Assembly: GCA_011523385.1 (NCBI GenBank)
Contig: WTGX01000004.1
Location: 1-64,000 of the forward strand
Origin: Nitrospira sp.
GTDB lineage: Bacteria; Nitrospirota; Nitrospiria; Nitrospirales; UBA8639
Direction: 5' to 3'
DNA length: 64,000 bases
Shown here: positions 1 through 64,000 of the stretch, one piece after another
Layout: each line of letters begins with the position of its first letter
Position numbering within the stretch: position 1 is the first letter of the stretch
Notes under the pieces: model-generated
Databases searched by the model: none
Seen by the model: only the letters and a program-made list of their open reading frames with translations
What the model was told of the DNA's origin: nothing
Program-made: the position numbers and the translations under genes

Positions 1-1405
1 TGGTGTTCCTCATGAAGAAGTCCGTGCTGTGTTGACCGAGCACGGCGCTGAAGTCGTAGTGCCAGTCGTCCAGCCAGAGATTGGTGCTTGACAGGTCCCC
101 GCGAATGCCCCCGGCAACGCTCCAGTCGCGTACCGTCCCCCCGAAGAACGGGGTGAAACCGCCGGGAAATTTTTCGTTGAACATGAAGCAGTTAGAGGGA
201 AGCTCTTCGATTGTTTGCCTGTAGTCAGCCGCAGCGTTCGCCGGCACGGCAGGGCAGCCCTCGCTGGTTAGGTCTGCGACCTTAACCGTATCAACATACC
301 TCCCACTGTCTAGACCGTCTTCAATCTGTTTTTCATATCGTTCTTCTTCAGCATCTGTAGGGTTATCTGGATCGGCATAAGGAACATCCGGCATCGCTTC
401 TGTTTTGTATGTACCGTCATTATTGACCACAGGACCGTCGAATACCCCACCGCGCGTATTGGGATTACGGTAGAAAAACCCGCCTTCTATTTTGCGTTGG
501 GAATAGTTGGCCCAGCCGTAGAGTTCGGTCTTGCTGTTCAGTTTCATGCCGAGGTTCCCGAAGAGTTTGTAGTCATACTGAACCTCGGGTGCGCCCCAGA
601 CCATGGCATTGGGTTTCCGCGTGTACTGGCTGCTCACCACGTCCCTGTTGCCCGCGTCGATCAGTCTCTGCGCATCGTCGCGTTGTTGGCTACGGTCGGT
701 CCAGTCTCTCGTTCCATATTCGAAGCTGAAGTTGGCAAACCCTGACTGGATGAATGGGAGTGGCAGAGGGATGCCCAAGTTGCCCGCAATACTGCTGGTG
801 TCGCCGTCTCCCGCATAATACTTGCCCCAGCGGGCTTCCACGGTGCCGCTGTCGGGCGCGTCTTTCAACACGAAATTCATCACGCCGGCCACGGCATCGG
901 AGCCGTATTGCGCGGCCGCGCCGTCGCGCAGGACTTCTACTCGCTTCATCGCAATGGCCGGGAATGCGGCCAGGTCAGTTGCGTGCGCTCCGTCCGAAAT
1001 GCCGCCGCCCAGGAACGTGAGCACGGAGCCCCGGTGACGCCGTTTGCCGTTGACCAGGATCAAGGTGGAGTCCGGGGGCAGGCCGCGCAGGTTTGCCGGG
1101 CGCACCAGCGTGGCGGCGTCGCCGATGGGTTGCTGGTTGACGTTGTAAGACGGCACGGTGGCCCTCAGGAGGGAGTTCATGTCCCTGACCCCGTAGTTTC
1201 TCATCGACTTCCCTTCAATGACGTCAATCGGCACCGGAGAATCATGGGCCGAGCGGGTCGGGACACGGGACCCGACCACGATCACTTCTTCGAGTTTGAC
1301 AACTTCCGGTTCTTGCTCCGCGGCTTCCTGTGCAAGAGACTGCTGAACCGGAATAGCCAACAGGCACAACAGGATGATGGATGGAATGATTCGATAATCG
1401 TTCAT
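1..1405 (-). CDS. TonB-dependent outer-membrane receptor (N-terminal part, cut by window edge)
   Basis: The reverse strand is open from an ATG at 1405 to the left edge, giving 468 residues. A signal peptide (MNDYRIIPSIILLCLLAIP, cleaved near SLAQ) is followed by a TonB-box-like EEVIVVGSR and a plug domain with NLRGLPPDSTLILVNGKRR and the typical VEVLRDGAAAQYGSDAVAGVMNF block. Such receptors import iron chelates, vitamins or other scarce ligands across the outer membrane using TonB energy; the ligand cannot be told here. The start is supported by AAGGAG eight bases upstream. It lies 21 bases downstream of a TonB-family gene on the same strand, so the two are probably co-transcribed and may work as a dedicated pair. 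The beta-barrel C-terminus is outside the window. Confidence 0.93.
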   Translation of the reverse strand, partial: MNDYRIIPSIILLCLLAIPVQQSLAQEAAEQEPEVVKLEEVIVVGSRVPTRSAHDSPVPIDVIEGKSMRNYGVRDMNSLLRATVPSYNVNQQPIGDAATLVRPANLRGLPPDSTLILVNGKRRHRGSVLTFLGGGISDGAHATDLAAFPAIAMKRVEVLRDGAAAQYGSDAVAGVMNFVLKDAPDSGTVEARWGKYYAGDGDTSSIAGNLGIPLPLPFIQSGFANFSFEYGTRDWTDRSQQRDDAQRLIDAGNRDVVSSQYTRKPNAMVWGAPEVQYDYKLFGNLGMKLNSKTELYGWANYSQRKIEGGFFYRNPNTRGGVFDGPVVNNDGTYKTEAMPDVPYADPDNPTDAEEERYEKQIEDGLDSGRYVDTVKVADLTSEGCPAVPANAAADYRQTIEELPSNCFMFNEKFPGGFTPFFGGTVRDWSVAGGIRGDLSSTNLWLDDWHYDFSAVLGQHSTDFFMRNT

Positions 1406-1426
1406 GAAGAAATCTCCTTGGGCAGG

Positions 1427-2533
1427 TTATTCCGCGATGTTTGCCTCTTCTTTATCCTCTTTATATTCCTCGAGGTCGAATCTGACGGGCAGGTCGACCG
1501 CTGAGGAAATGGGATCTTCTCCAACTTTCGCCGGGTCGAACTGCCATGTTTTGACCGACTGTGCGGCGCTCTCGTCAAGCTCGGGAAATCCCGAGCTTTC
1601 TTGAATGGCGACCTTTTCCACGTCCCCGCCGGTCCCGATGGTGATTCGTAACACGACCGTCCCTTCCCAGCCTTGCTGTCGAGCCTCTTTTGGATACGGG
1701 GGACGTTCGGATTTGACCAGCCTGGCGGGTTTCTTCTCCTTTACGACTTCGGGTTCAGGCTCGGGTTCAGGCTCAGGTTCGTCTCGCGAGGATTGAATTC
1801 CATACTGATCAAGGTCGAATCTGACAGGCAGGTCGACCACGGTGGAAACGCGAAATTCTCCATCTCTCGCCGGATCGAATCGCCACGTCTTGACTGACTC
1901 TGCGGCACTTTCGTCAAGGGCGTCAAAGCCCGTGCTTTTTTGCGTGGCAACGGTTTCCACGTTCCCGCCCGGACCGATGTTTATGCGTAACACGACGGTG
2001 CCTTCCCAGCCTTGCTGTCGGGCCACTTGGGGATATGGTGGACGTTCGGATTTAATGAGTCTGACGGTTTTCCGAAGTGCTTTACGGTCTGCAATGGAAT
2101 CCCGGGGGAGTTTCGGTTCAGGTCTGTCCTGCGGGACGATGGACGTTTTGGCAATCGTGGCGACCATGGGGCCGTTCACCGGCACAACCGTTGGGGTGTC
2201 AAGGGCGGCCAGGCTGATGCGGCGGTCTGCGAGGGTTCTTGTTCTGACGGATGGCCACAGTCTGGGAGTTCGGGGTATCGCAACGCCCATAAGGTCGCTC
2301 AATGGAACCAATGTCGGCACCAATATCGTGGTATCGGGTTTGGATATGCGGATTTTCCGCTCTTCCTGCTCGGCCAGCGTGTCGGCAATTTCGATGGCAT
2401 CCAGGAATTCGACTGATTGGTCCGACAAGTCCTGTGCCCATGCGGGAGGACAGAAGAAACCTCCCAGCAAAGATGCAAGAACGACCCCCCTGGCCTTTGA
2501 GAATGCAGAAGCCATTTTGTGGCGTGGGTTCAT
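1427..2533 (-). CDS. TonB-family protein with two tandem TonB C-terminal domains
   Basis: This 368-residue protein starts with a hydrophobic signal (about residues 7-34, ending PPAWAQ). It carries two copies of a TonB C-terminal domain, at about residues 165-250 and 275-360, both with SERPPYP, ARQQGWEGTVVLRI and DESAA-SVKTW. A run of alternating Glu-Pro joins them. TonB links the inner-membrane ExbB-ExbD motor to outer-membrane receptors. Normal TonB has one such domain and an uncleaved anchor, so a duplicated domain after what looks like a cleavable signal is unusual. No exbB or exbD is nearby. Its neighbour is a receptor gene, which suggests a partnership. The start has no good ribosome site; the ATG at residue 7 is an alternative. 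Confidence 0.85.
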   Translation of the reverse strand: MNPRHKMASAFSKARGVVLASLLGGFFCPPAWAQDLSDQSVEFLDAIEIADTLAEQEERKIRISKPDTTILVPTLVPLSDLMGVAIPRTPRLWPSVRTRTLADRRISLAALDTPTVVPVNGPMVATIAKTSIVPQDRPEPKLPRDSIADRKALRKTVRLIKSERPPYPQVARQQGWEGTVVLRINIGPGGNVETVATQKSTGFDALDESAAESVKTWRFDPARDGEFRVSTVVDLPVRFDLDQYGIQSSRDEPEPEPEPEPEVVKEKKPARLVKSERPPYPKEARQQGWEGTVVLRITIGTGGDVEKVAIQESSGFPELDESAAQSVKTWQFDPAKVGEDPISSAVDLPVRFDLEEYKEDKEEANIAE

Positions 2534-2578
2534 GATTCATGATAGTGCAATTGATGGCGCTAAATGCGGCAAACTTTA

Positions 2579-2607
2579 CTTATACCATATCGACTTATGT
2601 GCTTCAA
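2579..2607 (-). promoter_or_regulatory. Candidate sigma-70 promoter for the tonB-like/receptor pair
   Basis: On the minus strand there is TTGAAG (2607-2602), a 17-base spacer and TATAAG (2584-2579), with TATGG just before the -10. It lies about 45 bases upstream of the TonB-like gene. This was found by eye only. Confidence 0.5.
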
Positions 2608-2670
2608 GCCAACGGGTAGCCGTTGTGCCTGCTGAAAATCGCCTGCTTCTTTCAATCGACGGTTCCTTGG

Positions 2671-2698
2671 TTGATTCATGAACCCATTCAGGTATATT
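2671..2698 (+). promoter_or_regulatory. Candidate sigma-70 promoter for secA
   Basis: TTGATT (2671-2676), a 16-base spacer and TATATT (2693-2698) precede secA, leaving a leader of about 85 bases. This was found by eye only. Confidence 0.4.
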
Positions 2699-2791
2699 AC
2701 TAGGTGAAAAAGTGTTCCGGAGCGAGCGATTTCTTCTGTTCTCGTCGCCCCCCAAGTTTTAGTACATTCCTCTAAAGGTGTTGATCCCATT

Positions 2792-5515
2792 ATGTTCGTG
2801 AGACTGCTCAATCTGCTGTTTGGAAGCAAAAACGATCGTGAGTTGAAGGCGTTTCAACCGGTCGTCGCGGGAATTAACGAACTGGAGCCCGGCTTGCAGT
2901 CGCTTTCGGACGAGGCGCTGGCGGATCAGACCCAGATGTTCAAAAAGCGCCTGGACTCGGGAGAAACGTTGGATGCATTGCTGCCCGAAGCCTTTGCCGT
3001 GTGCCGTGAGGCCTCCCGCCGAAAAATCGGCCTGCGCCATTTCGACGTCCAACTCGTGGGCGGCATGGTGTTGCACGCGGGGAAAATTTCGGAAATGAAG
3101 ACCGGCGAGGGGAAGACGCTGGTCGCGACCCTGCCCATGTACCTGAACGCACTGGCGGGCAAAGGCGCACACCTGGTGACGGTCAATGACTACCTGGCGA
3201 AACGTGACGCGCAATGGATGGGCCCGGTGTATCACGCGTTGGGGTGCACGGTCGGCGTGATCCAGCATGAAACCTCGTTCCTGTTTGATCCCGAATACGA
3301 GGCTGCGGATAAACGGTTGAACCATCTTCGTCCCTGTACGAGGCCCCAAGCCTATCGCGCCGATATCACCTACGGCACCAATAACGAGTTCGGGTTCGAT
3401 TACCTGCGGGACAATCTGGTCATCAACGACCTGCGCCAGCGGGTCCAGCGGGAGTTGTCCTACGCGATCGTGGACGAAGTGGACAGTATCCTGATCGATG
3501 AAGCGCGCACGCCGCTCATCATCTCCGGTCCGGCCGAACAGAGCACGGAACTCTATAACCGGATCAACCGGCTCATTCCCCGGCTCAACGCCGAGCGGGA
3601 TTATACCATCGAGGAAAAATCAAGAACGGTGGCCTTGACGGAAGAAGGCAATGCCCGCGTGGAAAAATTGCTGGCCGCGGAGGACCTGTTGGCGGGTGAC
3701 AACCTGTATGACCCGAAAAATCTCGACGTGGTGCACCACGTCATCAAGGCCTTGCAGGCCCACGCCATTTATAAACGCGACGTGGACTACGTGGTCAAGG
3801 ACGGGGAAGTGCAAATCGTCGATGAGTTTACGGGACGGCTGATGCCGGGCCGGCGGTGGAGCGACGGATTGCACCAGGCGGTCGAAGCCAAGGAGGGCGT
3901 GAAAATCGCCAACGAAAATCAGACGTTGGCGTCCATCACGTTCCAGAACTATTTTCGGATGTATGGCAAACTGGCGGGAATGACCGGAACCGCGGATACG
4001 GAAGCCGCGGAGTTTGCCAAGATCTACAATCTGGACGTCAACGTGATTCCCACCAACCGGGCGATGGTTCGCCAGGATCATTCGGACGTGGTGTATCGCA
4101 CGGAGAAGGAAAAATTCGAGGCCATCGCCCAGGAAGTCCTGGAATACCACGAGCGGGGACAGCCCGTGCTGGTGGGCACGATTTCGATTGAAAAGTCGGA
4201 ACGGCTCTCCAAAATTCTCAAGCAGCGGGGCGTGAAGCACCACGTCCTGAACGCCAAGTTTCATGAAAAGGAGGCGGAGATTATTTCCCAGGCCGGGGGC
4301 AAGGGCGGGGTGACGTTGGCCACCAACATGGCCGGTCGGGGAACGGATATTATTCTGGGCGGCAACCCGGATGCCTTGTACAAGCAGCAGGTGGTGTACC
4401 GCGGCGAAGACCTGACTGACGAGCAGAAGAACGCGGCGTTTGAACGGATTCAACGGCAATGCGAAACGGAAAAGGCGGAAGTCCTGGAGCTCGGCGGGTT
4501 GCATATCGTCGGCACCGAGCGCCATGAGAGTCGCCGGATAGACAACCAGCTTCGAGGCCGGTCCGGTCGCCAGGGCGACCCGGGGTCGTCCCGCTTCTTT
4601 TTGTCCCTGGAAGACGATCTGATGCGAATTTTTGCATCCGAGCGGGTCTCCAACCTGATGTTGAAACTGGGGATGGAAGAAGGCGTGCCGATCGAACACC
4701 GGATGGTCACCAAGTCCATTGAAAACGCCCAGAAGAAAGTCGAGGGGCATAACTTCGACATCCGCAAGCATATCCTTGAATACGACGACGTCATGAACAA
4801 ACAGCGGGAAATCATCTACGCCCATCGGGCCGGCGTCCTCGGGGGCAGTTCCATTCAGGATGACGCGGAGGAGTGGCTCGTCGACGTGGTGGACGGCTTG
4901 ATCAATACCTACTGCCCGGAAGAAGCCTATGCCGAAGCCTGGGACCTGGCCGGACTGCGCGAAGCCGCCCTCGCGCAATTCGGCTCGGAAGTCATGGCGA
5001 CCGGGGATATGTCGGACATGGGACGGGACGGCCTGCGGGACGAATTGCTGGAACACGTTCAGCAGCTCTTCCGGGAACGGCAACGTGAACGCGAAGAGCA
5101 AATCGGCCCGGAGCTTCGGTCGCAGCTTGAACGGAGCCTGGTGCTACAGGTCATCGACCATCATTGGAAGGAGCATCTCCTGGGCATGGATCAGCTCCGG
5201 GACGGCATCGGGCTCAGGGGCTATGGCCAGAAAGATCCCCTGGCGGAGTATAAGCGGGAAGGCTTCGACATGTTTGCGGCCATGATGGACCGCATCAAAT
5301 CGGATGCATTGGAGCGGCTGCTTAAAGTCCAGGTCGTCAAAGGGGAACGTCCGCCCATCGAAGACGAAGAGGCCCTGCCCCACCAAATGGTCTTCAACCG
5401 CGGAGACGGCACACCGGCGGCACGAACGGTCCAACGCACCCAGGCCAAAGTCGGCCGAAACGAGCCCTGCCCGTGCGGCAGCGGCAAGAAATACAAAAAA
5501 TGCCACGGGGCGTGA
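2792..5515 (+). CDS. secA: SecA preprotein translocase ATPase
   Basis: SecA is the ATPase that drives unfolded proteins through the SecYEG channel in the inner membrane. The 907-residue length is normal. Visible motifs are Walker A in MKTGEGKT (about residues 102-109), the [15 protein letters not shown] block near residue 228, [14 protein letters not shown] in the preprotein-binding region, and [17 protein letters not shown] of the second nucleotide-binding fold. The C-terminus ends in the zinc site [13 protein letters not shown], which binds SecB and lipids. A weak AAAGG lies 13 bases before the start, a longer spacing than usual. It appears to be a single-gene unit. Confidence 0.98.
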
Positions 5516-5831
5516 ATTGCCGATAGATTTTTGCCCCAGAAATAGCCTTGGACTGGCGCTGGTTGCAGCGACAGACTTCGGTGCGAGAGGTTAACGATAC
5601 CCTCCCGTTCGACCAAAAGGGGACATGACAAAGTTGCATCAACAATCGGCTGACATTTCCTTGACTAACAGTTGAGGGATAGCTAATTTATAGATCTTTT
5701 GGCCCATGCATGCCACTCCCTTGGGTCTTATGGGTTGGTGTGCAAGGTAAGCGACTCTCTGACAGATTCTTCGCTACGCTCAGAATGACAATGAGAAGCG
5801 CAGGATGATTGGTCAAGCCGACAATAAAGGC
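5516..5831. other. Gap between secA and the methyltransferase gene
   Basis: I see no convincing gene or intrinsic terminator here. The only notable object is an interspersed repeat near 5764-5790. Confidence 0.5.
5764..5790. repeat. Interspersed repeat, AGATTCTTCG...CAGAATGACA type
   Basis: An imperfect inverted sequence. Related copies lie at 39721-39747 (opposite orientation) and 47307-47333, all between genes. It resembles the short dispersed elements found in many bacterial genomes. Confidence 0.6.
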
Positions 5832-7007
5832 ATGGAATCGCCGGATTCTCCTTTGATGCAGCATATCACCGCGCTTATCCGGGAAACGGGTCCGCTGACG
5901 TTTGCGCGTTTTATGGAACTTGCCCTGTATGATGAGGAGCACGGGTACTATATGACGGGTGGCGGGTCTTCCCGCACGACTTCTCCCATTGGTCGGGAAG
6001 GCGGCGATTTCTTCACCGCCCCGAGTCTTTCCCCCATCCTGGCCAAGTGTCTGGTCCGTCAGCTCGAAGAGATTGATGAACGACTCGGGCATCCTCCTGT
6101 GTTTCATCTCGTGGAAATGGGGCCCGGAGACGGGACGTTGCTGAGGGATATATTGCAGGAGTGTCGAGAGCAACAAGCCTCGTTTCTGCCACGGTTGGCG
6201 TGCATCCCGGTCGAACGCAGCCCGGTCTTTCGTCGGCGACAACAGGAAACGCTGGCTGGCTGGAAGGAGCAGGGAGAAGGGATTCAATGGGTTGACGATC
6301 TTCAGTCGATTGTGGATGCAAGTCTGACCGGAACGTTGCTCTCGAATGAATTGGTGGATGCGTTTCCGGTCCACAGGGTTCGCATGGGTCAGGACGGTCT
6401 CCAGGAATTGTACGTGACCAGCCGCGACCATGCGTTGCAGGAACGGTGGGCAGAGCCATCCACGCCTGAATTGGCATCGTTCCTGTCCGATCTGGACGTG
6501 GAGTTGCCCGTCGGGTTTACCACGGAAATCAACCTGGAAGCCGTGAAATGGATCAAGCAGGTCGCCAGGGTGCTCGACCGTGGAGTCGTGATCACGATTG
6601 ATTACGGCCATACCGCCCAGGATTATTTTGCACCTGAACGAAAGAACGGGACCCTGATGGGATACCACCGGCACACGGTTTCGACGAATCCCTATACACG
6701 GGTCGGAGAGCAGGATCTGACGGCGCACGTGAATTTTTCAAGTCTTGCCCACACCGGCGAGCAGGCCGGGTTGACCACGACGGGTTTTACGAATCTCCAG
6801 CATTTTTTGATGAGCCTCGGGATCGATGAATTGGTCAAGGGGTGGGACCAGGAATCGGCAGTTGTCAGAGCGGCAGCCCGGTTGTTGCGACCCCACGGCA
6901 TGGGCACCACGTTTAAAGTGCTGATGCAACACAAGGGGATTGTCGTCTCAACGCTTCGTGGCTTACGTCATCGGCCGTTTTTCGATGCGGTGTTGGCGAC
7001 GGCCTGA
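5832..7007 (+). CDS. MidA/NDUFAF7-family SAM-dependent arginine methyltransferase
   Basis: This protein of about 391 residues matches the MidA/NDUFAF7 family. It has TFARFMELALYDEEHGYY near the N-terminus, the SAM-binding VEMGPGDGTLLRDIL, LLSNELVDAFPVHR, and GVVITIDYGHTAQDYFAPER near the centre. In mitochondria NDUFAF7 dimethylates an arginine of the NuoD-type subunit and is needed for complex I assembly. Here the gene directly precedes nuoA, which fits that role. I prefer the ATG at 5832 (AAAGG four bases upstream) over the in-frame ATG at 5805, which has only AGG abutting it. The link to NuoCD is inferred from family and position. Confidence 0.88.
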   Translation: MESPDSPLMQHITALIRETGPLTFARFMELALYDEEHGYYMTGGGSSRTTSPIGREGGDFFTAPSLSPILAKCLVRQLEEIDERLGHPPVFHLVEMGPGDGTLLRDILQECREQQASFLPRLACIPVERSPVFRRRQQETLAGWKEQGEGIQWVDDLQSIVDASLTGTLLSNELVDAFPVHRVRMGQDGLQELYVTSRDHALQERWAEPSTPELASFLSDLDVELPVGFTTEINLEAVKWIKQVARVLDRGVVITIDYGHTAQDYFAPERKNGTLMGYHRHTVSTNPYTRVGEQDLTAHVNFSSLAHTGEQAGLTTTGFTNLQHFLMSLGIDELVKGWDQESAVVRAAARLLRPHGMGTTFKVLMQHKGIVVSTLRGLRHRPFFDAVLATA

Positions 7008-7009
7008 TG

Positions 7010-7062
7010 AAAGATTGTGGATTTTTGATTGTGAATTGCGGATTGAGAAATCAGAATTCCAC
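7010..7062. repeat. Degenerate GATTNTGGATTG tract
   Basis: A run of loosely repeated GATT-T-GGATTG words lies between the methyltransferase stop and nuoA. A very similar tract occurs at 9957-10005, between nuoCD and nuoE. Confidence 0.6.
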
Positions 7063-7090
7063 AATAAAGGTAAAGGGATAAACTCAAAAA

Positions 7091-7462
7091 ATGGGTGGTG
7101 AGTCCGTTCCGTTGAATTATATCCCCATCGCGATCTTTGCCGTGATTGCGCTGGGGTTCGGCGTGGTGTCGCTGCTGGCCGGATGGATTGTGCGGCCCAG
7201 CCGGCCCTATCGCGCGAAGCTGCTTCCGTACGAGAGCGGCAGCCCGCTTTTCATGGACGCCCGCGTTCAATTTCCGATGCGGTATTACATCATCGCGATG
7301 TTGTTCGTGGTGTTTGATATCGAAATCGTTTTCATGTTTCCGTGGGCGGTGGTGTTTCACAAGCTGGGCCTGTTGGGCCTCATTGAAATGGGCGTCTTCA
7401 TTGCCATCCTGGTGGTCGGGTTCTGGTACGTCTGGAAAAAAGGTGCGCTGGAATGGGATTGA
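7091..7462 (+). CDS. nuoA: NADH-quinone oxidoreductase subunit A
   Basis: NuoA is a small membrane subunit of complex I at the junction of the peripheral and membrane arms. The 123-residue product has three hydrophobic helices and the conserved KLLPYESGSP loop, whose cysteine counterpart in mitochondria (ND3) moves between active and deactive states; here that site is serine, as in many bacteria. The FDIEIVFMFPW motif of helix 2 is present. It is the first gene of the nuo operon, with a purine-rich stretch (AAAGGG) about 12 bases before the start. Confidence 0.97.
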   Translation: MGGESVPLNYIPIAIFAVIALGFGVVSLLAGWIVRPSRPYRAKLLPYESGSPLFMDARVQFPMRYYIIAMLFVVFDIEIVFMFPWAVVFHKLGLLGLIEMGVFIAILVVGFWYVWKKGALEWD

Positions 7463-7574
7463 GTCGTACTGCGTTCGGGAGCGTGTGGAATTCCGCCCCG
7501 AGAACGAGTATCACCGTTCGTTATTGCCGTGGCGGGGCGGGTAGTTCAGGCGTCGGTAGTTGGCCCCTTTTTTT

Positions 7575-7655
7575 GTCATTCCCGCGGCACCGGGTAGCAA
7601 AGGCGGGTGGCTCTTTCAACGCGGGAATCCATCTCCCACGCTTTATTGGCATGAC
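7575..7655. repeat. Interspersed inverted repeat, GTCATTCCCGCG...CGCGGGAATCC type
   Basis: GTCATTCCCGCG at 7575 pairs with CGCGGGAATCC near 7620-7630, and a second GTCAT-like end (GGCATGAC) closes near 7655. It fills most of the gap between nuoA and nuoB. A similar but shorter element is at 28075-28101. Confidence 0.65.
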
Positions 7656-7670
7656 GAAAGAGAAGCAACC

Positions 7671-8150
7671 ATGAGCATGCTCGAACGACAGTTTGACTCC
7701 AACATCATTACCACCAACCTGGATTACCTGGTCAGCTGGTGCCGGAAGTCGGCTTTGTGGCCGATGACGTTTGGGCTGGCCTGTTGCGCCATCGAGATGA
7801 TTGCATCGGTTTCCTCCCGCTACGACATCGACCGGTTCGGAGCCGGGGTCTTTCGGGCCTCTCCCAGACAGTCTGACGTCATGATCGTGGCCGGAACCGT
7901 GTGTCGAAAGATGGCGCCCGTGATCCGGCGGATCTACGATCAAATGGCCGAACCGCGATACGTGATCTCCATGGGCTCCTGTGCGACCTCGGGCAATCAT
8001 TACAACAGTTACAGCGTGGTGCAGGGTGTGGATCAGATCGTGCCGGTGGATGTCTACGTGGCGGGCTGCCCCCCGCGTCCGGAAGCGTTGCTGGATGCCC
8101 TGATCAAGCTCCAGGAAAAGATTCAGAAGGAAAAGGTATTCGTGAAATAG
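7671..8150 (+). CDS. nuoB: NADH-quinone oxidoreductase subunit B
   Basis: NuoB carries cluster N2, the last iron-sulfur centre before quinone. The 159-residue product contains the four expected ligands: Cys38 and Cys39 in GLACCAIEM, Cys104 in [15 protein letters not shown], and Cys133 in [15 protein letters not shown]. The ATG at 7671 fits the family length; the reading frame stays open further upstream but only through repeat sequence. The ribosome site is weak (AGAG). It is separated from nuoA by an 81-base repeat. Confidence 0.97.
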
Positions 8151-8194
8151 CGTGGAAGACGTCTCCTGTAAGTCGTTCCTGCGATAGTTCCGGT

Positions 8195-9946
8195 ATGCAT
8201 CGAGTTCTTGAAACCCTGCGCGAGCGTTTTCCCGAGGCCGTGCTGTCCGTGCGCGAGGACCCGCAACGGGGAGACCTCTCGGCCCAGGTGCGAGCGCAGG
8301 ATCTCGTGGACGTGGCGCGGTTCCTCCACGATGATCCCGGGATGGCCTTCGATCATGTTACCGACATCTGCTCGGCCGACTATCCCGACGACTTGGAACG
8401 CTTTGAGGTCATCTACCACTTTCTCTCCCTTCCGCATCACACCAGGATTCGTTTGAAGGCCCGGTTGCCGGAAGACAATCCTACAATCGGCACCGTGACG
8501 TCCATTTGGAAAGGCGCGAATTTCCTGGAACGGGAAGTCTACGACCTGATGGGGATCACGTTCGAGGGACACCCGGACCTGCGCAGGATTTTGTTGCCTG
8601 AGGACTACGAGGAGGGGTATCCGCTCCGGAAGGATTTTCCCACCGAAGGCAAGGGGTGGAGAAGCACCTTTGATTTTATCCCCCGTTTGGATGAGCCGGA
8701 GAGTGAATGGACCGAACGCGAAATTCCGCAGGATCAGCGGCACATGTTTCTGGCCGGTGATAAGCCTGAAGCTGCCAAGCGCACGACCGAACTGTTGCTG
8801 AACATGGGACCGCAGCATCCCAGCACGCACGGCGTGTTACGCGTGGTGTTGGAACTGGACGGCGAGCGAGTCGCCAAGGCCATTCCCGACATGGGGTATT
8901 TGCATCGCGGCGTGGAGAAGCTTGCCGAAGGACTCCATTACATGCAGGTCATTCCGCATACGGATCGCCTGGATTACGTGTGCGCCATGACGAACAATTA
9001 CGCTTACGTGCGCGCCGTGGAGAAACTGGTGGGCGTCACGATCCCGGAGCGGGCCGAGTACATCCGGACGATCGTGGCCGAGGTCCAGCGGATCGTCGGT
9101 CACCTGTTCTGGTTGGGCACCCAGGCCCTGGATATCGGGGCCATGACCGTGTTCTTTTGGACGTTCCGCGAACGGGAAGTCCTGCTCGATTTTTTTGAAC
9201 AACTCTGCGGCGCGCGCCTGACGCTGAACTATTATCGAATCGGAGGGGTGGACAGCGATCTCACTCCGGCCCTGGTGGAACGGCTGCGCGATTTCTTGAA
9301 GACGTTTCCCGAACACGTGCAGGAATATGACACGCTACTGCAACGGAACCGGATCTGGGTGGCCAGGACTAAAAACGTGGCGGTCATTTCCGCGGAAGAC
9401 GCGATCAACTTTGGGCTGACCGGTCCGACGCTGCGCGGGTCGGGCGTGGCCTATGACGTCCGCAAACTGGAGCCGTACGGCGTCTACGACCGGGTGGAAT
9501 GGGACGTGCCGGTCGGCAAGGGCGGGGACACCTATGACCGGTATTGGATTCGCGTCGAGGAAATGAAACAGAGCGCCCGGATTATTGCGCAATGCCTGGA
9601 CCAGTTGCCGGACGGCCCCATCATGGCGGATATGCCCCAGGTGATTCCCCCGCCCAAACCCAACGTCATGCGGGACATGGAAAGCCTGATCCACCATTTC
9701 ATCATCTTCACGCAGGGGTTCAAGCCGCCGAAGGGGGAAACGTATTGCGCGACGGAGGTGCCCAAGGGCGAACTGGGATTTTTCCTGATCAGCGACGGGA
9801 GCCCGCGGCCCTATCGAATGAAAATCCGCTCCCCGTCGTTTGTCCATATGGGCGCGTTTGATTTTATGGCCCGCGGCTATCTCATTTCTGATATTATCAC
9901 CATCTTTGGCACCTATGACATCGTCATGGGCGAGTGTGATCGGTGA
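8195..9946 (+). CDS. nuoCD: NADH-quinone oxidoreductase fused subunits C and D
   Basis: One 583-residue chain joins NuoC (about residues 1-190, with FLEREVYDLMGITFEGHPDLRRIL) to NuoD (from about residue 200, LLNMGPQHPSTHGVLR). The D part forms the quinone pocket with NuoB, and its GPQHPSTH histidines and HTDRLDYV are conserved. Fused CD is known in Escherichia coli and other bacteria. Arg238, in MGYLHRGVEKL, corresponds to the arginine dimethylated by NDUFAF7 in mitochondrial complex I (bovine Arg85); a MidA homologue is encoded upstream. The ATG at 8195 gives a normal NuoC N-terminus but lacks a clear ribosome site. Confidence 0.97.
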   Translation: MHRVLETLRERFPEAVLSVREDPQRGDLSAQVRAQDLVDVARFLHDDPGMAFDHVTDICSADYPDDLERFEVIYHFLSLPHHTRIRLKARLPEDNPTIGTVTSIWKGANFLEREVYDLMGITFEGHPDLRRILLPEDYEEGYPLRKDFPTEGKGWRSTFDFIPRLDEPESEWTEREIPQDQRHMFLAGDKPEAAKRTTELLLNMGPQHPSTHGVLRVVLELDGERVAKAIPDMGYLHRGVEKLAEGLHYMQVIPHTDRLDYVCAMTNNYAYVRAVEKLVGVTIPERAEYIRTIVAEVQRIVGHLFWLGTQALDIGAMTVFFWTFREREVLLDFFEQLCGARLTLNYYRIGGVDSDLTPALVERLRDFLKTFPEHVQEYDTLLQRNRIWVARTKNVAVISAEDAINFGLTGPTLRGSGVAYDVRKLEPYGVYDRVEWDVPVGKGGDTYDRYWIRVEEMKQSARIIAQCLDQLPDGPIMADMPQVIPPPKPNVMRDMESLIHHFIIFTQGFKPPKGETYCATEVPKGELGFFLISDGSPRPYRMKIRSPSFVHMGAFDFMARGYLISDIITIFGTYDIVMGECDR

Positions 9947-9956
9947 AGGGGCATTG

Positions 9957-10033
9957 AGGATTTTGGATTGCTGATTTTGGATTGAGGATGGTTGATTGTG
10001 GATTAAAGTAGGGGACGGCCCCCGTGCCGTCCC
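9957..10033. repeat. Composite repeat: GATTNTGGATTG tract followed by a GTAGGGG hairpin
   Basis: The first part (9957-10005) repeats the tract seen before nuoA. The second (10008-10033) is GTAGGGGACGGCC followed by a GTGCCGTCCC arm, which can fold into a hairpin. The GTAGGGG element recurs at 14745, 19256, 19296 and 42814. Confidence 0.7.
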
Positions 10034-10074
10034 AGGCTGAGGGGAGCGACGAGGTCGTCTCACGAAGGATGTTC

Positions 10075-10611
10075 ATGATCTTCGACAAGCATCAAGCGAC
10101 CGTTGATGAAATCCTGAGCCGGTATCCGGTGAGGCGCTCGGCAATGCTGCCGTTGTTGAACCTGGCGCAGAAGGAAGAGGGGTACGTGAGCCAGGCCGCG
10201 ATCAGGGAGATTGCCGGGATTCTGGACCTGACCCCGCCACAGGTGTTCGAAACCGCGACGTTTTATACCATGCTCAACCTCAAGCCCATCGGGAAGTTCC
10301 ACGTCCAGGTGTGCCGGTCGTTGATGTGCGCGCTGGTCGGGGCCGATCCCCTGATCGAATGGTTGCGCAAGCACTTGGGTATCGGCGTGGGCCAGACCAC
10401 CGGGGACAAGCTGTTCACCCTGAGCACGGTGGAATGTTTGGGGTCGTGTGGAACCGGGCCGATGATGCAAATCAACGACGATTACTACGAGCGGCTCACC
10501 GAAGAAAAAGTCGGACAGATTCTCAAGGACTTGCGGGAATCCGGCGATTGTTCATTGAAAAGCGGTCCCTTTATGGTGCCCGAACGGGGCGAGGGCGTCG
10601 TATCGTCATGA
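10075..10611 (+). CDS. nuoE: NADH-quinone oxidoreductase subunit E
   Basis: NuoE holds the [2Fe-2S] cluster N1a next to the NADH site. The 178-residue protein has the thioredoxin-like fold motifs: Cys in VQVCRSLMC (C-x4-C) and in TVECLGSCGTGP (C-x3-C), the four expected ligands. I choose the ATG at 10075 because AAGGA lies five bases upstream; the ATG at 10069 overlaps that site. Its stop overlaps the nuoF start (ATGA), a sign of translational coupling. Confidence 0.96.
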   Translation: MIFDKHQATVDEILSRYPVRRSAMLPLLNLAQKEEGYVSQAAIREIAGILDLTPPQVFETATFYTMLNLKPIGKFHVQVCRSLMCALVGADPLIEWLRKHLGIGVGQTTGDKLFTLSTVECLGSCGTGPMMQINDDYYERLTEEKVGQILKDLRESGDCSLKSGPFMVPERGEGVVSS

Positions 10612-11918
10612 AGACTTTCGAGAAGATTCTCCTGACCAACATGGAACAACCCGGCTACACCGGGTCCCTGTCCGATTATGAAGGGACCGGCGGGTATCAG
10701 GCGTTGAAAACCGTCCTGGGGAAGGTGCCGCCAAATGACATAATCGAGATGGTGAAGAAATCCGGCCTGCGTGGCCGTGGCGGGGCCGGTTTCCCTACCG
10801 GTGTGAAATGGGGTTTTATTCCCAAGGACCATCCCGGTCCCCGATACCTGTGCTGCAACGCCGATGAAAGCGAGCCCGGCACGTTCAAGGACCGTCAATT
10901 GATGGAACGGGACCCCCACCAGGTCCTCGAAGGCATTGCCATCTCCTGTTACGCCATTGGCGCGCAAACCGCCTATATCTATATCAGGGGCGAATTCCGG
11001 CTGGCGGCGAAGATCCTGGAGCGGGCCATTGCCGAGGCCTGCGAAGCCGGGCACCTGGGTTCCGATATTTACGGCAGCGGCGTCACCGTACACGTGTACG
11101 TGCACGCCGGGGCCGGTGCCTATATCTGTGGCGAAGAAACCGCGCTGCTCGAATCCCTGGAAGGCAAGCGGGGCAAGCCCCGGACGAAGCCGCCGTTCCC
11201 GGCCACGCACGGCCTCTACCAGAAACCCACGGTGGTCAATAACGTGGAGACACTGGCGAACGTCCCCCACATCGTGAATCGGGGAGCCGAATGGTTTGCC
11301 TCCATCGGCGTCCCGCCCAAAAGCACCGGCACGCGGATCTTTTGTCTGAGCGGCCACGTGAAACGTCCGGGGAATTATGAATTGCCCGTGAACGCGACGT
11401 TCCGTGACCTGATTTATGAGCTTGGGGGCGGCATGCGGTCGGACAAGCCGCTCAAGGCGTTCATCCCGGGCGGGGCCTCGGCGCCGTTTCTGACCCCGGA
11501 CCACGTGGACGTGCAAATGGATTTCGAATCGGTGGCTATGGCCGGTTCGATGTCCGGGTCTGGCGGGATCACTGTGATGGAAGAAGGCACGAGCATGGTG
11601 TGGGCGGCCCTTCGCCTGATGGAATTTTTCTATCACGAGTCATGCGGGAAATGTACGCCCTGCCGGGAAGGTAGTTCGTGGATCGTGCAGATTTTGCAAC
11701 GGATCCTGAACAAACAGGGACGGCCGGAAGATTTACGGACGCTCACGGAAATTTGCGAGAACATCGGCGGCAGAACGGTCTGTGCGTTCGGCGATGCGGA
11801 AATCGCCCCGGTGCAGAGCACGTTGAAATATTGGCGGAATGAATATGAGGCCCTGATTGAAGAAGCCGAGGCACTCAAGGGGAGCAGGAAAGAAATCCCC
11901 GTCCTGAGCGTAGCGTAG
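10608..11918 (+). CDS. nuoF: NADH-quinone oxidoreductase subunit F
   Basis: NuoF binds FMN and NADH and carries cluster N3. The 436-residue product has the FMN/NADH motifs GRGGAGFPTGVKW and CNADESEPGTFKDR, GAGAYICGEETALLESLEG, and the cluster ligands SCGKCTPCREG with a fourth cysteine in GRTVCAFGDAE. The start overlaps the nuoE stop. The last codons and the TAG stop (11916-11918) lie inside an interspersed repeat, so the final four or so residues (LSVA) are probably repeat-derived rather than part of the ancestral subunit. Confidence 0.97.
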   Translation: MKTFEKILLTNMEQPGYTGSLSDYEGTGGYQALKTVLGKVPPNDIIEMVKKSGLRGRGGAGFPTGVKWGFIPKDHPGPRYLCCNADESEPGTFKDRQLMERDPHQVLEGIAISCYAIGAQTAYIYIRGEFRLAAKILERAIAEACEAGHLGSDIYGSGVTVHVYVHAGAGAYICGEETALLESLEGKRGKPRTKPPFPATHGLYQKPTVVNNVETLANVPHIVNRGAEWFASIGVPPKSTGTRIFCLSGHVKRPGNYELPVNATFRDLIYELGGGMRSDKPLKAFIPGGASAPFLTPDHVDVQMDFESVAMAGSMSGSGGITVMEEGTSMVWAALRLMEFFYHESCGKCTPCREGSSWIVQILQRILNKQGRPEDLRTLTEICENIGGRTVCAFGDAEIAPVQSTLKYWRNEYEALIEEAEALKGSRKEIPVLSVA

Positions 11919-11936
11919 CTGCGCGGAGTCGAAGGG
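11903..11936. repeat. Interspersed repeat CCTGAGCGTAG...TCGAAGGG at the nuoF stop
   Basis: It belongs to the CCTGAGC...TCGAAGG family also seen inside the end of nuoM (near 20860-20877) and, inverted, near 42738-42756. It supplies the nuoF stop codon. Confidence 0.65.
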
Positions 11937-11967
11937 AATTACTGAACGCATGCGGTAAGAATTAACC

Positions 11968-14655
11968 ATGTCGAATTCTCCAAACATGTTGACGATCACG
12001 ATTGATGGAATCCGCACGCAGGTGCCGGAAGGCACGCTTGTGATCGAGGCGGCCCGGCAGGTCGGCGTGATGGTGCCTCATTTTTGCTACCACCCGAAGT
12101 TGGCGCCCGACGCGAATTGCCGGATGTGCCTGGTGGAGATCGAAAAAATTCCGAAACTCCAAACCTCGTGCAGCACGCGCGTGGCGGAAGGCATGGTCGT
12201 GCGGTCGTCGGCGCCGCACGTCGAGTCCGCGCGGAAGTGGGTGTTGCAGTTGTTGTTGGGCAATCATCCGCTCGATTGTCCGGTGTGCGACCAGGGCGGC
12301 CGTTGCGACTTGCAGGATTTTTCGCACGAATACACACCCACCGTCAGCCGGTTCAAGGAACTGAAGCGGGTCTTTCCCAAACAGTACCTCGGCCCGGTCA
12401 TCGAAACCCAGATGAACCGTTGCGTGTCGTGCATGCGTTGTGTGCGGTATTGCGACGAAGTGATTGACGCCCAGGCATTGGCGGCCGACGGGCGCGGTAC
12501 GCTCACGCAGATTACGCATTGGGCCGGCAATGAACTCGAATGCGACATGTGCGGCGGGTGTATCCAGATTTGCCCGGTCGGGGCCATTACCAGCCGGTTG
12601 TCGATGTACGACTATCGTCCGTGGATGCTCAAGCGGGCAGAGACCATTTGTTCCTATTGCGGAGACGGATGCCAGATCACGGTCCAGCGCAAGGACGATC
12701 AATTGATCGAAGTCAATTCGGCTTTGGGCGCCGGCCGGAACAACGGGGACCTGTGTGCCCGCGGCTATTTCGGGTACCACGCCGCGGTCAACCCTGATCG
12801 GGTCCGGCATCCGCTCGTGCGCCGGGCCGACGGCTCCTTTGCCGAAGTCACGTGGGAGGAAGCCTTGGACCGCGTGGCCCGGGAGTTCACGGCTATTAAA
12901 GCGAAACACGGCGCCGATGCGATCGGCGGTCTCATCACGGCTCGCTGTACCAACGAGGACTTGTACCTGTTCCAGAAATTCATGCGCGTCGTGATCGGGA
13001 CGAACCAGATCGACAGCAGCGCACGGTACGGGTACATCAACGGCGTGCGGGCCCTCCGGCGCGTGCAGGGCACGCATCGATGGACGGTTCGCTATGAGGA
13101 CGTGGCCAGGGCCGAAGCTATCATGCTGGTCGGCACCAACCTCAATGAGTCCAATCCCATCACGGCCCTTCATGTGAAGCGAGCCGTGAAACACGCAGGT
13201 GCCCAATTGATCACCTTGGAGTCCTTGCTTCCGTTCCGCTCGACGGTGAGTAACGTGACCACGCTTGCCCGGCATCATCTCATGGTAAAGAGCGGCCGGT
13301 TCGCCGCGGCCATCCTGGGTCTGTTGAAGGCCGCTGTCGAGTCTGACCTGGTCCACGAGGACATTGCCAGGGAGGCGCCGGAGTTCGTGCAAACGATACG
13401 GGACAACGCGGCCAGGGTATCCTGGAAATCGATCCAGGAGCAGTGCGGTCTCCCGCAAGCGGAGATTGAAGCCGCGGCCAGGACGTATGCACAGGCCCAA
13501 CGCGCCGTTGTGCTGGTTGGAAGGGAGGTCCTTCGTTCGCTGGGCGGGGAGAGGATGGTGACCAACCTCTTGGATCTCCAGATCCTGACGGGGCATCTCC
13601 GGAGAGAAGGTTCGGGGCTGGGTTGTTTGGCTGAAGCGAACAATGAGCAGGGCGCCGTGGAAATGGGGGCCGTGGCCGAATATTTCCCGGGTCCCGCGGA
13701 TCTTCACGACGAAGAGAGTCAACGAACCTTGACGCGGGCCTGGGGGCAGGCGGTACCGGGAGGCGCGCCGGCCACCTTGCCGGATCTGCTGGGCCGGGCC
13801 AAGGCCGGTGCCATCAAATCGTTATTTATCGTGGGAGAAAATCCGGTCGAATCGTTGCCGGGTGACGCCGGTGTGACCGGGGCGCTGGATGCGCTGGAGT
13901 TCCTGGTCTGTCAGGAACTGTTTCTGACGGAAACCGCGAAGCGGGCGCACGTGGTGTTTCCCGCGTGTTCGGCCATGGAAAAGGACGGCACGTTTACCAA
14001 TACGGAAGGTCACGTGCAGTCCGTTCGTCAATCGATCGAGCCGCTGGGGGAGAGCCGGCCCGATTGGGAAATGTTTTCAGCCCTATCGGTGTTGATGGAA
14101 CAGCCCATCGAGTACGGTGAAGTCAAGGAGATCTTCAAGGAAATACGCGGCGTGATTCCGGGGTATGGTCTTCTGGGCCCGGCTTCCACGCCGCCGAAAG
14201 CCAACGAGAATACGGTCGCGCAATACGTGAAGACCGGGTTCAAGGAAGATATCGACCGGCGGTATGCGCTCGATTCATTGTCCGCCGCGCCGGAAGGGGC
14301 GATGACGCTACGGTTGGTCCAGTCCCTGTATCATTCCGGAAAATACAGTACCCGCGCAAAGGGATTGATGGAAATCGAAGGGGAAGGGGGGCTGCAAATC
14401 AATTCCCGCGAGGCCCGGCGATTGGGAGTCGAGGAAGGCCAGGCCGTCCGGCTCGCAAACGATGGCGGGCAAGCCACCGTTTCCGTGAAACTCAATGACC
14501 GCGTGCCCGATGCCGTGGCGTGGTATCCCGAGCATTTCGACCAGTCCGTGCGGGCGTTGTTCTCGTTGAACGGGCCTGCCCCCGCGAAAACGGGAGTTGA
14601 TCCGCAGACCCACGTGCCCGTATGGAAGACGACTCACGTCACTGTGACAAAGTAG
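11968..14655 (+). CDS. nuoG: NADH-quinone oxidoreductase subunit G
   Basis: NuoG is the large iron-sulfur subunit of the peripheral arm. The 895-residue chain has an N-terminal [2Fe-2S] domain (CYHPKL...CRMC, then CSTR), the His-plus-three-Cys cluster site HPLDCPVCDQGGRC, two four-cysteine sites (CVSCMRCVRYC and CDMCGGCIQICPVGAI), and an additional ETICSYCGDGC site with a distant DLCARG cysteine, matching the N7 cluster found only in some bacteria. The rest is a molybdopterin-oxidoreductase-like domain that has lost its cofactor role in this family. The ribosome site is weak, suggesting coupling to upstream translation. Confidence 0.97.
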   Translation: MSNSPNMLTITIDGIRTQVPEGTLVIEAARQVGVMVPHFCYHPKLAPDANCRMCLVEIEKIPKLQTSCSTRVAEGMVVRSSAPHVESARKWVLQLLLGNHPLDCPVCDQGGRCDLQDFSHEYTPTVSRFKELKRVFPKQYLGPVIETQMNRCVSCMRCVRYCDEVIDAQALAADGRGTLTQITHWAGNELECDMCGGCIQICPVGAITSRLSMYDYRPWMLKRAETICSYCGDGCQITVQRKDDQLIEVNSALGAGRNNGDLCARGYFGYHAAVNPDRVRHPLVRRADGSFAEVTWEEALDRVAREFTAIKAKHGADAIGGLITARCTNEDLYLFQKFMRVVIGTNQIDSSARYGYINGVRALRRVQGTHRWTVRYEDVARAEAIMLVGTNLNESNPITALHVKRAVKHAGAQLITLESLLPFRSTVSNVTTLARHHLMVKSGRFAAAILGLLKAAVESDLVHEDIAREAPEFVQTIRDNAARVSWKSIQEQCGLPQAEIEAAARTYAQAQRAVVLVGREVLRSLGGERMVTNLLDLQILTGHLRREGSGLGCLAEANNEQGAVEMGAVAEYFPGPADLHDEESQRTLTRAWGQAVPGGAPATLPDLLGRAKAGAIKSLFIVGENPVESLPGDAGVTGALDALEFLVCQELFLTETAKRAHVVFPACSAMEKDGTFTNTEGHVQSVRQSIEPLGESRPDWEMFSALSVLMEQPIEYGEVKEIFKEIRGVIPGYGLLGPASTPPKANENTVAQYVKTGFKEDIDRRYALDSLSAAPEGAMTLRLVQSLYHSGKYSTRAKGLMEIEGEGGLQINSREARRLGVEEGQAVRLANDGGQATVSVKLNDRVPDAVAWYPEHFDQSVRALFSLNGPAPAKTGVDPQTHVPVWKTTHVTVTK

Positions 14656-14744
14656 GCAACGAGCGATCTCAGACGCATGGGCCATTGGAGCAAGACATGA
14701 ATCTGAAGCAAATTGAAGATGAGGCTCTCCATCAGGAAGAAATT

Positions 14745-14770
14745 GTAGGGGCGGACCTGCGTGTCCGCCC
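14745..14770. repeat. GTAGGGG hairpin element between nuoG and nuoH
   Basis: GTAGGGGCGGACC pairs with the following GTGTCCGCCC arm. It is one of five copies of this family in the window. Confidence 0.7.
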
Positions 14771-14800
14771 TGATGAAAAGATCATTAGAGGAGTGTTCCC

Positions 14801-15862
14801 GTGTTTGATACCAGCATTAAATTAGCGTTGACCTTATCGCAAATCGGGGCCGTGATGGGCGTGGTCCTGCTGACCGTGGCGATACTCACCTTGTTGGAGC
14901 GGAAAGTGCTCAGTTGGATGCAGGACCGGATGGGCCCGATGGAAGTCGGACCATACGGGGTCCTGCAACCGGTGGCCGACGGGCTGAAGTTGTTCTTCAA
15001 GGAAGACATCATCCCGGCCGGCGCAAACAAGATCATGTTCAGTCTCGCCCCCATTCTCGTGCTGGTGCCGGCCTTGATCGGGTTTGCGGTCATCCCGTTC
15101 GGGCCGAACTGGACGATCGACGTCATGGGGGTGGAATTCAAGCCCTTCGTGATCAGCGACATCAATATCGGCGTGCTGTACATCCTGGCGTTCGCGTCCA
15201 TCGGGGCATACGGGGTCATCCTGGGCGGATGGGCCTCCAACAGCAAATACTCGTTGTTGGGCGGCCTTAGGTCCGCGGCCCAGTTGATCAGCTATGAACT
15301 CAACGTGGGGTTGGCGATCGTGGGTGTGTTGTTGCTGGCGGGGAGTTTGAGCCTGGTCGAAATCACCGAAGCCCAGGCCGGCGGGTTCTGGAACTGGTTT
15401 GCCTTTGACCCCTTGCCCTTTCCGCAGTTCATCGCCTTTGTGATTTTCTTGATCGCCTCCGTGGCAGAAACCAACCGGCTGCCCTTTGACTTGCCGGAAG
15501 CGGAAAGCGAACTGGTCGCGGGGTTCTTCACGGAATACAGCGGCATGCGGTTCGCGTTTTTCTTCATGGCGGAATATTCGAACATGATTCTGGTGTCGTG
15601 CATGTCCACCGTCCTCTTCTTCGGCGGCTGGCACGCGCCCTTGCCATTCTTGCAGGCCCCGGGGATGTTCGCTTGGGTGACGGGGATTTTCTGGTTCACG
15701 GCGAAGGTCTATTTTTTCCTGTTCCTGTTTTTCTGGATACGGGCGACGCTACCGCGATTGCGGTACGACCAGTTGATGCGGTTCGGGTGGAAGGTGCTGC
15801 TGCCCATTGCCTTGGGGAACGTGGTGGTGACGTCGCTGCTCGCCTATATCTTCCCCAATTAG
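14801..15862 (+). CDS. nuoH: NADH-quinone oxidoreductase subunit H
   Basis: NuoH is the membrane subunit that forms the quinone entry channel with NuoB and NuoD. The 353-residue protein has about eight hydrophobic helices and the family signatures LLERKVLSWMQDRMGPMEVGPYG and AETNRLPFDLPEAESELVAGFFTEYSGMRF (the acid-rich loop facing NuoCD). The start is GTG, with GAGGAG seven bases upstream, and it directly follows a repeat element in the nuoG-nuoH gap. Confidence 0.97.
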   Translation: MFDTSIKLALTLSQIGAVMGVVLLTVAILTLLERKVLSWMQDRMGPMEVGPYGVLQPVADGLKLFFKEDIIPAGANKIMFSLAPILVLVPALIGFAVIPFGPNWTIDVMGVEFKPFVISDINIGVLYILAFASIGAYGVILGGWASNSKYSLLGGLRSAAQLISYELNVGLAIVGVLLLAGSLSLVEITEAQAGGFWNWFAFDPLPFPQFIAFVIFLIASVAETNRLPFDLPEAESELVAGFFTEYSGMRFAFFFMAEYSNMILVSCMSTVLFFGGWHAPLPFLQAPGMFAWVTGIFWFTAKVYFFLFLFFWIRATLPRLRYDQLMRFGWKVLLPIALGNVVVTSLLAYIFPN

Positions 15863-15867
15863 ATTAG

Positions 15868-15888
15868 ATCCCCGACCGGGTCGGGGAC
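15868..15888. repeat. Perfect GC-rich palindrome between nuoH and nuoI
   Basis: CCCCGACCGGGTCGGGG at 15870-15886 is self-complementary around a single central G. It lacks a T run, so I do not call it a terminator. It may be another interspersed element or a processing hairpin. Confidence 0.5.
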
Positions 15889-15909
15889 AAGCTCCGAGGA
15901 GCCGGGTCG

Positions 15910-16449
15910 ATGAAACTCAAAAAGTGGATTCAGTCGCTCATCTTTTTTGAAATCCTCCTGGGCATGAAGGAGACGCTCAAGCATTTCCTGAAATATCGTC
16001 CCATTACCCTGGAGTATCCCCACGTCAAGAAACCGCTGCCCGAGAATTACCGGGGCATGTTGGGGTTGCTGCGATACGACGATGATACGGAAAAATGCGT
16101 GGGATGTGACCTGTGCGAGGCGGCCTGTCCCTCTCGCGTGATTCGCGTGGTGAGCGCCGAGGTGCCCGGGGAACCCACCAAGCGGTACGCCAAGGAATAT
16201 TACATGGACATGACCCGTTGCCTGTTCTGCGGGTTGTGCGTCGAAGCCTGTCCGGTGGATGCCCTGGGTATGTCGCAGGAATTCGAGTGGGCCGTGTACG
16301 ACAAACGCCATTTGCAATTGAATAAAGAACAACTATTGGCAATCGGAGATCGGGCATTTCCGGAACGAGAAAAACGGTTGGAATTCCAGCATCCCAACGT
16401 GGCCTATTTCAACGTCTCCTTCAAGGACATTCCGGAAAAGGAATTTTGA
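15910..16449 (+). CDS. nuoI: NADH-quinone oxidoreductase subunit I
   Basis: NuoI carries two [4Fe-4S] clusters (N6a and N6b) that pass electrons to N2. The 179-residue protein has two ferredoxin motifs, CVGCDLCEAACPS and CLFCGLCVEACPVDAL, and an N-terminal amphipathic stretch that attaches it to the membrane arm. It sits between nuoH and nuoJ in the usual order. Confidence 0.97.
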   Translation: MKLKKWIQSLIFFEILLGMKETLKHFLKYRPITLEYPHVKKPLPENYRGMLGLLRYDDDTEKCVGCDLCEAACPSRVIRVVSAEVPGEPTKRYAKEYYMDMTRCLFCGLCVEACPVDALGMSQEFEWAVYDKRHLQLNKEQLLAIGDRAFPEREKRLEFQHPNVAYFNVSFKDIPEKEF

Positions 16450-16532
16450 TTTTCGCCCGATTTACCTGTCCCGATGCCTTTCCCCCTGTCCGGTCGACGC
16501 GCAGGCGTCCTTAACGGGAGCAACGTGTAACG

Positions 16533-17045
16533 GTGGGTACATTCGTCTTCCTGTATTTTGCCGCAGTGATCGTGATGGCTGCGTCGCTCGTCGTCGCGCT
16601 CCGCAATCCCATCTACAGCGCCCTGTCCCTGCTGGTCATGTTCTTCCACGTGGCCGGGCTCTACGTCACGCTGCACGCCGAGTTTCTGGCCGCCATTCAG
16701 ATCATCGTCTACGCCGGGGCGATCCTGGTGCTTTACCTGTTCGTCGTGATGCTGCTGAACGTGAAACGCGATGAGCGGTACAACCAGCAGGGGACGGTGG
16801 CGTTGTTTCTCGGCGTGGTGCTGTTGACCGAAGCCGTGTTGCTCGCGGTCAGTCGCGGGGTCACCGTGGCGACGCCGGACCCGGGACCGGAAGGGACGGC
16901 CAGGGCCGTGGGGAACACGGAATCGATCGGGGAAGTCCTGTATTCCACCTACCTGTTCCCGTTTGAAATCGCCTCGCTCATCCTGCTGGTGGCCATGATC
17001 GGCGCGGTCATTTTATCCAAGAAAGGCATCATGGAATCGCAATGA
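16533..17045 (+). CDS. nuoJ: NADH-quinone oxidoreductase subunit J
   Basis: NuoJ is a membrane subunit near the quinone end of the proton-pumping arm. The 170-residue chain has five hydrophobic helices and the conserved block [27 protein letters not shown], whose third helix contains the pi-bulge in solved structures. The start is GTG, with a GGAG-containing stretch upstream. Its stop overlaps the nuoK start. Confidence 0.96.
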
Positions 17046-17347
17046 GCGTGCCCGTGGAATTCTACCTGGTGCTGAGCGGGCTGGTGTTCACCATCGGGCT
17101 CGTCGGCGTCCTGGTCCGGAAAAATCTCATCATCATCCTGCTGTCCATTGAATTGATGCTCAATGCCACGAACATCAATTTCGTGGCCTTTTCCTCCCAT
17201 TTCGGCAACCTGGCAGGCCAGGTCTTCGTGTTCTTCGCCCTGACCGTGGCGGCCGCGGAGGTGGCCGTGGGTCTCGCCATCATCATCGCCCTCTACCGCC
17301 ATCACGCCAGCATCAACGTCGATGATTTTCGCTTGTTGAAATGGTAA
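17042..17347 (+). CDS. nuoK: NADH-quinone oxidoreductase subunit K
   Basis: NuoK is a three-helix membrane subunit with two buried glutamates that form part of a proton channel. The 101-residue product has both: one in [18 protein letters not shown] and one in [17 protein letters not shown]. The ATG lies within the nuoJ stop (ATGA overlap). Spacing to nuoL is only four bases. Confidence 0.97.
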
Positions 17348-17351
17348 CGCC

Positions 17352-19259
17352 ATGCTGTATGCCCTGATCCCCCTCCTGCCGCTCCTGGCCTTCGTCGTGC
17401 TCAGCTTCGCCGGGCACGTGCTGAAGGAGCGCGCGCACCTGATAGCCGTGCCTGCGGTCTGGTTGTCCTTCCTGTTGTCGGTCCTGGCCTTTTCCGAAGT
17501 CGCGGGCGGGCGCGTGCTGGAAATTCCCCTGTATACCTGGGCGGCTTCCGGCGATCTCACCATCCGGCTCGGTCTCTACGTGGACGAGTTGACAGCGGCC
17601 ATGTTGCTGCTGGTGACCATCGTCAGCGGATTGGTACACGTCTATACCATCGGGTACATGCACGGCGAACCGGGGTACGCGAGGTTTTTCGCCAACATCG
17701 CGCTGTTCACGTTCTCGATGCTGATGCTGGTCATGTCCGACAACTTCCTTCAACTGTTCGTGTTCTGGGAAGCGGTCGGGTTGTGTTCCTATTTGCTGAT
17801 CGGCCACTGGTATGACCGTCACACGGCACGAGCCGCGGCCACCAAGGCGTTTATCGTCAACCGGGTCGGGGACTTCGGGTTCCTGCTGGGCATCCTGTTG
17901 GTGTTCGTGGTCTTCGGGACCTTGCAGTACCAACCCGTGTTCACCGAGGCTGCGGCCCTGAGCGAGTCGAAGGGCGGCGCCGTGATCGACGTGCTGGGCG
18001 CGTTCGGCGGCGGATGGGAAGTGTCCGCGATGACCCTGATCTGCCTGCTGCTGTTCGTCGGCGCCGTGGGAAAATCCGCGCAAGTCCCGCTGCACGTGTG
18101 GCTGCCGGACGCCATGGAAGGCCCCACGCCCATTTCCGCCCTGATCCACGCTGCGACCATGGTGACCGCCGGCGTGTTTATGGTGGCGCGGTTGGCTCCC
18201 CTGTACAACGTGTCTCCCGTGGCCATGGCCGTCGTGGCAATCGTGGGAGGTGTCACCATGTTCGTCGGCGCCACGATCGCCCTCACGCAAAACGATATCA
18301 AGCGCGTGGTGGCCTATTCGACCGTAAGTCAACTCGGGTACATGATGATGGCGTGCGGGTTGGGGGGATACGTGGCCGGCATCTATCACCTGCTGACGCA
18401 CGGCGCCTTCAAGGCGCTGCTTTTCCTGGGATGCGGGTCCGTCATCCTGGCCGTACATCACGAGCAGGACATGCAACGCATGGGTGGCTTGAAGAACAAG
18501 ATGCCGATCACCTACTGGACGTTCATCATCGGATCGTTGGCCCTGGCCGGATTTCCTCTGACCGCTGGATTTTTCAGTAAGGACGAGTTGCTGCTTTCCG
18601 CCTGGAACGCGGGGTTGCTGGGCCAGGTCCTGGCGGTGGCGGGGATCCTCACCGCGGGGTTGACGGCGTTCTACAGTTTCCGGCTGGTGTTCGTGGCATT
18701 TTGGGGAGAATCCCGTGTTGATCCGCATCACGCCGATCACGTGCATGAACAGCCCCTGGTCGTGACCGCGCCCCTGATGGTGTTGGCCGTTCTGAGTATC
18801 GCCACGGGGTACCTGGGCATTCCGGAGTTCCTGCAACAAGCCTTCCCCGGCAGTGAAGGCGGAGGGCACCATGGCGCGGCGGCCACGGGCGTCATGCTGG
18901 CGGCCACGTTGGCCGGCGTGCTCGGCATTGCCGCGGCCTACGTCGTCTACGTGAAGTCGCCCGATGCTCCTGACCGCCTGATGAACCGGTGGCAGGCGTT
19001 GTACCGCGGTTCGCTCAACAAATGGTACGTGGACGAAGCCTATGACAAAGCGTTCGTGAACCCCACGTTCACGCTGGCGGACCGGATGTGGAAAAAGGTG
19101 GACGTGGCCATCATCGACAACGCGGTGAACGGCGTGGCCCGCGGGTTTGCCTGGTGGGGATGGATGGCCCGCCTGATTCAAACCGGCGAAACGCAAAATT
19201 ACGCGCTCAGCATGGCCATGGGCGCGGTCATTATCCTGACCGCGTACCTGATATTGTAG
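17352..19259 (+). CDS. nuoL: NADH-quinone oxidoreductase subunit L
   Basis: NuoL is the distal antiporter-like subunit. The 635-residue protein has the proton-channel motifs WEAVGLCSYLLIG, GKSAQVPLHVWLPDAMEGPTP with the conserved lysine, and SALIHAATMVTAGVFM, plus a C-terminal part corresponding to the long lateral helix. The TAG stop at 19257-19259 is the TAG of a GTAGGGG repeat, so the original terminus may have been lost or trimmed when the repeat arrived. Confidence 0.97.
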   Translation: MLYALIPLLPLLAFVVLSFAGHVLKERAHLIAVPAVWLSFLLSVLAFSEVAGGRVLEIPLYTWAASGDLTIRLGLYVDELTAAMLLLVTIVSGLVHVYTIGYMHGEPGYARFFANIALFTFSMLMLVMSDNFLQLFVFWEAVGLCSYLLIGHWYDRHTARAAATKAFIVNRVGDFGFLLGILLVFVVFGTLQYQPVFTEAAALSESKGGAVIDVLGAFGGGWEVSAMTLICLLLFVGAVGKSAQVPLHVWLPDAMEGPTPISALIHAATMVTAGVFMVARLAPLYNVSPVAMAVVAIVGGVTMFVGATIALTQNDIKRVVAYSTVSQLGYMMMACGLGGYVAGIYHLLTHGAFKALLFLGCGSVILAVHHEQDMQRMGGLKNKMPITYWTFIIGSLALAGFPLTAGFFSKDELLLSAWNAGLLGQVLAVAGILTAGLTAFYSFRLVFVAFWGESRVDPHHADHVHEQPLVVTAPLMVLAVLSIATGYLGIPEFLQQAFPGSEGGGHHGAAATGVMLAATLAGVLGIAAAYVVYVKSPDAPDRLMNRWQALYRGSLNKWYVDEAYDKAFVNPTFTLADRMWKKVDVAIIDNAVNGVARGFAWWGWMARLIQTGETQNYALSMAMGAVIILTAYLIL

Positions 19260-19282
19260 GGGACGGCCCCTGTGCCGTCCCG
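19256..19282. repeat. GTAGGGG hairpin element supplying the nuoL stop
   Basis: GTAGGGGACGGCC and the TGTGCCGTCC arm form a hairpin. The second to fourth bases are the nuoL stop codon. Confidence 0.7.
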
Positions 19283-19295
19283 CGGGCATGGCGCG

Positions 19296-19320
19296 GTAGA
19301 GGACGGCTGTGCCGTCCCGA
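19296..19320. repeat. Second GTAGGGG-type element before nuoM
   Basis: GTAGAGGACGGCTGTGCCGTCC is a shortened copy 13 bases after the previous one. Together they fill the nuoL-nuoM gap. Confidence 0.65.
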
Positions 19321-19341
19321 AATGAAAGGATTCTGATCGAC

Positions 19342-20919
19342 GTGTCCTCCGGCGGATTTCCATGGCTCACCCTGGTCGTTTTCCTGCCCGTGTTGGGCGT
19401 GGCTGTGATTCTGCTGTTCGAAGAAGCCCTGGCCAAGTGGGTGGCCTTGGGCGTTTCGTCGCTGGTCTTCCTGGTCTCGCTCCCGCTGTGGGTTCTGTTC
19501 GATGAATCCACGCCGGCCATGCAGTTCGTGGAATCCCACCAATGGATCGCGTCGCCCTCCATCAACTACACAGTGGGCGTGGACGGGATCAGCCTGCCCT
19601 TGGTGCTGCTGACCACCCTGCTGACGCCGCTCTGCGTCCTGGTGTCCTGGACCGCAATCGAGACGCGCGTCAGGGAATTCATGATCAGCCTGCTCGTGAT
19701 GGAAACCGCCACGCTGGGCGTGTTCGTCTCGTTGGACTTCGTCCTGTTCTACGTCTTCTGGGAAACCATGTTGATCCCCATGTACCTGCTGATCGGGATC
19801 TGGGGCGGACCCAACCGCGTGTATGCGGCCATCAAGTTTTTCCTGTATACCCTGGCCGGCAGCATCCTGCTGCTCGTGGCGATCATCGTGCTCTATTTCT
19901 ACGCCGGGGAAAACTCGTTCGATATCCTCATGCTGAGCAACGCCGAATATCCGGCTTGGCTGCAAGCCTGGTTGTTCTGGGCCTTCTTCGCCGCGTTTGC
20001 CGTGAAAGTACCGATGTTCCCGTTTCATACGTGGTTGCCGGACGCGCACGTGGAGGCCCCGACCGCGGGCAGCGTGATGCTGGCGAGCGTGTTGCTGAAA
20101 TTGGGCGCCTACGGGTTCCTGCGCTTCTCGTTGCCCATGCTGCCGGATGCCACGCAACGATTTACCTCGGTGGTGATCTTCCTGTCGGTCGTTGCCATCA
20201 TCTACGGCGCCTACATGGCCTTTGCCCAGGCCGATCTCAAAAAACTCATCGCCTATTCCAGCGTGAGCCACATGGGATTCGTCACGCTGGGGATTTTCGT
20301 GTTGAACGCCCAGGGGATCGAGGGCGCGATCCTGCAAATGGTCAATCACGGTATCACCACCGGCGCGCTCTTCCTGTGCGTGGGTATCGTGTACGAACGG
20401 ACGCACAGCCGGGAGATCGCGGACAATGCGGGCCTCGCCGCGTCCATGCCGGTCTACGCTTCGTTCCTCGTGATCTTCGCGTTGTCCTCCGTGGGGCTGC
20501 CGGGGATGAACAGCTTCGTGGGCGAGTTCTTCGTGCTGCTCGGGACCTTCATGTGGAACAAGGCGGTCGCCACGGCCGCGGCCCTGGGGGTCATTCTCGC
20601 GGCAGCCTATATACTCTGGATGTTGCAGCGCGTGATATACGGCATCCCGGCGCAACATATGGCGTCGAAACTCCACGACATGAACTGGCGTGAAATCGGC
20701 ACCCTGGCGCCCCTGGCGTTCTTCGTGTTCTGGATTGGTCTCTATCCCAAGCCCCTGCTGGACGTGATGCATGCCAGCGTCGATCATCTCGTGCAGAAAC
20801 AGGCGAAAGTCATGACGGTGGACGAGGAACTCCCTCTCCCTCGATGGGAGAGGGCCCGCCCTGAGCTTGTCGAAGGGGCTGGGGTGAGGGTGAAACCCAT
20901 GGAGCCTGAAACGCGATGA
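19342..20919 (+). CDS. nuoM: NADH-quinone oxidoreductase subunit M
   Basis: NuoM is the middle antiporter-like proton-pumping subunit. It has the key glutamate in FVLFYVFWETMLIPMYLLIG and the channel motifs FAVKVPMFPFHTWLPDAHVEAPTAGSVMLA. I choose the GTG at 19342 (AAAGGA 11 bases upstream) because the earlier in-frame GTG at 19309 lies inside a repeat. From about base 20829 the reading frame runs through an interspersed repeat, adding roughly 30 charged, Pro-rich residues (ELPLPRWERARPELVEG and onward) that do not look like NuoM. The stop overlaps the nuoN start. Confidence 0.96.
   Translation: MSSGGFPWLTLVVFLPVLGVAVILLFEEALAKWVALGVSSLVFLVSLPLWVLFDESTPAMQFVESHQWIASPSINYTVGVDGISLPLVLLTTLLTPLCVLVSWTAIETRVREFMISLLVMETATLGVFVSLDFVLFYVFWETMLIPMYLLIGIWGGPNRVYAAIKFFLYTLAGSILLLVAIIVLYFYAGENSFDILMLSNAEYPAWLQAWLFWAFFAAFAVKVPMFPFHTWLPDAHVEAPTAGSVMLASVLLKLGAYGFLRFSLPMLPDATQRFTSVVIFLSVVAIIYGAYMAFAQADLKKLIAYSSVSHMGFVTLGIFVLNAQGIEGAILQMVNHGITTGALFLCVGIVYERTHSREIADNAGLAASMPVYASFLVIFALSSVGLPGMNSFVGEFFVLLGTFMWNKAVATAAALGVILAAAYILWMLQRVIYGIPAQHMASKLHDMNWREIGTLAPLAFFVFWIGLYPKPLLDVMHASVDHLVQKQAKVMTVDEELPLPRWERARPELVEGAGVRVKPMEPETR
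20829..20896. repeat. Interspersed repeat embedded in the 3' end of nuoM
   Basis: CTCCCTCTCCCTCGATGGGAGAGGG is followed by CCTGAGCTTGTCGAAGGGG and GGGGTGAGGGTG, so one repeat appears nested in another. A relative of the outer element lies at 32199-32250. It is translated as the NuoM tail. Confidence 0.7.
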
Positions 20920-22385
20920 TGATTCCCCTCGCAGATCTGGTCACGATCCTCCCGGAACTGATCGTCGTGTCCGTCGCCTGTCTCCTGCTGGTGCTGGACC
21001 CGATCACCCCGTCGAATAAAAAAGACCTGCTGGCGTGGATGAGCGTCGCCACTCTGGGAATCTGTTTCATCATGACCGCCGGGAGCATGGGCGACCGGGT
21101 CTTTGCGTTCAGCGACCTCGTGGTCGTGGACGGGTATGCTTCGTTCTGGAAACTCTTGCTCTACGTCGTGAGCGGCATGACGATCCTGCTTTCCATCGGG
21201 TACCTCAAGGAAGAACGGATCGACCTGGCCGAATTCTACGGGTTCGTGCTGCTCTCCCTGACCGGCATGATGATCATGGTGTCCGGTGCCGACCTGCTGG
21301 TCATCTACCTGGGCATCGAGTTGATGTCCATCTCGCTCTATATTATGGCGGGCTTCAAGCGGTTTGAAGCCAGGTCCATCGAGTCATCGGCCAAGTACTT
21401 TATATTGGGCGCGTTCTCGTCCGGCCTCCTGCTCTACGGCATTTCGCTCATCTTCGGGGCCGCCGGCAGTACGCGCCTGGTCGAAATCGCCGCGGCAGTC
21501 GAGGCGCGCGGGCTCGACGACTCGCTGATCCTCATCGCCCTGATGCTTGTGATCGTGGGGTTCGGGTTCAAGGTGGCGGCCGTGCCGTTTCACATGTGGA
21601 CCCCGGACGTGTATCAGGGCGCGCCGACCTCGGTGACCGCGTTCATGGCCGTGGCGTCGAAAGCCGCGAGCTTCGGGGCATTCCTCCGGGTGATGCTCGA
21701 AGGCTTCGGGGGCATGAAACCGAATTGGAACGGGCTCATCCTGGGCGTGTGCATCCTGACCCTGATCCTGGGGAATCTCGTGGCCATCGTACAAACCAAC
21801 GTGAAGCGCATGCTGGCGTACTCGAGCATCGCGCACGCCGGTTATGCGTTGATCGGGCTGGTCGTGGCGGGATGGGTCGGAACCGGAGTCTCGGCCAAAG
21901 GCGTATCCAGCATGATGCTGTACCTGGCCGTCTATTCCTTCATGACCTTGGGGGCCTTCTCCATTGTGGCGATTCTTCGACGGGGCGGGAATGAAGGAGA
22001 AGACCTGGACGACTTCACCGGATTGGCCAAGCGCCACAAGGGCGCGGCGTTTTTGATGCTGCTCTTCATGGTGTCGCTCGCGGGCATCCCGCCGACTGCC
22101 GGGTTCATCGGAAAATTCTACTTGTTCATGGCCGCGGTCAACGCCGGACTGACGTGGCTGGCCGTGGTCGGGTTGATCTTCGCCGCGGTATCCGCCTTCT
22201 ACTACCTGCGCGTCGTCATGGTCATGTACATGCGCGAGCCTTCGCCGGACCAGGAGAACGAAACGCGCCTGGCCCTGTCCCCCACCGCCACCGTCGTCCT
22301 GGCCCTAGCTGCCGCCGGCGTCGTGCTGTTCGGTCTCTACCCCTGGCCCCTCGTCTCCCTCACCGCCACCGCCTCGCTACCCTGA
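20916..22385 (+). CDS. nuoN: NADH-quinone oxidoreductase subunit N
   Basis: NuoN is the third antiporter-like subunit, next to NuoK. The 489-residue protein has LLVIYLGIELMSISLYIMAGF with the conserved glutamate, GFGFKVAAVPFHMWTPDVYQGAPT with the channel lysine, and MLAYSSIAHAGY. The ATG overlaps the nuoM stop (a second ATG follows at 20919). It is the last gene of the operon and completes a full set of complex I subunits. Confidence 0.97.
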   Translation: MMIPLADLVTILPELIVVSVACLLLVLDPITPSNKKDLLAWMSVATLGICFIMTAGSMGDRVFAFSDLVVVDGYASFWKLLLYVVSGMTILLSIGYLKEERIDLAEFYGFVLLSLTGMMIMVSGADLLVIYLGIELMSISLYIMAGFKRFEARSIESSAKYFILGAFSSGLLLYGISLIFGAAGSTRLVEIAAAVEARGLDDSLILIALMLVIVGFGFKVAAVPFHMWTPDVYQGAPTSVTAFMAVASKAASFGAFLRVMLEGFGGMKPNWNGLILGVCILTLILGNLVAIVQTNVKRMLAYSSIAHAGYALIGLVVAGWVGTGVSAKGVSSMMLYLAVYSFMTLGAFSIVAILRRGGNEGEDLDDFTGLAKRHKGAAFLMLLFMVSLAGIPPTAGFIGKFYLFMAAVNAGLTWLAVVGLIFAAVSAFYYLRVVMVMYMREPSPDQENETRLALSPTATVVLALAAAGVVLFGLYPWPLVSLTATASLP

Positions 22386-22412
22386 CAATAAGCCTGACAG
22401 GCCCCAGTTGTC

Positions 22413-22446
22413 ATCCTCGACATCTTTAATCGAGGATCCAGGGTTT
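22413..22446 (+). terminator. Hairpin after nuoN, possible terminator
   Basis: ATCCTCGA (22413-22420) pairs with TCGAGGAT (22430-22437), and a short T run follows after CCAGGG. The shape matches the GTCATNCC...GGATCCAG repeat family, so it may be a repeat that also ends the nuo transcript. Confidence 0.45.
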
Positions 22447-22641
22447 TTGCCTATATCCTTTCTTTGCGAAGAGAGCGACCTTGGAACCTCGCTGTCGCAA
22501 GGATGGCAGAAGAGGTAGACAAGGATTCTCAATACCCCTTCATTCTGTCAGCGAATGGGAATATTGACAATTTCTGTGAAAACGGAAATCCGGGGTATTG
22601 GCCTGCCATCGTGAATACGCTATAAGTACAGGGTAGCCAAC

Positions 22642-22863
22642 CGTTACAAAGAGGAACGCCGCCATCTGCGTGCCCGCCTCGACGCGCTCTACTTCCACCT
22701 CTACGGCCTGACCAGGGAAGACGCGGAGTACGTACTGGACACCTTCCCCATCGTCCGCAAGGAAGACGAAGCCGCCTTCGGCCGCTACCGCACCCGTGAC
22801 CTCATCCTCGCCTACATGAACGCCCTCTCCGCCGGCGATACCGAGACCGTAGTGGCGGTTTAA
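22642..22863 (+). pseudogene. C-terminal relic of an Eco57I/PglX-like DNA methyltransferase, copy 1
   Basis: The frame ending at TAA 22861-22863 reads RYKEERRHLRARLDALYFHL followed by YGLTREDAEYVLDTFPIVRK and an RTRDLILAYMNALS block. This is the extreme C-terminus of large restriction-modification methyltransferases of the Eco57I/type IIG or BREX PglX kind, as I remember the family. There is no start codon or catalytic NPPY domain here, so it is a leftover. A second, nearly identical copy lies at 24586-24834, so the two bracket the HicBA genes. Confidence 0.7.
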
Positions 22864-22943
22864 ACGCTTCAGGCCTCTGTCGATAGGTATTAGGGCAATT
22901 TGCAATTTGAAACGAATTATGCTCCATATATTCTCCTCCACTT

Positions 22944-23108
22944 GGCAGGCTCTATGAAGTGCTGAGTGAGGGCGTTCATAACCTTCCCGAAGAAGAGTGC
23001 TTGAAGAAAGCGAATGCAACGAGCGACTGTCTTGCGTACCTGGTCAGCGAACTGGCTTCTCGAAAGGAAAATAGGACTCGTTTCAAGAGTACAGTCGGAA
23101 AACTTTGA
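22944..23108 (+). pseudogene. Relic of an unknown protein C-terminus
   Basis: The frame reads GRLYEVLSEGVHNLPEEECL and continues to TGA at 23106-23108. It opens just after a stop and has no start codon of its own with a ribosome site. The LYEVLSEGVH...EEECL pattern resembles the tail of uncharacterised accessory-region proteins. It is probably decayed. Confidence 0.4.
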
Positions 23109-23174
23109 GATTAACCATTTGTTCAGCAGATAAAATATCCTGAGGATATCACTATTGAAAGCTAGGAGACCATG

Positions 23175-23396
23175 ATGACCAAACAGTTGACAGCAATTAT
23201 CGAACGCGAAGGCGATGGTTACGTTGCCCTCTGCCCTGAGTTGGACATTGCGAGTCAGGGTGTAACCGTGGCTGAAGCGCGGGAAAATTTGAAAGAGGCG
23301 TTGGAGTTATTTTTTGAGACGGCTTCAGCCACCGAAATTCAGCATCGGCTGCATGAGGAAGTGTACGTGACAAAGGTCGAGATCGCCGTTGGCTAG
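23175..23396 (+). CDS. hicB: HicB-family antitoxin
   Basis: HicB neutralises the HicA mRNA interferase by covering its active site. The 73-residue protein has the partial RNase H-like fold: LTAIIEREGDGYVALCPELDIASQG followed by TVAEARENLKEALELFFE. There is no obvious C-terminal DNA-binding domain, so it is the short form. I prefer the ATG at 23175 with AGGAG six bases upstream over the ATG at 23172. The order is antitoxin first, toxin second, and the frames overlap by eight bases. Confidence 0.88.
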   Translation: MTKQLTAIIEREGDGYVALCPELDIASQGVTVAEARENLKEALELFFETASATEIQHRLHEEVYVTKVEIAVG

Positions 23397-23607
23397 ACTC
23401 CGAGCGTTATCGGGCAGAGAAGCCTGCGAGATACTTGCAGGGCACGGATTTGCCGAGGTCCGGCGCAGGAGTAGCCATGTCATCATGCAAAAAGTCGAAT
23501 CCGGTAGCACGATCACTGTCCCTGTTCCCGACCACAAGGAACTGAAGATGGGGACACTCATGTCAATCATTCGGCAATCGAGGCTGCCTAGAGTGGTGTT
23601 TGAGTAA
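23389..23607 (+). CDS. hicA: HicA-family mRNA interferase toxin
   Basis: HicA is a small double-stranded-RNA-binding-fold toxin that cleaves mRNA during translation. The 72-residue protein keeps the catalytic histidine in RRRSSHVIMQK (His30) and the LSGREACEILAGHGF and VPDHKELKMGTLMSIIRQ segments. It starts with TTG inside the end of hicB, a typical coupled arrangement. Both partners look intact, so the pair may be functional. Confidence 0.87.
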   Translation: MARLRALSGREACEILAGHGFAEVRRRSSHVIMQKVESGSTITVPVPDHKELKMGTLMSIIRQSRLPRVVFE

Positions 23608-23642
23608 CTTGCCGTTGTCCACGATTCGTTATTGATGTGCAG

Positions 23643-23981
23643 ATGAAGGGGAAGTTGAAGGTGGCTAAGGAGAGCGACGTGAGTCACCCCATCTATCGTG
23701 TGGTCTTTTTTGAAGTCCAGGCGCCCTATACGCTTCGAGTATGCTTCGACGATGAGACGGAACAGGTCATTGATTTCCGAACCATCTTGGAGGGCGAGAT
23801 ATTCGGTCCACTCCGGGATGAATCCTTATTCAGCCAAGTTCGGATTGATCCTGAGGTCCATACGTTGGTCTGGCCGAATGGGGCTGATTTTGATCCGGCG
23901 ACCCTGCATGACTGGCCCGAACGTCTCCCTGAACTTCAGAGAATGGCCAAACGCTGGACTCTTGCAGGGACGAAAAAGTAG
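23643..23981 (+). CDS. DUF2442-type small protein
   Basis: This protein of about 112 residues has a DUF2442-like core: YTLRVCFDDETEQVIDF, FGPLRDESLFSQVRIDPEV and TLVWPNGADFDPATLHDW. DUF2442 proteins are small, of unknown function, and are often found beside DUF4160 proteins in toxin-antitoxin-like pairs. No DUF4160 partner is visible here. It follows hicA by 35 bases. The start may be the GTG at 23637 or the ATG at 23643; neither has a strong ribosome site. Confidence 0.7.
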   Translation: MKGKLKVAKESDVSHPIYRVVFFEVQAPYTLRVCFDDETEQVIDFRTILEGEIFGPLRDESLFSQVRIDPEVHTLVWPNGADFDPATLHDWPERLPELQRMAKRWTLAGTKK

Positions 23982-24043
23982 CCTGCCATGGGCACAAGCG
24001 GACGTTATACTGTAGCATCATCCTCATCTAGGGAGGCAGCGCC

Positions 24044-24351
24044 ATGACGACTAAGGAGCGGGAGATGGAAGCGCTGGGGATCGAGTTTGAAAAGCAGGAA
24101 GCTGGGGCAACCGATTTGATGGAATTTTACGAAAAGGTCGAAAATATTTACGTCCAGGCATCCGCCTCTGTTTCTGAAAGCGAGGTCGTCTACTCCTCAG
24201 ATTCAACGAACATGACGAGGCCCAATACCTACTTGGGGGCAAGATTTTAACTGAACGCAACAAGTCCTCTACTCCTGTCTATACACCCGACTACGACCGC
24301 GTTCGCAGACAATGTTTGCAGCGGCTGCACGATCGACCGGGAGGGCAGTGA
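24044..24351 (+). pseudogene. Small unknown gene apparently split by a frameshift
   Basis: Frame one starts MTTKEREMEALGIEFEKQEAG at 24044 with GGGAGG upstream and ends at a TAA near 24250. From about 24211 the next frame reads HDEAQYLLGGKILTERNKSS followed by a TPDYDRVRRQCLQRLHDRPGG stretch, ending at TGA 24349-24351. The second part has protein-like composition and continues where the first becomes unlikely. A one-base insertion near 24208 would explain this. The function is unknown. Confidence 0.5.
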
Positions 24352-24407
24352 TGCTCTATGTGACTGCCTGGCTTGAGTCCCGCCCCAAAAGAGGGAGATA
24401 GACGGAT

Positions 24408-24584
24408 ATGACAACTCGTGAACCTGAATGTGTTGCATTGAAAAGACGTGGTGCGGAATACGTTGGGCAATTGTTATCAGGGAAGTCGAAACAGGAAGAG
24501 TTGGAGTTTTGGAGCAAGCGTACTGAACGTTTACGTTCTCGGCAAAAGCCGAACACATCGGAATCTGAGCAAGTTATTGTCTAG
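24408..24584 (+). CDS. Small unknown protein (58 residues)
   Basis: An ATG at 24408 opens a 58-codon frame beginning MTTREPECVALKRRGAEYVG and containing SKQEELEFWSKRTERLRSRQ. It begins like the gene at 24044 (MTT-E-E--AL), so the two may be distant relatives or share a family N-terminus. GAGGGAGA lies about ten bases upstream. The charged helical composition is compatible with a small antitoxin-like or regulatory protein, but I do not recognise it. Confidence 0.45.
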   Translation: MTTREPECVALKRRGAEYVGQLLSGKSKQEELEFWSKRTERLRSRQKPNTSESEQVIV

Positions 24585-24585
24585 C

Positions 24586-24834
24586 AAGTCTCTGCACGGT
24601 CTGCCCTTCGTCTGGGATGAAGAAGAACGCCGCCACCTGCGCGCCCGCCTCGACGCGCTCTACTTCCACCTCTACGGCCTGACCAGGGAAGACGCGGAAT
24701 ACGTGCCGGACACCTTCCCCATCGTCCGCAGGAAAGACGAAGCCGCCTTCGGCCACTACCGCACCCGCGACCTCATCCTCGCCTACATGAACGCCCTTTC
24801 TGCTGGCGACACCGACACGCAGGTAGCGATTTAG
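24586..24834 (+). pseudogene. C-terminal relic of an Eco57I/PglX-like DNA methyltransferase, copy 2
   Basis: The frame reads KSLHGLPFVWDEEERRHLRA, then LDALYFHLYGLTREDAEYVP and ends ALSAGDTDTQVAI. It is almost the same as the relic at 22642-22863 but extends about nine residues further upstream, including the PFVWDEEER motif usual before this tail. No catalytic domain is present. The duplicate tails suggest either two insertions next to methylase genes or recombination between two copies that removed the bodies. Confidence 0.7.
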
Positions 24835-25003
24835 AGAACGCATAGCTAAAACTGGATAGCGATTGAGGCTATTTAAGTGCTAGCGAGGAATTGTTTTCCA
24901 CCTGGGAGCCATGGATGCTGTGAAAGGATCTTATGAATATCATTGAATCTGGCATTGCCAAACTGGAAATTGGAATTATCTGGATGCTATGAGAGGTAGT
25001 GAG

Positions 25004-26023
25004 ATGACCCCAGACCCTATAAAATTTTTGTGCCTTTTGGAGGAACTGGAAACATCGTGCAAATTGCTCAAGGCCGGTTTGGGAGGTCTCCAAGAGATCG
25101 ACATGGGCAATGACTTTTACCATTTGCCCCACCAACTAATGGCAAGTGGTTTTGAGCGGTTCATGAAATGCTATATTGCGTTGGTATATGAAGGCCGAAA
25201 TTGTTCGTATCCAGATGTGAAATACATGAAGCAACTTGGCCATGATCTGGAAGCTCTTATCAAAAAGATCTGCACCGACTTCTACGGCGGAAAGACTCGC
25301 CCTTTCGTTCAGAAAGATCTCGACTTCATCATGACTGATCCGATTTTTCAAGAATGTATTCGAATTCTTTCTTTGTTTGGCCGGAAAGGGCGATACTACA
25401 ACCTTGACGTTGTTGCTGGCGGTACGGACAACCCGATTAATCCAGAAGAAGAGTGGGAATGCCTTGAGGCGCGCATTGAGGACGGTACGCCATTCTTGGA
25501 CGATCCCGAGTCGCTTTATCGAGACTATTATCCACGAGTGCATTCTCAATTGATCGCAAAGCTGGAACGATTTATCAGAGCGATTGCTCGGCAATTCACC
25601 ATCGGGGGGCACGCTGACCAACATGGGAGACTCCAGCAGACCTCAGCCGTATATAGGGAATTCCTAATGCTTAGTGATGAGCAACTTGGAACCATCGACT
25701 ACCGTCGTTCCGCACGGATTCGTCAGCAAGAACAAGAGAACTGGATAAAGCGATCGGAGCAAGAGATTTTCAACGGTAAGTGGCCAACGCGAACAGTCAC
25801 GAAAGCTGGGTTTGGAGAAGAGTGGCCATTTCGAACCAATCGCGTCATTGTTGAATGCCAAGAAAATCAGTTCTGCATTGTTAACATTGATGGCTATGAT
25901 TTCGCGCTCAACGGTGCTGCTCAAAGCCGTTTCAAGATGCCGTTTCCACATGACGCAGGTCTTGCAGTGCTTGGGAAATCGGTCGGTCCGTTCATCGACA
26001 TGGCCTTCGCACTTCGTAAATAG
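25004..26023 (+). CDS. Unknown 339-residue protein with a HEPN-like N-terminal region
   Basis: I do not recognise this family. The N-terminal part is helical, with FERFMKCYIALVYEGRN followed by KQLGHDLEALIKKI; that pairing of a length-conserved helix with GHDL is seen in HEPN and AbiV-like proteins of defence systems. I cannot find a clear R-x4-6-H catalytic motif. The C-terminal part is mixed alpha/beta. I choose the ATG at 25004 because AGAGG is seven bases upstream. Codon use is more A+T-rich than in the nuo genes. It lies next to a broken membrane gene on the same strand, within the toxin-antitoxin island, so a defence role is possible but unproven. Confidence 0.75.
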   Translation: MTPDPIKFLCLLEELETSCKLLKAGLGGLQEIDMGNDFYHLPHQLMASGFERFMKCYIALVYEGRNCSYPDVKYMKQLGHDLEALIKKICTDFYGGKTRPFVQKDLDFIMTDPIFQECIRILSLFGRKGRYYNLDVVAGGTDNPINPEEEWECLEARIEDGTPFLDDPESLYRDYYPRVHSQLIAKLERFIRAIARQFTIGGHADQHGRLQQTSAVYREFLMLSDEQLGTIDYRRSARIRQQEQENWIKRSEQEIFNGKWPTRTVTKAGFGEEWPFRTNRVIVECQENQFCIVNIDGYDFALNGAAQSRFKMPFPHDAGLAVLGKSVGPFIDMAFALRK

Positions 26024-26046
26024 GCAGATTTGTGATTTCGAACCCC

Positions 26047-26079
26047 GTAGGTCGGATTAGCCGAAAGCGTAATCCGACA
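26047..26079. repeat. Interspersed inverted repeat GTAGGTCGGATTA...TAATCCGAC
   Basis: GTCGGATTA (26051-26059) pairs with TAATCCGAC (26070-26078). It lies between the HEPN-like gene and the membrane gene. This repeat type is widespread in unrelated bacteria. Confidence 0.7.
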
Positions 26080-26122
26080 GCCGCATCAGTCGATATCCGA
26101 TGGCAGGAAAGGAGTTTTCTTC

Positions 26123-27154
26123 ATGGCCAGCGAAAACCAGATGAACCAGTTGAAGAATGTGGCAAATGAAATTTTAAGCATTGACGAAAATAAATTGTTA
26201 CGGCCCTCATTGGGTGAAGAATCCCTCAAGGAGGATTTTGCTCCTAAATGGTTGGCAATACAGAAAAAAGTCAAGTTTTTACTCCAATACTCACACGAAT
26301 TACATGATGAACAAATACAGAATATTTTCGGCACGCTTAATTCAATTAGGGGGCAAATGCAACAACAGGCGCAGGGTCAAAATGCGGACTACGTAGCGCG
26401 CCGCCCTGGGTTTTTGACTAATATCGATCAGCAACTTGAAGAACTAAAACGGTATTGGCCGCCTGTCGTGACTGCAGCGGTAGAAGCGCGCAGATTTCTT
26501 GAAGATGAGGGTGTACGCCAGGAATACGAACAGACGATCGAATCCATAAAGAAAGAATCCGAGAGCGCATTACAGCAAGTTCAGGGAGAAGCACAAAAAA
26601 CTATTGAGGAAGCACGCGTTCTTGCAGAACAAATTGAGAAACGTGCGCGGTTAACCGCAGCCAGAATTTCTGTGAAAGAGGCGCAGGAATAATTTCAACA
26701 GGCCCAAGCCGCGCTTGACAAACAAGTGAAGATTTGGGCCAGCCTAGGATCCGTCTGTATCGTAGGTTTTATCGGTGTCGCTCTATACTTCATAACAGTA
26801 GATCTGCCTGAAGATTGGCGTTGGCAGGTGATTTACTATAGTGCTATTCGGGTCTCAATCCTCACGGCAATAGGCACCACAGCGACTTTCTGTTTGAAAA
26901 TACTGCGCGCCCAGTTGCATATGCGTGAAAAGAACAGGCATCGGCAACGTGTCGCAAACAGCATGGAAGCCTTTGTAGCGTCGGCAGTGACACCCGAGCA
27001 AAGAGATTTGATACTAAGTCAGCTTGTAGAGTCTGTTGTACAATTCGGCAATTCCGGTTTGGTTCAGCGAGAAGACGACCACGTATATCGGCCTAGGATG
27101 ACCATAGATTCGATTAACAGAACACTTTCAACGAATCCTCAGAAGGATGTGTAG
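26123..27154 (+). pseudogene. Coiled-coil membrane protein gene interrupted by one in-frame TAA
   Basis: A strong AAAGGAG site precedes the ATG at 26123. Codons 1-189 encode a helical protein ending in a long coiled coil (EQTIESIKKESESALQQVQG onward). TAA at 26690-26692 interrupts, but the same frame continues without another stop to 27154, keeping the coiled coil (FQQAQAALDKQ) and adding two membrane helices (IWASLGSVCIVGFIGVALYF and a second near residue 235). One C-to-T change of CAA to TAA would explain it. The second half has no good start of its own. The intact product would be 343 residues, membrane-anchored, function unknown. Confidence 0.75.
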
Positions 27155-27186
27155 CCTTCATAGAAAAACACATGGATAGTTGCTTT

Positions 27187-27208
27187 GACTGGTCTGACTG
27201 GTTATAAT
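27187..27208 (+). promoter_or_regulatory. Promoter/operator of the first Phd/VapC pair
   Basis: A perfect TATAAT lies at 27203-27208, only seven bases before the ATG. Two direct GACTGGT copies (27187-27193 and 27196-27202) abut it and could be the antitoxin operator. No Shine-Dalgarno site fits between, so the transcript is probably leaderless. Confidence 0.5.
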
Positions 27209-27215
27209 AACGAGC

Positions 27216-27491
27216 ATGGCTATTACGTATTCGGCATACGACGCCAAGGCACGGTTTTCTGAGGTCCTGCGGCAGGTACGCGATGGGAAGACGGTCACGG
27301 TTTCTTATCGGGGAAAGCCCGTGGCCGAGATTCGCGCGATCCGGGATACGCCTGCGACGATCGAAGTGCGACTCGATGACCTGGAACGGCAAGGGATTGT
27401 AGTTGGCTCGGGCGAGCCCAGGAAGCCCATGGAAGCCGTAAGACGTCGGCCAGGCGCACTCAAGCGGTTTCTCGCCGAACGTGACGAATGA
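27216..27491 (+). CDS. Phd/YefM-family antitoxin
   Basis: The 91-residue protein has the Phd/YefM N-terminal fold: YSAYDAKARFSEVLRQVRDGKTVTVSYRGKPVAEI. These antitoxins bind their own operator as dimers and mask the toxin with the C-terminal tail. The stop overlaps the start of a PIN-domain toxin by four bases. It has TATAAT just upstream but no ribosome site, so leaderless translation is likely. Confidence 0.9.
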   Translation: MAITYSAYDAKARFSEVLRQVRDGKTVTVSYRGKPVAEIRAIRDTPATIEVRLDDLERQGIVVGSGEPRKPMEAVRRRPGALKRFLAERDE

Positions 27492-27868
27492 GCGTCGCCT
27501 ACGTCGACACGTCCGCACTCGTTGCTGTTGCCTTCAACGAACGGGGTGCGGCTGCCCTCGCCAGACGACTGGATGCATGTTCGAGGCTCCTGTCCTCGAA
27601 TTTGCTTGAGGCTGAACTGCGTGCCGCATTCTCACGCGAGGGAAACCGATTCGAACCTCGTCTTGTCTCCAGCATTGAGTGGGTCCTGCCGGATCGGCCT
27701 CTGACCCACGAGTTCGAGAGGGTGCTCCAGGTCGGCTATTTGCGGGGTGCCGATCTGTGGCATATCGCGACGGCCCTCTACCTTGCCCGGGAGCCCAGCG
27801 GAATTTCGTTCGTCACGCTCGACGGCCGGCAGCGGACCGTGGCCGCGGCACTCGGATTTCAGATCTAA
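27488..27868 (+). CDS. vapC: VapC-type PIN-domain ribonuclease toxin
   Basis: PIN toxins cut tRNA or rRNA using a cluster of acidic residues holding metal. The 126-residue protein has all four positions: Asp in AYVDTSALVAV, Glu in LLEAELRAAF, Asp in RGADLWHIATAL and Asp in VTLDGRQRTVA. It is translationally coupled to the Phd-type antitoxin upstream. It looks intact. Confidence 0.9.
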   Translation: MSVAYVDTSALVAVAFNERGAAALARRLDACSRLLSSNLLEAELRAAFSREGNRFEPRLVSSIEWVLPDRPLTHEFERVLQVGYLRGADLWHIATALYLAREPSGISFVTLDGRQRTVAAALGFQI

Positions 27869-28074
27869 CACTCCTTCACAGCGTGCAAACACGAAGATGG
27901 ATTTCCCATCTCAAGTATGTATAAATATTTTACATTGACGCTGAAAAGAAAATTGACGTGACTTATACTCAGAGATGTTCGTGTCGGTAAGAAGTTGAAG
28001 CATTGCGATCTTCACGAGAATTCTCCATGCAGGTTTGCAGTCTGCACGCCAGGAGATGAAAAGGAAAAAAGACA

Positions 28075-28101
28075 CTGGATTCCTGCTTCCACAGGAATGA
28101 C
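28075..28101. repeat. Interspersed inverted repeat CTGGATTCCTG...CAGGAATGAC
   Basis: ATTCCTG and CAGGAAT arms flank a short loop. It is the same general family as 7575-7655. Apart from this I see no gene in the 27869-28162 gap. Confidence 0.6.
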
Positions 28102-28162
28102 GGATTCGGGGTGTTTTTGGCTATTTTTATGCCAATAGCAGGAAGCGAGGCAGGATAGAGCC

Positions 28163-28931
28163 GTGCTTGGAAAATTTATTCAACGGCAACGAACCGAGCG
28201 TAACATGACGCAAAGCGTATCTTGCGTCAGAGCTTGGGATGTCTCGCCCCACGTATATGCACATTGAGCGCGGTGAGCGGGAGCTTACGGTTATCGAAGC
28301 CCGAACGCTTGCGGGGATTTTTGATATGTCGCTGGAAGATTTTTTGGCTGGCCGCGAGTCCAGGCATACCGTGACGCTTACAAAACAGCCTGCACGAAAA
28401 ACCGGAGATCTTCGCATTCGCGTTGAGGGAAAAAAGCTCGATAGATTCAAGCAGGTGCTTCTGTATGTCTTGAATAAAGTCGGCGGCAAGCCGAATGTCG
28501 GTGAGGCCGCGCTTCATAAGCTGTTGTATTTCGTCGATTTTGATTATTACGAAAAATTCGAGGAAAACTTAATGGGTGCGACGTATATCAAGAATCATCA
28601 CGGTCCCACTTCGGTTGAATTGGGTAAGATTTTGGAAGAGATGCAAAAGGGTCGAGAGATCGAGGTGGTCAATAGTCAATATTTTAAATACACTCAAAAG
28701 AAGTACCTCCCCCTCAAGCGACCGAACCTTGCGATATTGTCTGCGCGCGACGTTGAACATATTGACGGTGTGCTGGCCCGTCTATCCGATAAAAACGCCA
28801 AAGAGATGGAACGCTATTCACACGAAGATATTCCCTGGAAATCCGCGCAAGACGGCCAGCCGCTTTCGTATGAGAGCGTCTTTTATCGTGATGAGAGGTA
28901 CTCCGTACGAAACTATGACGATGACCTTTGA
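28163..28931 (+). CDS. Panacea (SocA/DUF4065) antitoxin with a frameshift in its HTH domain
   Basis: The Panacea domain is intact from about 28440 (DRFKQVLLYVLNKVGGKPN, ALHKLLYFVDFDYYEKFEEN, MGATYIKNHHGPTS). Panacea domains are antitoxin modules that neutralise many different toxins. Upstream an XRE-type HTH is split across frames: GTG 28163 (AGGA seven bases upstream) encodes LGKFIQRQRTERNMTQ, and the HTH resumes one base out of frame as AYLASELGMSRPTYMHIERGE. One extra A near 28215 would cause this. An ATG at 28239 could still express a shortened HTH plus the whole Panacea domain. The toxin gene overlaps its end. Confidence 0.8.
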
Positions 28932-29238
28932 TGAACTGCCGGAATTTCAAAAAGAACGTAAACGCCTTGCCAGGAAATACCGATCACTTTCCGAAGATCT
29001 CCGGGAGTTTCGGAACGTTGTTTCCGTTGGCCCGCTTGGGAATCAGAAGCATTTTGCCGTCATCGCATGGGACGAGAATTTGCACATTGTCAAGGCCCGC
29101 TTATTTTGCCGATATCTGAAAGGATCGTCCCTTCGCGTCATCTACTCGTATTTTGAGCAGGAACAACGCATTGAATTTATCGAGATTTATTTCAAAGGAG
29201 ATAAAGACAACGAAGACCGTCAGAACGAGCGGTTGTAG
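28915..29238 (+). CDS. RelE/HigB-like toxin paired with the Panacea antitoxin
   Basis: The 107-residue protein has a RelE-like layout: an N-terminal helix pair (FQKERKRLARKYRSLSEDLREFR), then strands with GNQKHFAVIAWDENLHIVKARLFCRYLKG and a C-terminal IYSYFEQEQRIEFIEIYFKGDK typical of HigB/RelE toxins that cut mRNA on the ribosome. The ATG at 28915 lies 17 bases inside the antitoxin gene. The 3' end overlaps the convergent autotransporter gene by 19 bases. Confidence 0.82.
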   Translation: MTMTFDELPEFQKERKRLARKYRSLSEDLREFRNVVSVGPLGNQKHFAVIAWDENLHIVKARLFCRYLKGSSLRVIYSYFEQEQRIEFIEIYFKGDKDNEDRQNERL

Positions 29239-31751
29239 CGAATCAATAGCGCGGCCTTGTGTTCGCCTCGGACGTGTCCCGCGTCGCGCGAGGCGATACC
29301 GGCAAGATGCGCCAGTCCGCCCGCCCACGGACGGGAATAGGCCAACTCGAGATCAAGCTGACGGCCAGAGGGCTCCAAGTCCAGCGCCGCCCGTTCGACC
29401 GTGACGTCGCCGTCGGGGGTTCGGCCCGACACCCACCGGAGCTGCGCATGTCCCGCTTCGAGACGTAGCGGCTGGGAGAGCCGCAATGCCAGCTTCCCTC
29501 CCGCAGGGCCGACCTCCTCGCCGACGAGGCCGACGGAGAACGAACAGGTCCACAACGCCGAGACGTCGCGTACCATGCCGCGTCCCGAACTCTCCGGGTG
29601 GCTCATGCCCGCATGGCCGCTTGCGAGTAACGTCCAGCCGGCGCCGAGCCGGCGATGCGCTGACAGTCCCCCGATCACAGAGTCCGAGGTCAGCGCGCCG
29701 AAGGCCCCCCGCGGACGGCTGCCGACCGCGGCGTCCGCTTCCGCGAGCCAACCCGCCTGCACGGCGAGGCCGGAATTGCCGAACAGGTACTCTGTCAACA
29801 CGCCCGCGGCCTCGCCCGCATCTGCGACGCGCCGTTCGCCGTACTGCGCCGTGCCATGGAAGGCGGCGACACGGAACGCGCCAAGCCCGGCATCCGTCGC
29901 ATAGCCGATGCTGGTACCGTCCCGCGCGAAGTTGAGGAACGGATTGGCAAACGCGCCGTCGTCGGTGAAGGTGCCGGGCTCGATTGCCCCGAAGCCGCGA
30001 TACGACGTGCCGCCGTCCGCATACAGTCCGAACTGCCAGCCTGGGTGAGTGCGGTATCCGAACGACAGCCGCTCGCTTCCAAAGTCTTGCGCGAACGATA
30101 GCGAACCGAGCGAGCCGGAACCGGCCGCCTCGTTGTAGTGGCCTGAACCGAGGGTGCCGCCGATGCCACGCGAAGTCGCCGCAGCATCGAGGCGTAGCCG
30201 GAACTCGGTGTCGTTGGTGCGCCATGGCGCACCGCGCGGGTCGCGCCCCAGCGCCGCGAGCCGTTCCGCAAGCGAGGGCGCGACGAACGCGCCGGACCTG
30301 AGGTGATCGCCAAACGGACGGAAGAACGGCGCGTCCAACTCGTCGAAGCTCGCGACCTCCAGCGCCGCGAGCTCTCGCGCGAACGAATCTCCGAACGCCT
30401 CGCCCAGGTGGAATACGCTGGCGACGCTCGGCGCCGAGGGGCCGGAGAGAGCGCGGCCGGTCAGCATCCGCGTCCCGCCTACCGGACGGGTCGCGGCATC
30501 GAGGTCCAGGAACCCCTGACCGTACACGTCCGAGTCGGCATATTCGCCGGTCCTGTCGGCGGTCGCGAGAATCCGCTCGACGATCTCGTCGTTGCCGAGT
30601 TGGTTGCGGTAGTGCTGTGCGAGCAGGCCGATTCCGCCGGTGACGAACGGTGCGGCCGACGACGTCCCGGACTCCTGCAATGAGAGGTAGCACTCCGCGG
30701 TGCCGTCGGCACAGTAGAAGCTCGGCACCGGCCCGGTGACATCCACTCCCGGCGCGGCCAGGCAGAACTCCTTCGCGATACCGCAGCGGCTGGAGAACCC
30801 CGCGATCCGGCCTTCCCGGTCGGTCGCCACCACCGCGAGCGAGTGACCGCGAAGCTCCGGGATGCGGACCGGGAGTCCGGCCGTGATATCGGCCGACGTG
30901 GCCGACACGACCGAGCCGTCAGGATTGACTTCGCCGTTCGAGTTGCCGGCCGCCCACACATAAACAGTGCGCTCACCCGGCGGCGTATCGGCCTGCGCGA
31001 TGGCCTCGATGACGTTGGGAAAGCGCGCGCGCAATACCCCGGCGTCGAAGTCCTCGATGTTGCCCGGAAGGCCGAAGCTCGCATTGACCGCCGTCACCCG
31101 GTCGTTCAGCCGCCTGAAGGCCGATGCGAACTGCTCTTCCAGTTGGGCCTCGATGTTGCGCATCAGGGCCGGAAGGTCGCGGACCTGCTCAGGGGTGGGG
31201 TTCTCGCCGAGGATGTCATCGAGGATTTCGTCCACACCTCGGAACCCCACCGAGATCACTCCGGCGTCAAAGGCGACCCCATGGATGGCCGACGCGCTCC
31301 CGGCGCCCGCGCCGGGGATCGCACTCCGGCTCGCCGCCATGATGCCCGCGACGAACGTTCCATGTCCGACCAGGCTGAGACAGGTACCGTCCGGACCGTC
31401 GTTGTCGCAGGAGGCGAAGTCGGGGTCGTAGCCCTCGACGTTGCCGGTCTCCAGCTTGTCCTCGAACTTCGGGTGGCTCGGGTCGACCCCGCTGTCGACG
31501 ATACCGAGCGTGACCCCTTCGCCGGTCGCGCCGCGCGCATAGGCATAGTGCGCCTTGACCTGAGCCAGCCCGTACTGGTTGCGGAACTCCGGGTGCGCGG
31601 CGTACGCGCGCCTCAGCTCCTCTTCGGGCCTTGGAAACTCGGGTTCGGGCGAAGCGGGACGCATCAAGGACACGCCGCCGTTTCCGGCGCAACCCGTTAC
31701 GACGAGCGCCAGTCCGACCGCAAGAATCACGTGCTTAGACAACCGGTTCAA
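29220..31751 (-). CDS. Lipoprotein autotransporter subtilisin (S8 serine protease)
   Basis: This 843-residue protein has a lipoprotein signal (MNRLSKHVILAVGLALVVTG then Cys21), a subtilisin domain with Asp86 in GIVDSGVDPSHP, His130 in LVGHGTFVAGIMA and a serine near residue 364 in SGTSSAAPFVTGG, and a C-terminal autotransporter beta-barrel ending in RYNRSF with the terminal Phe used for barrel insertion. It would be lipid-tethered at the outer membrane with the protease outside, like NalP or SphB1, which trim surface proteins. The TTG start at 31751 has AGAGG seven bases upstream; an ATG further up is open but has no ribosome site. G+C is visibly higher than in its neighbours, suggesting transfer. 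Confidence 0.9.
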   Translation of the reverse strand: MNRLSKHVILAVGLALVVTGCAGNGGVSLMRPASPEPEFPRPEEELRRAYAAHPEFRNQYGLAQVKAHYAYARGATGEGVTLGIVDSGVDPSHPKFEDKLETGNVEGYDPDFASCDNDGPDGTCLSLVGHGTFVAGIMAASRSAIPGAGAGSASAIHGVAFDAGVISVGFRGVDEILDDILGENPTPEQVRDLPALMRNIEAQLEEQFASAFRRLNDRVTAVNASFGLPGNIEDFDAGVLRARFPNVIEAIAQADTPPGERTVYVWAAGNSNGEVNPDGSVVSATSADITAGLPVRIPELRGHSLAVVATDREGRIAGFSSRCGIAKEFCLAAPGVDVTGPVPSFYCADGTAECYLSLQESGTSSAAPFVTGGIGLLAQHYRNQLGNDEIVERILATADRTGEYADSDVYGQGFLDLDAATRPVGGTRMLTGRALSGPSAPSVASVFHLGEAFGDSFARELAALEVASFDELDAPFFRPFGDHLRSGAFVAPSLAERLAALGRDPRGAPWRTNDTEFRLRLDAAATSRGIGGTLGSGHYNEAAGSGSLGSLSFAQDFGSERLSFGYRTHPGWQFGLYADGGTSYRGFGAIEPGTFTDDGAFANPFLNFARDGTSIGYATDAGLGAFRVAAFHGTAQYGERRVADAGEAAGVLTEYLFGNSGLAVQAGWLAEADAAVGSRPRGAFGALTSDSVIGGLSAHRRLGAGWTLLASGHAGMSHPESSGRGMVRDVSALWTCSFSVGLVGEEVGPAGGKLALRLSQPLRLEAGHAQLRWVSGRTPDGDVTVERAALDLEPSGRQLDLELAYSRPWAGGLAHLAGIASRDAGHVRGEHKAALLIRYNRSF

Positions 31752-32284
31752 CTTGACCCTCTTGTCAGTAGAGTTATGCAGCGGAGAGTTCACCCTACGC
31801 CGCATCTTTCGCCTATCAGTAGTGTGGCAAACGGTGATGAGGATTACAAGCAGGCTACCGACATGGCATGGCGGTCGCTCCACACGTTGACCTTCGGAAT
31901 CGGCGTCTGCAGGCTGATTTGCCATAAACCTTCTAAGGAACGGGCTCGCATCATTCGTCTGGGCGCCACCATCGATCGTTCCACGCTTCCCTTCACTCCC
32001 ATGATTGACGCACAGACTGGCAAGTACACGTCACAGGTTGGCTGACAGCCACGCTGTACAAGAAAATCCAAATCTTAAAACGATATCCACGTCGAGCGAG
32101 ATTGCAAGGCATGGAAGGAAGGGGCGTGGTACGCACGATAATCAATTTTGATTCGACTGTGCTTTGCCGTGGGTTCAAGCGAAGCATTTTTGCTTTTCAC
32201 CCTCTCCTCACGAGGGTGTACAGAGGGAGAGGGCCGGGGTGGGGGGAGAAATGTTTGGCAGCAATCTGCGCAACGGTCGATGCT
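31752..32284. other. Gap between the autotransporter and MazF genes
   Basis: I see no gene I can support here. The stretch holds the upstream region of the autotransporter and a repeat at 32199-32250. Confidence 0.5.
32199..32250. repeat. Interspersed repeat, CACCCTCTCC...GAGAGGGCCGGGGTGGGGG type
   Basis: It resembles the element read through by nuoM at 20829-20896. It lies in a non-coding gap. Confidence 0.55.
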
Positions 32285-32617
32285 CTATCCTGCTGTGTCT
32301 CTCAGAGCCAGCGAAAATAGAATCGCCTCTCGTACCTGTGTCATTAACCGTTCAGGAAGTTCTCCTAACTTGCGTTCGAGACGAGCATGCACGAGTGATC
32401 CTATGCCTTGGACGTTGACTGTTGATTCCTCGTTTAGAAATGGAAGTTTGCCGAATTGAACTCCGTAACGGCTTCCGCGGTACTGAGTGGTGAGCGGCAC
32501 ATAGACCACGAGTGCCCGGGGTGAAGAGGGATCACGGCGCGAGACGATAAGGATCGGGCGTCGTTTGGCTGCTAATCCAAGGTCAGCAAGCCAGATCTCG
32601 CCTGGCTTAGTTGTCAT
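32285..32617 (-). CDS. mazF: MazF/PemK-type mRNA interferase toxin
   Basis: The 110-residue protein has the MazF/PemK signature: GEIWLADLG at the start, KRRPILIVSRRD with the conserved arginine, and VVYVPLTTQYRGSRYGVQF. MazF-type toxins cut single-stranded mRNA at short sequences. Its start overlaps the end of a 58-codon gene that is the probable antitoxin (11 bases). Confidence 0.88.
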   Translation of the reverse strand: MTTKPGEIWLADLGLAAKRRPILIVSRRDPSSPRALVVYVPLTTQYRGSRYGVQFGKLPFLNEESTVNVQGIGSLVHARLERKLGELPERLMTQVREAILFSLALRDTAG

Positions 32618-32783
32618 CGAGTACGTCCAGAACCTCTTGGACGACAGAGCGGCTTGGTAAGAGATCTATGGCATCGGCATCGGCTAGTTCAATGATATCG
32701 CTGACCATTTGTGCAACCTGCGCTGCAGTATGAGGAGGCCACGTCTCTAATTTTTTTTCTAACGTGTCGCAAATCGGTGTCAT
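32607..32783 (-). CDS. Probable antitoxin partner of MazF (58 residues)
   Basis: An ATG at 32783, with GGAG about nine bases upstream, opens 58 codons ending at TAA 32609-32607 and overlapping mazF. The product begins MTPICDTLEKKLETWPPHTA and has an acidic C-terminal half (DIIELADADAIDLLPSRSVV onward). It lacks the usual MazE beta-barrel DNA-binding start, so it is called antitoxin from position, size and overlap, not from sequence similarity. Confidence 0.65.
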   Translation of the reverse strand: MTPICDTLEKKLETWPPHTAAQVAQMVSDIIELADADAIDLLPSRSVVQEVLDVLDDN

Positions 32784-33166
32784 GGTTCGCTCCTCTACTT
32801 GTTTGTCTGAATTTCTTAGATTTTTGAGGCAGACGTTATCCTACCATGATGTTGCTGAAGATGGGTAGTGCAAATTGATTCAGGTCGAGCGTGCGGTTCA
32901 AACTCCGAGTCAATGACAAGTGCGGCAACCGCTTTACACCACGTCCGTGGGCCGGTGGAAGAAGTATCAGGCGTACCTGCCGGAGTTGGATGCGGCGTTT
33001 TCGTAACTTCGTTTTTCCAACTGTTTCTCTTTCGACCCGCTGTTTCAATTTTATCCGCTTTTCCTCATTCCCAAAAGCCGAAATGTTTAAAAAGTTTAAA
33101 TATTTTAAAATAATAATTATTGACAAAATTTTTTAAAGTATTGAAAAATTTTATAATAATGATAAA
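32784..33166. other. A+T-rich gap before the second Phd/VapC pair
   Basis: The gap contains a sulfotransferase relic (32917-33006) and a very A+T-rich stretch from about 33060 to 33166. TATAAT at 33152-33157 lies just before the antitoxin start; no well-spaced -35 is clear. Confidence 0.5.
32917..33006 (+). pseudogene. C-terminal relic of a sulfotransferase
   Basis: Between two stops the frame encodes 29 residues beginning QVRQPLYTTSVGRWKKYQAY and ending ELDAAFS. The QVRQPxYTTSVGRWxxY pattern marks the 3'-phosphate-binding end of bacterial sulfotransferases, often TPR-linked. Everything upstream is gone, so this is only a trace of a lost gene. Confidence 0.65.
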
Positions 33167-33175
33167 ATGGGAAAC

Positions 33176-33475
33176 ATGAGTAAGAAAGTCAGCACGATCC
33201 AGTTGAGAAAAGATCTGACGGCGCTTCTGGCCGAGGTGGGCGAGAACGGCTCGCACTTCATCATCGAGAAACGGGGGAAGCCCCTGGCTGCGCTGGTCAG
33301 CGTCGACGTTCTTGAGCTGCTCAAGCAGCAGAAGACGACTGCTGCCGATCCCCAGGGTGCCCTGGCTCTGGCGGGCGCCTGGGGCGAATTGAAAGAGCGG
33401 GAGATGGATGCCCTGCTTGCCGGCATCCAGGCCGAACGGGGCGGAGACGCCTGCCGCGCGGAGGGCAAAGCCTGA
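33176..33475 (+). CDS. Phd/YefM-type antitoxin, second pair
   Basis: The 99-residue protein has STIQLRKDLTALLAEVGENG and FIIEKRGKPLAALVSVDVLELL, the Phd/YefM core, with a long C-terminal tail that would wrap the toxin. The ATG at 33176 has GGGA upstream; the in-frame ATG at 33167, nine bases after TATAAT, would make the transcript nearly leaderless. The last base is shared with the toxin start. Confidence 0.85.
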   Translation: MSKKVSTIQLRKDLTALLAEVGENGSHFIIEKRGKPLAALVSVDVLELLKQQKTTAADPQGALALAGAWGELKEREMDALLAGIQAERGGDACRAEGKA

Positions 33476-33882
33476 TGTACCTGCTGGATACGGATATCCT
33501 GGCTAACCTGATGGGTCGTTGTCCCTCGACCGCGTTGATTGCGAAACTGGCGTCGGTGCCGCCTGAGCAGCAATGCACGTCCAGCATCACCCTTGAGGAG
33601 TTGATCGTCGGCGCGAGCCGGTTTGTCCGGCGGTCGGCTGCCTTGCTGAGCCTGATCGACACGCGGCTCATCCCCAACCTGCAAGTTCTGTCCTTCGATG
33701 CCGCGGCGGCGAGGCGTTACGGGGCATTGCACGCTTCATTGGCGCGAAAGGGATCTCCGGTGAGTGAGACGGCTTTGCGCGTTGCTGCGATCTCGCTGGT
33801 GCGGAACCTCACGCTGGTCTCCGGCAACCCCCAATACTTCAAGCGGGTCCCCGGCCTCTCCGTGGAGAATTGGTTGTCGTAG
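33475..33882 (+). CDS. VapC-like PIN-domain protein lacking one catalytic acid
   Basis: The 135-residue protein starts YLLDTDILANLMG (first Asp) and has LEELIVGASRF (Glu). In the third position, where active toxins have Asp before LxIAAxAL, this one reads SETALRVAAISL, with Ala there. The fourth motif is VSGNPQYF, where Asn is common. The usual ending VPGLSVENWL is kept. It may be weak or inactive, or the nearby Glu may substitute. It is coupled to the Phd-type antitoxin. Confidence 0.82.
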   Translation: MYLLDTDILANLMGRCPSTALIAKLASVPPEQQCTSSITLEELIVGASRFVRRSAALLSLIDTRLIPNLQVLSFDAAAARRYGALHASLARKGSPVSETALRVAAISLVRNLTLVSGNPQYFKRVPGLSVENWLS

Positions 33883-33903
33883 GCACAAACCGGGGATATG
33901 CGT

Positions 33904-34821
33904 TTACGGCTCGTAGGTTTGGCGTTCCACGATAGGTTTGATGGCGACGTCCCCCAGCAATTCCAAGCCGAAGCGCGTTCCTTCGCTCACTTCATTGGCG
34001 TAGAGCCGGCCTTTGGGCGCATCGATCTCGATCTGCAAGTCCGTGGTGCCGTTGGGAGTGATCGTCACGGTATATTCTCTCCGAACCATGGGATGCCAGA
34101 CCTGGACCTTATAGGTTCCCGGAGGAACATCGGAAATGGCATACGACCCGTCTTTGGCACTGAGCGCGTAGTAGGGGTTTTTGACCGCGAACCCCCAGCT
34201 TTCCATGTACGCGTGAAACCCGCATTGCATCACGAACAGGTTGCGTTGTTTCCCCATTTTGATGGGTTGGGTCAGGACCTTGCCGGCCCGGTCCTTGACC
34301 GTCTTGCCGGCCAGCAACTCTGCCTTGCGCAGTTTTTTACTCATCGGCAGGGGCACGTTGAAGAGAACACGGGCGCCGAACTTCGACGTTTCATAGCCTT
34401 GGATGTCATGAAAGACCGGGTCCATGTTCACGACTTCGACGTCGTGCCTGTCGCGGACGATGGTGATATACGGCTCGAATTTGCAATCGACCGCCTCAAT
34501 GCGCGGAGGGACGTAGTCGAAGGATTTTCCCTTGCGCAGTTCTTCGATATAGATGACGACGTTTTTGAATCCGCCGTTGGAGTCGATGACAAAGGGTTGC
34601 AGAAGACGCCATCCCGTTCCGGTCGAGATGCGGCCGCAGTACACGGCGTCCGGCAAGGTCACGAGGTTATATCCCTTGGGTTTGGGGACTTTCCCGATCA
34701 ACTTGACCATGCCCTGCAAGGTTCCGCCATCGGGCACGGGGACTTCTTCATATCCCCAACTCGGGCCGGCACTCAGTCCAACCGCCAACCCCAAGCCAAG
34801 GAGCAATCGCACCGGTTTCAT
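33904..34821 (-). CDS. Secreted cupredoxin/carboxypeptidase-regulatory-like protein
   Basis: This 305-residue protein has a signal peptide (cleaved after SWG). The middle and C-terminal parts hold candidate type-1 copper ligands: His in DPVFHDIQGY, then Cys, His and Met in MQCGFHAYMESW, followed by DGSYAISDVPPGTYKVQVWHP, a carboxypeptidase-regulatory-like strand set. This combination occurs in periplasmic proteins annotated as methylamine-utilisation-like or plastocyanin-like. A copper electron carrier or copper-binding structural role is likely. It is convergent with the VapC-like gene, and the start is supported by AGGAGG upstream on the minus strand. Confidence 0.78.
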   Translation of the reverse strand: MKPVRLLLGLGLAVGLSAGPSWGYEEVPVPDGGTLQGMVKLIGKVPKPKGYNLVTLPDAVYCGRISTGTGWRLLQPFVIDSNGGFKNVVIYIEELRKGKSFDYVPPRIEAVDCKFEPYITIVRDRHDVEVVNMDPVFHDIQGYETSKFGARVLFNVPLPMSKKLRKAELLAGKTVKDRAGKVLTQPIKMGKQRNLFVMQCGFHAYMESWGFAVKNPYYALSAKDGSYAISDVPPGTYKVQVWHPMVRREYTVTITPNGTTDLQIEIDAPKGRLYANEVSEGTRFGLELLGDVAIKPIVERQTYEP

Positions 34822-35016
34822 ATAAAGTCCTCCTTGTCAGTCGTCATGATTCCATTCGGATTAAACACGCATTCTACCATTCATGAAATCAAGATGGAAG
34901 AACCGCGTGGTGAGACCAGTCCTTTCCGATGTTTTGAAGGGAAAGCCCGTTGCTTGACCAGTATGAGGAAAACCCACTAGACTAAAACAATGGGGTTTTT
35001 GAGCGGGAGACAACGG

Positions 35017-35820
35017 ATGAGAGCGAGTTTCGCATGGATGGTAGTGGCGTGGATCGTCCTTGCCGGTGTATCGGTTTCCCCGGCGGAAGACGGTACCTCG
35101 GTTTCTCAACCGGCGTACGTCGTTCCGGTTCAAATCCCCTATAACGCTCCGCCCGAGCCGGAATTCCCGGAAGTCGAGCAGGCCACCCCTGCGCCGGAGG
35201 TCCTGTCTGAAAAGGAACTGCAACGGGCGGAAGCCTTGTTGCCGTTATTGGAAGGACGTCAGGAACTGTACGTGATTGGTGAGTTCGTCCACTTGGGGAA
35301 ACCCGTCGTGCCCGTCCTGGTGAAAGCCCTCAAGATGCCTGGAAGCCGTCTTCGGTATAACGCGATTGAAACGCTGTCGATTATCAAGGACCCCCAGGCC
35401 GTACCGGATTTACTCGACGTGGCCGGGAACGGCGAGGAAGTCACGAGGGTACGAGCCCATGCCCTGCGCGTCGCCGTCCGGTTGGCGCCCGTGGAGTCAC
35501 TCCCGACGCTGCAAACGTTGATGAAGGACCCCGCGGACACCGTCCGGCGAGCCGTGGCGTTTGAGTGCCAGAACGTAAGACGTCCGGAATCGGTATCGCT
35601 CCTTATCGACTTGCTGGGCGATGAGGAAAAATACGTTTCCATTACAGCCCGTGATTCGCTTTGGCGGTTGACCCGGCGAGGAGGGCCGCCGCATGATTGG
35701 CAGGGCTCCACGCATGAACAGCGGATCGAGTGGTCCAAGGAGTGGAAGGCGTGGTGGGAGAAGACCCTCAAGGAACGCGAGATGGCACCGAAGAAGCCAC
35801 CAGCCGGGCCTGTTTCCTGA
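35017..35820 (+). CDS. Exported HEAT-repeat protein
   Basis: The ATG at 35017 (GGGAG eight bases upstream) gives a 267-residue protein with a clean signal peptide (MRASFAWMVVAWIVLAGVSV). The body has HEAT/PBS-lyase-like helical pairs: PVLVKALKMPGSRLRYNAIETLSII, VPDLLDVAGNGEEVTRVRAHALRVAV, LPTLQTLMKDPADTVRRAVAFEC and VSLLIDLLGDEEKYVSITARDSLWRLT. Such repeats form scaffolds for protein contacts in the periplasm. No specific function can be assigned. The upstream ATG at 34990 would put extra residues before the signal. Confidence 0.8.
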   Translation: MRASFAWMVVAWIVLAGVSVSPAEDGTSVSQPAYVVPVQIPYNAPPEPEFPEVEQATPAPEVLSEKELQRAEALLPLLEGRQELYVIGEFVHLGKPVVPVLVKALKMPGSRLRYNAIETLSIIKDPQAVPDLLDVAGNGEEVTRVRAHALRVAVRLAPVESLPTLQTLMKDPADTVRRAVAFECQNVRRPESVSLLIDLLGDEEKYVSITARDSLWRLTRRGGPPHDWQGSTHEQRIEWSKEWKAWWEKTLKEREMAPKKPPAGPVS

Positions 35821-35865
35821 CGTTCGGAATCTCGACGGCGAGCGAGTATTACCAAAGGAGTCGTC

Positions 35866-36396
35866 ATGGCAACGTTGCCGATTGCAAAAATAGGAAATCC
35901 CGTCTTACGGAAAATGGCCGGGCCGGTTGATCCGGCGGTCATCCCCACGCGTGCCTACCAACAGTTTATCGACGACATGTTCGAAACGATGGATGCGCAC
36001 GAGGGGATCGGGTTGGCGGCCCCGCAGGTGTCACGGTCCGAACAACTCGTCGTGATGCGATGTGAAGGCCAGGATGGGTTCCCCGAGACGGTCCTGATCA
36101 ATCCCAGGATCGTCTTTTATGGCCCGGCTCAAGCCGAAATGTGGGAAGGCTGTTTGAGCGTGGACGGGCTGCGCGGGAAAGTCACGCGGCCGTCTTCCAT
36201 TCGAGTCCAGGCATTGGACCGGGACGGGCGTTCCGTCGATTTCGAGGCATTGCGTTTATTTGCCGTGTGTATCCAACATGAGATGGACCATCTGATCGGA
36301 AAACTCTTCTTGGACCGGATGACGGACCTGTCCACGTTGACGCAATTGAAGGAATTTGACGAGTACTGGAAGCAAGAACCCGCCACGGTTATCTAG
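35866..36396 (+). CDS. def: Peptide deformylase
   Basis: This enzyme removes the formyl group from the first methionine of new proteins. The 176-residue protein has all three motifs: GIGLAAPQVS (about residue 47), EGCLSVDGLRG with the metal-binding Cys (near residue 96), and the metal-binding HEMDH with catalytic Glu (near residue 139). It starts at ATG 35866 with AAAGGAG upstream. It lies 45 bases after the HEAT-repeat gene on the same strand. Confidence 0.96.
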   Translation: MATLPIAKIGNPVLRKMAGPVDPAVIPTRAYQQFIDDMFETMDAHEGIGLAAPQVSRSEQLVVMRCEGQDGFPETVLINPRIVFYGPAQAEMWEGCLSVDGLRGKVTRPSSIRVQALDRDGRSVDFEALRLFAVCIQHEMDHLIGKLFLDRMTDLSTLTQLKEFDEYWKQEPATVI

Positions 36397-36535
36397 GATT
36401 TATTGCGCTATCGGGCGCATGGCGGCGTTGTGTCCTCGCTCAACCCTCGCCGTCTTGCTCTCCTTCCGTCAACATTTATCAACTCTCCCGCTGCTGTTGC
36501 CGCAAGGCGATCGCTTCGTCATGGTGTGAAACGCA

Positions 36536-38260
36536 GTGAACGTTCTCCTTCGTATTCTCGGGTATTTGCGGCCGCACCGTTCCCTGGCCCTGACGACCCT
36601 GTCCTTCGCCGCCCTGACCACGGCGTTCGATCTGTTGCCGCCCTGGTTGGTGAAAGTGATTATCGACGACGTGATTCAGGCGGACCAATTCTCCTTATTG
36701 CCGTGGGTGTTGGGCGGATTGGTGCTGGCCTACGCGTTCAAGAACGTCGCGAACTCCCTGCGTATCCGGTTCAACAACGTTCTTGAGCAACGCGTTGTGG
36801 TCCAACTCCGGCAACAGGTGTTTCGCGCGCTTCAGCGGCTCTCGGCCGGGTTTTACGAGGATCGCTCGACCGGAGAAATCATGTCGCGCATCATGAATGA
36901 TACCGAACACGTGGAGCGTATTTTCATCGATGGGTTGGAGGGCATGTTGACCGCGTCATTGACGCTGATCGGGATTACCGTGATCCTCTTCGTGGTCAAT
37001 TGGCAATTGGCGCTCCTGGCGCTGGTGCCCATCCCGGTCTTGATGGTGTCCGCCGTGAAATTTTCCCGTCGCGTTCACGGATATTACCACGAAATTCGAC
37101 AGAACACGGCCCAATTGGGCGGCTATCTCCAGGATTCCCTGTCGGGCATCCGGGAAACCATGGCCTTCAATCGTCACGCGTTCGAACGGGAACGATTCGA
37201 CGCCAGAAATCGCGAGGTCAGCCAAAGCAATCTCAAGGCCATGTTCCTGTGGTCCGTGTATTCACCGGCGATGATTTTTCTCGGAGCCATGGGCACGGTG
37301 CTTATCCTGTGGGTGGGGTCGGTGGAAGTCGCACAGGGGGATCTGAAAGTGGGAGAGCTTGTGATGTTCGTATCGTATCTGGCCCTGTTCTACGTGCCGG
37401 TCAACCAAATCCATTCCGTCAACCACATGCTTCAGCACGCCCTGGCGTCCAGCGAACGCATCTTTGACGTGTTGGATGCCGAGCCCGACGTGCAGGACCG
37501 GCCCGGGGTGGTGGCGCCAGCAGCCCGTTTTCGCGGGAGCGTGCAGTTCGAAGGCGTGGACTTTTCCTATAAGCCGGAAGTTCAGGTGTTGCACGACGTT
37601 TCCTTCAGCGTGGAGGCGGGAGAGCGTATCGCCCTGGTGGGGCCGAGTGGCGCCGGGAAGAGCACGATGGTCAAGCTCCTGATGCGGTTTTACGACGTGA
37701 CGGGAGGCATGGTGGCGTTGGACGGTATCGACGTCCGGAACATGCCGCTGGCGTTTCTGCGTTCACAAATCGGGATGGTCCAACAGGAACCGTTTCTCTT
37801 TAACGGGACCGTTCGAGAAAACATCATGTACGGCGACCTCCAGGCCACCAACCACGCCGTCGAACAGGTCGCCGTTGCCGCTCGGGCTCATGAGTTCATC
37901 ATGGAACTCCCGGACCAATACGACACCTGGATCGGGGAACGGGGCGTGAAATTGTCCGTCGGTCAAAAGCAACGCGTGGCGATTGCCCGGGTCTTATTGA
38001 AGAATCCCCCTATTGTGATCTTCGACGAAGCCACGTCCAATATTGATACGGAGACGGAAGTCAAAATCCGCGAAGCGCTGGCCGTGCTCACCCGCGGTCG
38101 CACCACCATCTTCATCGCGCACCGGCTGACCACGCTGCAACAGGTTGACCGCATCATCGTGCTCGAGCAGGGCCGGGTGGTTGAAGAGGGAACCCACGCC
38201 GAATTGTTGGACAAAAAAGGGCTGTATGCCAGTTTGTATGAAGCGCAGTTTCAGATTTGA
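36536..38260 (+). CDS. ABC exporter, MsbA-like (fused membrane and ATPase domains)
   Basis: The 574-residue half-transporter has an N-terminal six-helix domain (about 1-310) and an ATPase domain with Walker A GPSGAGKST (near residue 370), Q-loop MVQQEPFLFN, signature LSVGQKQRVAIAR and Walker B IVIFDEATSNID, then the AHRL switch. The signature reads LSVGQ instead of LSGGQ. Type IV exporters of this kind flip lipid A, other lipids or drugs; the substrate is not clear. The start is GTG. Confidence 0.92.
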   Translation: MNVLLRILGYLRPHRSLALTTLSFAALTTAFDLLPPWLVKVIIDDVIQADQFSLLPWVLGGLVLAYAFKNVANSLRIRFNNVLEQRVVVQLRQQVFRALQRLSAGFYEDRSTGEIMSRIMNDTEHVERIFIDGLEGMLTASLTLIGITVILFVVNWQLALLALVPIPVLMVSAVKFSRRVHGYYHEIRQNTAQLGGYLQDSLSGIRETMAFNRHAFERERFDARNREVSQSNLKAMFLWSVYSPAMIFLGAMGTVLILWVGSVEVAQGDLKVGELVMFVSYLALFYVPVNQIHSVNHMLQHALASSERIFDVLDAEPDVQDRPGVVAPAARFRGSVQFEGVDFSYKPEVQVLHDVSFSVEAGERIALVGPSGAGKSTMVKLLMRFYDVTGGMVALDGIDVRNMPLAFLRSQIGMVQQEPFLFNGTVRENIMYGDLQATNHAVEQVAVAARAHEFIMELPDQYDTWIGERGVKLSVGQKQRVAIARVLLKNPPIVIFDEATSNIDTETEVKIREALAVLTRGRTTIFIAHRLTTLQQVDRIIVLEQGRVVEEGTHAELLDKKGLYASLYEAQFQI

Positions 38261-38309
38261 TCTGACAACCGTGCCACGGTCCTCGTGTTTTTCCGACTCT
38301 TTTTTCAGA

Positions 38310-38327
38310 CATACCACACGTGGTATG
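38310..38327. promoter_or_regulatory. Near-perfect palindrome, possible operator
   Basis: CATACCAC (38310-38317) and GTGGTATG (38320-38327) are exact inverted arms around AC. It lies between the exporter gene and the cold-shock gene, about 200 bases before the latter. Confidence 0.4.
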
Positions 38328-38436
38328 CCAAGGGTTCATATAATGTTATTGACAGGTTACATAATCTGTGATAGAGGATAACAGAATTATTATTCCGGAT
38401 AGGTTTTCGTACATGGTATTTATTTTATAAGCTCTG

Positions 38437-38473
38437 CCGCAGAAGGCGAAAAAGCTGTCTGCGGTTTTTTTTT
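38437..38473 (+). terminator. Intrinsic terminator or leader attenuator before the cold-shock gene
   Basis: CCGCAGA (38437-38443) pairs with TCTGCGG (38458-38464), followed by nine T. It ends the exporter transcript or sits in the long cold-shock leader, only about 50 bases before that gene. Confidence 0.7.
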
Positions 38474-38524
38474 AGGGTCTTCTGGTAAATCCACGGTGGG
38501 GTTCCGTGAGGAAGGGAGTTGCTC

Positions 38525-38755
38525 ATGAGTGATCGAAAATCGGGAACGGTCAAGTGGTTCAACGATCGAAAGGGCTTTGGATTCATTCGAGTCGAAGGAG
38601 AACAGGACGTTTTTGTGCATTATTCGGCTCTTCAGGGGGAGGGCTTTAAAACCCTAAAAGAGGGCGAACCCGTTGAATTTGATCTGGTGGAGGGAGCCAA
38701 AGGTCCCCAGGCGGCTAACGTGGTTAAAACAGCCGCAGCTCAGCAATCGGCCTGA
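38525..38755 (+). CDS. Cold-shock domain protein
   Basis: The 76-residue protein is a single cold-shock domain with both RNA-binding motifs, KGFGFI (RNP1) and VFVHYSAL (RNP2), after [10 protein letters not shown]. Csp proteins bind single-stranded RNA and DNA and melt RNA structure, especially at low temperature. GAGGAAGGGAG lies just upstream. Its 5' region is long and structured (possible terminator 50 bases before the start), as in cold-regulated csp genes. A strong terminator follows. Confidence 0.95.
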
Positions 38756-38795
38756 TACCATTTTTTAGAGAATCGGCTTTCGCAAGCGAAGTGGA

Positions 38796-38835
38796 ACCCA
38801 AAAGGGCGGTCAATCCCGCCCTTTTGGGTTTTTTA
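38796..38835 (+). terminator. Intrinsic terminator after the cold-shock gene
   Basis: AACCCAAAAGGGCGG pairs with CCGCCCTTTTGGGTT across a short loop and runs into a T tract. It is a very strong stem. Confidence 0.92.
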
Positions 38836-38969
38836 TTACCCGGGAAGTGTTAGGTTGTTGACTGCCTTTTTCCATGAAGAGTATAGTCCAAGTCTTAAAG
38901 AATGGCAAAAGCGCGGCGTCGTTTTTGCGGCAATGCTTACTCGTAAGTTTCAAGAGGAGGAAAGACACC

Positions 38970-39605
38970 ATGGCACTTCGCTTAGGGGATGAAGCCCCAA
39001 ATTTTACTGCTGAAACAACGGCAGGAACGGTAAATTTTCATGAATGGCTCGGTGATGGATGGGGTATTTTGTTTTCCCATCCCAAGGATTTCACCCCGGT
39101 CTGTACCACGGAATTGGGGGCCGTGGCGAAAATCACCGAAGAATTTGCCAAGCGCAACGTCAAGGTTCTTGCCGTGAGCGTGGACCCATTGGATTCGCAT
39201 AAAGGCTGGATCAATGACATCAATGAAACGCAGCAGTGTACGGTTCAGTATCCGATTATCGCGGACCCCGACCGGCAAGTCGCGAATTTGTACGATATGA
39301 TTCATCCCAACGCGTTGGACAATATGACGGTGCGTTCGGTTTTTGTGATTGGGCCTGACAAGAAAATCAAGTTGACGCTCACCTATCCGGCATCGACCGG
39401 AAGAAATTTTGATGAGATTCTTCGTGTAGTGGACTCGTTGCAACTGACGGCCAAGCATCAGGTGGCTACCCCTGCCAATTGGAAGGACGGGGAAGATTGT
39501 ATCATTGTCCCTGCGGTGAAGGATGAGGAAATTCCCGCCAAGTTTCCCAAGGGCCACCGGGCGGTGAAGCCGTATCTTCGGTACACGCCACAGCCTAACA
39601 GATAA
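38970..39605 (+). CDS. 1-Cys peroxiredoxin (Prx6 family)
   Basis: The 211-residue protein has the peroxidatic cysteine in HPKDFTPVCTTELG and the Prx6-type C-terminal extension (NWKDGEDCIIVPAVKDEE and RYTPQP). Prx6 enzymes reduce hydrogen peroxide and organic peroxides in the cytoplasm. I choose the ATG at 38970, with AGAGGAGGAAAG upstream; the frame is open earlier but without a better site. It is bounded by terminators on both sides, so it is probably transcribed alone. Confidence 0.94.
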   Translation: MALRLGDEAPNFTAETTAGTVNFHEWLGDGWGILFSHPKDFTPVCTTELGAVAKITEEFAKRNVKVLAVSVDPLDSHKGWINDINETQQCTVQYPIIADPDRQVANLYDMIHPNALDNMTVRSVFVIGPDKKIKLTLTYPASTGRNFDEILRVVDSLQLTAKHQVATPANWKDGEDCIIVPAVKDEEIPAKFPKGHRAVKPYLRYTPQPNR

Positions 39606-39635
39606 GCCCTTCTCGCAGGCCTCGTTCATTCCGGA

Positions 39636-39670
39636 AGAGCCGCCCTTCACAAGAGGGCGGCTCTTTTATT
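39636..39670 (+). terminator. Intrinsic terminator after the peroxiredoxin gene
   Basis: AGAGCCGCCCT (39636-39646) pairs with AGGGCGGCTCT (39654-39664), followed by TTTATT. Confidence 0.88.
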
Positions 39671-39720
39671 CTCTCCCCCTTCTGTCATTGGTATGAAAAT
39701 AGTCAATGCCATCCAGAAGC

Positions 39721-39747
39721 TGTCATTCCGAACGAAGTGAGGAATCT
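39721..39747. repeat. Interspersed repeat TGTCATTCCGAACGAAG...GGAATCT
   Basis: It is an opposite-orientation relative of 5764-5790 and 47307-47333. Confidence 0.55.
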
Positions 39748-39751
39748 CTCA

Positions 39752-40099
39752 CTACGGCTGATAGGTTTCGAACAAGGAGACCGTCGTCTGAAAACCGGTC
39801 CGGCACGTGCGGCAACGAAATTGGACGATGTCTCGATCCACGCTCACTTCCGTAACGTGCAGGGCTTCCTGATGGTGACCGGCACAGGCCTCCAGCTTGG
39901 TGCTCGCGTCCTCTCCACTCAACTCCGAATCCCCGATGATGCGAGTAATGGCGCCAACGGTCAGGCGATGCCGGGATTTGCAGTTCATACAAAAAATGCC
40001 GACGGTGTCGGGCAGGGTGAACAGTTTAAAAGTCAGCGACAGGGGGTGGACGGAAAAGCACTGCTGCAAAAATGCACCTGATTGGAAAACGTTACCCAT
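39752..40099 (-). CDS. Small zinc-ribbon-like protein
   Basis: The 115-residue protein has two Cys pairs, CMNCKSRH and CRTCRTGF, about 55 residues apart, compatible with a zinc ribbon. The frame on this strand shows real protein patterning, while the overlapping plus-strand frame does not. The ATG at 40099 (AAAGGG nine bases upstream) is preferred to the one at 40126. No family is recognised. It is the last of three small minus-strand genes. Confidence 0.6.
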   Translation of the reverse strand: MGNVFQSGAFLQQCFSVHPLSLTFKLFTLPDTVGIFCMNCKSRHRLTVGAITRIIGDSELSGEDASTKLEACAGHHQEALHVTEVSVDRDIVQFRCRTCRTGFQTTVSLFETYQP

Positions 40100-40210
40100 G
40101 CGGCTTTGCCCTTTGTTGAGGTTCATTCATCCGGCAACCAGGCGCTGGAAAGGAGGGCGGGTCAGGACAAGAAAGTGCTCGAACTCGAACGCGTTCATAC
40201 GGCGACGCGG

Positions 40211-40663
40211 TCATAGATCGGTGTCGGCGCACGCTTCGCGCACCCAACGTTGGAGGATCTTGGTGGCGTCATCAAACGTGAGGATATAATGGAAACAGTG
40301 AGGCCTGGCACCCGGATCCAGCGGATTGCCGGAGCCGCCGCCGAGTCCCATCATGGCGGTTACGCCTTCGGTGGCCTTGAACACGCTTCGCCCCAGCTTG
40401 TTGACGCCCATGGGGTCGAGTTCATCCTGGGTGAGCGCATAGCGATAGATCCACGTCGATTGGCCTCTTAACGCCGAGGTCTTTTTTTTCCACGGTTCTC
40501 CGAGCTGTTCAACGACATCTTGTGGCGTCGCTTTCTTCAAAGCCCCGTTGAGATACGACTCTCGTCCGGAGCTACAGGCTGCGAAGGACAAGGTCAGGAA
40601 GAGCACCATGGGCCAAAGCACCCGTGCGGATAAAAGCGGGACGTTTCGGCATGTCTGAGTCAT
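40211..40663 (-). CDS. Small lipoprotein of unknown function
   Basis: The 150-residue protein has a lipoprotein signal (PMVLFLTLSFAA then Cys), then KKATPQDVVEQLGEPWKKK, reminiscent of the SmpA/OmlA-like start found in small outer-membrane lipoproteins that end a beta-lactamase-inhibitor-like fold. The C-terminal part includes HCFHYILTFDDATKILQRW. Its ATG lies within the stop of the membrane-protein gene upstream (ATGA overlap), so the two are an operon. Confidence 0.78.
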   Translation of the reverse strand: MTQTCRNVPLLSARVLWPMVLFLTLSFAACSSGRESYLNGALKKATPQDVVEQLGEPWKKKTSALRGQSTWIYRYALTQDELDPMGVNKLGRSVFKATEGVTAMMGLGGGSGNPLDPGARPHCFHYILTFDDATKILQRWVREACADTDL

Positions 40664-40881
40664 CGGTCACGGGCATGCCGTGAGGGCATTTTGTACATGA
40701 TGGTTCGATAGAACGCATACACCTGGGCGCACAAGCCCGTCACGATGAGGGTCAGCGCGATGGGCAACCATATTGAATCCGGCTGATTCAGGCCTTCGAT
40801 CCCGAGCAGGAATCCCGCCGCGATCGCAATAATGCCGATGACGCGTGCAATGACAATATTGGGTTGGGTCAGGAACGACAC
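40660..40881 (-). CDS. Small two-helix membrane protein
   Basis: A GTG start at 40881 with GGGAG seven bases upstream gives 73 residues with two hydrophobic helices (IVIARVIGIIAIAAGFLLGI and LPIALTLIVTGLCAQVYAFY) and a basic C-terminus. The frame is open further upstream to 41013, but that extension crosses toward the divergent gene and looks soluble and basic. Its function is unknown; it is coupled to the following lipoprotein gene. Confidence 0.65.
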   Translation of the reverse strand: MSFLTQPNIVIARVIGIIAIAAGFLLGIEGLNQPDSIWLPIALTLIVTGLCAQVYAFYRTIMYKMPSRHARDR

Positions 40882-41053
40882 GTATAGTCTCCCATAATGG
40901 CGCCCGCTATTCTGCCACAACTCGTCACCTGCGGCAACGAGCCGAAGGGCGCCTCGCTTGCCTATTCGGTTTGAAACCCGTGCCGTGAATCTTTTAAAAC
41001 AGGCTAGTTTCATCAGGGCATCCGTAAGAAATGTTGGACGTGAAGGCGCAGAC

Positions 41054-41416
41054 GTGAGCGACGAAGAATCGGTGAAGGATATGGCGATAGACGGGCAGGG
41101 AAAGCTCTTCGAAATCGGCGTGAGTTTCCGCTACGCCCAAGAGCATGGGTGGGTCATGCAGGCGATTACGGGGTTTTTGTCCGCCTATTTCATGGAGGAC
41201 GCCAGCTTTCGTCTCAAGCGGCATCTGCATGAATTGGAAACGGGCATGTACGTGTGGACCTGCGAAGCCCCGGGAGAAAAATTCATGCGACGGTTGTTCA
41301 AGCGGTTGCAAGTCGACATCCCGCCTTTCGAACTCTATCAGCGCGATTCGCCTTCAGACGGGCCACCGCGTCACGTCATTGATTTGCCGTCCCTTCATCC
41401 TGAAGAGGACTCCTAA
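41054..41416 (+). CDS. Unknown soluble protein (120 residues)
   Basis: The GTG start at 41054 has GAAGG seven bases upstream. The protein contains LFEIGVSFRYAQEHGWVMQA, AYFMEDASFRLKRHLHELET and MYVWTCEAPGEKFMRRLFKR. It has no signal or membrane segment. I do not recognise it. It is divergent from the small membrane/lipoprotein pair and 19 bases ahead of the FG-GAP gene, so it probably shares that transcript. Confidence 0.65.
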   Translation: MSDEESVKDMAIDGQGKLFEIGVSFRYAQEHGWVMQAITGFLSAYFMEDASFRLKRHLHELETGMYVWTCEAPGEKFMRRLFKRLQVDIPPFELYQRDSPSDGPPRHVIDLPSLHPEEDS

Positions 41417-41435
41417 GCACAACGACGGAGAACGA

Positions 41436-42680
41436 GTGAAAGTTTGTCGAGTCGTGGTCCCCATCGTTTACATGATGCTCTTCCCGTGCCTGTTCTTGTT
41501 GCTTTCGACTGTGAACGCTCAGGGTCGGCAGATTTCCGAGCAGGGCCCCAGGCTCCAATCATCCAAGCCAACGTTGTTGGACGGCTTCGGCTTCTCCGTA
41601 TCCGTTGAAGGGAATCAGGTTCTCGTCGGCGCACCTCATGCGACAGGAACCCGCGGCCAAACGGGAAAAGCGTTTTTGTTCGAACGCGAGTCCGGTACAT
41701 TACTGCGAGAGTTCGCCCCTCTTTCGCCGATGGGTGATGATTTGTTCGGCCTGTCCGTGAGCCTCACGCCGGACTACGTGATTGTGGGCGCTCCCAAGGG
41801 AAAAGGAGCGTTACGCCGGTCTATGGGATCGGTGACGGTATTCGACCGCAACACGGGAGCATCGCGGCAGGTGATCGTGAGTCCCAATCAATCGGCGGCG
41901 GCGTTCGGGCACGCCGTGGCTACCCGGGACGGGCTGGTCGCCGTCGGCGACCCCGGAGCGAGTACCATGACGGACTTTGAGGTCGGGGAAGTCCATCTGG
42001 TTGATGTGAACACCGGAGAAGTCCTCCGGACGTTTGTCTCTCCGTATGCGGAAAATCGAAAGGCTGACGGGTTCGGACATGCGGTGACGTTTTCGGGTTC
42101 CGTTCTGGCTGTGAGCGCTCCGCTCGGCGGCACGGACCCGGTTGATCATGGACAGGTGTTTCTTTTCGATTGGGAAAATGGAAGGTTGATACGTACCCTG
42201 GTTTCGCCTGATCCTCAGACAAAGGAATATTTTGGATGGGTATTGGCGAGCGACGCGGGGTTGTTGGTGGTGGGCGCCTTGGGACGAGGGGGCGCGCAAC
42301 CGGAAGCCGGAGTCGTGTATCTCTATACGAAAACCGGCGAATTCCTGCGAACATTGGAAGCCCGGGAGCCGGGGAAAGGCGATCACTTTGGCGAAGCCGT
42401 GGCTCTGCTTCCTGAGCACGTCATTGTCGGCGCGCCAGGACATGATGCCGCCGGAGTCGACGCCGGGGCGATTTTCGTCTTCGATCGAAAAACCGGAACG
42501 TTGCAATCCATGATTGTCAACCCGTCGGAAACAACCGGCGTGGCCGATCTCTTCGGACTATCCTTGAGTGGTGCAGAACGCGATTTGGTTGTGGGGTCGC
42601 CTTATGGTGACCTTGAGGCGATGCCCGACGCCGGGTTGGTCCATCAGTTTCGGCTATCCGTGTCTCCGGAAGGAATGTAA
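41436..42680 (+). CDS. Exported FG-GAP-repeat beta-propeller-like protein
   Basis: The 414-residue protein starts with GTG (GGAG five bases upstream) and a signal peptide (VVVPIVYMMLFPCLFLLLST). The mature part has about seven repeats of the type DGFGFSVSVEGNQVLVGAPH, each ending in FLF-R or VYLYT-like strands (for example DHFGEAVALLPEHVIVGAPG). This is the FG-GAP pattern of integrin-like propellers, usually involved in adhesion or ligand binding. Calcium-binding DxDxDG loops are not obvious. No partner is visible. Confidence 0.82.
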   Translation: MKVCRVVVPIVYMMLFPCLFLLLSTVNAQGRQISEQGPRLQSSKPTLLDGFGFSVSVEGNQVLVGAPHATGTRGQTGKAFLFERESGTLLREFAPLSPMGDDLFGLSVSLTPDYVIVGAPKGKGALRRSMGSVTVFDRNTGASRQVIVSPNQSAAAFGHAVATRDGLVAVGDPGASTMTDFEVGEVHLVDVNTGEVLRTFVSPYAENRKADGFGHAVTFSGSVLAVSAPLGGTDPVDHGQVFLFDWENGRLIRTLVSPDPQTKEYFGWVLASDAGLLVVGALGRGGAQPEAGVVYLYTKTGEFLRTLEAREPGKGDHFGEAVALLPEHVIVGAPGHDAAGVDAGAIFVFDRKTGTLQSMIVNPSETTGVADLFGLSLSGAERDLVVGSPYGDLEAMPDAGLVHQFRLSVSPEGM

Positions 42681-42716
42681 GGCATCCCGGGAGGCGCCAT
42701 GCCTGCCGCCCTCGGC

Positions 42717-42840
42717 ACCATTCGACTTCGCTTCCTTCGACTTCGCTCAGGACAGGCAGGGCAGGCAGGACAGGCTCAGGCCGTCCCCTATGGCCGGAGG
42801 AGAGCCCGTATTCGTAGGGGCAGGCCCCTGTGCCTGCCCT
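42717..42840. repeat. Composite repeat block between FG-GAP and HTH genes
   Basis: Two CTTCGACTTCGCT copies leading to CAGGACAGGCAGG (inverted CCTGAGC...TCGAAGG family) are followed by a GTAGGGG hairpin at 42814-42840. These are the same families that sit in the nuo operon. Confidence 0.65.
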
Positions 42841-42876
42841 CCATCCTTATGATAGACAGGACCGGGCTTCTTCGTT

Positions 42877-43350
42877 ATGATCCGCTACATGTCTTTTCCT
42901 TTGCAGGAGTGGCGAAAGGCTCGACAGTACTCCATCGTCAAATTGGCGGCCGAGTCCGGCATTGAAGGGGCCGTGATTCAAGCGATTGAAGCCGGAGAGA
43001 CGGATCCCTCCGTCTCAACGGTGGAGGCATTGGCCAAGGCCCTCGTGATTCCTCCTTCCTGGTTGTACAGTGCCCCCTGGGCTCTCGATTTGTTGTTGGG
43101 GGATCCCGACGAAGAAGACTCCCCCTATCTCAACCTTGATTCCCCTGATCCCGTGACCGAACAGATTCTCCGCGGGAGTCGAGCTGAACGGGATTTGTAC
43201 GTGCTCCTCACGGCCCTGCTGCGCCATGGCGAACCCAAACTCCTCCGTGCCGCCGAAGTCAATCTTCGAAGTCTGCTCAAGCAGGCCAAGACGACGACGG
43301 TTCCATGGCAGAGTCGTCCCTCAGGCCATTTTGAACCGCCGAGTGACTGA
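42877..43350 (+). CDS. XRE-family HTH protein
   Basis: The 157-residue protein has an N-terminal HTH: MSFPLQEWRKARQYSIVKLA, SGIEGAVIQAIEAGETDPSV and TVEALAKALVIPPSWL. The C-terminal half is unlike known ligand domains. It may repress its own region or the small genes downstream; a palindromic site lies at 43431-43458. The start could be the ATG at 42877 or 42889, neither with a clear ribosome site. Confidence 0.8.
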   Translation: MIRYMSFPLQEWRKARQYSIVKLAAESGIEGAVIQAIEAGETDPSVSTVEALAKALVIPPSWLYSAPWALDLLLGDPDEEDSPYLNLDSPDPVTEQILRGSRAERDLYVLLTALLRHGEPKLLRAAEVNLRSLLKQAKTTTVPWQSRPSGHFEPPSD

Positions 43351-43430
43351 ATGAAGGCATGGCCGGCACCGCGGGTTCATTCCCGTTTTACGGCGTTTCT
43401 TGGGACTTAGCCTGATAACTTGACAGTAGC

Positions 43431-43458
43431 ATAATTGTCCCAACATTGAGACAATTAT
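43431..43458. promoter_or_regulatory. Inverted repeat ATAATTGTC...GACAATTAT, possible operator
   Basis: Nine-base exact arms (43431-43439 and 43450-43458) have a ten-base spacer, and a third AATTGTC half-site follows at about 43464. It lies between an HTH gene and the A+T-rich small-gene patch. A 33-codon frame (ATG 43459) starts immediately after it but may be chance. Confidence 0.5.
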
Positions 43459-43556
43459 ATGCCAATTGTCTTAACAGATAATCAACAAACGAGGGTTGGT
43501 GAAAAGTTCAAAATTGAACTCTTTCAGTCTGCTGATTTATTAAAAAACCAATGGGG

Positions 43557-43751
43557 TTAGACGAAAAACACGCGAAGGGTAATAGCAGAAAGTAGGGCAG
43601 CCATATAACCACCAATCCACAAAATGATGGTGAATTTTCCATCCAGATTAGACAATTTCACCATCACGTCTCCAAACTGTTTCTCAATTCCCTGGTATCG
43701 TTCAGCACATTCTTTTTCATGTTTCGCAAGAGCTTCTTCCCATAATTCCAC
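43557..43751 (-). CDS. Small coiled-coil membrane protein (holin-accessory-like)
   Basis: GTG at 43751 has a perfect AGGAGG five bases upstream. The 64-residue product has a charged coiled-coil-like N-terminal half (EEALAKHEKECAERYQGIEK) and a C-terminal hydrophobic helix (TIILWIGGYMAALLSAITLR). This layout is like the phage XhlA family of holin-associated proteins, but similarity is only in outline. Confidence 0.6.
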   Translation of the reverse strand: MELWEEALAKHEKECAERYQGIEKQFGDVMVKLSNLDGKFTIILWIGGYMAALLSAITLRVFFV

Positions 43752-43927
43752 AGTAACCTCCTTATTCTCTCTTTCTCTCTTGTATATACCGGAGGACTAT
43801 GAAAAAAGCAACTCAGTAGTTTTTCAAGGCTTCTTCAGCTTCAAGATCGTACTCAACGCAAGATTTCACCATAAATGAGGGGAAGAGTCGCTATGGGCGA
43901 CCGTTGGGTGAATACTATCTCGGAAAA

Positions 43928-44212
43928 TTATTTACATCCCCAGTCTGCCGAAATAGGAAGCAATGCCCCACCATAATGGACCAAGGTGGCGCGGTAGATA
44001 TGCCTAGCTCCCTGTTGCCACGACAATAAGGTTTCTTTTTGCGAACTAGGGGCATCAATGAGTACGTCATACGTCAGTGTTGAAAGGAGGTGCTTCATGC
44101 CGACAGAAAATCCCCCAAACACCTTGCTGTCGATATGGGCCACTTTTCCAGCCCATTCGAAACACAAGCCTTTATAGTCTTTCCACGCCCCATCTTTTTG
44201 TAGTTCTGTCAA
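43928..44212 (-). CDS. Unknown protein, possibly longer with a disrupted signal peptide
   Basis: The 94-residue frame from TTG 44212 contains CFEWAGKVAHIDSKVFGGFS and LLSWQQGARHIYRATLVHYG. The same frame extends upstream through a Pro-Lys repeat (KPKPKPKP) to a TGA at 44366-44368 and beyond it to ATG 44416, where it reads MKYNPDSLSSLFLILS before the stop. That looks like a secretion or lipoprotein signal ended by one nonsense codon. Either the short form is the gene or the gene is broken. Confidence 0.5.
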   Translation of the reverse strand: MTELQKDGAWKDYKGLCFEWAGKVAHIDSKVFGGFSVGMKHLLSTLTYDVLIDAPSSQKETLLSWQQGARHIYRATLVHYGGALLPISADWGCK

Positions 44213-44486
44213 CCCACTGTCATGGGCAAACAGTCGGTTTACTTCGTAAAACGCGACCTTAGATACAATCGGTTTGGGTTTCGGCTTGGGCTTGACGGGA
44301 GCCGCTGACCCTCCTAGATTGAGCCAGACAAGCCCAACACAAGGTCGGGAAACCGTAGCAGGTTGTCAGGAGAGAATCAAGAAAAGAGAAGAAAGAGAGT
44401 CAGGGTTGTATTTCATCTAAGACTTTGATATGCCTAGGTATTATTATGTATATCAAGGAAGTCTGATTATGGATGATTTAGCTTAT

Positions 44487-44789
44487 TTACTCCTGTTTGT
44501 CACCGTTCCCTTGGTTATCCTCATGGGTGGAATGTTTCTTTTTAAGTTCTTCAGGATCTGAAGGATCATCTTCATCTCTGATAAGATCTTTGGAAAGAGC
44601 GAGTGTCCCACCAATCAAGGCCATTAAGGGAGCTTCTAAAATATCCCATGCTTCTGTTGCTGTCATGTTTTCTGTCCCCAAAACCATAACAAGAAACATG
44701 AAAACAACAGCTAGGTAAGCTGCGCCCATCAAGATCAACACATTGGTTTTAATGACCACTTTCTTTCGACTTGAGTCGCTTCCCCACAT
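44487..44789 (-). CDS. Small membrane protein of unknown function
   Basis: ATG at 44789 has AGGAGG eight to nine bases upstream. The 100-residue protein has two hydrophobic segments (LILMGAAYLAVVFMFLVMVL and APLMALIGGTLAL) and a very charged C-terminus (RDEDDPSDPEELKKKHSTHE). Holins and small anchoring proteins share this plan. It belongs to an A+T-rich patch of minus-strand small genes. Confidence 0.65.
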   Translation of the reverse strand: MWGSDSSRKKVVIKTNVLILMGAAYLAVVFMFLVMVLGTENMTATEAWDILEAPLMALIGGTLALSKDLIRDEDDPSDPEELKKKHSTHEDNQGNGDKQE

Positions 44790-44886
44790 AGCAGCATCCT
44801 CCTTTCTTTCTGATGAAAAGATATTGGCATACTTTTAAGGTATTAATAAGTCTTATGGGCGATTCACGTAATTAACGGAGAGTTAA

Positions 44887-45162
44887 ATGAAAATTCAAAA
44901 GGACGGCAACGGACAACCTTACATCGAATGGCTACAATCAAAGGACAACTACAAGCGTGCGTGGATACAGAAAAGAGAAGGTGACAATGATTTTGCAGGG
45001 ACAGGTCGGTATCTCAATGTTGTTCGGTGTAATGAGCCGGGGCATCCTGGTGGCAATCCAGCCGATTTTCCCATCTACAATGAGTTACCTGATGAACAGA
45101 TTCTATTGGCTTTTGTATACACTACGAATGCCATTACTGGCTTGTCAGATAGCAGCTTCTGA
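44887..45162 (+). CDS. Small unknown protein (91 residues)
   Basis: ATG at 44887 has GGAGAG six bases upstream. The product reads MKIQKDGNGQPYIEWLQSKD, KRAWIQKREGDNDFAGTGRY and NPADFPIYNELPDEQILLAF. It is soluble and of unknown function. It is divergent from the small membrane gene, with about 97 bases between them, and is the last gene before rpoD. Confidence 0.6.
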   Translation: MKIQKDGNGQPYIEWLQSKDNYKRAWIQKREGDNDFAGTGRYLNVVRCNEPGHPGGNPADFPIYNELPDEQILLAFVYTTNAITGLSDSSF

Positions 45163-45341
45163 GTTGACGCCGTTAAGTATATAATTCCTATGTCAAGTTA
45201 TCGGGTTAAGTCTCCGTTTCTTGCATTCGTCGTTTCCTTTTCAATACGATAGAGAGTTACGGTTTTTCATGCGTTCTCTCCTTCTGCACGAGAACGAAGT
45301 TATTATTAATTATCCCCGAAAACGTGAAAGAGGAATAAGAG

Positions 45342-47144
45342 ATGCCCAAGAACAGTGGCCTCCGGAATATGAAACCGATTACGGGTAGGGAAAAAGAGCC
45401 AACCAACTTTGAAGGAATGAACGCCCCCTTGCTCCCGGAGAGAGGTTCTTCGCAAGAGTTTTCGGCGTTGGTTGCCACGTTGGATGAGGAGACCGTTGAG
45501 CAGGCAGCCGTCTTTCAAAATGAAAGCCTCGAATCCCAAATGAAGACCGAGCCTGTGACCCCGGCCGATGAACCAGGAGAAGCGTTGCCGGAAACCGAGA
45601 AAGAAATCGATCTGACTCCCGGTACGGCCAACAGGATAGATGATCCCGTTCGTTTATATCTCAATGAGATGGCCGGTGTGTCTCTGCTCTCAAGGGAAGG
45701 GGAGATCGAGTTAGCGAAGAAGATCGAAGAGGGCAAGGAGGAGATGACGCGGGCGATTGCGGGGCTGCCGATGACCCTGGAGACCCTGGAGACCTGGCGG
45801 GGGCGGCTGAAGAAGCGGGAAGTGAGCGTGGGGGCCGTGGTGCTGGTGCATGACCCGGGAGACGAGGACCTGGAGGACCCGGAAGTGGCCGAGGCGCAGG
45901 AAGAAGAAGAATTACGGCACCAGGCCTTGGCGGACTTGGACCAGGTGCGGCGGTTGGGCAAGACGCTACGGCGGCTGTATGACCGGCGGCGGGCGGCCCC
46001 GGCGGCGCAGCAGGCGCGGTGGAGCGCCAAGGTGCGGGGCGTGCAGGCCCAATTGGGGGCGCGGGTGGAGGGGCTGCACCTGCAACCGGCGGTGCGGGAG
46101 GCGTTAGTGAGCCAGATCAAAGAAGCCGGCCGGACGGTGCGGCAGGCGGAACGGCGGCTGCGGGAGTGCTGCCAGCGGCTGGGGCAGCCGGCCCCGGAGG
46201 GCCTGAAACTCCTGGGGCGGTTGAGCCGGGCGGGGGCGTCGGCGGCGGCCCTGCGGCGGCAGGCGGGGCTCAGTGAAGCCGTGGTGCGGCAAGTCGTGGC
46301 GCGGAGCCAGGAAGCCCGGGCCACCCTCAAACACGTGGAGCGGCACGCCACCTTGCTGCCGACGGCCGAGTTCAAACGCGCCCTGGTGGGGTTGGAATGG
46401 GCGGAAGACAAGATGAAACGGGGCAAAGCCGAACTCATCGAAGCGAACCTGCGGTTGGTGGTGAGCATTGCCAAGAAATACACGAACCGGGGGCTGCAAT
46501 TTCTGGATTTGATCCAGGAAGGGAACATCGGGCTGATGAAAGCCGTGGATAAGTTTGAATACCAGCGGGGGTACAAATTCAGCACGTATGCGACGTGGTG
46601 GATTCGGCAAGCGATCACGCGGGCGATTGCGGATCAGGCGCGGACCATCCGGATCCCGGTGCACATGATCGAAACGATCAACAAGCTGGTGCGGACCTCG
46701 CGGCATCTGGTGCAACAATTGGGGCGGGAACCGACGCCGGAAGAGATTGGGGTGCGGATGGAGATGCCGTTGGAGAAAGTGCGGAAGATTCTGAAGATTG
46801 CGAAAGAACCGATTTCGTTGGAGACGCCGATCGGGGAAGAAGAAGACAGCCACCTGGGGGACTTCATCGAGGATAAGAAAGCGGTTTCGCCGTTGGAGGC
46901 GGCGGTGCGGTACGACTTGCAGCGGCACATCGGGAAATCGCTGGAATCCTTGACGGCGCGGGAGGAGAAGGTGTTGCGGAAACGGTTTGGGATCGGGGAG
47001 GCGACGGACCACACGTTGGAAGAAGTGGGGCAGGACTTTGAGGTGACGCGGGAGCGGATCCGGCAGATCGAAGCGAAGGCGTTGCGCAAACTCCGCCATC
47101 CGAGCCGGAGCAAGAAACTGCGCAGTTTCGCCGAAGGCTTTTAA
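45342..47144 (+). CDS. rpoD: Primary-type RNA polymerase sigma-70 factor
   Basis: The 600-residue protein has an acidic N-terminus, region 1.2 ([20 protein letters not shown]), a long non-conserved region (about 135-350), regions 2.1-2.4 ([40 protein letters not shown]), region 3 and region 4.2 ([20 protein letters not shown]). These recognise standard -10 and -35 boxes. The ribosome site is AGAGGAATAAGAG. From about 45720 onward codons are almost all GGG, CGG and GCG, whereas the first 125 codons are ordinary. Confidence 0.95.
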
Positions 47145-47159
47145 CGCGTGACCGAACGT

Positions 47160-47236
47160 GGGCCCATAGCTCAGTTGGTCAGAGCGGCTGACTCATAATC
47201 AGTTGGTCCCAGGTTCAAGTCCTGGTGGGCCCACCA
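47160..47236 (+). tRNA. tRNA with anticodon CAU (Ile2 or elongator Met)
   Basis: A 77-base cloverleaf with 3' CCA: acceptor GGGCCCA/TGGGCCC, anticodon stem GCTGA/TCAGT around CTCATAA. The ACTCATAATC...TTGGTC stretch is closer to tRNA-Ile2 (lysidine-modified, reads AUA) than to elongator tRNA-Met, but sequence alone does not settle it. The first acceptor pair shows it is not the initiator type. Confidence 0.93.
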
Positions 47237-47306
47237 TACAATCAAATGGGCATCCTGAGCCACAGGCGAAGGCTCTCGTAGTTGAGGCATGAGGGGGTTG
47301 AGGGAA

Positions 47307-47333
47307 AGATTCTTCACTCCGTTCTGAATGACA
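47307..47333. repeat. Interspersed repeat AGATTCTTCACTCC...GAATGACA
   Basis: It is the third copy of the family at 5764 and 39721. It lies just after the tRNA gene. Confidence 0.55.
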
Positions 47334-47360
47334 GGGAGGATCTCCCGTCCGGCTGCGCTG

Positions 47361-47627
47361 TCAGAGTTCCCGAATGGCTTGCCGGAGCAGGGAAAGCTGT
47401 TCGGACGAATTCCCGATTTTTCCCAATTCCGCTTTGAGTTGGTCTTTGAGGTAAGAGGAATAACCTATCCGGTCCAGGAAAAGTTCCAGAAACGCGCCTG
47501 ACAACGCGCTTTCCTTCTTTAAGGCTTCCACGTCCTCATCGCTGACCGGCACGTACGTGCTTCCGATGTGCAGGATGACTTTGTAATAGTCTCCTTCACT
47601 GCGACGTTCAAATCGTACTCCGTCCAT
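47361..47627 (-). CDS. Small unknown protein (88 residues)
   Basis: The product reads MDGVRFERRSEGDYYKVILH, then IGSTYVPVSDEDVEALKKES and FLDRIGYSSYLKDQLKAELG. It looks like a real small soluble protein by composition. There is no strong ribosome site. No family is recognised. Confidence 0.5.
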   Translation of the reverse strand: MDGVRFERRSEGDYYKVILHIGSTYVPVSDEDVEALKKESALSGAFLELFLDRIGYSSYLKDQLKAELGKIGNSSEQLSLLRQAIREL

Positions 47628-47873
47628 GTCCGCGTCTCTGGCTTCTCAGGTTGGCGAGATGGCCTCCATTGTATGCAAACGGATGACGTGATGGCAAGGG
47701 AAGCACTGGTTCGCGTGATTCTTGACCCCCCATAGACCATATGATAGCGTACCAATTCCTGATCTTCATCTTCACAATTGATCTGCCAGTCTTCAGGTCC
47801 ATTACTCTAAGAGCCGTTGATGTTCATGATTGTACGGTGAGTCTATTTACGTTATCTCATCCGGGAGTTTTTC

Positions 47874-48956
47874 ATGTCACGAGTGCATAACTTCAGTGCC
47901 GGCCCGGCCATGTTGCCTGAGGCCGTCTTACAACGAGCCCAGGCCGAATTGACGGATTGGCACGGGGCCGGGGCCTCCATTATGGAGATGAGCCACCGTG
48001 GGAAAGAGTTTGTTTCAGTCCATGCCGAGGCCGAACAGGACGTCCGTGACTTATTGGGCGTGCCCGAGACGTACAAGGTGCTCTTTCTGCAAGGAGGAGC
48101 CACCGGGCAATTTGCCGCTATTCCCATGAATCTGTTGCGCGGGAAAAACAAGGCGGATTACATTCTGACCGGGTCCTGGGGCAAAAAAGCCATCGGCGAG
48201 GCCAAGAAATATTGCGAAGTGAACGTCGCGGCTTCGTCCGAAGGCGAGAAATTTACGACCATCCCCCCGTTTGACCATTGGGCGTTGAATGCCGATGCCG
48301 CGTATGTCCATTACACGCCTAATGAAACCATTGAAGGCGTTGAATTTCACTGGATTCCCGGGACAGGTGACGTTCCGCTCGTCGGTGATATGTCTTCGAC
48401 TATTTTGTCCCGTCCCGTCGACGTCAGCCGGTTTGGATTGATCTATGCCGGCGCCCAAAAAAACATCGGGCCGGCCGGCGTCACGTTGGTGATCGTGCGG
48501 GAGGATTTGATCGGCAACGTCCTCTTGATGACCCCCGGCGTGTGGGATTACGCGCAACAGGCCAAAGCCGATTCCATGTTGAATACTCCACCGACCTACA
48601 GCCTGTATATCGCCGGCTTGGTTTTCAAATGGGTGAAGGAGCAAGGGGGGCTTTCGGTCATGGCCGAACGCAACGAACGCAAGGCCAGGAAGCTGTACGC
48701 CGCGATCGATGGTTCTGGTTTCTACCGGAACCCGGTGAATCCATCGTGCCGGTCATGGATGAACGTGCCGTTCGTCCTGGCCGATCCGGAATTGGATGGC
48801 GAGTTTCTCGCGGGAGCGGTCCGGGCCGGGTTGACCACGTTGCAGGGACATCGTTCGGTGGGTGGCATGCGTGCCAGTATCTATAACGCCATGCCCGAGT
48901 CCGGCGTGGATGCATTAATCGACTATATGACGGAATTTGAAAAGCGGAAAGCGTAG
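47874..48956 (+). CDS. serC: Phosphoserine aminotransferase
   Basis: SerC converts 3-phosphohydroxypyruvate to phosphoserine using glutamate and PLP. The 360-residue protein has NFSAGPAMLPEAVLQRAQAE, MEMSHRGKEF, LFLQGGATGQFAAIPMNL, and the PLP lysine in GLIYAGAQKNIGPAGV. GGGAG lies six bases before ATG 47874. It is followed within ten bases by serA, so the first two steps of serine synthesis are one unit. Confidence 0.97.
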   Translation: MSRVHNFSAGPAMLPEAVLQRAQAELTDWHGAGASIMEMSHRGKEFVSVHAEAEQDVRDLLGVPETYKVLFLQGGATGQFAAIPMNLLRGKNKADYILTGSWGKKAIGEAKKYCEVNVAASSEGEKFTTIPPFDHWALNADAAYVHYTPNETIEGVEFHWIPGTGDVPLVGDMSSTILSRPVDVSRFGLIYAGAQKNIGPAGVTLVIVREDLIGNVLLMTPGVWDYAQQAKADSMLNTPPTYSLYIAGLVFKWVKEQGGLSVMAERNERKARKLYAAIDGSGFYRNPVNPSCRSWMNVPFVLADPELDGEFLAGAVRAGLTTLQGHRSVGGMRASIYNAMPESGVDALIDYMTEFEKRKA

Positions 48957-48966
48957 GGACGATTCC

Positions 48967-50559
48967 ATGAACATTTTGGTCAGTGACAGTTTGTCGCCGC
49001 GAGGAGTGGCCGTTCTTGAACAGGGCGGGTTTCACGTCGACGTGAAAACCAAGTTGCCCAAAGAACAACTTCTGGAAGAGATCAAAGCGTATGACGGCAT
49101 TGTCGTTCGGTCAGGCACGAAAGTGACGGCTGAGGTGATTGACGCCGGCAGCCGGCTCAAGATCATCGGGCGCGCAGGGACGGGCCTTGACAACGTGGAT
49201 TGTGAGGCCGCCACCCGTCGGGGCATTGTCGTGATGAATACGCCCGGTGGCAATACGATTACAACGGCGGAGCACACGATCGCCATGCTGGTGTCCATGA
49301 GCCGTAGAATTCCCCAGGCCGTCGTGTCGACCAAGACGGGTAAGTGGGAAAAGTCCAAATTCATGGGGACGGAGTTGTACAACAAGACTCTCGGCCTCGT
49401 GGGGTTGGGGCAGATCGGGACTTACGTCACCAAGTTGGCACAGGGCTTGGCCATGCAGGTGATCGGCTATGATCCCTACCTCGCTCCGGGGCGCGCGCGG
49501 GAATTGGGAATCCAGGCCGTGGCCTTGGACGAGTTGTTCAGGCGGGCCGATTTCATCTCGGTCCATACCCCGTTGACCAACGAGACCCGGTCTTTGATCG
49601 ACGCCCAGGCCATCCGGCAGATGAAAGACGGAGTCATGATCGTCAATTGCGCGCGTGGCGGCATCATTAATGAAGAGGATATTTACGAAGCCCTCAAAAG
49701 CAAAAAGGTCGCCGCCGCGGCCTTCGACGTGTTCGAAGAAGAGCCCGTGAAGCCGGATCATCCCTTGCTCACCTTGGACAACTTCATCTGTACGCCTCAC
49801 ATCGGGGCTTCGACCGAGGAAGCCCAGGAAAGCGTCGCCATCTCGATTGCCGAACAATTTGTCGATTATTTCGAGAAAGGCGTGGCCCGGGGTGCGGTGA
49901 ATATCCCGTCGGTTCCGCCCGACGCCTTGGTTCAACTCAATCCGTATCTGGGGTTGGCCGAGCGGATGGGATTGTTTCAGGCGCAACTGCTTGATGAAGG
50001 CATTGAAGAGGTGACGGTGGAGTATCGGGGAGAAGTAGCGGAGTTCTCTTTGGCGCCCATGACGGTTGCGCTCCTGAAAGGTTTGTTGACCCCGATTCTC
50101 CAGGATACGGTGAACGCCGTGAACGCGCCCTTTATCGCGAAACAACGCGGCATCGAAGTCAAGGAAGTGAAGTGGAGCGACGCGGGTGATTATACGAGCT
50201 TGATTCGTCTCCACGTGAAAACCGGCGCGCAGATGCATCAATTGGCCGGGACTCTGTACAACAAAAAGGATGCCCGTATCGTGGAAAGCAATGCGTATTC
50301 GGTCGAAGTCATTCCCGCAGGCCATATGCTGTTGATCTACAATTTCGACCGTCCCGGTGTCATTGGCACGGTGGGGCGTATTCTCGGTGAACACGAAATC
50401 AATATTGCCCGGATGCAATGTTCTCGTGCGCAGAAAGGCAGCAACGCGTTACTGATCCTTGGTTTGGACGCGCCGCCGCCGCTTCCTGTGTTGGACAACA
50501 TCAAAGGCGAAACGGACATTGTTTCGGCTCGCTTGGTGGACCTGTCGGGCGTCTCGTAA
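48967..50559 (+). CDS. serA: D-3-phosphoglycerate dehydrogenase
   Basis: SerA starts serine synthesis by oxidising 3-phosphoglycerate with NAD. The 530-residue protein has the NAD fold GLVGLGQIGTYVTKLAQGL, catalytic Arg/Glu/His positions in VNCARGGIINEEDIYEAL, DVFEEEP and TPHIGASTEEAQ, an intervening ASB-type domain and a C-terminal ACT domain (LIYNFDRPGVIGTVGRILGE) that usually binds serine for feedback inhibition. ATG 48967 follows the serC stop by ten bases. Confidence 0.97.
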   Translation: MNILVSDSLSPRGVAVLEQGGFHVDVKTKLPKEQLLEEIKAYDGIVVRSGTKVTAEVIDAGSRLKIIGRAGTGLDNVDCEAATRRGIVVMNTPGGNTITTAEHTIAMLVSMSRRIPQAVVSTKTGKWEKSKFMGTELYNKTLGLVGLGQIGTYVTKLAQGLAMQVIGYDPYLAPGRARELGIQAVALDELFRRADFISVHTPLTNETRSLIDAQAIRQMKDGVMIVNCARGGIINEEDIYEALKSKKVAAAAFDVFEEEPVKPDHPLLTLDNFICTPHIGASTEEAQESVAISIAEQFVDYFEKGVARGAVNIPSVPPDALVQLNPYLGLAERMGLFQAQLLDEGIEEVTVEYRGEVAEFSLAPMTVALLKGLLTPILQDTVNAVNAPFIAKQRGIEVKEVKWSDAGDYTSLIRLHVKTGAQMHQLAGTLYNKKDARIVESNAYSVEVIPAGHMLLIYNFDRPGVIGTVGRILGEHEINIARMQCSRAQKGSNALLILGLDAPPPLPVLDNIKGETDIVSARLVDLSGVS

Positions 50560-50576
50560 CGTTTCGATCTTGTTCG

Positions 50577-51938
50577 ATGCCTCGCCGCCTCCAACCACGA
50601 CCGGAGCGCCACACGGTTTCTGCAGGGACAGCGCCCCGTTCCCTTATCCCGATCGGGATGACGACCTTGTTGCCTGATGCCGCTGAACGCGTCCGTCATT
50701 TGGAACGCGCGTTATTCGAGGGGTTTGCCCGGTGGGGCTACCGCGAAATCATCCCGCCGACCTTTGAATACCTGGACGTGCTCTCCGCCGGGTTGCCGGC
50801 CGATATTCTCGAAAAATGTTACAAGGTTGCCGATTGGACAACCGGACGCATTTTGGTGCTTCGTCCTGACGTGACCGCGCAGATCGCAAAAATCGTGGCA
50901 ATGGGAATGGCCGGGCGACAACTGCCCCTTCGGTTGAGTTATCGCTCCACGGTGTTCCGCTATGAGCCCGAACACGCCGGCCGGGAACGGGAAGTATTCC
51001 AGTTGGGGGTTGAATTGATCGGGGCCGACGACGCGTCAATGGACGCCGAAATTCTGACCTTGCTCATCGAGTCACTGAAAGCCGTAGGACTGTCCCATTT
51101 TAAAATTTCACTCGGACACGTCGGTTTCTACCAGGCGTTGCTGGCGCAGTCAGGACTCTCGGAACAGGGGCGCAAGCAAGCGGAACTCGCCGCGGCGCGT
51201 AAGGACTTGCCGAAACTGGAACGCATTTTGAAAACGGAACGTGTCCCCTCAAAGCAGGCCCGGCCTATCCTTGAGGCACCGGGGCGTTATGGGCGGGAAG
51301 AGATGTTGCAATGGGGCCGGACCGTCGCCGGTCGTAATACCCGGTTGCTGGCCCCCATTGAACGATTGAGCCGGGTCTATGCGCTGCTCGACGCGGCCGG
51401 CGTCAAAGAGCACCTGCTCTTGGATCTGGGAGAATTTCGGGGCTTCGACTACTATGATGGAGTCGTGTTCGACGTCTTTTCCGACAACGTCGGCTGTGAA
51501 CTGGGTGGGGGAGGACGCTATAACCATTTGATCGGACAATTCGGGCAGGATCTCCCTTCTACGGGATTTGCCTTGGACCTTGATCGCCTGTTCATGGCGT
51601 TGGGGAAGGAGGGAGAGAAATGGGTTCCGGAAACGCCCAGCGTGTTGGTGGCGGCTCCTCATTCTCATTTTGGAGAGGCGTTCCGCACGAGCCAGTTCCT
51701 TCGTTCGCACGGGTTGGTGGTATATCAGGAAACCGTGCCACGGTGGGATTCCACCCGGCTTCGCAAGATTCGAACGCGCCTCAGGGCTTCCGGCGCCTCT
51801 TGGGCCGTGATGGTGGGCCTGTCTGCCCTCTCGAGCCGGGAAGTCGGGGTGTTGGCGAAACAGGCCAAGACTTCACGAACCGTTCGTATCCAAGACCTTC
51901 CCACCCTGATTCTTAATGGTGCGCATGCTCACGTCTGA
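50577..51938 (+). CDS. hisZ: ATP phosphoribosyltransferase regulatory subunit
   Basis: HisZ is a histidyl-tRNA-synthetase-like protein that works with short-form HisG in the first step of histidine synthesis. The 453-residue chain has a class II fold: FARWGYREIIPPTFEYLDVL, RPDVTAQIAKIVA, YRSTVFRYEPEHAGREREVF and GGGGRYNHLIGQFG. A histidyl-tRNA synthetase would charge tRNA, but the sequence is more like HisZ in length and motif 2 region. The ATG at 50577 gives a normal N-terminus; an inner ATG at 50658 would cut the conserved start. It follows serA by 17 bases and overlaps dnaB by 23. Confidence 0.85.
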   Translation: MPRRLQPRPERHTVSAGTAPRSLIPIGMTTLLPDAAERVRHLERALFEGFARWGYREIIPPTFEYLDVLSAGLPADILEKCYKVADWTTGRILVLRPDVTAQIAKIVAMGMAGRQLPLRLSYRSTVFRYEPEHAGREREVFQLGVELIGADDASMDAEILTLLIESLKAVGLSHFKISLGHVGFYQALLAQSGLSEQGRKQAELAAARKDLPKLERILKTERVPSKQARPILEAPGRYGREEMLQWGRTVAGRNTRLLAPIERLSRVYALLDAAGVKEHLLLDLGEFRGFDYYDGVVFDVFSDNVGCELGGGGRYNHLIGQFGQDLPSTGFALDLDRLFMALGKEGEKWVPETPSVLVAAPHSHFGEAFRTSQFLRSHGLVVYQETVPRWDSTRLRKIRTRLRASGASWAVMVGLSALSSREVGVLAKQAKTSRTVRIQDLPTLILNGAHAHV

Positions 51939-53274
51939 CGTTTCCGATCTCCGGTTGCCGCCCCAGAATCTCGATGCCGAGCAATCCATCCTCGGGGCCG
52001 TTCTGTTGGAAAATAGTGCGCTCAATAAGGCGCTTGAGGTCATCGTCGAAGAAGACTTTCATCGCGGGGCGCATCGAACCATTTTTGCGGGGATGATCGA
52101 ACTGGCTGACCGCAATGAAGTGGTTGATCAGATCACGTTGACGGAACTGCTGAAAACCAAAGGCCAATTGGAGCAGGTGGGCGGCGCGGCGTACGTGGCT
52201 GAATTGGTGCAGGTGGTGCCCAGTGCGTCGAATATCCGGTATCACTGCAAAATCGTCCGGGAAAAATCCCTGTTGCGCGGGTTGATCCGCACCGCTACGG
52301 AAATTGTGACCAAAGGATATGACGGACTTGGGGAGTCGGAAGACCTCTTGGAATACGCGGAACGGGAGATCTTCAGGCTGGCACAGGGGCGTTTGGGCCG
52401 GTCGTTTGAATCCATGAAACAAGCCGTCATAGAAAGCATGGAGATTGTTGATCAATTATATTGTCGAAAAGAAAAAATTACGGGCGTGCCGACCGGATAT
52501 CACGTGATTGACCATATCACGGCCGGACTTCAGCCGTCCGATCTCATTATCATTGCCGGTCGCCCGAGCATGGGGAAAACCAGTCTGGCCTTGGGTATGG
52601 CTGAACATGCCGCGATTCGCGCGGATCTGACCGTGGGGATTTTCAGCCTGGAAATGTCAAAAGTCCAGCTAGTGCTTCGGATGCTCAGTTCCCAGGCGAG
52701 CCTGGATTCTCATGCCCTGAGGACCGGGCAGCTCGATCGCCACGCGGAGTGGAGTCAGCTCGTTGATGCGGCAAATCGTTTGGCCGGCGCCAAGATTTTC
52801 ATTGATGATTCCGGAGGGATGACGGTCCAACAAATGCGGGGCAAGGCCCGGCGCCTCAAGGCCGAACACGGCCTGGATCTGTTGATCATCGATTATCTGC
52901 AACTCATGCAGGGACGCAGCGATTCCGAATCGCGACAGCAGGAAATTTCCGACATCAGCCGGTCACTCAAAGCGTTAGCCAAGGAATTGGATATCCCGGT
53001 GGTGGCGCTTTCCCAGTTGAGCCGGGCCGTGGAAAACCGGACGGATAAACGGCCCGTCCTCTCTGATCTCCGTGAATCCGGGGCCATTGAACAGGATGCG
53101 GACGTGGTGATGTTCATTTATCGTGAGGAGGTTTATAATCCGGATACGGAGGAAAAAAGAAACATCGCCGATATTTTGATTCGGAAACATCGCAATGGCC
53201 CGACGGGCGACCGGCAACTGACGTTCCTGGAGCAGTATGCAAAATTTGGCAATCTTGAGACCCAGCATCTCTAA
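51916..53274 (+). CDS. dnaB: Replicative DNA helicase DnaB
   Basis: DnaB unwinds DNA at the replication fork as a hexamer. The 452-residue protein has the N-terminal domain (LPPQNLDAEQSILGAVLLEN), Walker A in GRPSMGKTSLALGMAEHAA (near residue 215), Walker B LLIIDYLQLMQG, and the arginine-finger segment RKHRNGPTG. The start overlaps the end of hisZ; either ATG 51916 or 51925 may be used. No intein is present. Confidence 0.97.
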   Translation: MVRMLTSDVSDLRLPPQNLDAEQSILGAVLLENSALNKALEVIVEEDFHRGAHRTIFAGMIELADRNEVVDQITLTELLKTKGQLEQVGGAAYVAELVQVVPSASNIRYHCKIVREKSLLRGLIRTATEIVTKGYDGLGESEDLLEYAEREIFRLAQGRLGRSFESMKQAVIESMEIVDQLYCRKEKITGVPTGYHVIDHITAGLQPSDLIIIAGRPSMGKTSLALGMAEHAAIRADLTVGIFSLEMSKVQLVLRMLSSQASLDSHALRTGQLDRHAEWSQLVDAANRLAGAKIFIDDSGGMTVQQMRGKARRLKAEHGLDLLIIDYLQLMQGRSDSESRQQEISDISRSLKALAKELDIPVVALSQLSRAVENRTDKRPVLSDLRESGAIEQDADVVMFIYREEVYNPDTEEKRNIADILIRKHRNGPTGDRQLTFLEQYAKFGNLETQHL

Positions 53275-53282
53275 GGCTTGGG

Positions 53283-55208
53283 ATGGATAAACGGTTCATG
53301 AGACGTCCGGGACGAACCCAAAGAAGTTGTGCCGGAGATGCTGGAGGCGTGGGCCCAAGGTCCGGCGGGTGGCAAGAACGGGTGTTGGTCACGTTCCTTC
53401 TTATTCCTCTGCTGGTGGTGTCATGTGCCGCGGTGCCCGAATCCGGGCCCGACACCGTCGTCCAACCCGAATCCGTCCCTCTTCCGTCTCCGGCGTACTA
53501 TCATTTTTTGCAAGGCTATCTGGCGGAACTTGTGAATGATGTTCCCAAGGCCGTTGCCGAGTATCGAGCCGCGCTGCACTTTGATCCGAAATCGGCATTC
53601 CTGCGCGTGCGGTTGGCTGCCTTGCAATTTTTGTCGGGGAACATGCAAAAAGCCATGGCCATGTTGGATCAGATCGAGTCAGCGCAGGTGCGGGAGGCGG
53701 GCGTGTTGGTTGAAATGGCCAGGATCTACGCCGGCGGAGGCCAATTTGACCGCGCATTGGGGTTGTATGACGAAGCGGTTCATTTGAATCCTGAGCGAGG
53801 GGAGACCTATTTTGACAAAGGCGTCTTGCTGCTTAATCTCAAGCGGCCTCAGCAGGCCGAAACGGTCTTCACCCAAGGTCTTGAGCATGCCCCGGAGTCT
53901 CATTTCGGACACTTCTACCAAGGAAAAGCCTTGGAAGCCCAAGAGAAAAGAACGGAGGCGAAGGAAGCCTACCGCCAGGCGATCAACCGGACCAAACGGT
54001 TTGAACCCGCGTATCAGGCGTTGCTTAAGCTGTATGAGTTCGACGAGGACCTTCAGGCGGCGATTCAACTCTACCATGAGTTCGAGGTATCGGTGACGCC
54101 TCGCGACAATACGTTCCGCAAGGACTTTGTCCGTTTCCTGGTCAAACAAAAAGACTATGGGCAAGCCTTGGATATTCTGGAGCAGATGATCGTGGATGAG
54201 CCCCAGGACGTTAAGCTGCAAATCCAAAGGGCACTGGTCTACGTCGAAATGAAAGAGCCTCACCGCGCCGTAACGGAGCTGGAAGGAATCCTTCAAGCTC
54301 ATCCCTCTGAATTGCGTGTTCGAGACTACCTGGGCTGGCTGTACGAACAAATCGACGACGTTGAAAAGGCGTTGGATGCCTATGGGACGAATATCGATCT
54401 GGACGCGACGTTTTACGACAGTCGCATTCACCTCGGAATCTTACTGTATCGACTCACGCGCTATGATGAAGCTGTGCAGCATTTGACCCGGGCCGCCGGG
54501 CTGAAACCCGGCAACTCGGAGACCCATCTTTTGCTGGGATTGAGCTACCTGCAAGCCGATAAATTTGAACGGGCCACGTCTGCATTTGAAAAGGGGCTGG
54601 AATATCACCCCAATGATGAAGATTTGCGATTTAACCTTGGCGCCGCCTATGACAAGCTCGACCGGTTCCCCGACGTAGTCCGGGAAATGGAAGCGGTGCT
54701 GGCCCTCAACCCCGATCATACCGACGCGCTCAATTACCTCGGCTATAGTTACGCCGACCGGGGTATCAATGGGGAAGAGGCCGTGGAATTGACGCGACGC
54801 GCCGTGGCGCTCAAGCCGGACAATGGCGCGTACGTCGATAGCTTGGGGTGGGCGCTCTTCAAAGTCGGAAAAGTGGCTGAAGCCCTTCGGGAACTTCAGC
54901 GAGCGGCCGAACTCGTCGAAGACGATCCGGTTATTTTTGAGCATTTGGGAGAGATTTATTTGATCCAGGAGCACCGGGACGCGGCCAAGGCTGCGTGGAT
55001 CCGTGCGCTGCAATTGGATCCTCACAATGAAAATCTTATCAAACGATTTCGTGAAGTGGGTTTTGGCAATCCGCCCCATTTGCCGGAGGAGCCGTTGAAG
55101 GGAGACGCTCAAGTGAGCCAATACGCGGATCCCGTCATATCCGGAGTTCCCGTTCCCCGGACAGGCGGACACATGGGGCAACCCTCCGCACGGCAAGTAA
55201 ACCCCTGA
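53283..55208 (+). CDS. TPR-repeat lipoprotein
   Basis: The 641-residue protein has a hydrophobic segment ending VVSC (Cys about residue 48), so it is probably a lipoprotein with a long pre-region; the true start may be later. The rest is about 14 TPR-like helical pairs (for example AVAEYRAALHFDPKSAFLRV and ALNYLGYSYADRGINGEEAV). Such proteins scaffold outer-membrane or cell-envelope assemblies. It starts eight bases after dnaB and precedes a pilin gene; a link to pilus assembly is possible but not shown. Confidence 0.85.
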   Translation: MDKRFMRRPGRTQRSCAGDAGGVGPRSGGWQERVLVTFLLIPLLVVSCAAVPESGPDTVVQPESVPLPSPAYYHFLQGYLAELVNDVPKAVAEYRAALHFDPKSAFLRVRLAALQFLSGNMQKAMAMLDQIESAQVREAGVLVEMARIYAGGGQFDRALGLYDEAVHLNPERGETYFDKGVLLLNLKRPQQAETVFTQGLEHAPESHFGHFYQGKALEAQEKRTEAKEAYRQAINRTKRFEPAYQALLKLYEFDEDLQAAIQLYHEFEVSVTPRDNTFRKDFVRFLVKQKDYGQALDILEQMIVDEPQDVKLQIQRALVYVEMKEPHRAVTELEGILQAHPSELRVRDYLGWLYEQIDDVEKALDAYGTNIDLDATFYDSRIHLGILLYRLTRYDEAVQHLTRAAGLKPGNSETHLLLGLSYLQADKFERATSAFEKGLEYHPNDEDLRFNLGAAYDKLDRFPDVVREMEAVLALNPDHTDALNYLGYSYADRGINGEEAVELTRRAVALKPDNGAYVDSLGWALFKVGKVAEALRELQRAAELVEDDPVIFEHLGEIYLIQEHRDAAKAAWIRALQLDPHNENLIKRFREVGFGNPPHLPEEPLKGDAQVSQYADPVISGVPVPRTGGHMGQPSARQVNP

Positions 55209-55258
55209 GACATGGCGTGATGGCGGCATCGAGACGGAACAAGGAGAAGAGGGCGCGT

Positions 55259-55705
55259 ATGGTTCATGCGATGCGTAATCGATACGGGTTCAGTTTGACG
55301 GAGTTGATGATCGTCGTGGCTATTATCGGCATTTTGGCCGTGATTGCCATTCCGAATTTTCTGAAATATCAAGCCCGGGCCAAACAATCGGAAGCCAAAA
55401 CCAACTTGGTGGCGATTCATACCAGCGAGATGGCCTATTTTGCCGAAAACAATGCCTACGCCGATGATTTCAATGCGATAGGGTTTGCCGTCACGGGCTC
55501 CTCTCAATTGTATTACTACGAATTGGGGAGCAGCAGTTCCGGAACCCTGCCGCCCGGATGTACGGCTTCGACCCTGGACAACGTGTCGGACACGGGATTT
55601 ACGGCCGTGGCAACCGCCAATATCGACGGCGATTCGACCTGTGACGTGTGGACCATCGACGAGAAGAAAACGTTGGTGAACGTCACGAATGACGTGGCCT
55701 TGTAG
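55259..55705 (+). CDS. pilA: Type IV pilin-like major subunit
   Basis: The product of about 148 residues has the prepilin signature RYGFSLTELMIVVAIIGILA: a short basic leader, cleavage before Phe and Glu at position +5, then the hydrophobic helix. The globular part has two cysteines (PPGCTAS and STCDVW) that could form the D-region loop. Prepilin peptidase trims and methylates such proteins, which form fibres or secretion pseudopili. AAGGAGAAGAGGG precedes the ATG at 55259; an earlier ATG at 55217 is possible. No other pil genes are nearby. Confidence 0.9.
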   Translation: MVHAMRNRYGFSLTELMIVVAIIGILAVIAIPNFLKYQARAKQSEAKTNLVAIHTSEMAYFAENNAYADDFNAIGFAVTGSSQLYYYELGSSSSGTLPPGCTASTLDNVSDTGFTAVATANIDGDSTCDVWTIDEKKTLVNVTNDVAL

Positions 55706-55762
55706 CCGCTCTTCCGTTGCTTTTCTCTCCCCTCTTTTTCCTTCTTCCAGTGGGTAATATCC

Positions 55763-55792
55763 TTGACTCTCTTCAAGGGGGTCTGTTATAAG
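55763..55792 (+). promoter_or_regulatory. Candidate sigma-70 promoter of the hopanoid locus
   Basis: TTGACT (55763-55768), 18 bases and TATAAG (55787-55792) precede shc, giving a leader of about 105 bases. Confidence 0.5.
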
Positions 55793-55867
55793 CCAACAAC
55801 TCTCAATCATGGGAGTTCATAAGTCACGTTCTTAGTCGTTGGACCTGCACACGTCTCTCGACGCACC

Positions 55868-55891
55868 CTGTCGATATCACTGTCGATATCA
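55868..55891. repeat. Exact tandem 12-base repeat in the shc leader
   Basis: CTGTCGATATCA occurs twice head to tail, ending 12 bases before the shc start. Each copy holds a GATATC palindrome. Confidence 0.8.
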
Positions 55892-55903
55892 GTTAGTCTA
55901 CAC

Positions 55904-58066
55904 ATGGATCTTCTGATAAATTTTCTGGGGCGGTTGTCCCAGAGTTTTTTCCCCTCTGCCCCCCATCAGGCCGAACCTCGTCATTGGAAGCCGCACACCC
56001 CTTCTCTGAAGCTTGTCTCCAACAACCGTGGAGTAGCGGGAGACGCGGAACGTGTGCAGAGCCGAACCGCCCCATCAACCGTTGGCCACGCGGAAGCCGT
56101 AGAAGAAGCCTTGTCGCGGAGTGCGAGGTGGCTTCTCGACCAACAACATCCCGAACATGGCTATTGGGTGCAGGAATTGGAGGCGGATACGACGTTGACC
56201 TCGGAATATATCATGTTGCGCCGGTATATCGGAGCCGTCGATGCGGAGCAGGAAGCCAGGATGGTTCGCTATCTTCAAGTCGCGCAACTTGAAGACGGGG
56301 GATGGCCGATTTATACCGGAGTTCCCATGGACGTCAGCGCCTCGGTCAAAGCCTACTTTGCCTTAAAACTGGCCGGGGTCCCACAGGATGATCCGGGGAT
56401 GCGTCGAGCCCGACAAGCGATCCTGGACAAAGGCGGCGTGGTGTCAGTCAACGTCTTTACGAAAATTGCGTTGGCCTTGTTCGGACAATACGATTGGAAA
56501 GGGCTTCCGAGCATGCCCCCCGAAGTCGTGTTGGCACCCAAGAAATTTGCCTTTAACATGTACGCCATCTCGTACTGGTCCAGGGCCGTCGTCATTCCCC
56601 TGCTGATTGTGTTTGCCGTTCGCCGGGAATGCCGGATTCCCGCGGAACGAGGGATTGAAGAGCTGTTCTGTACGCCTCGCGATCAAATCAACTATCGCCA
56701 TGCGCCGCCGTTTCAAAAAGATCCCGAATTCATCAGTTGGCGGAACTTTTTTGTCTGGGTCGATCGGATTCTGAAGGTCTATGAAAAATATCCGCTTCGG
56801 TCCGTCCGGAAAAAAGCGATAAAGCGAGCCGAGGCGTGGTTGCTGGAACATATGCAGGGTGAGGGGGGACTTGGGGCAATTTACCCGGCCATGGCCAATT
56901 CGATCTTTGCCTTGATGGCCCTTGGTTACCCTGCGTCGCATCCGTTGGTCCGGAAGGCTCTTCGAGAAATCGAGGCGTTGGAAATCGACACGCCGGCCTC
57001 AGCGGAAGGACTATCTACGCTTCACCTGCAGCCGTGTCATTCTCCAATTTGGGATACGGCGTTAACTATCAACGCGCTCGTTGAAAGAGGCTTGCCCGTT
57101 GACCATGAAGCGCTGTCGTACGCCTCTTCCTGGTTGCGATCCCGGCAAACGCAAAAGGTGGGAGATTGGATCGTATCTTCTCCCGAGGCGACGCCGGGCG
57201 GATGGTATTTTCAGTTTGAAAATGAATTGTATCCCGACGTCGATGATACGGCCGCCGTCTTGACCGCCTTGGCGAAAGTTTCGCCTCTTCAGCCTGCCGA
57301 CCGGGATGAGGTCATTCAGCGTGGGCTGAAGTGGGCGTTGGCCATGCAAAGCTCCAACGGCGGGTGGGGTGCCTATGACCGGGACAATGATCAACTGATT
57401 TTCAACAAGATTCCCTTCGCGGATCATCAGTCGTTGCTTGATCCTCCCACGGCGGACCTCACGGGCCGGTGCCTGGAGATGCTCGGCGCTTTGGGCTATG
57501 ATCGGTCCCATCCTGCCGTGGCCCCGGCGCTTGAGTTTCTTCGACGAGAGCAGGAAGCCGACGGCAGTTGGTATGGGCGATGGGGGGTCAATTACCTCTA
57601 CGGGACCTGGTGCGTCGTCGTCGGCCTTCAGGCTATCGGAGAGGACATGTCCGCGCCGTGGATTCGACGCGCCGTCGCGTGGGTTGAGTCCAAACAGAAT
57701 ACGGACGGCGGATGGGGGGAATCCTGCTTGTCGTATGCCGACCGGGCATGGGCCGGGAAAGGCGAAAGCACCCCCTCGCAAACGGCGTGGGCCCTTCTGA
57801 CCTTATTGACCGCGGGTTTGTCCGATTCTTTGAGCATCGCAAGAGGCATCAATTTTTTGCTTCGCCATCAACTTGATAATGGGACGTGGTACGAGCCGTA
57901 CCACGTCGGCACCGGATTTCCCAGAGTGTTCTATCTTCGATATCACGGCTACAGCAAATATTTCCCCATGTGGGCGCTGGCCATGTATCGTAACGTTCGG
58001 ATGCACGGTCAGACGAGAGCTCAAGCGTTGCAAGACATCGCGCAATCAGCCAGGCAACGGCAATAG
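55904..58066 (+). CDS. shc: Squalene-hopene cyclase
   Basis: This enzyme folds squalene into hopene in one step at the inner membrane. The 720-residue protein has the catalytic DVDD in LYPDVDDTAAVLTAL (about residue 445) and several QW repeats (SSNGGWGAYD, EADGSWYGRWGVNYLYG, QNTDGGWGESC). The N-terminus is about 60 residues longer than usual and lacks similarity. It is first in a run with hpnG, an mlaC-like gene, dxs, ispG and hpnH. Confidence 0.97.
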   Translation: MDLLINFLGRLSQSFFPSAPHQAEPRHWKPHTPSLKLVSNNRGVAGDAERVQSRTAPSTVGHAEAVEEALSRSARWLLDQQHPEHGYWVQELEADTTLTSEYIMLRRYIGAVDAEQEARMVRYLQVAQLEDGGWPIYTGVPMDVSASVKAYFALKLAGVPQDDPGMRRARQAILDKGGVVSVNVFTKIALALFGQYDWKGLPSMPPEVVLAPKKFAFNMYAISYWSRAVVIPLLIVFAVRRECRIPAERGIEELFCTPRDQINYRHAPPFQKDPEFISWRNFFVWVDRILKVYEKYPLRSVRKKAIKRAEAWLLEHMQGEGGLGAIYPAMANSIFALMALGYPASHPLVRKALREIEALEIDTPASAEGLSTLHLQPCHSPIWDTALTINALVERGLPVDHEALSYASSWLRSRQTQKVGDWIVSSPEATPGGWYFQFENELYPDVDDTAAVLTALAKVSPLQPADRDEVIQRGLKWALAMQSSNGGWGAYDRDNDQLIFNKIPFADHQSLLDPPTADLTGRCLEMLGALGYDRSHPAVAPALEFLRREQEADGSWYGRWGVNYLYGTWCVVVGLQAIGEDMSAPWIRRAVAWVESKQNTDGGWGESCLSYADRAWAGKGESTPSQTAWALLTLLTAGLSDSLSIARGINFLLRHQLDNGTWYEPYHVGTGFPRVFYLRYHGYSKYFPMWALAMYRNVRMHGQTRAQALQDIAQSARQRQ

Positions 58067-58116
58067 CCGCTGATTGGCGTCGTCTTTTCTCACTTCAACG
58101 GTTTCCGGAGTCCTTC

Positions 58117-58878
58117 CTGGAAAATATCGCCGTCTTTGCCGCGACTCCTTGGGAGTTTAACGCCATTGGGCGCGCGTTGCCCGTGAGCCGCGTTGAACGG
58201 ATCAACGGGGTCAAGTGGCGTCGATGGGCGGACGCTTCCCGTTTCGTTGCCGTCATTCAAACCGGGACCGGGTTGGTAAACGCGCGGGCCGCGTGCGAGG
58301 CGGTGCGCCCGAAAAGACCCTGGACCGTGTTTATTTCATCGGGGTTTGCGGGCGCCTTGGTTCCTTCACGAATCGGCGACGTGGTGATTCCCGAGCAGGT
58401 CGTCTGTGCGGATTCGAGCCTCACGGGTTCCGTTCCCGATTCCTCGATTGCCTGTAGTGCCTCGTATCGGCAACAAGCGTACAAAACGGCGCAGTTGTCC
58501 GAGAACGCGGTTCTCTCCGGACGGTTGGTCACGGTCGGAAATATCGTCTGGTTGGCTAGAGACAAACTGGCCATTGGCAGGGACTTTGAGGCAAGCAGTC
58601 TGGACATGGAAAGCGCGGCTATCGGGTCGATGGCTGCCCGGCATGGCATCCCGTTCTGCGTGATCCGGTCGGTTTCTGACCGCTTGGAGGAAGACTTACC
58701 CTTCGACCTCAATCTGTTTCGCCGGGCGGGTACGTTCGTGCAAGGGGTGTGGGCCGTTGCCACAACCCCGGGAAAATGGTCGGGGTTCAATCGACTGCGC
58801 CGGCAAAAGAACGTGGCCTCGGCCCGGCTGGCTCAATTCTTTGAAATCTTTTTCTCTATGACGGAAAATAGCTCCTGA
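58117..58878 (+). CDS. hpnG: Hopanoid-associated phosphorylase HpnG, probable CTG start
   Basis: HpnG is the nucleoside-phosphorylase-like enzyme that removes adenine from adenosylhopane, after HpnH has joined adenosyl to hopene. The C-terminal domain matches: FISSGFAGALVPSRIGDVVI, SLDMESAAIGSMAARHGIPF and IRSVSDRLEEDLPFDLNLFR. The conserved N-terminal strand ENIAVFAATPWEFNAIGRAL lies upstream of any ATG, GTG or TTG; CTG at 58117 with GGAG six bases upstream fits exactly. A TTG at 58177 would drop that strand. It follows shc by 50 bases. Confidence 0.85.
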   Translation: MENIAVFAATPWEFNAIGRALPVSRVERINGVKWRRWADASRFVAVIQTGTGLVNARAACEAVRPKRPWTVFISSGFAGALVPSRIGDVVIPEQVVCADSSLTGSVPDSSIACSASYRQQAYKTAQLSENAVLSGRLVTVGNIVWLARDKLAIGRDFEASSLDMESAAIGSMAARHGIPFCVIRSVSDRLEEDLPFDLNLFRRAGTFVQGVWAVATTPGKWSGFNRLRRQKNVASARLAQFFEIFFSMTENSS

Positions 58879-58958
58879 AGCTTCGACGTGAGTCGAGACC
58901 GGGTTGCGATTCAAAAGTCCCGTATTGGCCGTATGAGTTGCCAGGAAAGGAAAGGATT

Positions 58959-59615
58959 ATGCCTGAGCTACTTCCAGGAATAACGAGAACAGTCGAATTA
59001 CACGTCCTCGCCTTGACCGGCGCACTGATTCTTGGGTTGTCGGTCCTTGGATTTTCTTCGTCACTTTCAGCAGCCGCGGAGGCAGGTTCAGCCATGGAGG
59101 CTATGAAAGGGACCATCGATCAGGCCTTGAAAGTCCTGGAGGATGAGTCTCTCAAGTCGCCGGAAAAATCCCGGGAACGGTTGGAAATTCTGGAAGACAT
59201 CATCGGGAAGCGCTTCGATTATAGAGAAATGGGGAAACGAACCCTGGGGAAACATTGGCGGCAATTCAGCGAAACCGATCGAGAAGAATTCGTGCACCTT
59301 TTTCAGCGCTTTCTCTCTAAAACGTATGCCGGAAACGTTGATGGTTATTCCGGTGAACAGGTTGCATACCTCAAAGAACGGAGAAAAGGAGATTTTGCAG
59401 AGGTTCAAACTGCAGTGACTTCGGACAAATCAACCGCCTCCATTTCCTATCGCTTACTGAAGCGTTCGAATACCTGGAAGGTATATGATGTGGTCATAGA
59501 AGGCGTCAGTTTGGTCAAAAATTTTCGGAGCCAATTTGGGCGGCTTATCGAGGCCGAATCGGTCAAGGGTCTTCTTGAGAAATTACGAACGAAGATCGCG
59601 GACTCCAAATCCTAG
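58959..59615 (+). CDS. MlaC/Ttg2D-family (HpnM-like) phospholipid-binding protein
   Basis: The 218-residue protein has a signal peptide or anchor (LALTGALILGLSVLGFSSSL) and an MlaC/Ttg2D domain: EDIIGKRFDYREMGKRTLGK, FVHLFQRFLSKTYAGNVDGY and RSNTWKVYDVVIEGVSLVKN. MlaC carries phospholipids across the periplasm; in hopanoid loci the equivalent is called HpnM and is thought to help place hopanoids or lipids in the outer membrane. AAAGGA precedes ATG 58959. Confidence 0.87.
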   Translation: MPELLPGITRTVELHVLALTGALILGLSVLGFSSSLSAAAEAGSAMEAMKGTIDQALKVLEDESLKSPEKSRERLEILEDIIGKRFDYREMGKRTLGKHWRQFSETDREEFVHLFQRFLSKTYAGNVDGYSGEQVAYLKERRKGDFAEVQTAVTSDKSTASISYRLLKRSNTWKVYDVVIEGVSLVKNFRSQFGRLIEAESVKGLLEKLRTKIADSKS

Positions 59616-59826
59616 GATGTCTTGTGGCCGGCTGGTGTCATTGTTTCCGGTTCGATGGGTTCCCGGGTGAGAGATGGACCGGAACATGACGGTAACATGT
59701 CTTGGGGCGATTTCTTGACAGCATCCCCCGATTTTGCGAAACTGAGTCTCCACGTCACTGAATTTTCCCTGAATCCCAGGCATGCCAGTGCATCGCAATG
59801 CACTATTCGGAGGTGGAGTAGGGGTT

Positions 59827-61722
59827 ATGTCTCTCCTGAAAGGAATCGAAGGGCCGTCCGATCTCAAAAAATTGTCGCCTGAACAATTTCCGGATTTGTG
59901 CCAGGAAATTCGCGATCAAATTATTTCCGTGATCTCGAACGTAGGCGGGCACCTCGCTTCCAATCTCGGCGTTGTTGAATTAACCGTCGCGCTTCATTAC
60001 CTGTTAAACACACCCGATGATCTGATTGTCTGGGATACCAGCAATCAAACGTATGCCCATAAGCTGTTGACCGGTCGACGGGAACAGTTCCACACCATTC
60101 GGCAATTCGGCGGGTTAAGCGGGTTTTGTAAACGGGAAGAAAGTGTCTATGACACGTTCAATGCCGGTCACGCGGGCACGGGTGTTTCCGCAGCCATCGG
60201 TTTTGTGGAAGCCCGGGAACAACAAAAACAGTCCCACAAAGTCGTTTGCGTTGTGGGAGACGGCGCGTTGACTTCAGGGCTGACCCTCGAAGGGCTTCAA
60301 CAAGCCGGTGATAGCCGGAAAGACCTGTTGGTGGTTTTGAACGATAATCAAATGTCGATTTCGAAAAACGTCGGGGCGATATCCGCCTACCTGAATCGGA
60401 CCATCACCGGTGAGCTGGGCGTTCGCCTGCAAGAAAAGGCGAATCGCCTCATGGAGACGATCCCTCGCATTGGCGGACAGGTGAAGAAAGTGGCTGGTCG
60501 GGCTCAATCGTTGGCTAAAGGATTGGTGTCGCCCGGGATGCTCTTCGAGGAATTAGGATTTCGTTACGTCGGTCCTCTCGATGGCCACGAATTTGAATAT
60601 TTACTGCCGACCTTGGAGAACGTGCTCAAGCTGGAGGGCCCCACCTTATTGCACGTGGTCACGAAGAAGGGATTGGGCTATAAACCGGCGATGAACGATC
60701 CCGTGTGGTTTCACGCCAGTTCACCCTTTGACCTCGATACGGGAAAACCCAAGAGCAAAGCCGCAAAACCTTCGTATAGCAGCATTGCCGTCAACACGCT
60801 CGTTCAACTGGCCAAAGAAGATCCGCGTATCGTGGCGATTACGGCTGCGATGTGTGAAGGAACGGGGTTAACGGCTTTTGAGCAGCTCTTCCCCGACAGA
60901 CTTTATGACGTGGGGATTGCCGAGCAACATGCGGTGACGTTTGCCGCGGGAATGGCTACGCAAGGCATGCGTCCCGTGATCCCGATCTATTCGACCTTCC
61001 TGCAACGCGCCTACGACCAGGTGATTCATGACGTGGCCACGCAGAACTTGCCGGTGACGTTTTGCATCGATCGGGGAGGACTCGTGGCCCAGGATGGGAC
61101 GACGCACCACGGGGTGTTTGATTTTGCGTACCTCCGGCATATGCCGAACATGGTGATTATGGCTCCCAAGGATGAAAATGAATTACAACATATGGTCAAG
61201 TCATGTATCAGTTCAGACCAGCCTGCCGCCGTCCGGTATCCTCGGGGTTCGGGGTTGGGTGTGAAAATGGACCAAGTCCTGGAAGCCCTGCCTTTGGGCA
61301 AGGGTGAGTTGTTACGAGGGGGTACGGACATCGCTTTGGTCGCGATCGGTGTGACCGTGCATCAAGCGATGGAAGCGGCTGAGCGGTTGGAGCAGGAAGG
61401 GGTTTCCGTCGCGGTCGTGAATGCCCGCTTTGTCAAACCGATCGATGCCGATTTGATCGGAACCGTGGCAAGGCAGGTGAAATGCCTGCTCACCATAGAG
61501 GAAGGCGCGGCGATGGGCGGCTTCGGCTCCGCGGTGCTTGAGGTCCTCTCCGAGGAAGGCATTGCCAACCTCCCGACGAAATGTCTGGGATTGCCGGACT
61601 GGTTCATTGAACAAGGCCCTCAGGATTTACTCCGCGACAAATACGGCTTGACGGCTGACGGCGTCTATCAACAAGCCAAGCAATTGTTTGCGCGCGGCTC
61701 CGTTGGATCGGTTTTGACCTGA
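59827..61722 (+). CDS. dxs: 1-deoxy-D-xylulose-5-phosphate synthase
   Basis: Dxs starts the MEP route to isoprenoids by joining pyruvate and glyceraldehyde 3-phosphate with thiamine diphosphate. The 631-residue protein has HLASNLGVVELTVALHYLL, the TPP motif VVGDGALTSGLTLEGLQQAG with downstream Asn, and the C-terminal DGTTHHGVFDFAYLRHMPNM. Its product feeds squalene and so hopanoid synthesis here. The ATG at 59827 follows GGAGG and GGGG-rich sequence. Confidence 0.97.
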   Translation: MSLLKGIEGPSDLKKLSPEQFPDLCQEIRDQIISVISNVGGHLASNLGVVELTVALHYLLNTPDDLIVWDTSNQTYAHKLLTGRREQFHTIRQFGGLSGFCKREESVYDTFNAGHAGTGVSAAIGFVEAREQQKQSHKVVCVVGDGALTSGLTLEGLQQAGDSRKDLLVVLNDNQMSISKNVGAISAYLNRTITGELGVRLQEKANRLMETIPRIGGQVKKVAGRAQSLAKGLVSPGMLFEELGFRYVGPLDGHEFEYLLPTLENVLKLEGPTLLHVVTKKGLGYKPAMNDPVWFHASSPFDLDTGKPKSKAAKPSYSSIAVNTLVQLAKEDPRIVAITAAMCEGTGLTAFEQLFPDRLYDVGIAEQHAVTFAAGMATQGMRPVIPIYSTFLQRAYDQVIHDVATQNLPVTFCIDRGGLVAQDGTTHHGVFDFAYLRHMPNMVIMAPKDENELQHMVKSCISSDQPAAVRYPRGSGLGVKMDQVLEALPLGKGELLRGGTDIALVAIGVTVHQAMEAAERLEQEGVSVAVVNARFVKPIDADLIGTVARQVKCLLTIEEGAAMGGFGSAVLEVLSEEGIANLPTKCLGLPDWFIEQGPQDLLRDKYGLTADGVYQQAKQLFARGSVGSVLT

Positions 61723-61734
61723 AGAAGGGTTTCG

Positions 61735-62913
61735 ATGCGGATCACGCGAAAAAAGACCAGACAGATTCAGGTGGGTTCCGTCAAAATTGGGGGTGGAGCG
61801 CCCATTGCGGTCCAGTCCATGACCGTCCCTCATCCGAGCGACGTCCGGGGAACTGTCGAGCAAATTCATCGGATGGAAGAGGTCGGGTGCGAGCTTGTAC
61901 GGGTTGCCGTACCCGATCAGGATGCTGCGACGGCCCTTCCCAAAATCAAAGCCCGGATTTCGATCCCTTTAATAGCGGACGTGCATTTTGATCATCGTCT
62001 GGCGCTCAAAGCGGCCGAAGTCGTGGACTGTGTTCGCATCAATCCCGGAAACATCGGACCGTGGTGGCGATTGGCCGAAGTGATCAAAGCGGTGCAAGAC
62101 CGGGGCATTCCCCTCAGGGTCGGTGTCAACGGTGGTTCGTTGGAACGTCCTCTGTTGGACAAGTACGGGTATCCCACGGCCGAGGCCCTGGCTGAATCGG
62201 CATTGAACGCCGTCCATGCCATTGAGGATATGGGCTTCACGAACATGAAGGTGTCGTTGAAAGCCTCGGACGTGCACATGGCCGTTGACGCGTATTGGTT
62301 GTTTGCCCATCAATCGGATTATCCCCTTCATATCGGGATCACCGAGGCGGGGACTGCCAGTACCGGCGCCGTCAAATCCGCCATCGGATTGGGCTGGTTG
62401 TTGTCTCAGGGGATCGGCGACACCTTGAGGGTCTCGCTGGCCGCCGATCCCGTGGAAGAAGTGAAGGTTGGCTTTGAGATTCTCAAGTCCCTGGAGCTTC
62501 GTCATCGCGGGGTAAACGTCATAGCCTGTCCGACTTGCGGCCGGGTCGAAATCGACGTGGTGCGACTGGCCGAGGAACTGGAAAAACGGCTCAGTCATAT
62601 CAAAATGCCCTTAAACGTGTCCGTTCTGGGTTGTGTGGTGAATGGTATCGGCGAAGGGAAAGAGGCGGACATCGGCATTGCGGGCGGGCAGGGCATGGGA
62701 ATCCTGTTCAAAAAAGGGAAGCTGGTCAAAAAAGTGCCGTCGGAACAATTGATGGATGTCCTCATCGAAGAAGTCGAACTGATGGCGTTGGAACAGAATG
62801 ACTCGCGTGAAGAAACCTCCTCCTCCTCCTCCTCCTCCTCCTCGGATGCCTTCCAGGTTGCCGCTCCTTCTGACACCCCCAATCGCGAACTTCCGGTTTT
62901 CTCCTCACGCTGA
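61735..62913 (+). CDS. ispG: (E)-4-hydroxy-3-methylbut-2-enyl-diphosphate synthase
   Basis: IspG is the iron-sulfur enzyme of a late MEP step. The 392-residue protein has PIAVQSMTVPHPSDVRGTVE, the substrate-binding ADVHFDHRLALKAAE, and the [4Fe-4S] ligands in CPTCGR (about residues 264-267) and LGCVVNGIGEGKEADIGIAG (near residue 299). It lacks the extra middle domain of plant and some bacterial forms. The C-terminus has a run of nine serines coded by repeated TCC and a Pro/Ser-rich tail that is not part of the usual enzyme. It starts 12 bases after dxs. Confidence 0.97.
   Translation: MRITRKKTRQIQVGSVKIGGGAPIAVQSMTVPHPSDVRGTVEQIHRMEEVGCELVRVAVPDQDAATALPKIKARISIPLIADVHFDHRLALKAAEVVDCVRINPGNIGPWWRLAEVIKAVQDRGIPLRVGVNGGSLERPLLDKYGYPTAEALAESALNAVHAIEDMGFTNMKVSLKASDVHMAVDAYWLFAHQSDYPLHIGITEAGTASTGAVKSAIGLGWLLSQGIGDTLRVSLAADPVEEVKVGFEILKSLELRHRGVNVIACPTCGRVEIDVVRLAEELEKRLSHIKMPLNVSVLGCVVNGIGEGKEADIGIAGGQGMGILFKKGKLVKKVPSEQLMDVLIEEVELMALEQNDSREETSSSSSSSSSDAFQVAAPSDTPNRELPVFSSR
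62818..62844. repeat. TCC trinucleotide tract in the ispG 3' end
   Basis: Eight TCC codons followed by TCG encode nine serines in the IspG tail. Such tracts can change length by slippage. Confidence 0.9.
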
Positions 62914-63003
62914 CTCCCGCAGCTTCGATACAGGATCCTTGACGGAGGGGAGTCGCCGGAGTCTCCTTGTCAGGGTTCGGGGTCCTCGCTATAATGGCGT
63001 GCG

Positions 63004-63079
63004 GGCGCCGTACCCAAGTGGCTAAGGGAGCAGTCTGCAAAACTGCGATTCAGCGGTTCGATCCCGCTCGGCGCCTCCA
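63004..63079 (+). tRNA. tRNA-Cys (anticodon GCA)
   Basis: A 76-base cloverleaf: acceptor GGCGCCG/CGGCGCC, anticodon loop CTGCAAA with GCA, T-arm AGCGGTTCGATCCCGCT, discriminator U and an encoded CCA. It lies between ispG and hpnH. Confidence 0.96.
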
Positions 63080-63125
63080 TAACCGTTTTATCTCGTAACT
63101 TGAATGGAAAGGCTCCCGGGAACCC

Positions 63126-64000
63126 ATGGCTGTTCCTCTCTCTCAGATGCTGAAGGTCACCAGCTACGTGATCGCGCAGAAACTCAAGGGCGTCGAACGC
63201 TATCCGTTGGTGTTGATGCTGGAGCCGCTCTTTCGATGTAATCTGGCCTGTGCCGGTTGCGGAAAAATCCAATATCCCGAACATGTCCTGGACCGGCGTT
63301 TAACGCCTGAACAATGTTGGGCGGCGGCTGAAGAATGTGGCGCCCCCGTGATCAGCATTCCCGGCGGGGAGCCACTCATTCATCCCGAGATGCCGGAAAT
63401 CGTTCGAGGATTGGTGCGCCGCAAGAAATTCGTGTATTTGTGCACGAATGCGATCCTGTTGGAACGCAAACTGGACGAGTATGAACCCTCCGACCGGTTG
63501 ATTTTCAGTATTCACATGGATGGATTGCGCGAGGAACATGATCTCGCAGTCTGTCGTGACGGGGTCTATGACGTGGCGACCAAAGCGATCAAAAGTGCCT
63601 TGAAAAGAGGATTCCGCGTCACGACCAACACGACCCTGTTCAACGATGCCAATCCGCCACGGGTTAGAGCCTTTTTTGACGAGATGATGGATCTGGGGGT
63701 GGAGGGGATGATGATTTCCCCGGGCTATAGCTACGAAAAGGCGCCTGACCAACATGGTTTTTTGAAGCGTCAGCGGACGCGCCAACTGTTTTCTGACCTG
63801 CTTGGGAAGAGAAAACGTCGCTGGCGATTTAACCAGTCACCGCTGTTCCTGGAATTTCTCATGGGCAAACGTGATTATCAATGTACCCCGTGGGGAAATC
63901 CCACCTATAATATTTTCGGTTGGCAGAAGCCCTGCTACCTCTTGCAGGATGGATACGTGTCGAGTTTCAAGGAATTGCTCGAGACGACGGAGTGGGAACG
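63126..64000 (+). CDS. hpnH: Adenosyl-hopene transferase HpnH (radical SAM), cut by window edge
   Basis: HpnH joins the adenosyl group of SAM to hopene, making the first C35 hopanoid. The 291 residues seen include the radical SAM cluster Cys38, Cys42 and Cys45 in FRCNLACAGCGKIQYPEHVL, SIPGGEPLIHPEM and SIHMDGLREEHDLAVCRDGV. The typical C-terminal NPTYNIFGWQKPCYLLQDGY is also present, so little is missing. Its substrate comes from Shc and its product goes to HpnG, both encoded upstream. Confidence 0.96.
   Translation, partial: MAVPLSQMLKVTSYVIAQKLKGVERYPLVLMLEPLFRCNLACAGCGKIQYPEHVLDRRLTPEQCWAAAEECGAPVISIPGGEPLIHPEMPEIVRGLVRRKKFVYLCTNAILLERKLDEYEPSDRLIFSIHMDGLREEHDLAVCRDGVYDVATKAIKSALKRGFRVTTNTTLFNDANPPRVRAFFDEMMDLGVEGMMISPGYSYEKAPDQHGFLKRQRTRQLFSDLLGKRKRRWRFNQSPLFLEFLMGKRDYQCTPWGNPTYNIFGWQKPCYLLQDGYVSSFKELLETTEWE

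What the first reader, a model, noticed from the sequence alone, without database searches (positions are those of the whole stretch)
25004..27154. Candidate undescribed two-gene system: HEPN-like protein plus coiled-coil membrane protein
An unrecognised 339-residue protein with HEPN-like helices is followed on the same strand by a gene for a coiled-coil protein with two C-terminal membrane helices. Nucleotide-targeting plus membrane-anchored partners are a common plan for abortive-infection systems. The island context supports this. I do not recognise either family.
Basis: inference. Interest (0 to 1): 0.6.

Follow-up and report, generated by a model that had tools for sequence, protein, structure and literature searches.

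The report
Plug-in gene of bacterial restriction systems
The first gene is an intact copy of a rare, undescribed helper gene that elsewhere is built into several quite different DNA-methylating anti-phage systems, while the second is a broken gene from an unrelated family that happens to lie next to it, so the proposed two-gene system is not real but the first gene is worth testing.

Summary
Gene 1 (25004-26023, 339 aa) is real and intact. Six full-length relatives (40-65% identity), from Planctomycetes, Hydrogenedentota, Rhodothermales, Acidobacteria, Bacteroidales and one unclassified MAG, show its setting. In four of six loci with visible context it sits against a methylase-system gene: twice between hsdM and hsdS of type I restriction-modification with 4-bp overlaps on both sides, once overlapping drmMI (after drmD), once after HmaC. 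In the window it follows a leftover 3' end of a type IIG/DrmMI-like methylase, in a decaying hotspot downstream of nuoN. The proposed partner (26123-27154) has an in-frame stop. Its nearest relative, in the same genus, has no gene 1 beside it, and no other gene 1 locus carries it. The two-gene system is therefore rejected. HEPN membership is not shown: no profile or fold match, no Rx4-6H motif, only R130-x4-D135 plus an invariant H80. Best reading: a portable accessory, probably a backup effector, of methylase-centred restriction systems, orphaned here. The mechanism is inferred.

The parts
25004..26023 (+). Gene 1: 339-aa accessory protein, intact
   Evidence: Open frame; six full-length relatives at 40-65% identity; AlphaFold2 mean pLDDT 84.8
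25004..25612 (+). Gene 1 N-terminal all-helical domain (residues 1-203). Across 13 near and remote relatives E14, G49, E51, K55, G79, H80, L122, R130 and W151 are invariant
   Evidence: AlphaFold2 pLDDT 86, pTM 0.85; alignment of 13 sequences
25793..25936 (+). DUF2511 / YebY-like C-terminal domain (residues 264-311 by profile; the fold runs to about residue 336)
   Evidence: PF10709 22.2 bits, cut-off 21; PHROG 2950 E=3.5e-7; Foldseek YebY 7n0j and MlbQ, probability 1.00, E 0.08-0.3
24596..24834 (+). 3' remnant of a type IIG/DrmMI-like DNA methylase gene directly upstream of gene 1 (tail copy 2, inside ORF 24448-24834)
   Evidence: 90% identical to the 3' end of the methylase in the same-genus genome G011 (L014 14396-14628), which matches PADLOC type IIG/DrmMI models
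22649..22867 (+). Second copy of the same methylase 3' remnant (tail copy 1), just after nuoN
   Evidence: 90% identical to copy 2 over 214 nt; local alignment
26051..26078 (+). Dispersed palindrome GTCGGATTAG..GCGTAATCCGAC between the two genes
   Evidence: Four exact-arm copies in the genome
26123..27154 (+). Gene 2: broken gene of a separate coiled-coil, two-membrane-helix family; in-frame TAA at 26690-26692. Neighbour, not a demonstrated partner
   Evidence: intact relatives of about 338-355 aa in L023, L024, L025, L026 and L055

Best explanation
Gene 1 is an orphaned, intact copy of a rare, horizontally moving accessory gene of methylase-centred restriction systems (type I R-M, drmD-drmMI, Hma, and here probably a type IIG/DrmMI-like methylase). 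It does not form a system with gene 2, which is a decayed gene of another family in the same integration hotspot downstream of nuoN. Most likely mechanism: the protein docks on the restriction-methylation complex, probably through its DUF2511 domain, and is held quiet there. When the complex is disabled or overloaded during infection, the N-terminal helical domain, with its invariant E/K/H/R set, acts as a backup effector, as PrrC does beside type I enzymes. Shown: gene structure, domains, operon linkage, loss of the methylase here, absence of a conserved pair (together about 0.8). Inferred: docking, silencing, effector activity (about 0.35). The confidence given is for the whole.
For: Start and stop codons overlap (ATGA) on both sides of gene 1 between hsdM and hsdS in Planctomycetaceae L035 and Hydrogenedentota L005, and its start codon lies inside the end of drmMI in Acidobacteria L036. 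The hsdM (L005), hsdS (L002, L005), DrmD, DrmMI, HmaB and HmaC identities come from PADLOC, gene orders. A methylase tail lies directly upstream in the window. Gene 1 has GC 0.476 and GC3 0.50, against 0.616 and 0.85 for nuoN. It is very rare: own copy plus one remote relative in 396 genomes of the phylum, scattered over several phyla. R-M-linked effectors silenced by the R-M complex are an established plan (PMC3710099), as are auxiliary nucleases in BREX and DUF499/Hma loci (PMC12839542). The own genome still holds many N6-methylase genes with which an orphan could work.
Against: No catalytic activity is identified, and the N-domain matches nothing in PDB or BFVD. Two relatives show no methylase nearby: L006 (Bacteroidales) stands alone, and L034 is split by an IS. 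L003 is too short upstream to tell. A non-toxic structural or specificity role would fit the same gene order. Remote relatives that share only the N-domain (L012 and plasmid proteins) lie outside R-M operons, so the domain can act without one. Four linked loci is a small number.
Confidence: 0.45

Rival explanations
1. Gene 1 is a non-toxic structural or regulatory subunit of the methylase complex (an adaptor or stabiliser, or a modulator of methylation or restriction), not a killing effector.
For: It sits between hsdM and hsdS with 4-bp overlaps, as expected for a stoichiometric subunit. It tolerates very different host systems. DUF2511/YebY has no known toxic role, and no nuclease motif is recognised.
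Against: Type I, DrmD-DrmMI and Hma complexes share little architecture, so one structural subunit for all is less natural than a plug-in effector. The invariant polar set E14/E51/K55/H80/R130 across remote, non-R-M relatives looks like an active or ligand site.
Confidence: 0.25
2. Gene 1 is a true HEPN ribonuclease of the kind already catalogued beside R-M systems, with D in place of the motif histidine and the histidine supplied elsewhere (as in HEPN-T and AbiV). This is a sub-case of the backup-effector reading.
For: All-helical domain. R130-x4-D135 with N133 is invariant in the seven orthologues, and a separate H80 is invariant in all thirteen relatives. PMC3710099 describes this D-for-H substitution with an alternative H in HEPN-T, the alternative H also in AbiV, and at least 16 R-M-linked HEPN clades.
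Against: No HEPN hit in Pfam, NCBIfam or PADLOC, even at E up to 10 in Pfam; no HEPN structure among the listed matches with a meaningful score; profile comparison with AbiV gave nothing.
Confidence: 0.3
3. One reading: genes 1 and 2 form a two-gene abortive-infection system with a membrane-anchored partner.
For: Same strand, 99 bp apart, similar low GC (0.476 and 0.458). Gene 2 relatives also occur in defence settings: a BREX-like locus with PglX (L026), HNH plus methylases (L025), and an array with Hhe and AbiH (L055).
Against: Gene 2 is broken. No gene 2 relative at any other gene 1 locus, and only one of six gene 1 genomes has a distant relative, on another contig. The same-genus copy of gene 2 (86.8% over 136 residues) has no gene 1. 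A dispersed palindrome separates them.
Confidence: 0.04
4. Gene 1 is a drifting remnant with no present function, on its way out like its neighbours.
For: It lies among two methylase tail fragments and a broken gene 2. Other copies also sit in damage: the hsdM next to it in L035 is about 290 residues shorter than the L005 hsdM and lacks the NPP motif, and L034 is split by an IS.
Against: A 339-codon frame without a stop, conserved at all invariant positions. The genome has many other methylase systems.
Confidence: 0.2

Closest known systems
PrrC (anticodon nuclease inside the PrrI type I R-M operon) and other R-M-linked HEPN effectors (PMC3710099)
   Same: A non-restriction gene embedded between or beside hsdM/hsdS genes; plausible backup logic
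   Different: Gene 1 has no ABC ATPase domain and no recognisable HEPN or anticodon-nuclease domain, carries a DUF2511 domain instead, and occurs with type I, drmD-drmMI and Hma systems alike
Auxiliary and backup effectors of BREX and DUF499-centred (Hma, 'BR') systems (PMC12839542)
   Same: Accessory genes immediately adjacent to or within core methylase loci, including an HmaB/HmaC-like locus in L041
   Different: The nuclease superfamilies listed there (HEPN, PIN, Schlafen, TOPRIM/OLD, HNH, HKD, PD-(D/E)XK) were not recognised in gene 1
YebY / DUF2511 (PF10709) and MlbQ
   Same: The C-terminal domain of gene 1 has this fold and the WPF and LNG signatures
   Different: YebY is a small stand-alone protein (93-95 residues in 7n0j) and MlbQ a lipoprotein; gene 1 has no hydrophobic segment that could be a membrane helix and fuses the domain to a 200-residue helical domain
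Plasmid-borne hypothetical proteins such as WP_001576903.1 (IncX plasmid), WP_303570781.1, WP_063216956.1 and WP_154800688.1
   Same: Share the N-terminal domain invariants E14, E51, K55, H80, R130 and W151 at about 17-18% identity to gene 1
   Different: Lack DUF2511 and are not inside R-M operons
DUF6161 (PF19658), for gene 2
   Same: A Vibrio tubiashii relative of the gene 2 family matches it weakly (23.8 bits, cut-off 27)
   Different: Below the curated cut-off; gene 2 itself does not match

Membership tests
HEPN superfamily | Sequence match to a HEPN profile | tested here: not met
   No HEPN family for gene 1 in Pfam, NCBIfam or PADLOC, nor for nine relatives at E up to 10 in Pfam
HEPN superfamily | Rx4-6H motif | tested here: inconclusive
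   R130-x4-D135 instead; H80 invariant elsewhere. The substitution is known in HEPN-T, with an alternative H also in AbiV (PMC3710099)
HEPN superfamily | HEPN helical-bundle fold | tested here: inconclusive
   Helical bundle predicted with good confidence; Foldseek finds no HEPN structure with a meaningful score
HEPN superfamily | Ribonuclease activity | not testable with these tools
   Needs biochemistry
DUF2511 (PF10709) | Profile score above Pfam's gathering cut-off and YebY-like fold (C-terminal domain only) | tested here: met
   22.2 bits, cut-off 21; YebY 7n0j probability 1.00
R-M / methylase-system accessory gene | Operonic position inside or directly after methylase-system core genes in several independent loci | tested here: met
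   L035, L005 (hsdM-gene-hsdS), L036 (drmD-drmMI-gene), L041 (HmaB-HmaC-gene): 4 of 6 relatives with visible context
R-M / methylase-system accessory gene | Intact methylase partner adjacent in the window itself | tested here: not met
   Only two 3' remnants remain
PrrC / RloC | SbcC/Rad50-like ABC ATPase fused to the nuclease | tested here: not met
   No ATPase domain in gene 1
   TAA inside gene 2 at 26690-26692
   None of the other seven gene 1 loci has it; G011 has gene 2 without gene 1

The most novel reading that the evidence does not exclude
Gene 1 founds a new plug-in effector family. A previously unrecognised helical domain, with a fold and active-site set not related to HEPN, is carried between architecturally unrelated methylase systems (type I R-M, DISARM-type, Hma, type IIG-like) by a DUF2511 module that senses or docks on a feature all of them share.
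Probability: 0.3. Interest if true: 0.65.

Novelty: new variant of a known kind. Interest (0 to 1): 0.42.

Why it matters
If right, one small gene can be added to several unrelated methylation-based defences, so something common to those systems (methylase complex state, unmodified DNA, a shared product) must control it. The question is directly testable because compact natural operons exist (hsdM-gene1-hsdS in L005). It would also give DUF2511, known so far from YebY-type and phage proteins, a first role in immunity. It further corrects a tempting but wrong pairing of neighbouring genes in a decayed defence hotspot.

Tried and rejected
Two-gene system: rejected on pair absence and the stop codon. 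HEPN by profile: Pfam, NCBIfam, PADLOC negative. HEPN via AbiV: ten AbiV domains fetched and compared with hhalign, nothing. HEPN by fold: full model and N-domain against PDB, N-domain against viral models, no match beyond helical-bundle noise for the N-domain. Viral origin: no gene 1 or gene 2 relative confirmed in viral contigs, no gene 1 relative in phage records. Weak PADLOC hits of gene 2 to LeoBC/LeoC and Csx27 are taken as coiled-coil or membrane background. A direct measure of selection on gene 1 was not attempted, since the nearest relative is only 64-65% identical.

Full report
WHAT IS THERE. Gene 1 is an intact 339-codon frame at 25004-26023 (+). Its base composition (GC 0.476, GC3 0.50) differs sharply from nuoN next door (0.616, 0.85), so it looks foreign to this genome. 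Gene 2, at 26123-27154 in the same direction, is interrupted by a TAA at 26690-26692. Read through for comparison only, it is a 343-residue protein: a long helical/coiled-coil part, then one strong and one weaker hydrophobic stretch, then a tail. The intact relative L023 shows both membrane helices clearly. Between the genes, 26051-26078 is a palindrome that occurs four times in this 2.5-Mb genome.

DOMAINS OF GENE 1. The C-terminal part is DUF2511 (PF10709, 22.2 bits, cut-off 21; PHROG 2950). AlphaFold2 on seven natural relatives gives mean pLDDT 84.8, and Foldseek matches this part to E. coli YebY and to MlbQ with probability 1.00, although E-values are only 0.08-0.3. The N-terminal 200 residues fold on their own as a confident helical domain (pLDDT 86, pTM 0.85) but match nothing convincing in PDB or viral models. 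Nine residues are invariant across seven orthologues and six remote N-domain-only relatives, most of them on plasmids: E14, G49, E51, K55, G79, H80, L122, R130, W151.

IS IT HEPN? Not shown. There is no profile match and no fold match, and a profile-profile test against AbiV was negative. There is no canonical Rx4-6H. What is there, R130-x4-D135 plus a distant invariant H80, is the pattern that Anantharaman et al. (PMC3710099) report for HEPN-T variants, where D replaces H and another conserved H may contribute; they note an alternative H in AbiV too. So HEPN stays possible and unproven.

WHERE ITS RELATIVES LIVE. One scan of 84,980 species genomes gave six relatives. In Planctomycetaceae (L002/L035) and Hydrogenedentota (L005) the gene lies between hsdM and hsdS with ATGA overlaps on both sides (PADLOC for hsdS in both and hsdM in L005; the L035 hsdM was recognised by its similarity to that of L005). 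In Acidobacteria (L007/L036) it follows drmD and drmMI, its start codon lying within the end of drmMI; no drmA/B/C was recognised by eye in the downstream 10 kb, and the upstream side is cut by the contig end. In Rhodothermales (L004/L041) it follows HmaB and HmaC/DUF499, with helicase-like genes upstream. In Bacteroidales (L006) it stands alone near RelE- and HTH-like genes. In L003 the contig shows too little upstream. A further Planctomycetota copy (L034) is split by a transposase. That is four linked loci out of six with visible context, in three kinds of system. In 396 genomes of the window's own phylum only the own copy and one remote relative appeared, so the gene is rare and, by its scatter over phyla, mobile.

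THE WINDOW'S LOCUS. In the same-genus genome G011 the same site, directly after nuoN, holds a long methylase gene, itself in pieces, that matches type IIG/DrmMI models. The window retains only two copies of the 3' end of that gene (22649-22867 and 24596-24834, about 90% alike). Gene 1 begins 170 bp after the second copy. The setting, accessory gene after methylase, is therefore the same as elsewhere, with the methylase lost. This last step, that gene 1 came with this methylase, is inference: G011 has the methylase but a 102-codon ORF and a broken gene 2 in place of gene 1.

THE PAIR. No gene 2 relative lies near any other gene 1. Six gene 1 genomes were searched whole: five have none, one (G428) has a 24% relative on another contig beside PglX. 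Gene 2 relatives otherwise lie beside an HNH gene and methylases (L025), in a defence array on a Vibrio plasmid with Hhe, a HEPN-associated protein and AbiH (L055), or with no defence gene in view (L023, L024). Gene 2 is thus its own family, probably also defence-linked, but not gene 1's partner.

HOW IT PROBABLY WORKS. Best supported: an accessory protein of methylase-centred restriction. Inferred: DUF2511 as docking or sensing part, the helical domain as effector released when restriction fails, by analogy with PrrC (PMC3710099) and with the backup effectors catalogued for BREX and DUF499/Hma loci (PMC12839542). Main rival: a non-toxic subunit. The organism still has many N6-methylase genes, so an orphan could serve in trans.

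KNOWN OR NEW. No paper in the searchable library links DUF2511 to phage defence (three unrelated hits). The plan (effector or accessory embedded in R-M) is known; the protein family and its use by three system types appear undescribed. Limits: open-access literature only, small number of loci, mostly MAG contigs.

Noticed in passing
window 23172-23607: HicBA-like toxin-antitoxin pair (HicA PF07927, E=2.1e-15) between the two methylase tail copies. An 81-nt piece around the HicB start is also 90% identical at the G011 hotspot.
   Followed up: partly
window 27216-27868: Phd/YefM antitoxin followed by a PIN-domain toxin, directly after the broken gene 2.
   Followed up: partly
window 28239-29238: HTH plus SocA/Panacea-domain antitoxin (PF13274, E=4.9e-16) followed by a RelE/ParE-looking ORF ending at 29238: a likely Panacea-type toxin-antitoxin pair.
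   Followed up: no
window 32285-32617 (-): ORF that reads like a MazF/PemK toxin.
   Followed up: no
window 22385-29220: The stretch between nuoN and the S8-peptidase gene is a variable hotspot: in G011 the same site carries a methylase, a broken gene 2, a TOPRIM/DUF4435-looking protein and an ATPase.
   Followed up: partly
L035 9723-10916: The hsdM beside gene 1 in the Planctomycetaceae genome lacks the NPP motif and is about 290 residues shorter than that of L005, while gene 1 and hsdS are intact; possibly a real deletion, possibly an assembly error.
   Followed up: partly
L034 9228-11700: A gene 1 relative in a Planctomycetota genome is split by a transposase-like ORF; a second, similar transposase ORF lies nearby.
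   Followed up: no
own genome, contigs C3-C38: Sixteen N6_Mtase (PF02384) matches above cut-off in a 2.5-Mb genome: unusually rich in methylase systems.
   Followed up: no
L055 8944-9960: Gene 2 relative on Vibrio tubiashii plasmid pFP31 in an array of evenly spaced small genes with Hhe, a HEPN-associated protein, GIY-YIG and AbiH, resembling a cassette array.
   Followed up: no
window 43350-45342: Low-GC gap of about 2 kb without an ORF of 110 aa or more, upstream of tRNA-Met.
   Followed up: no
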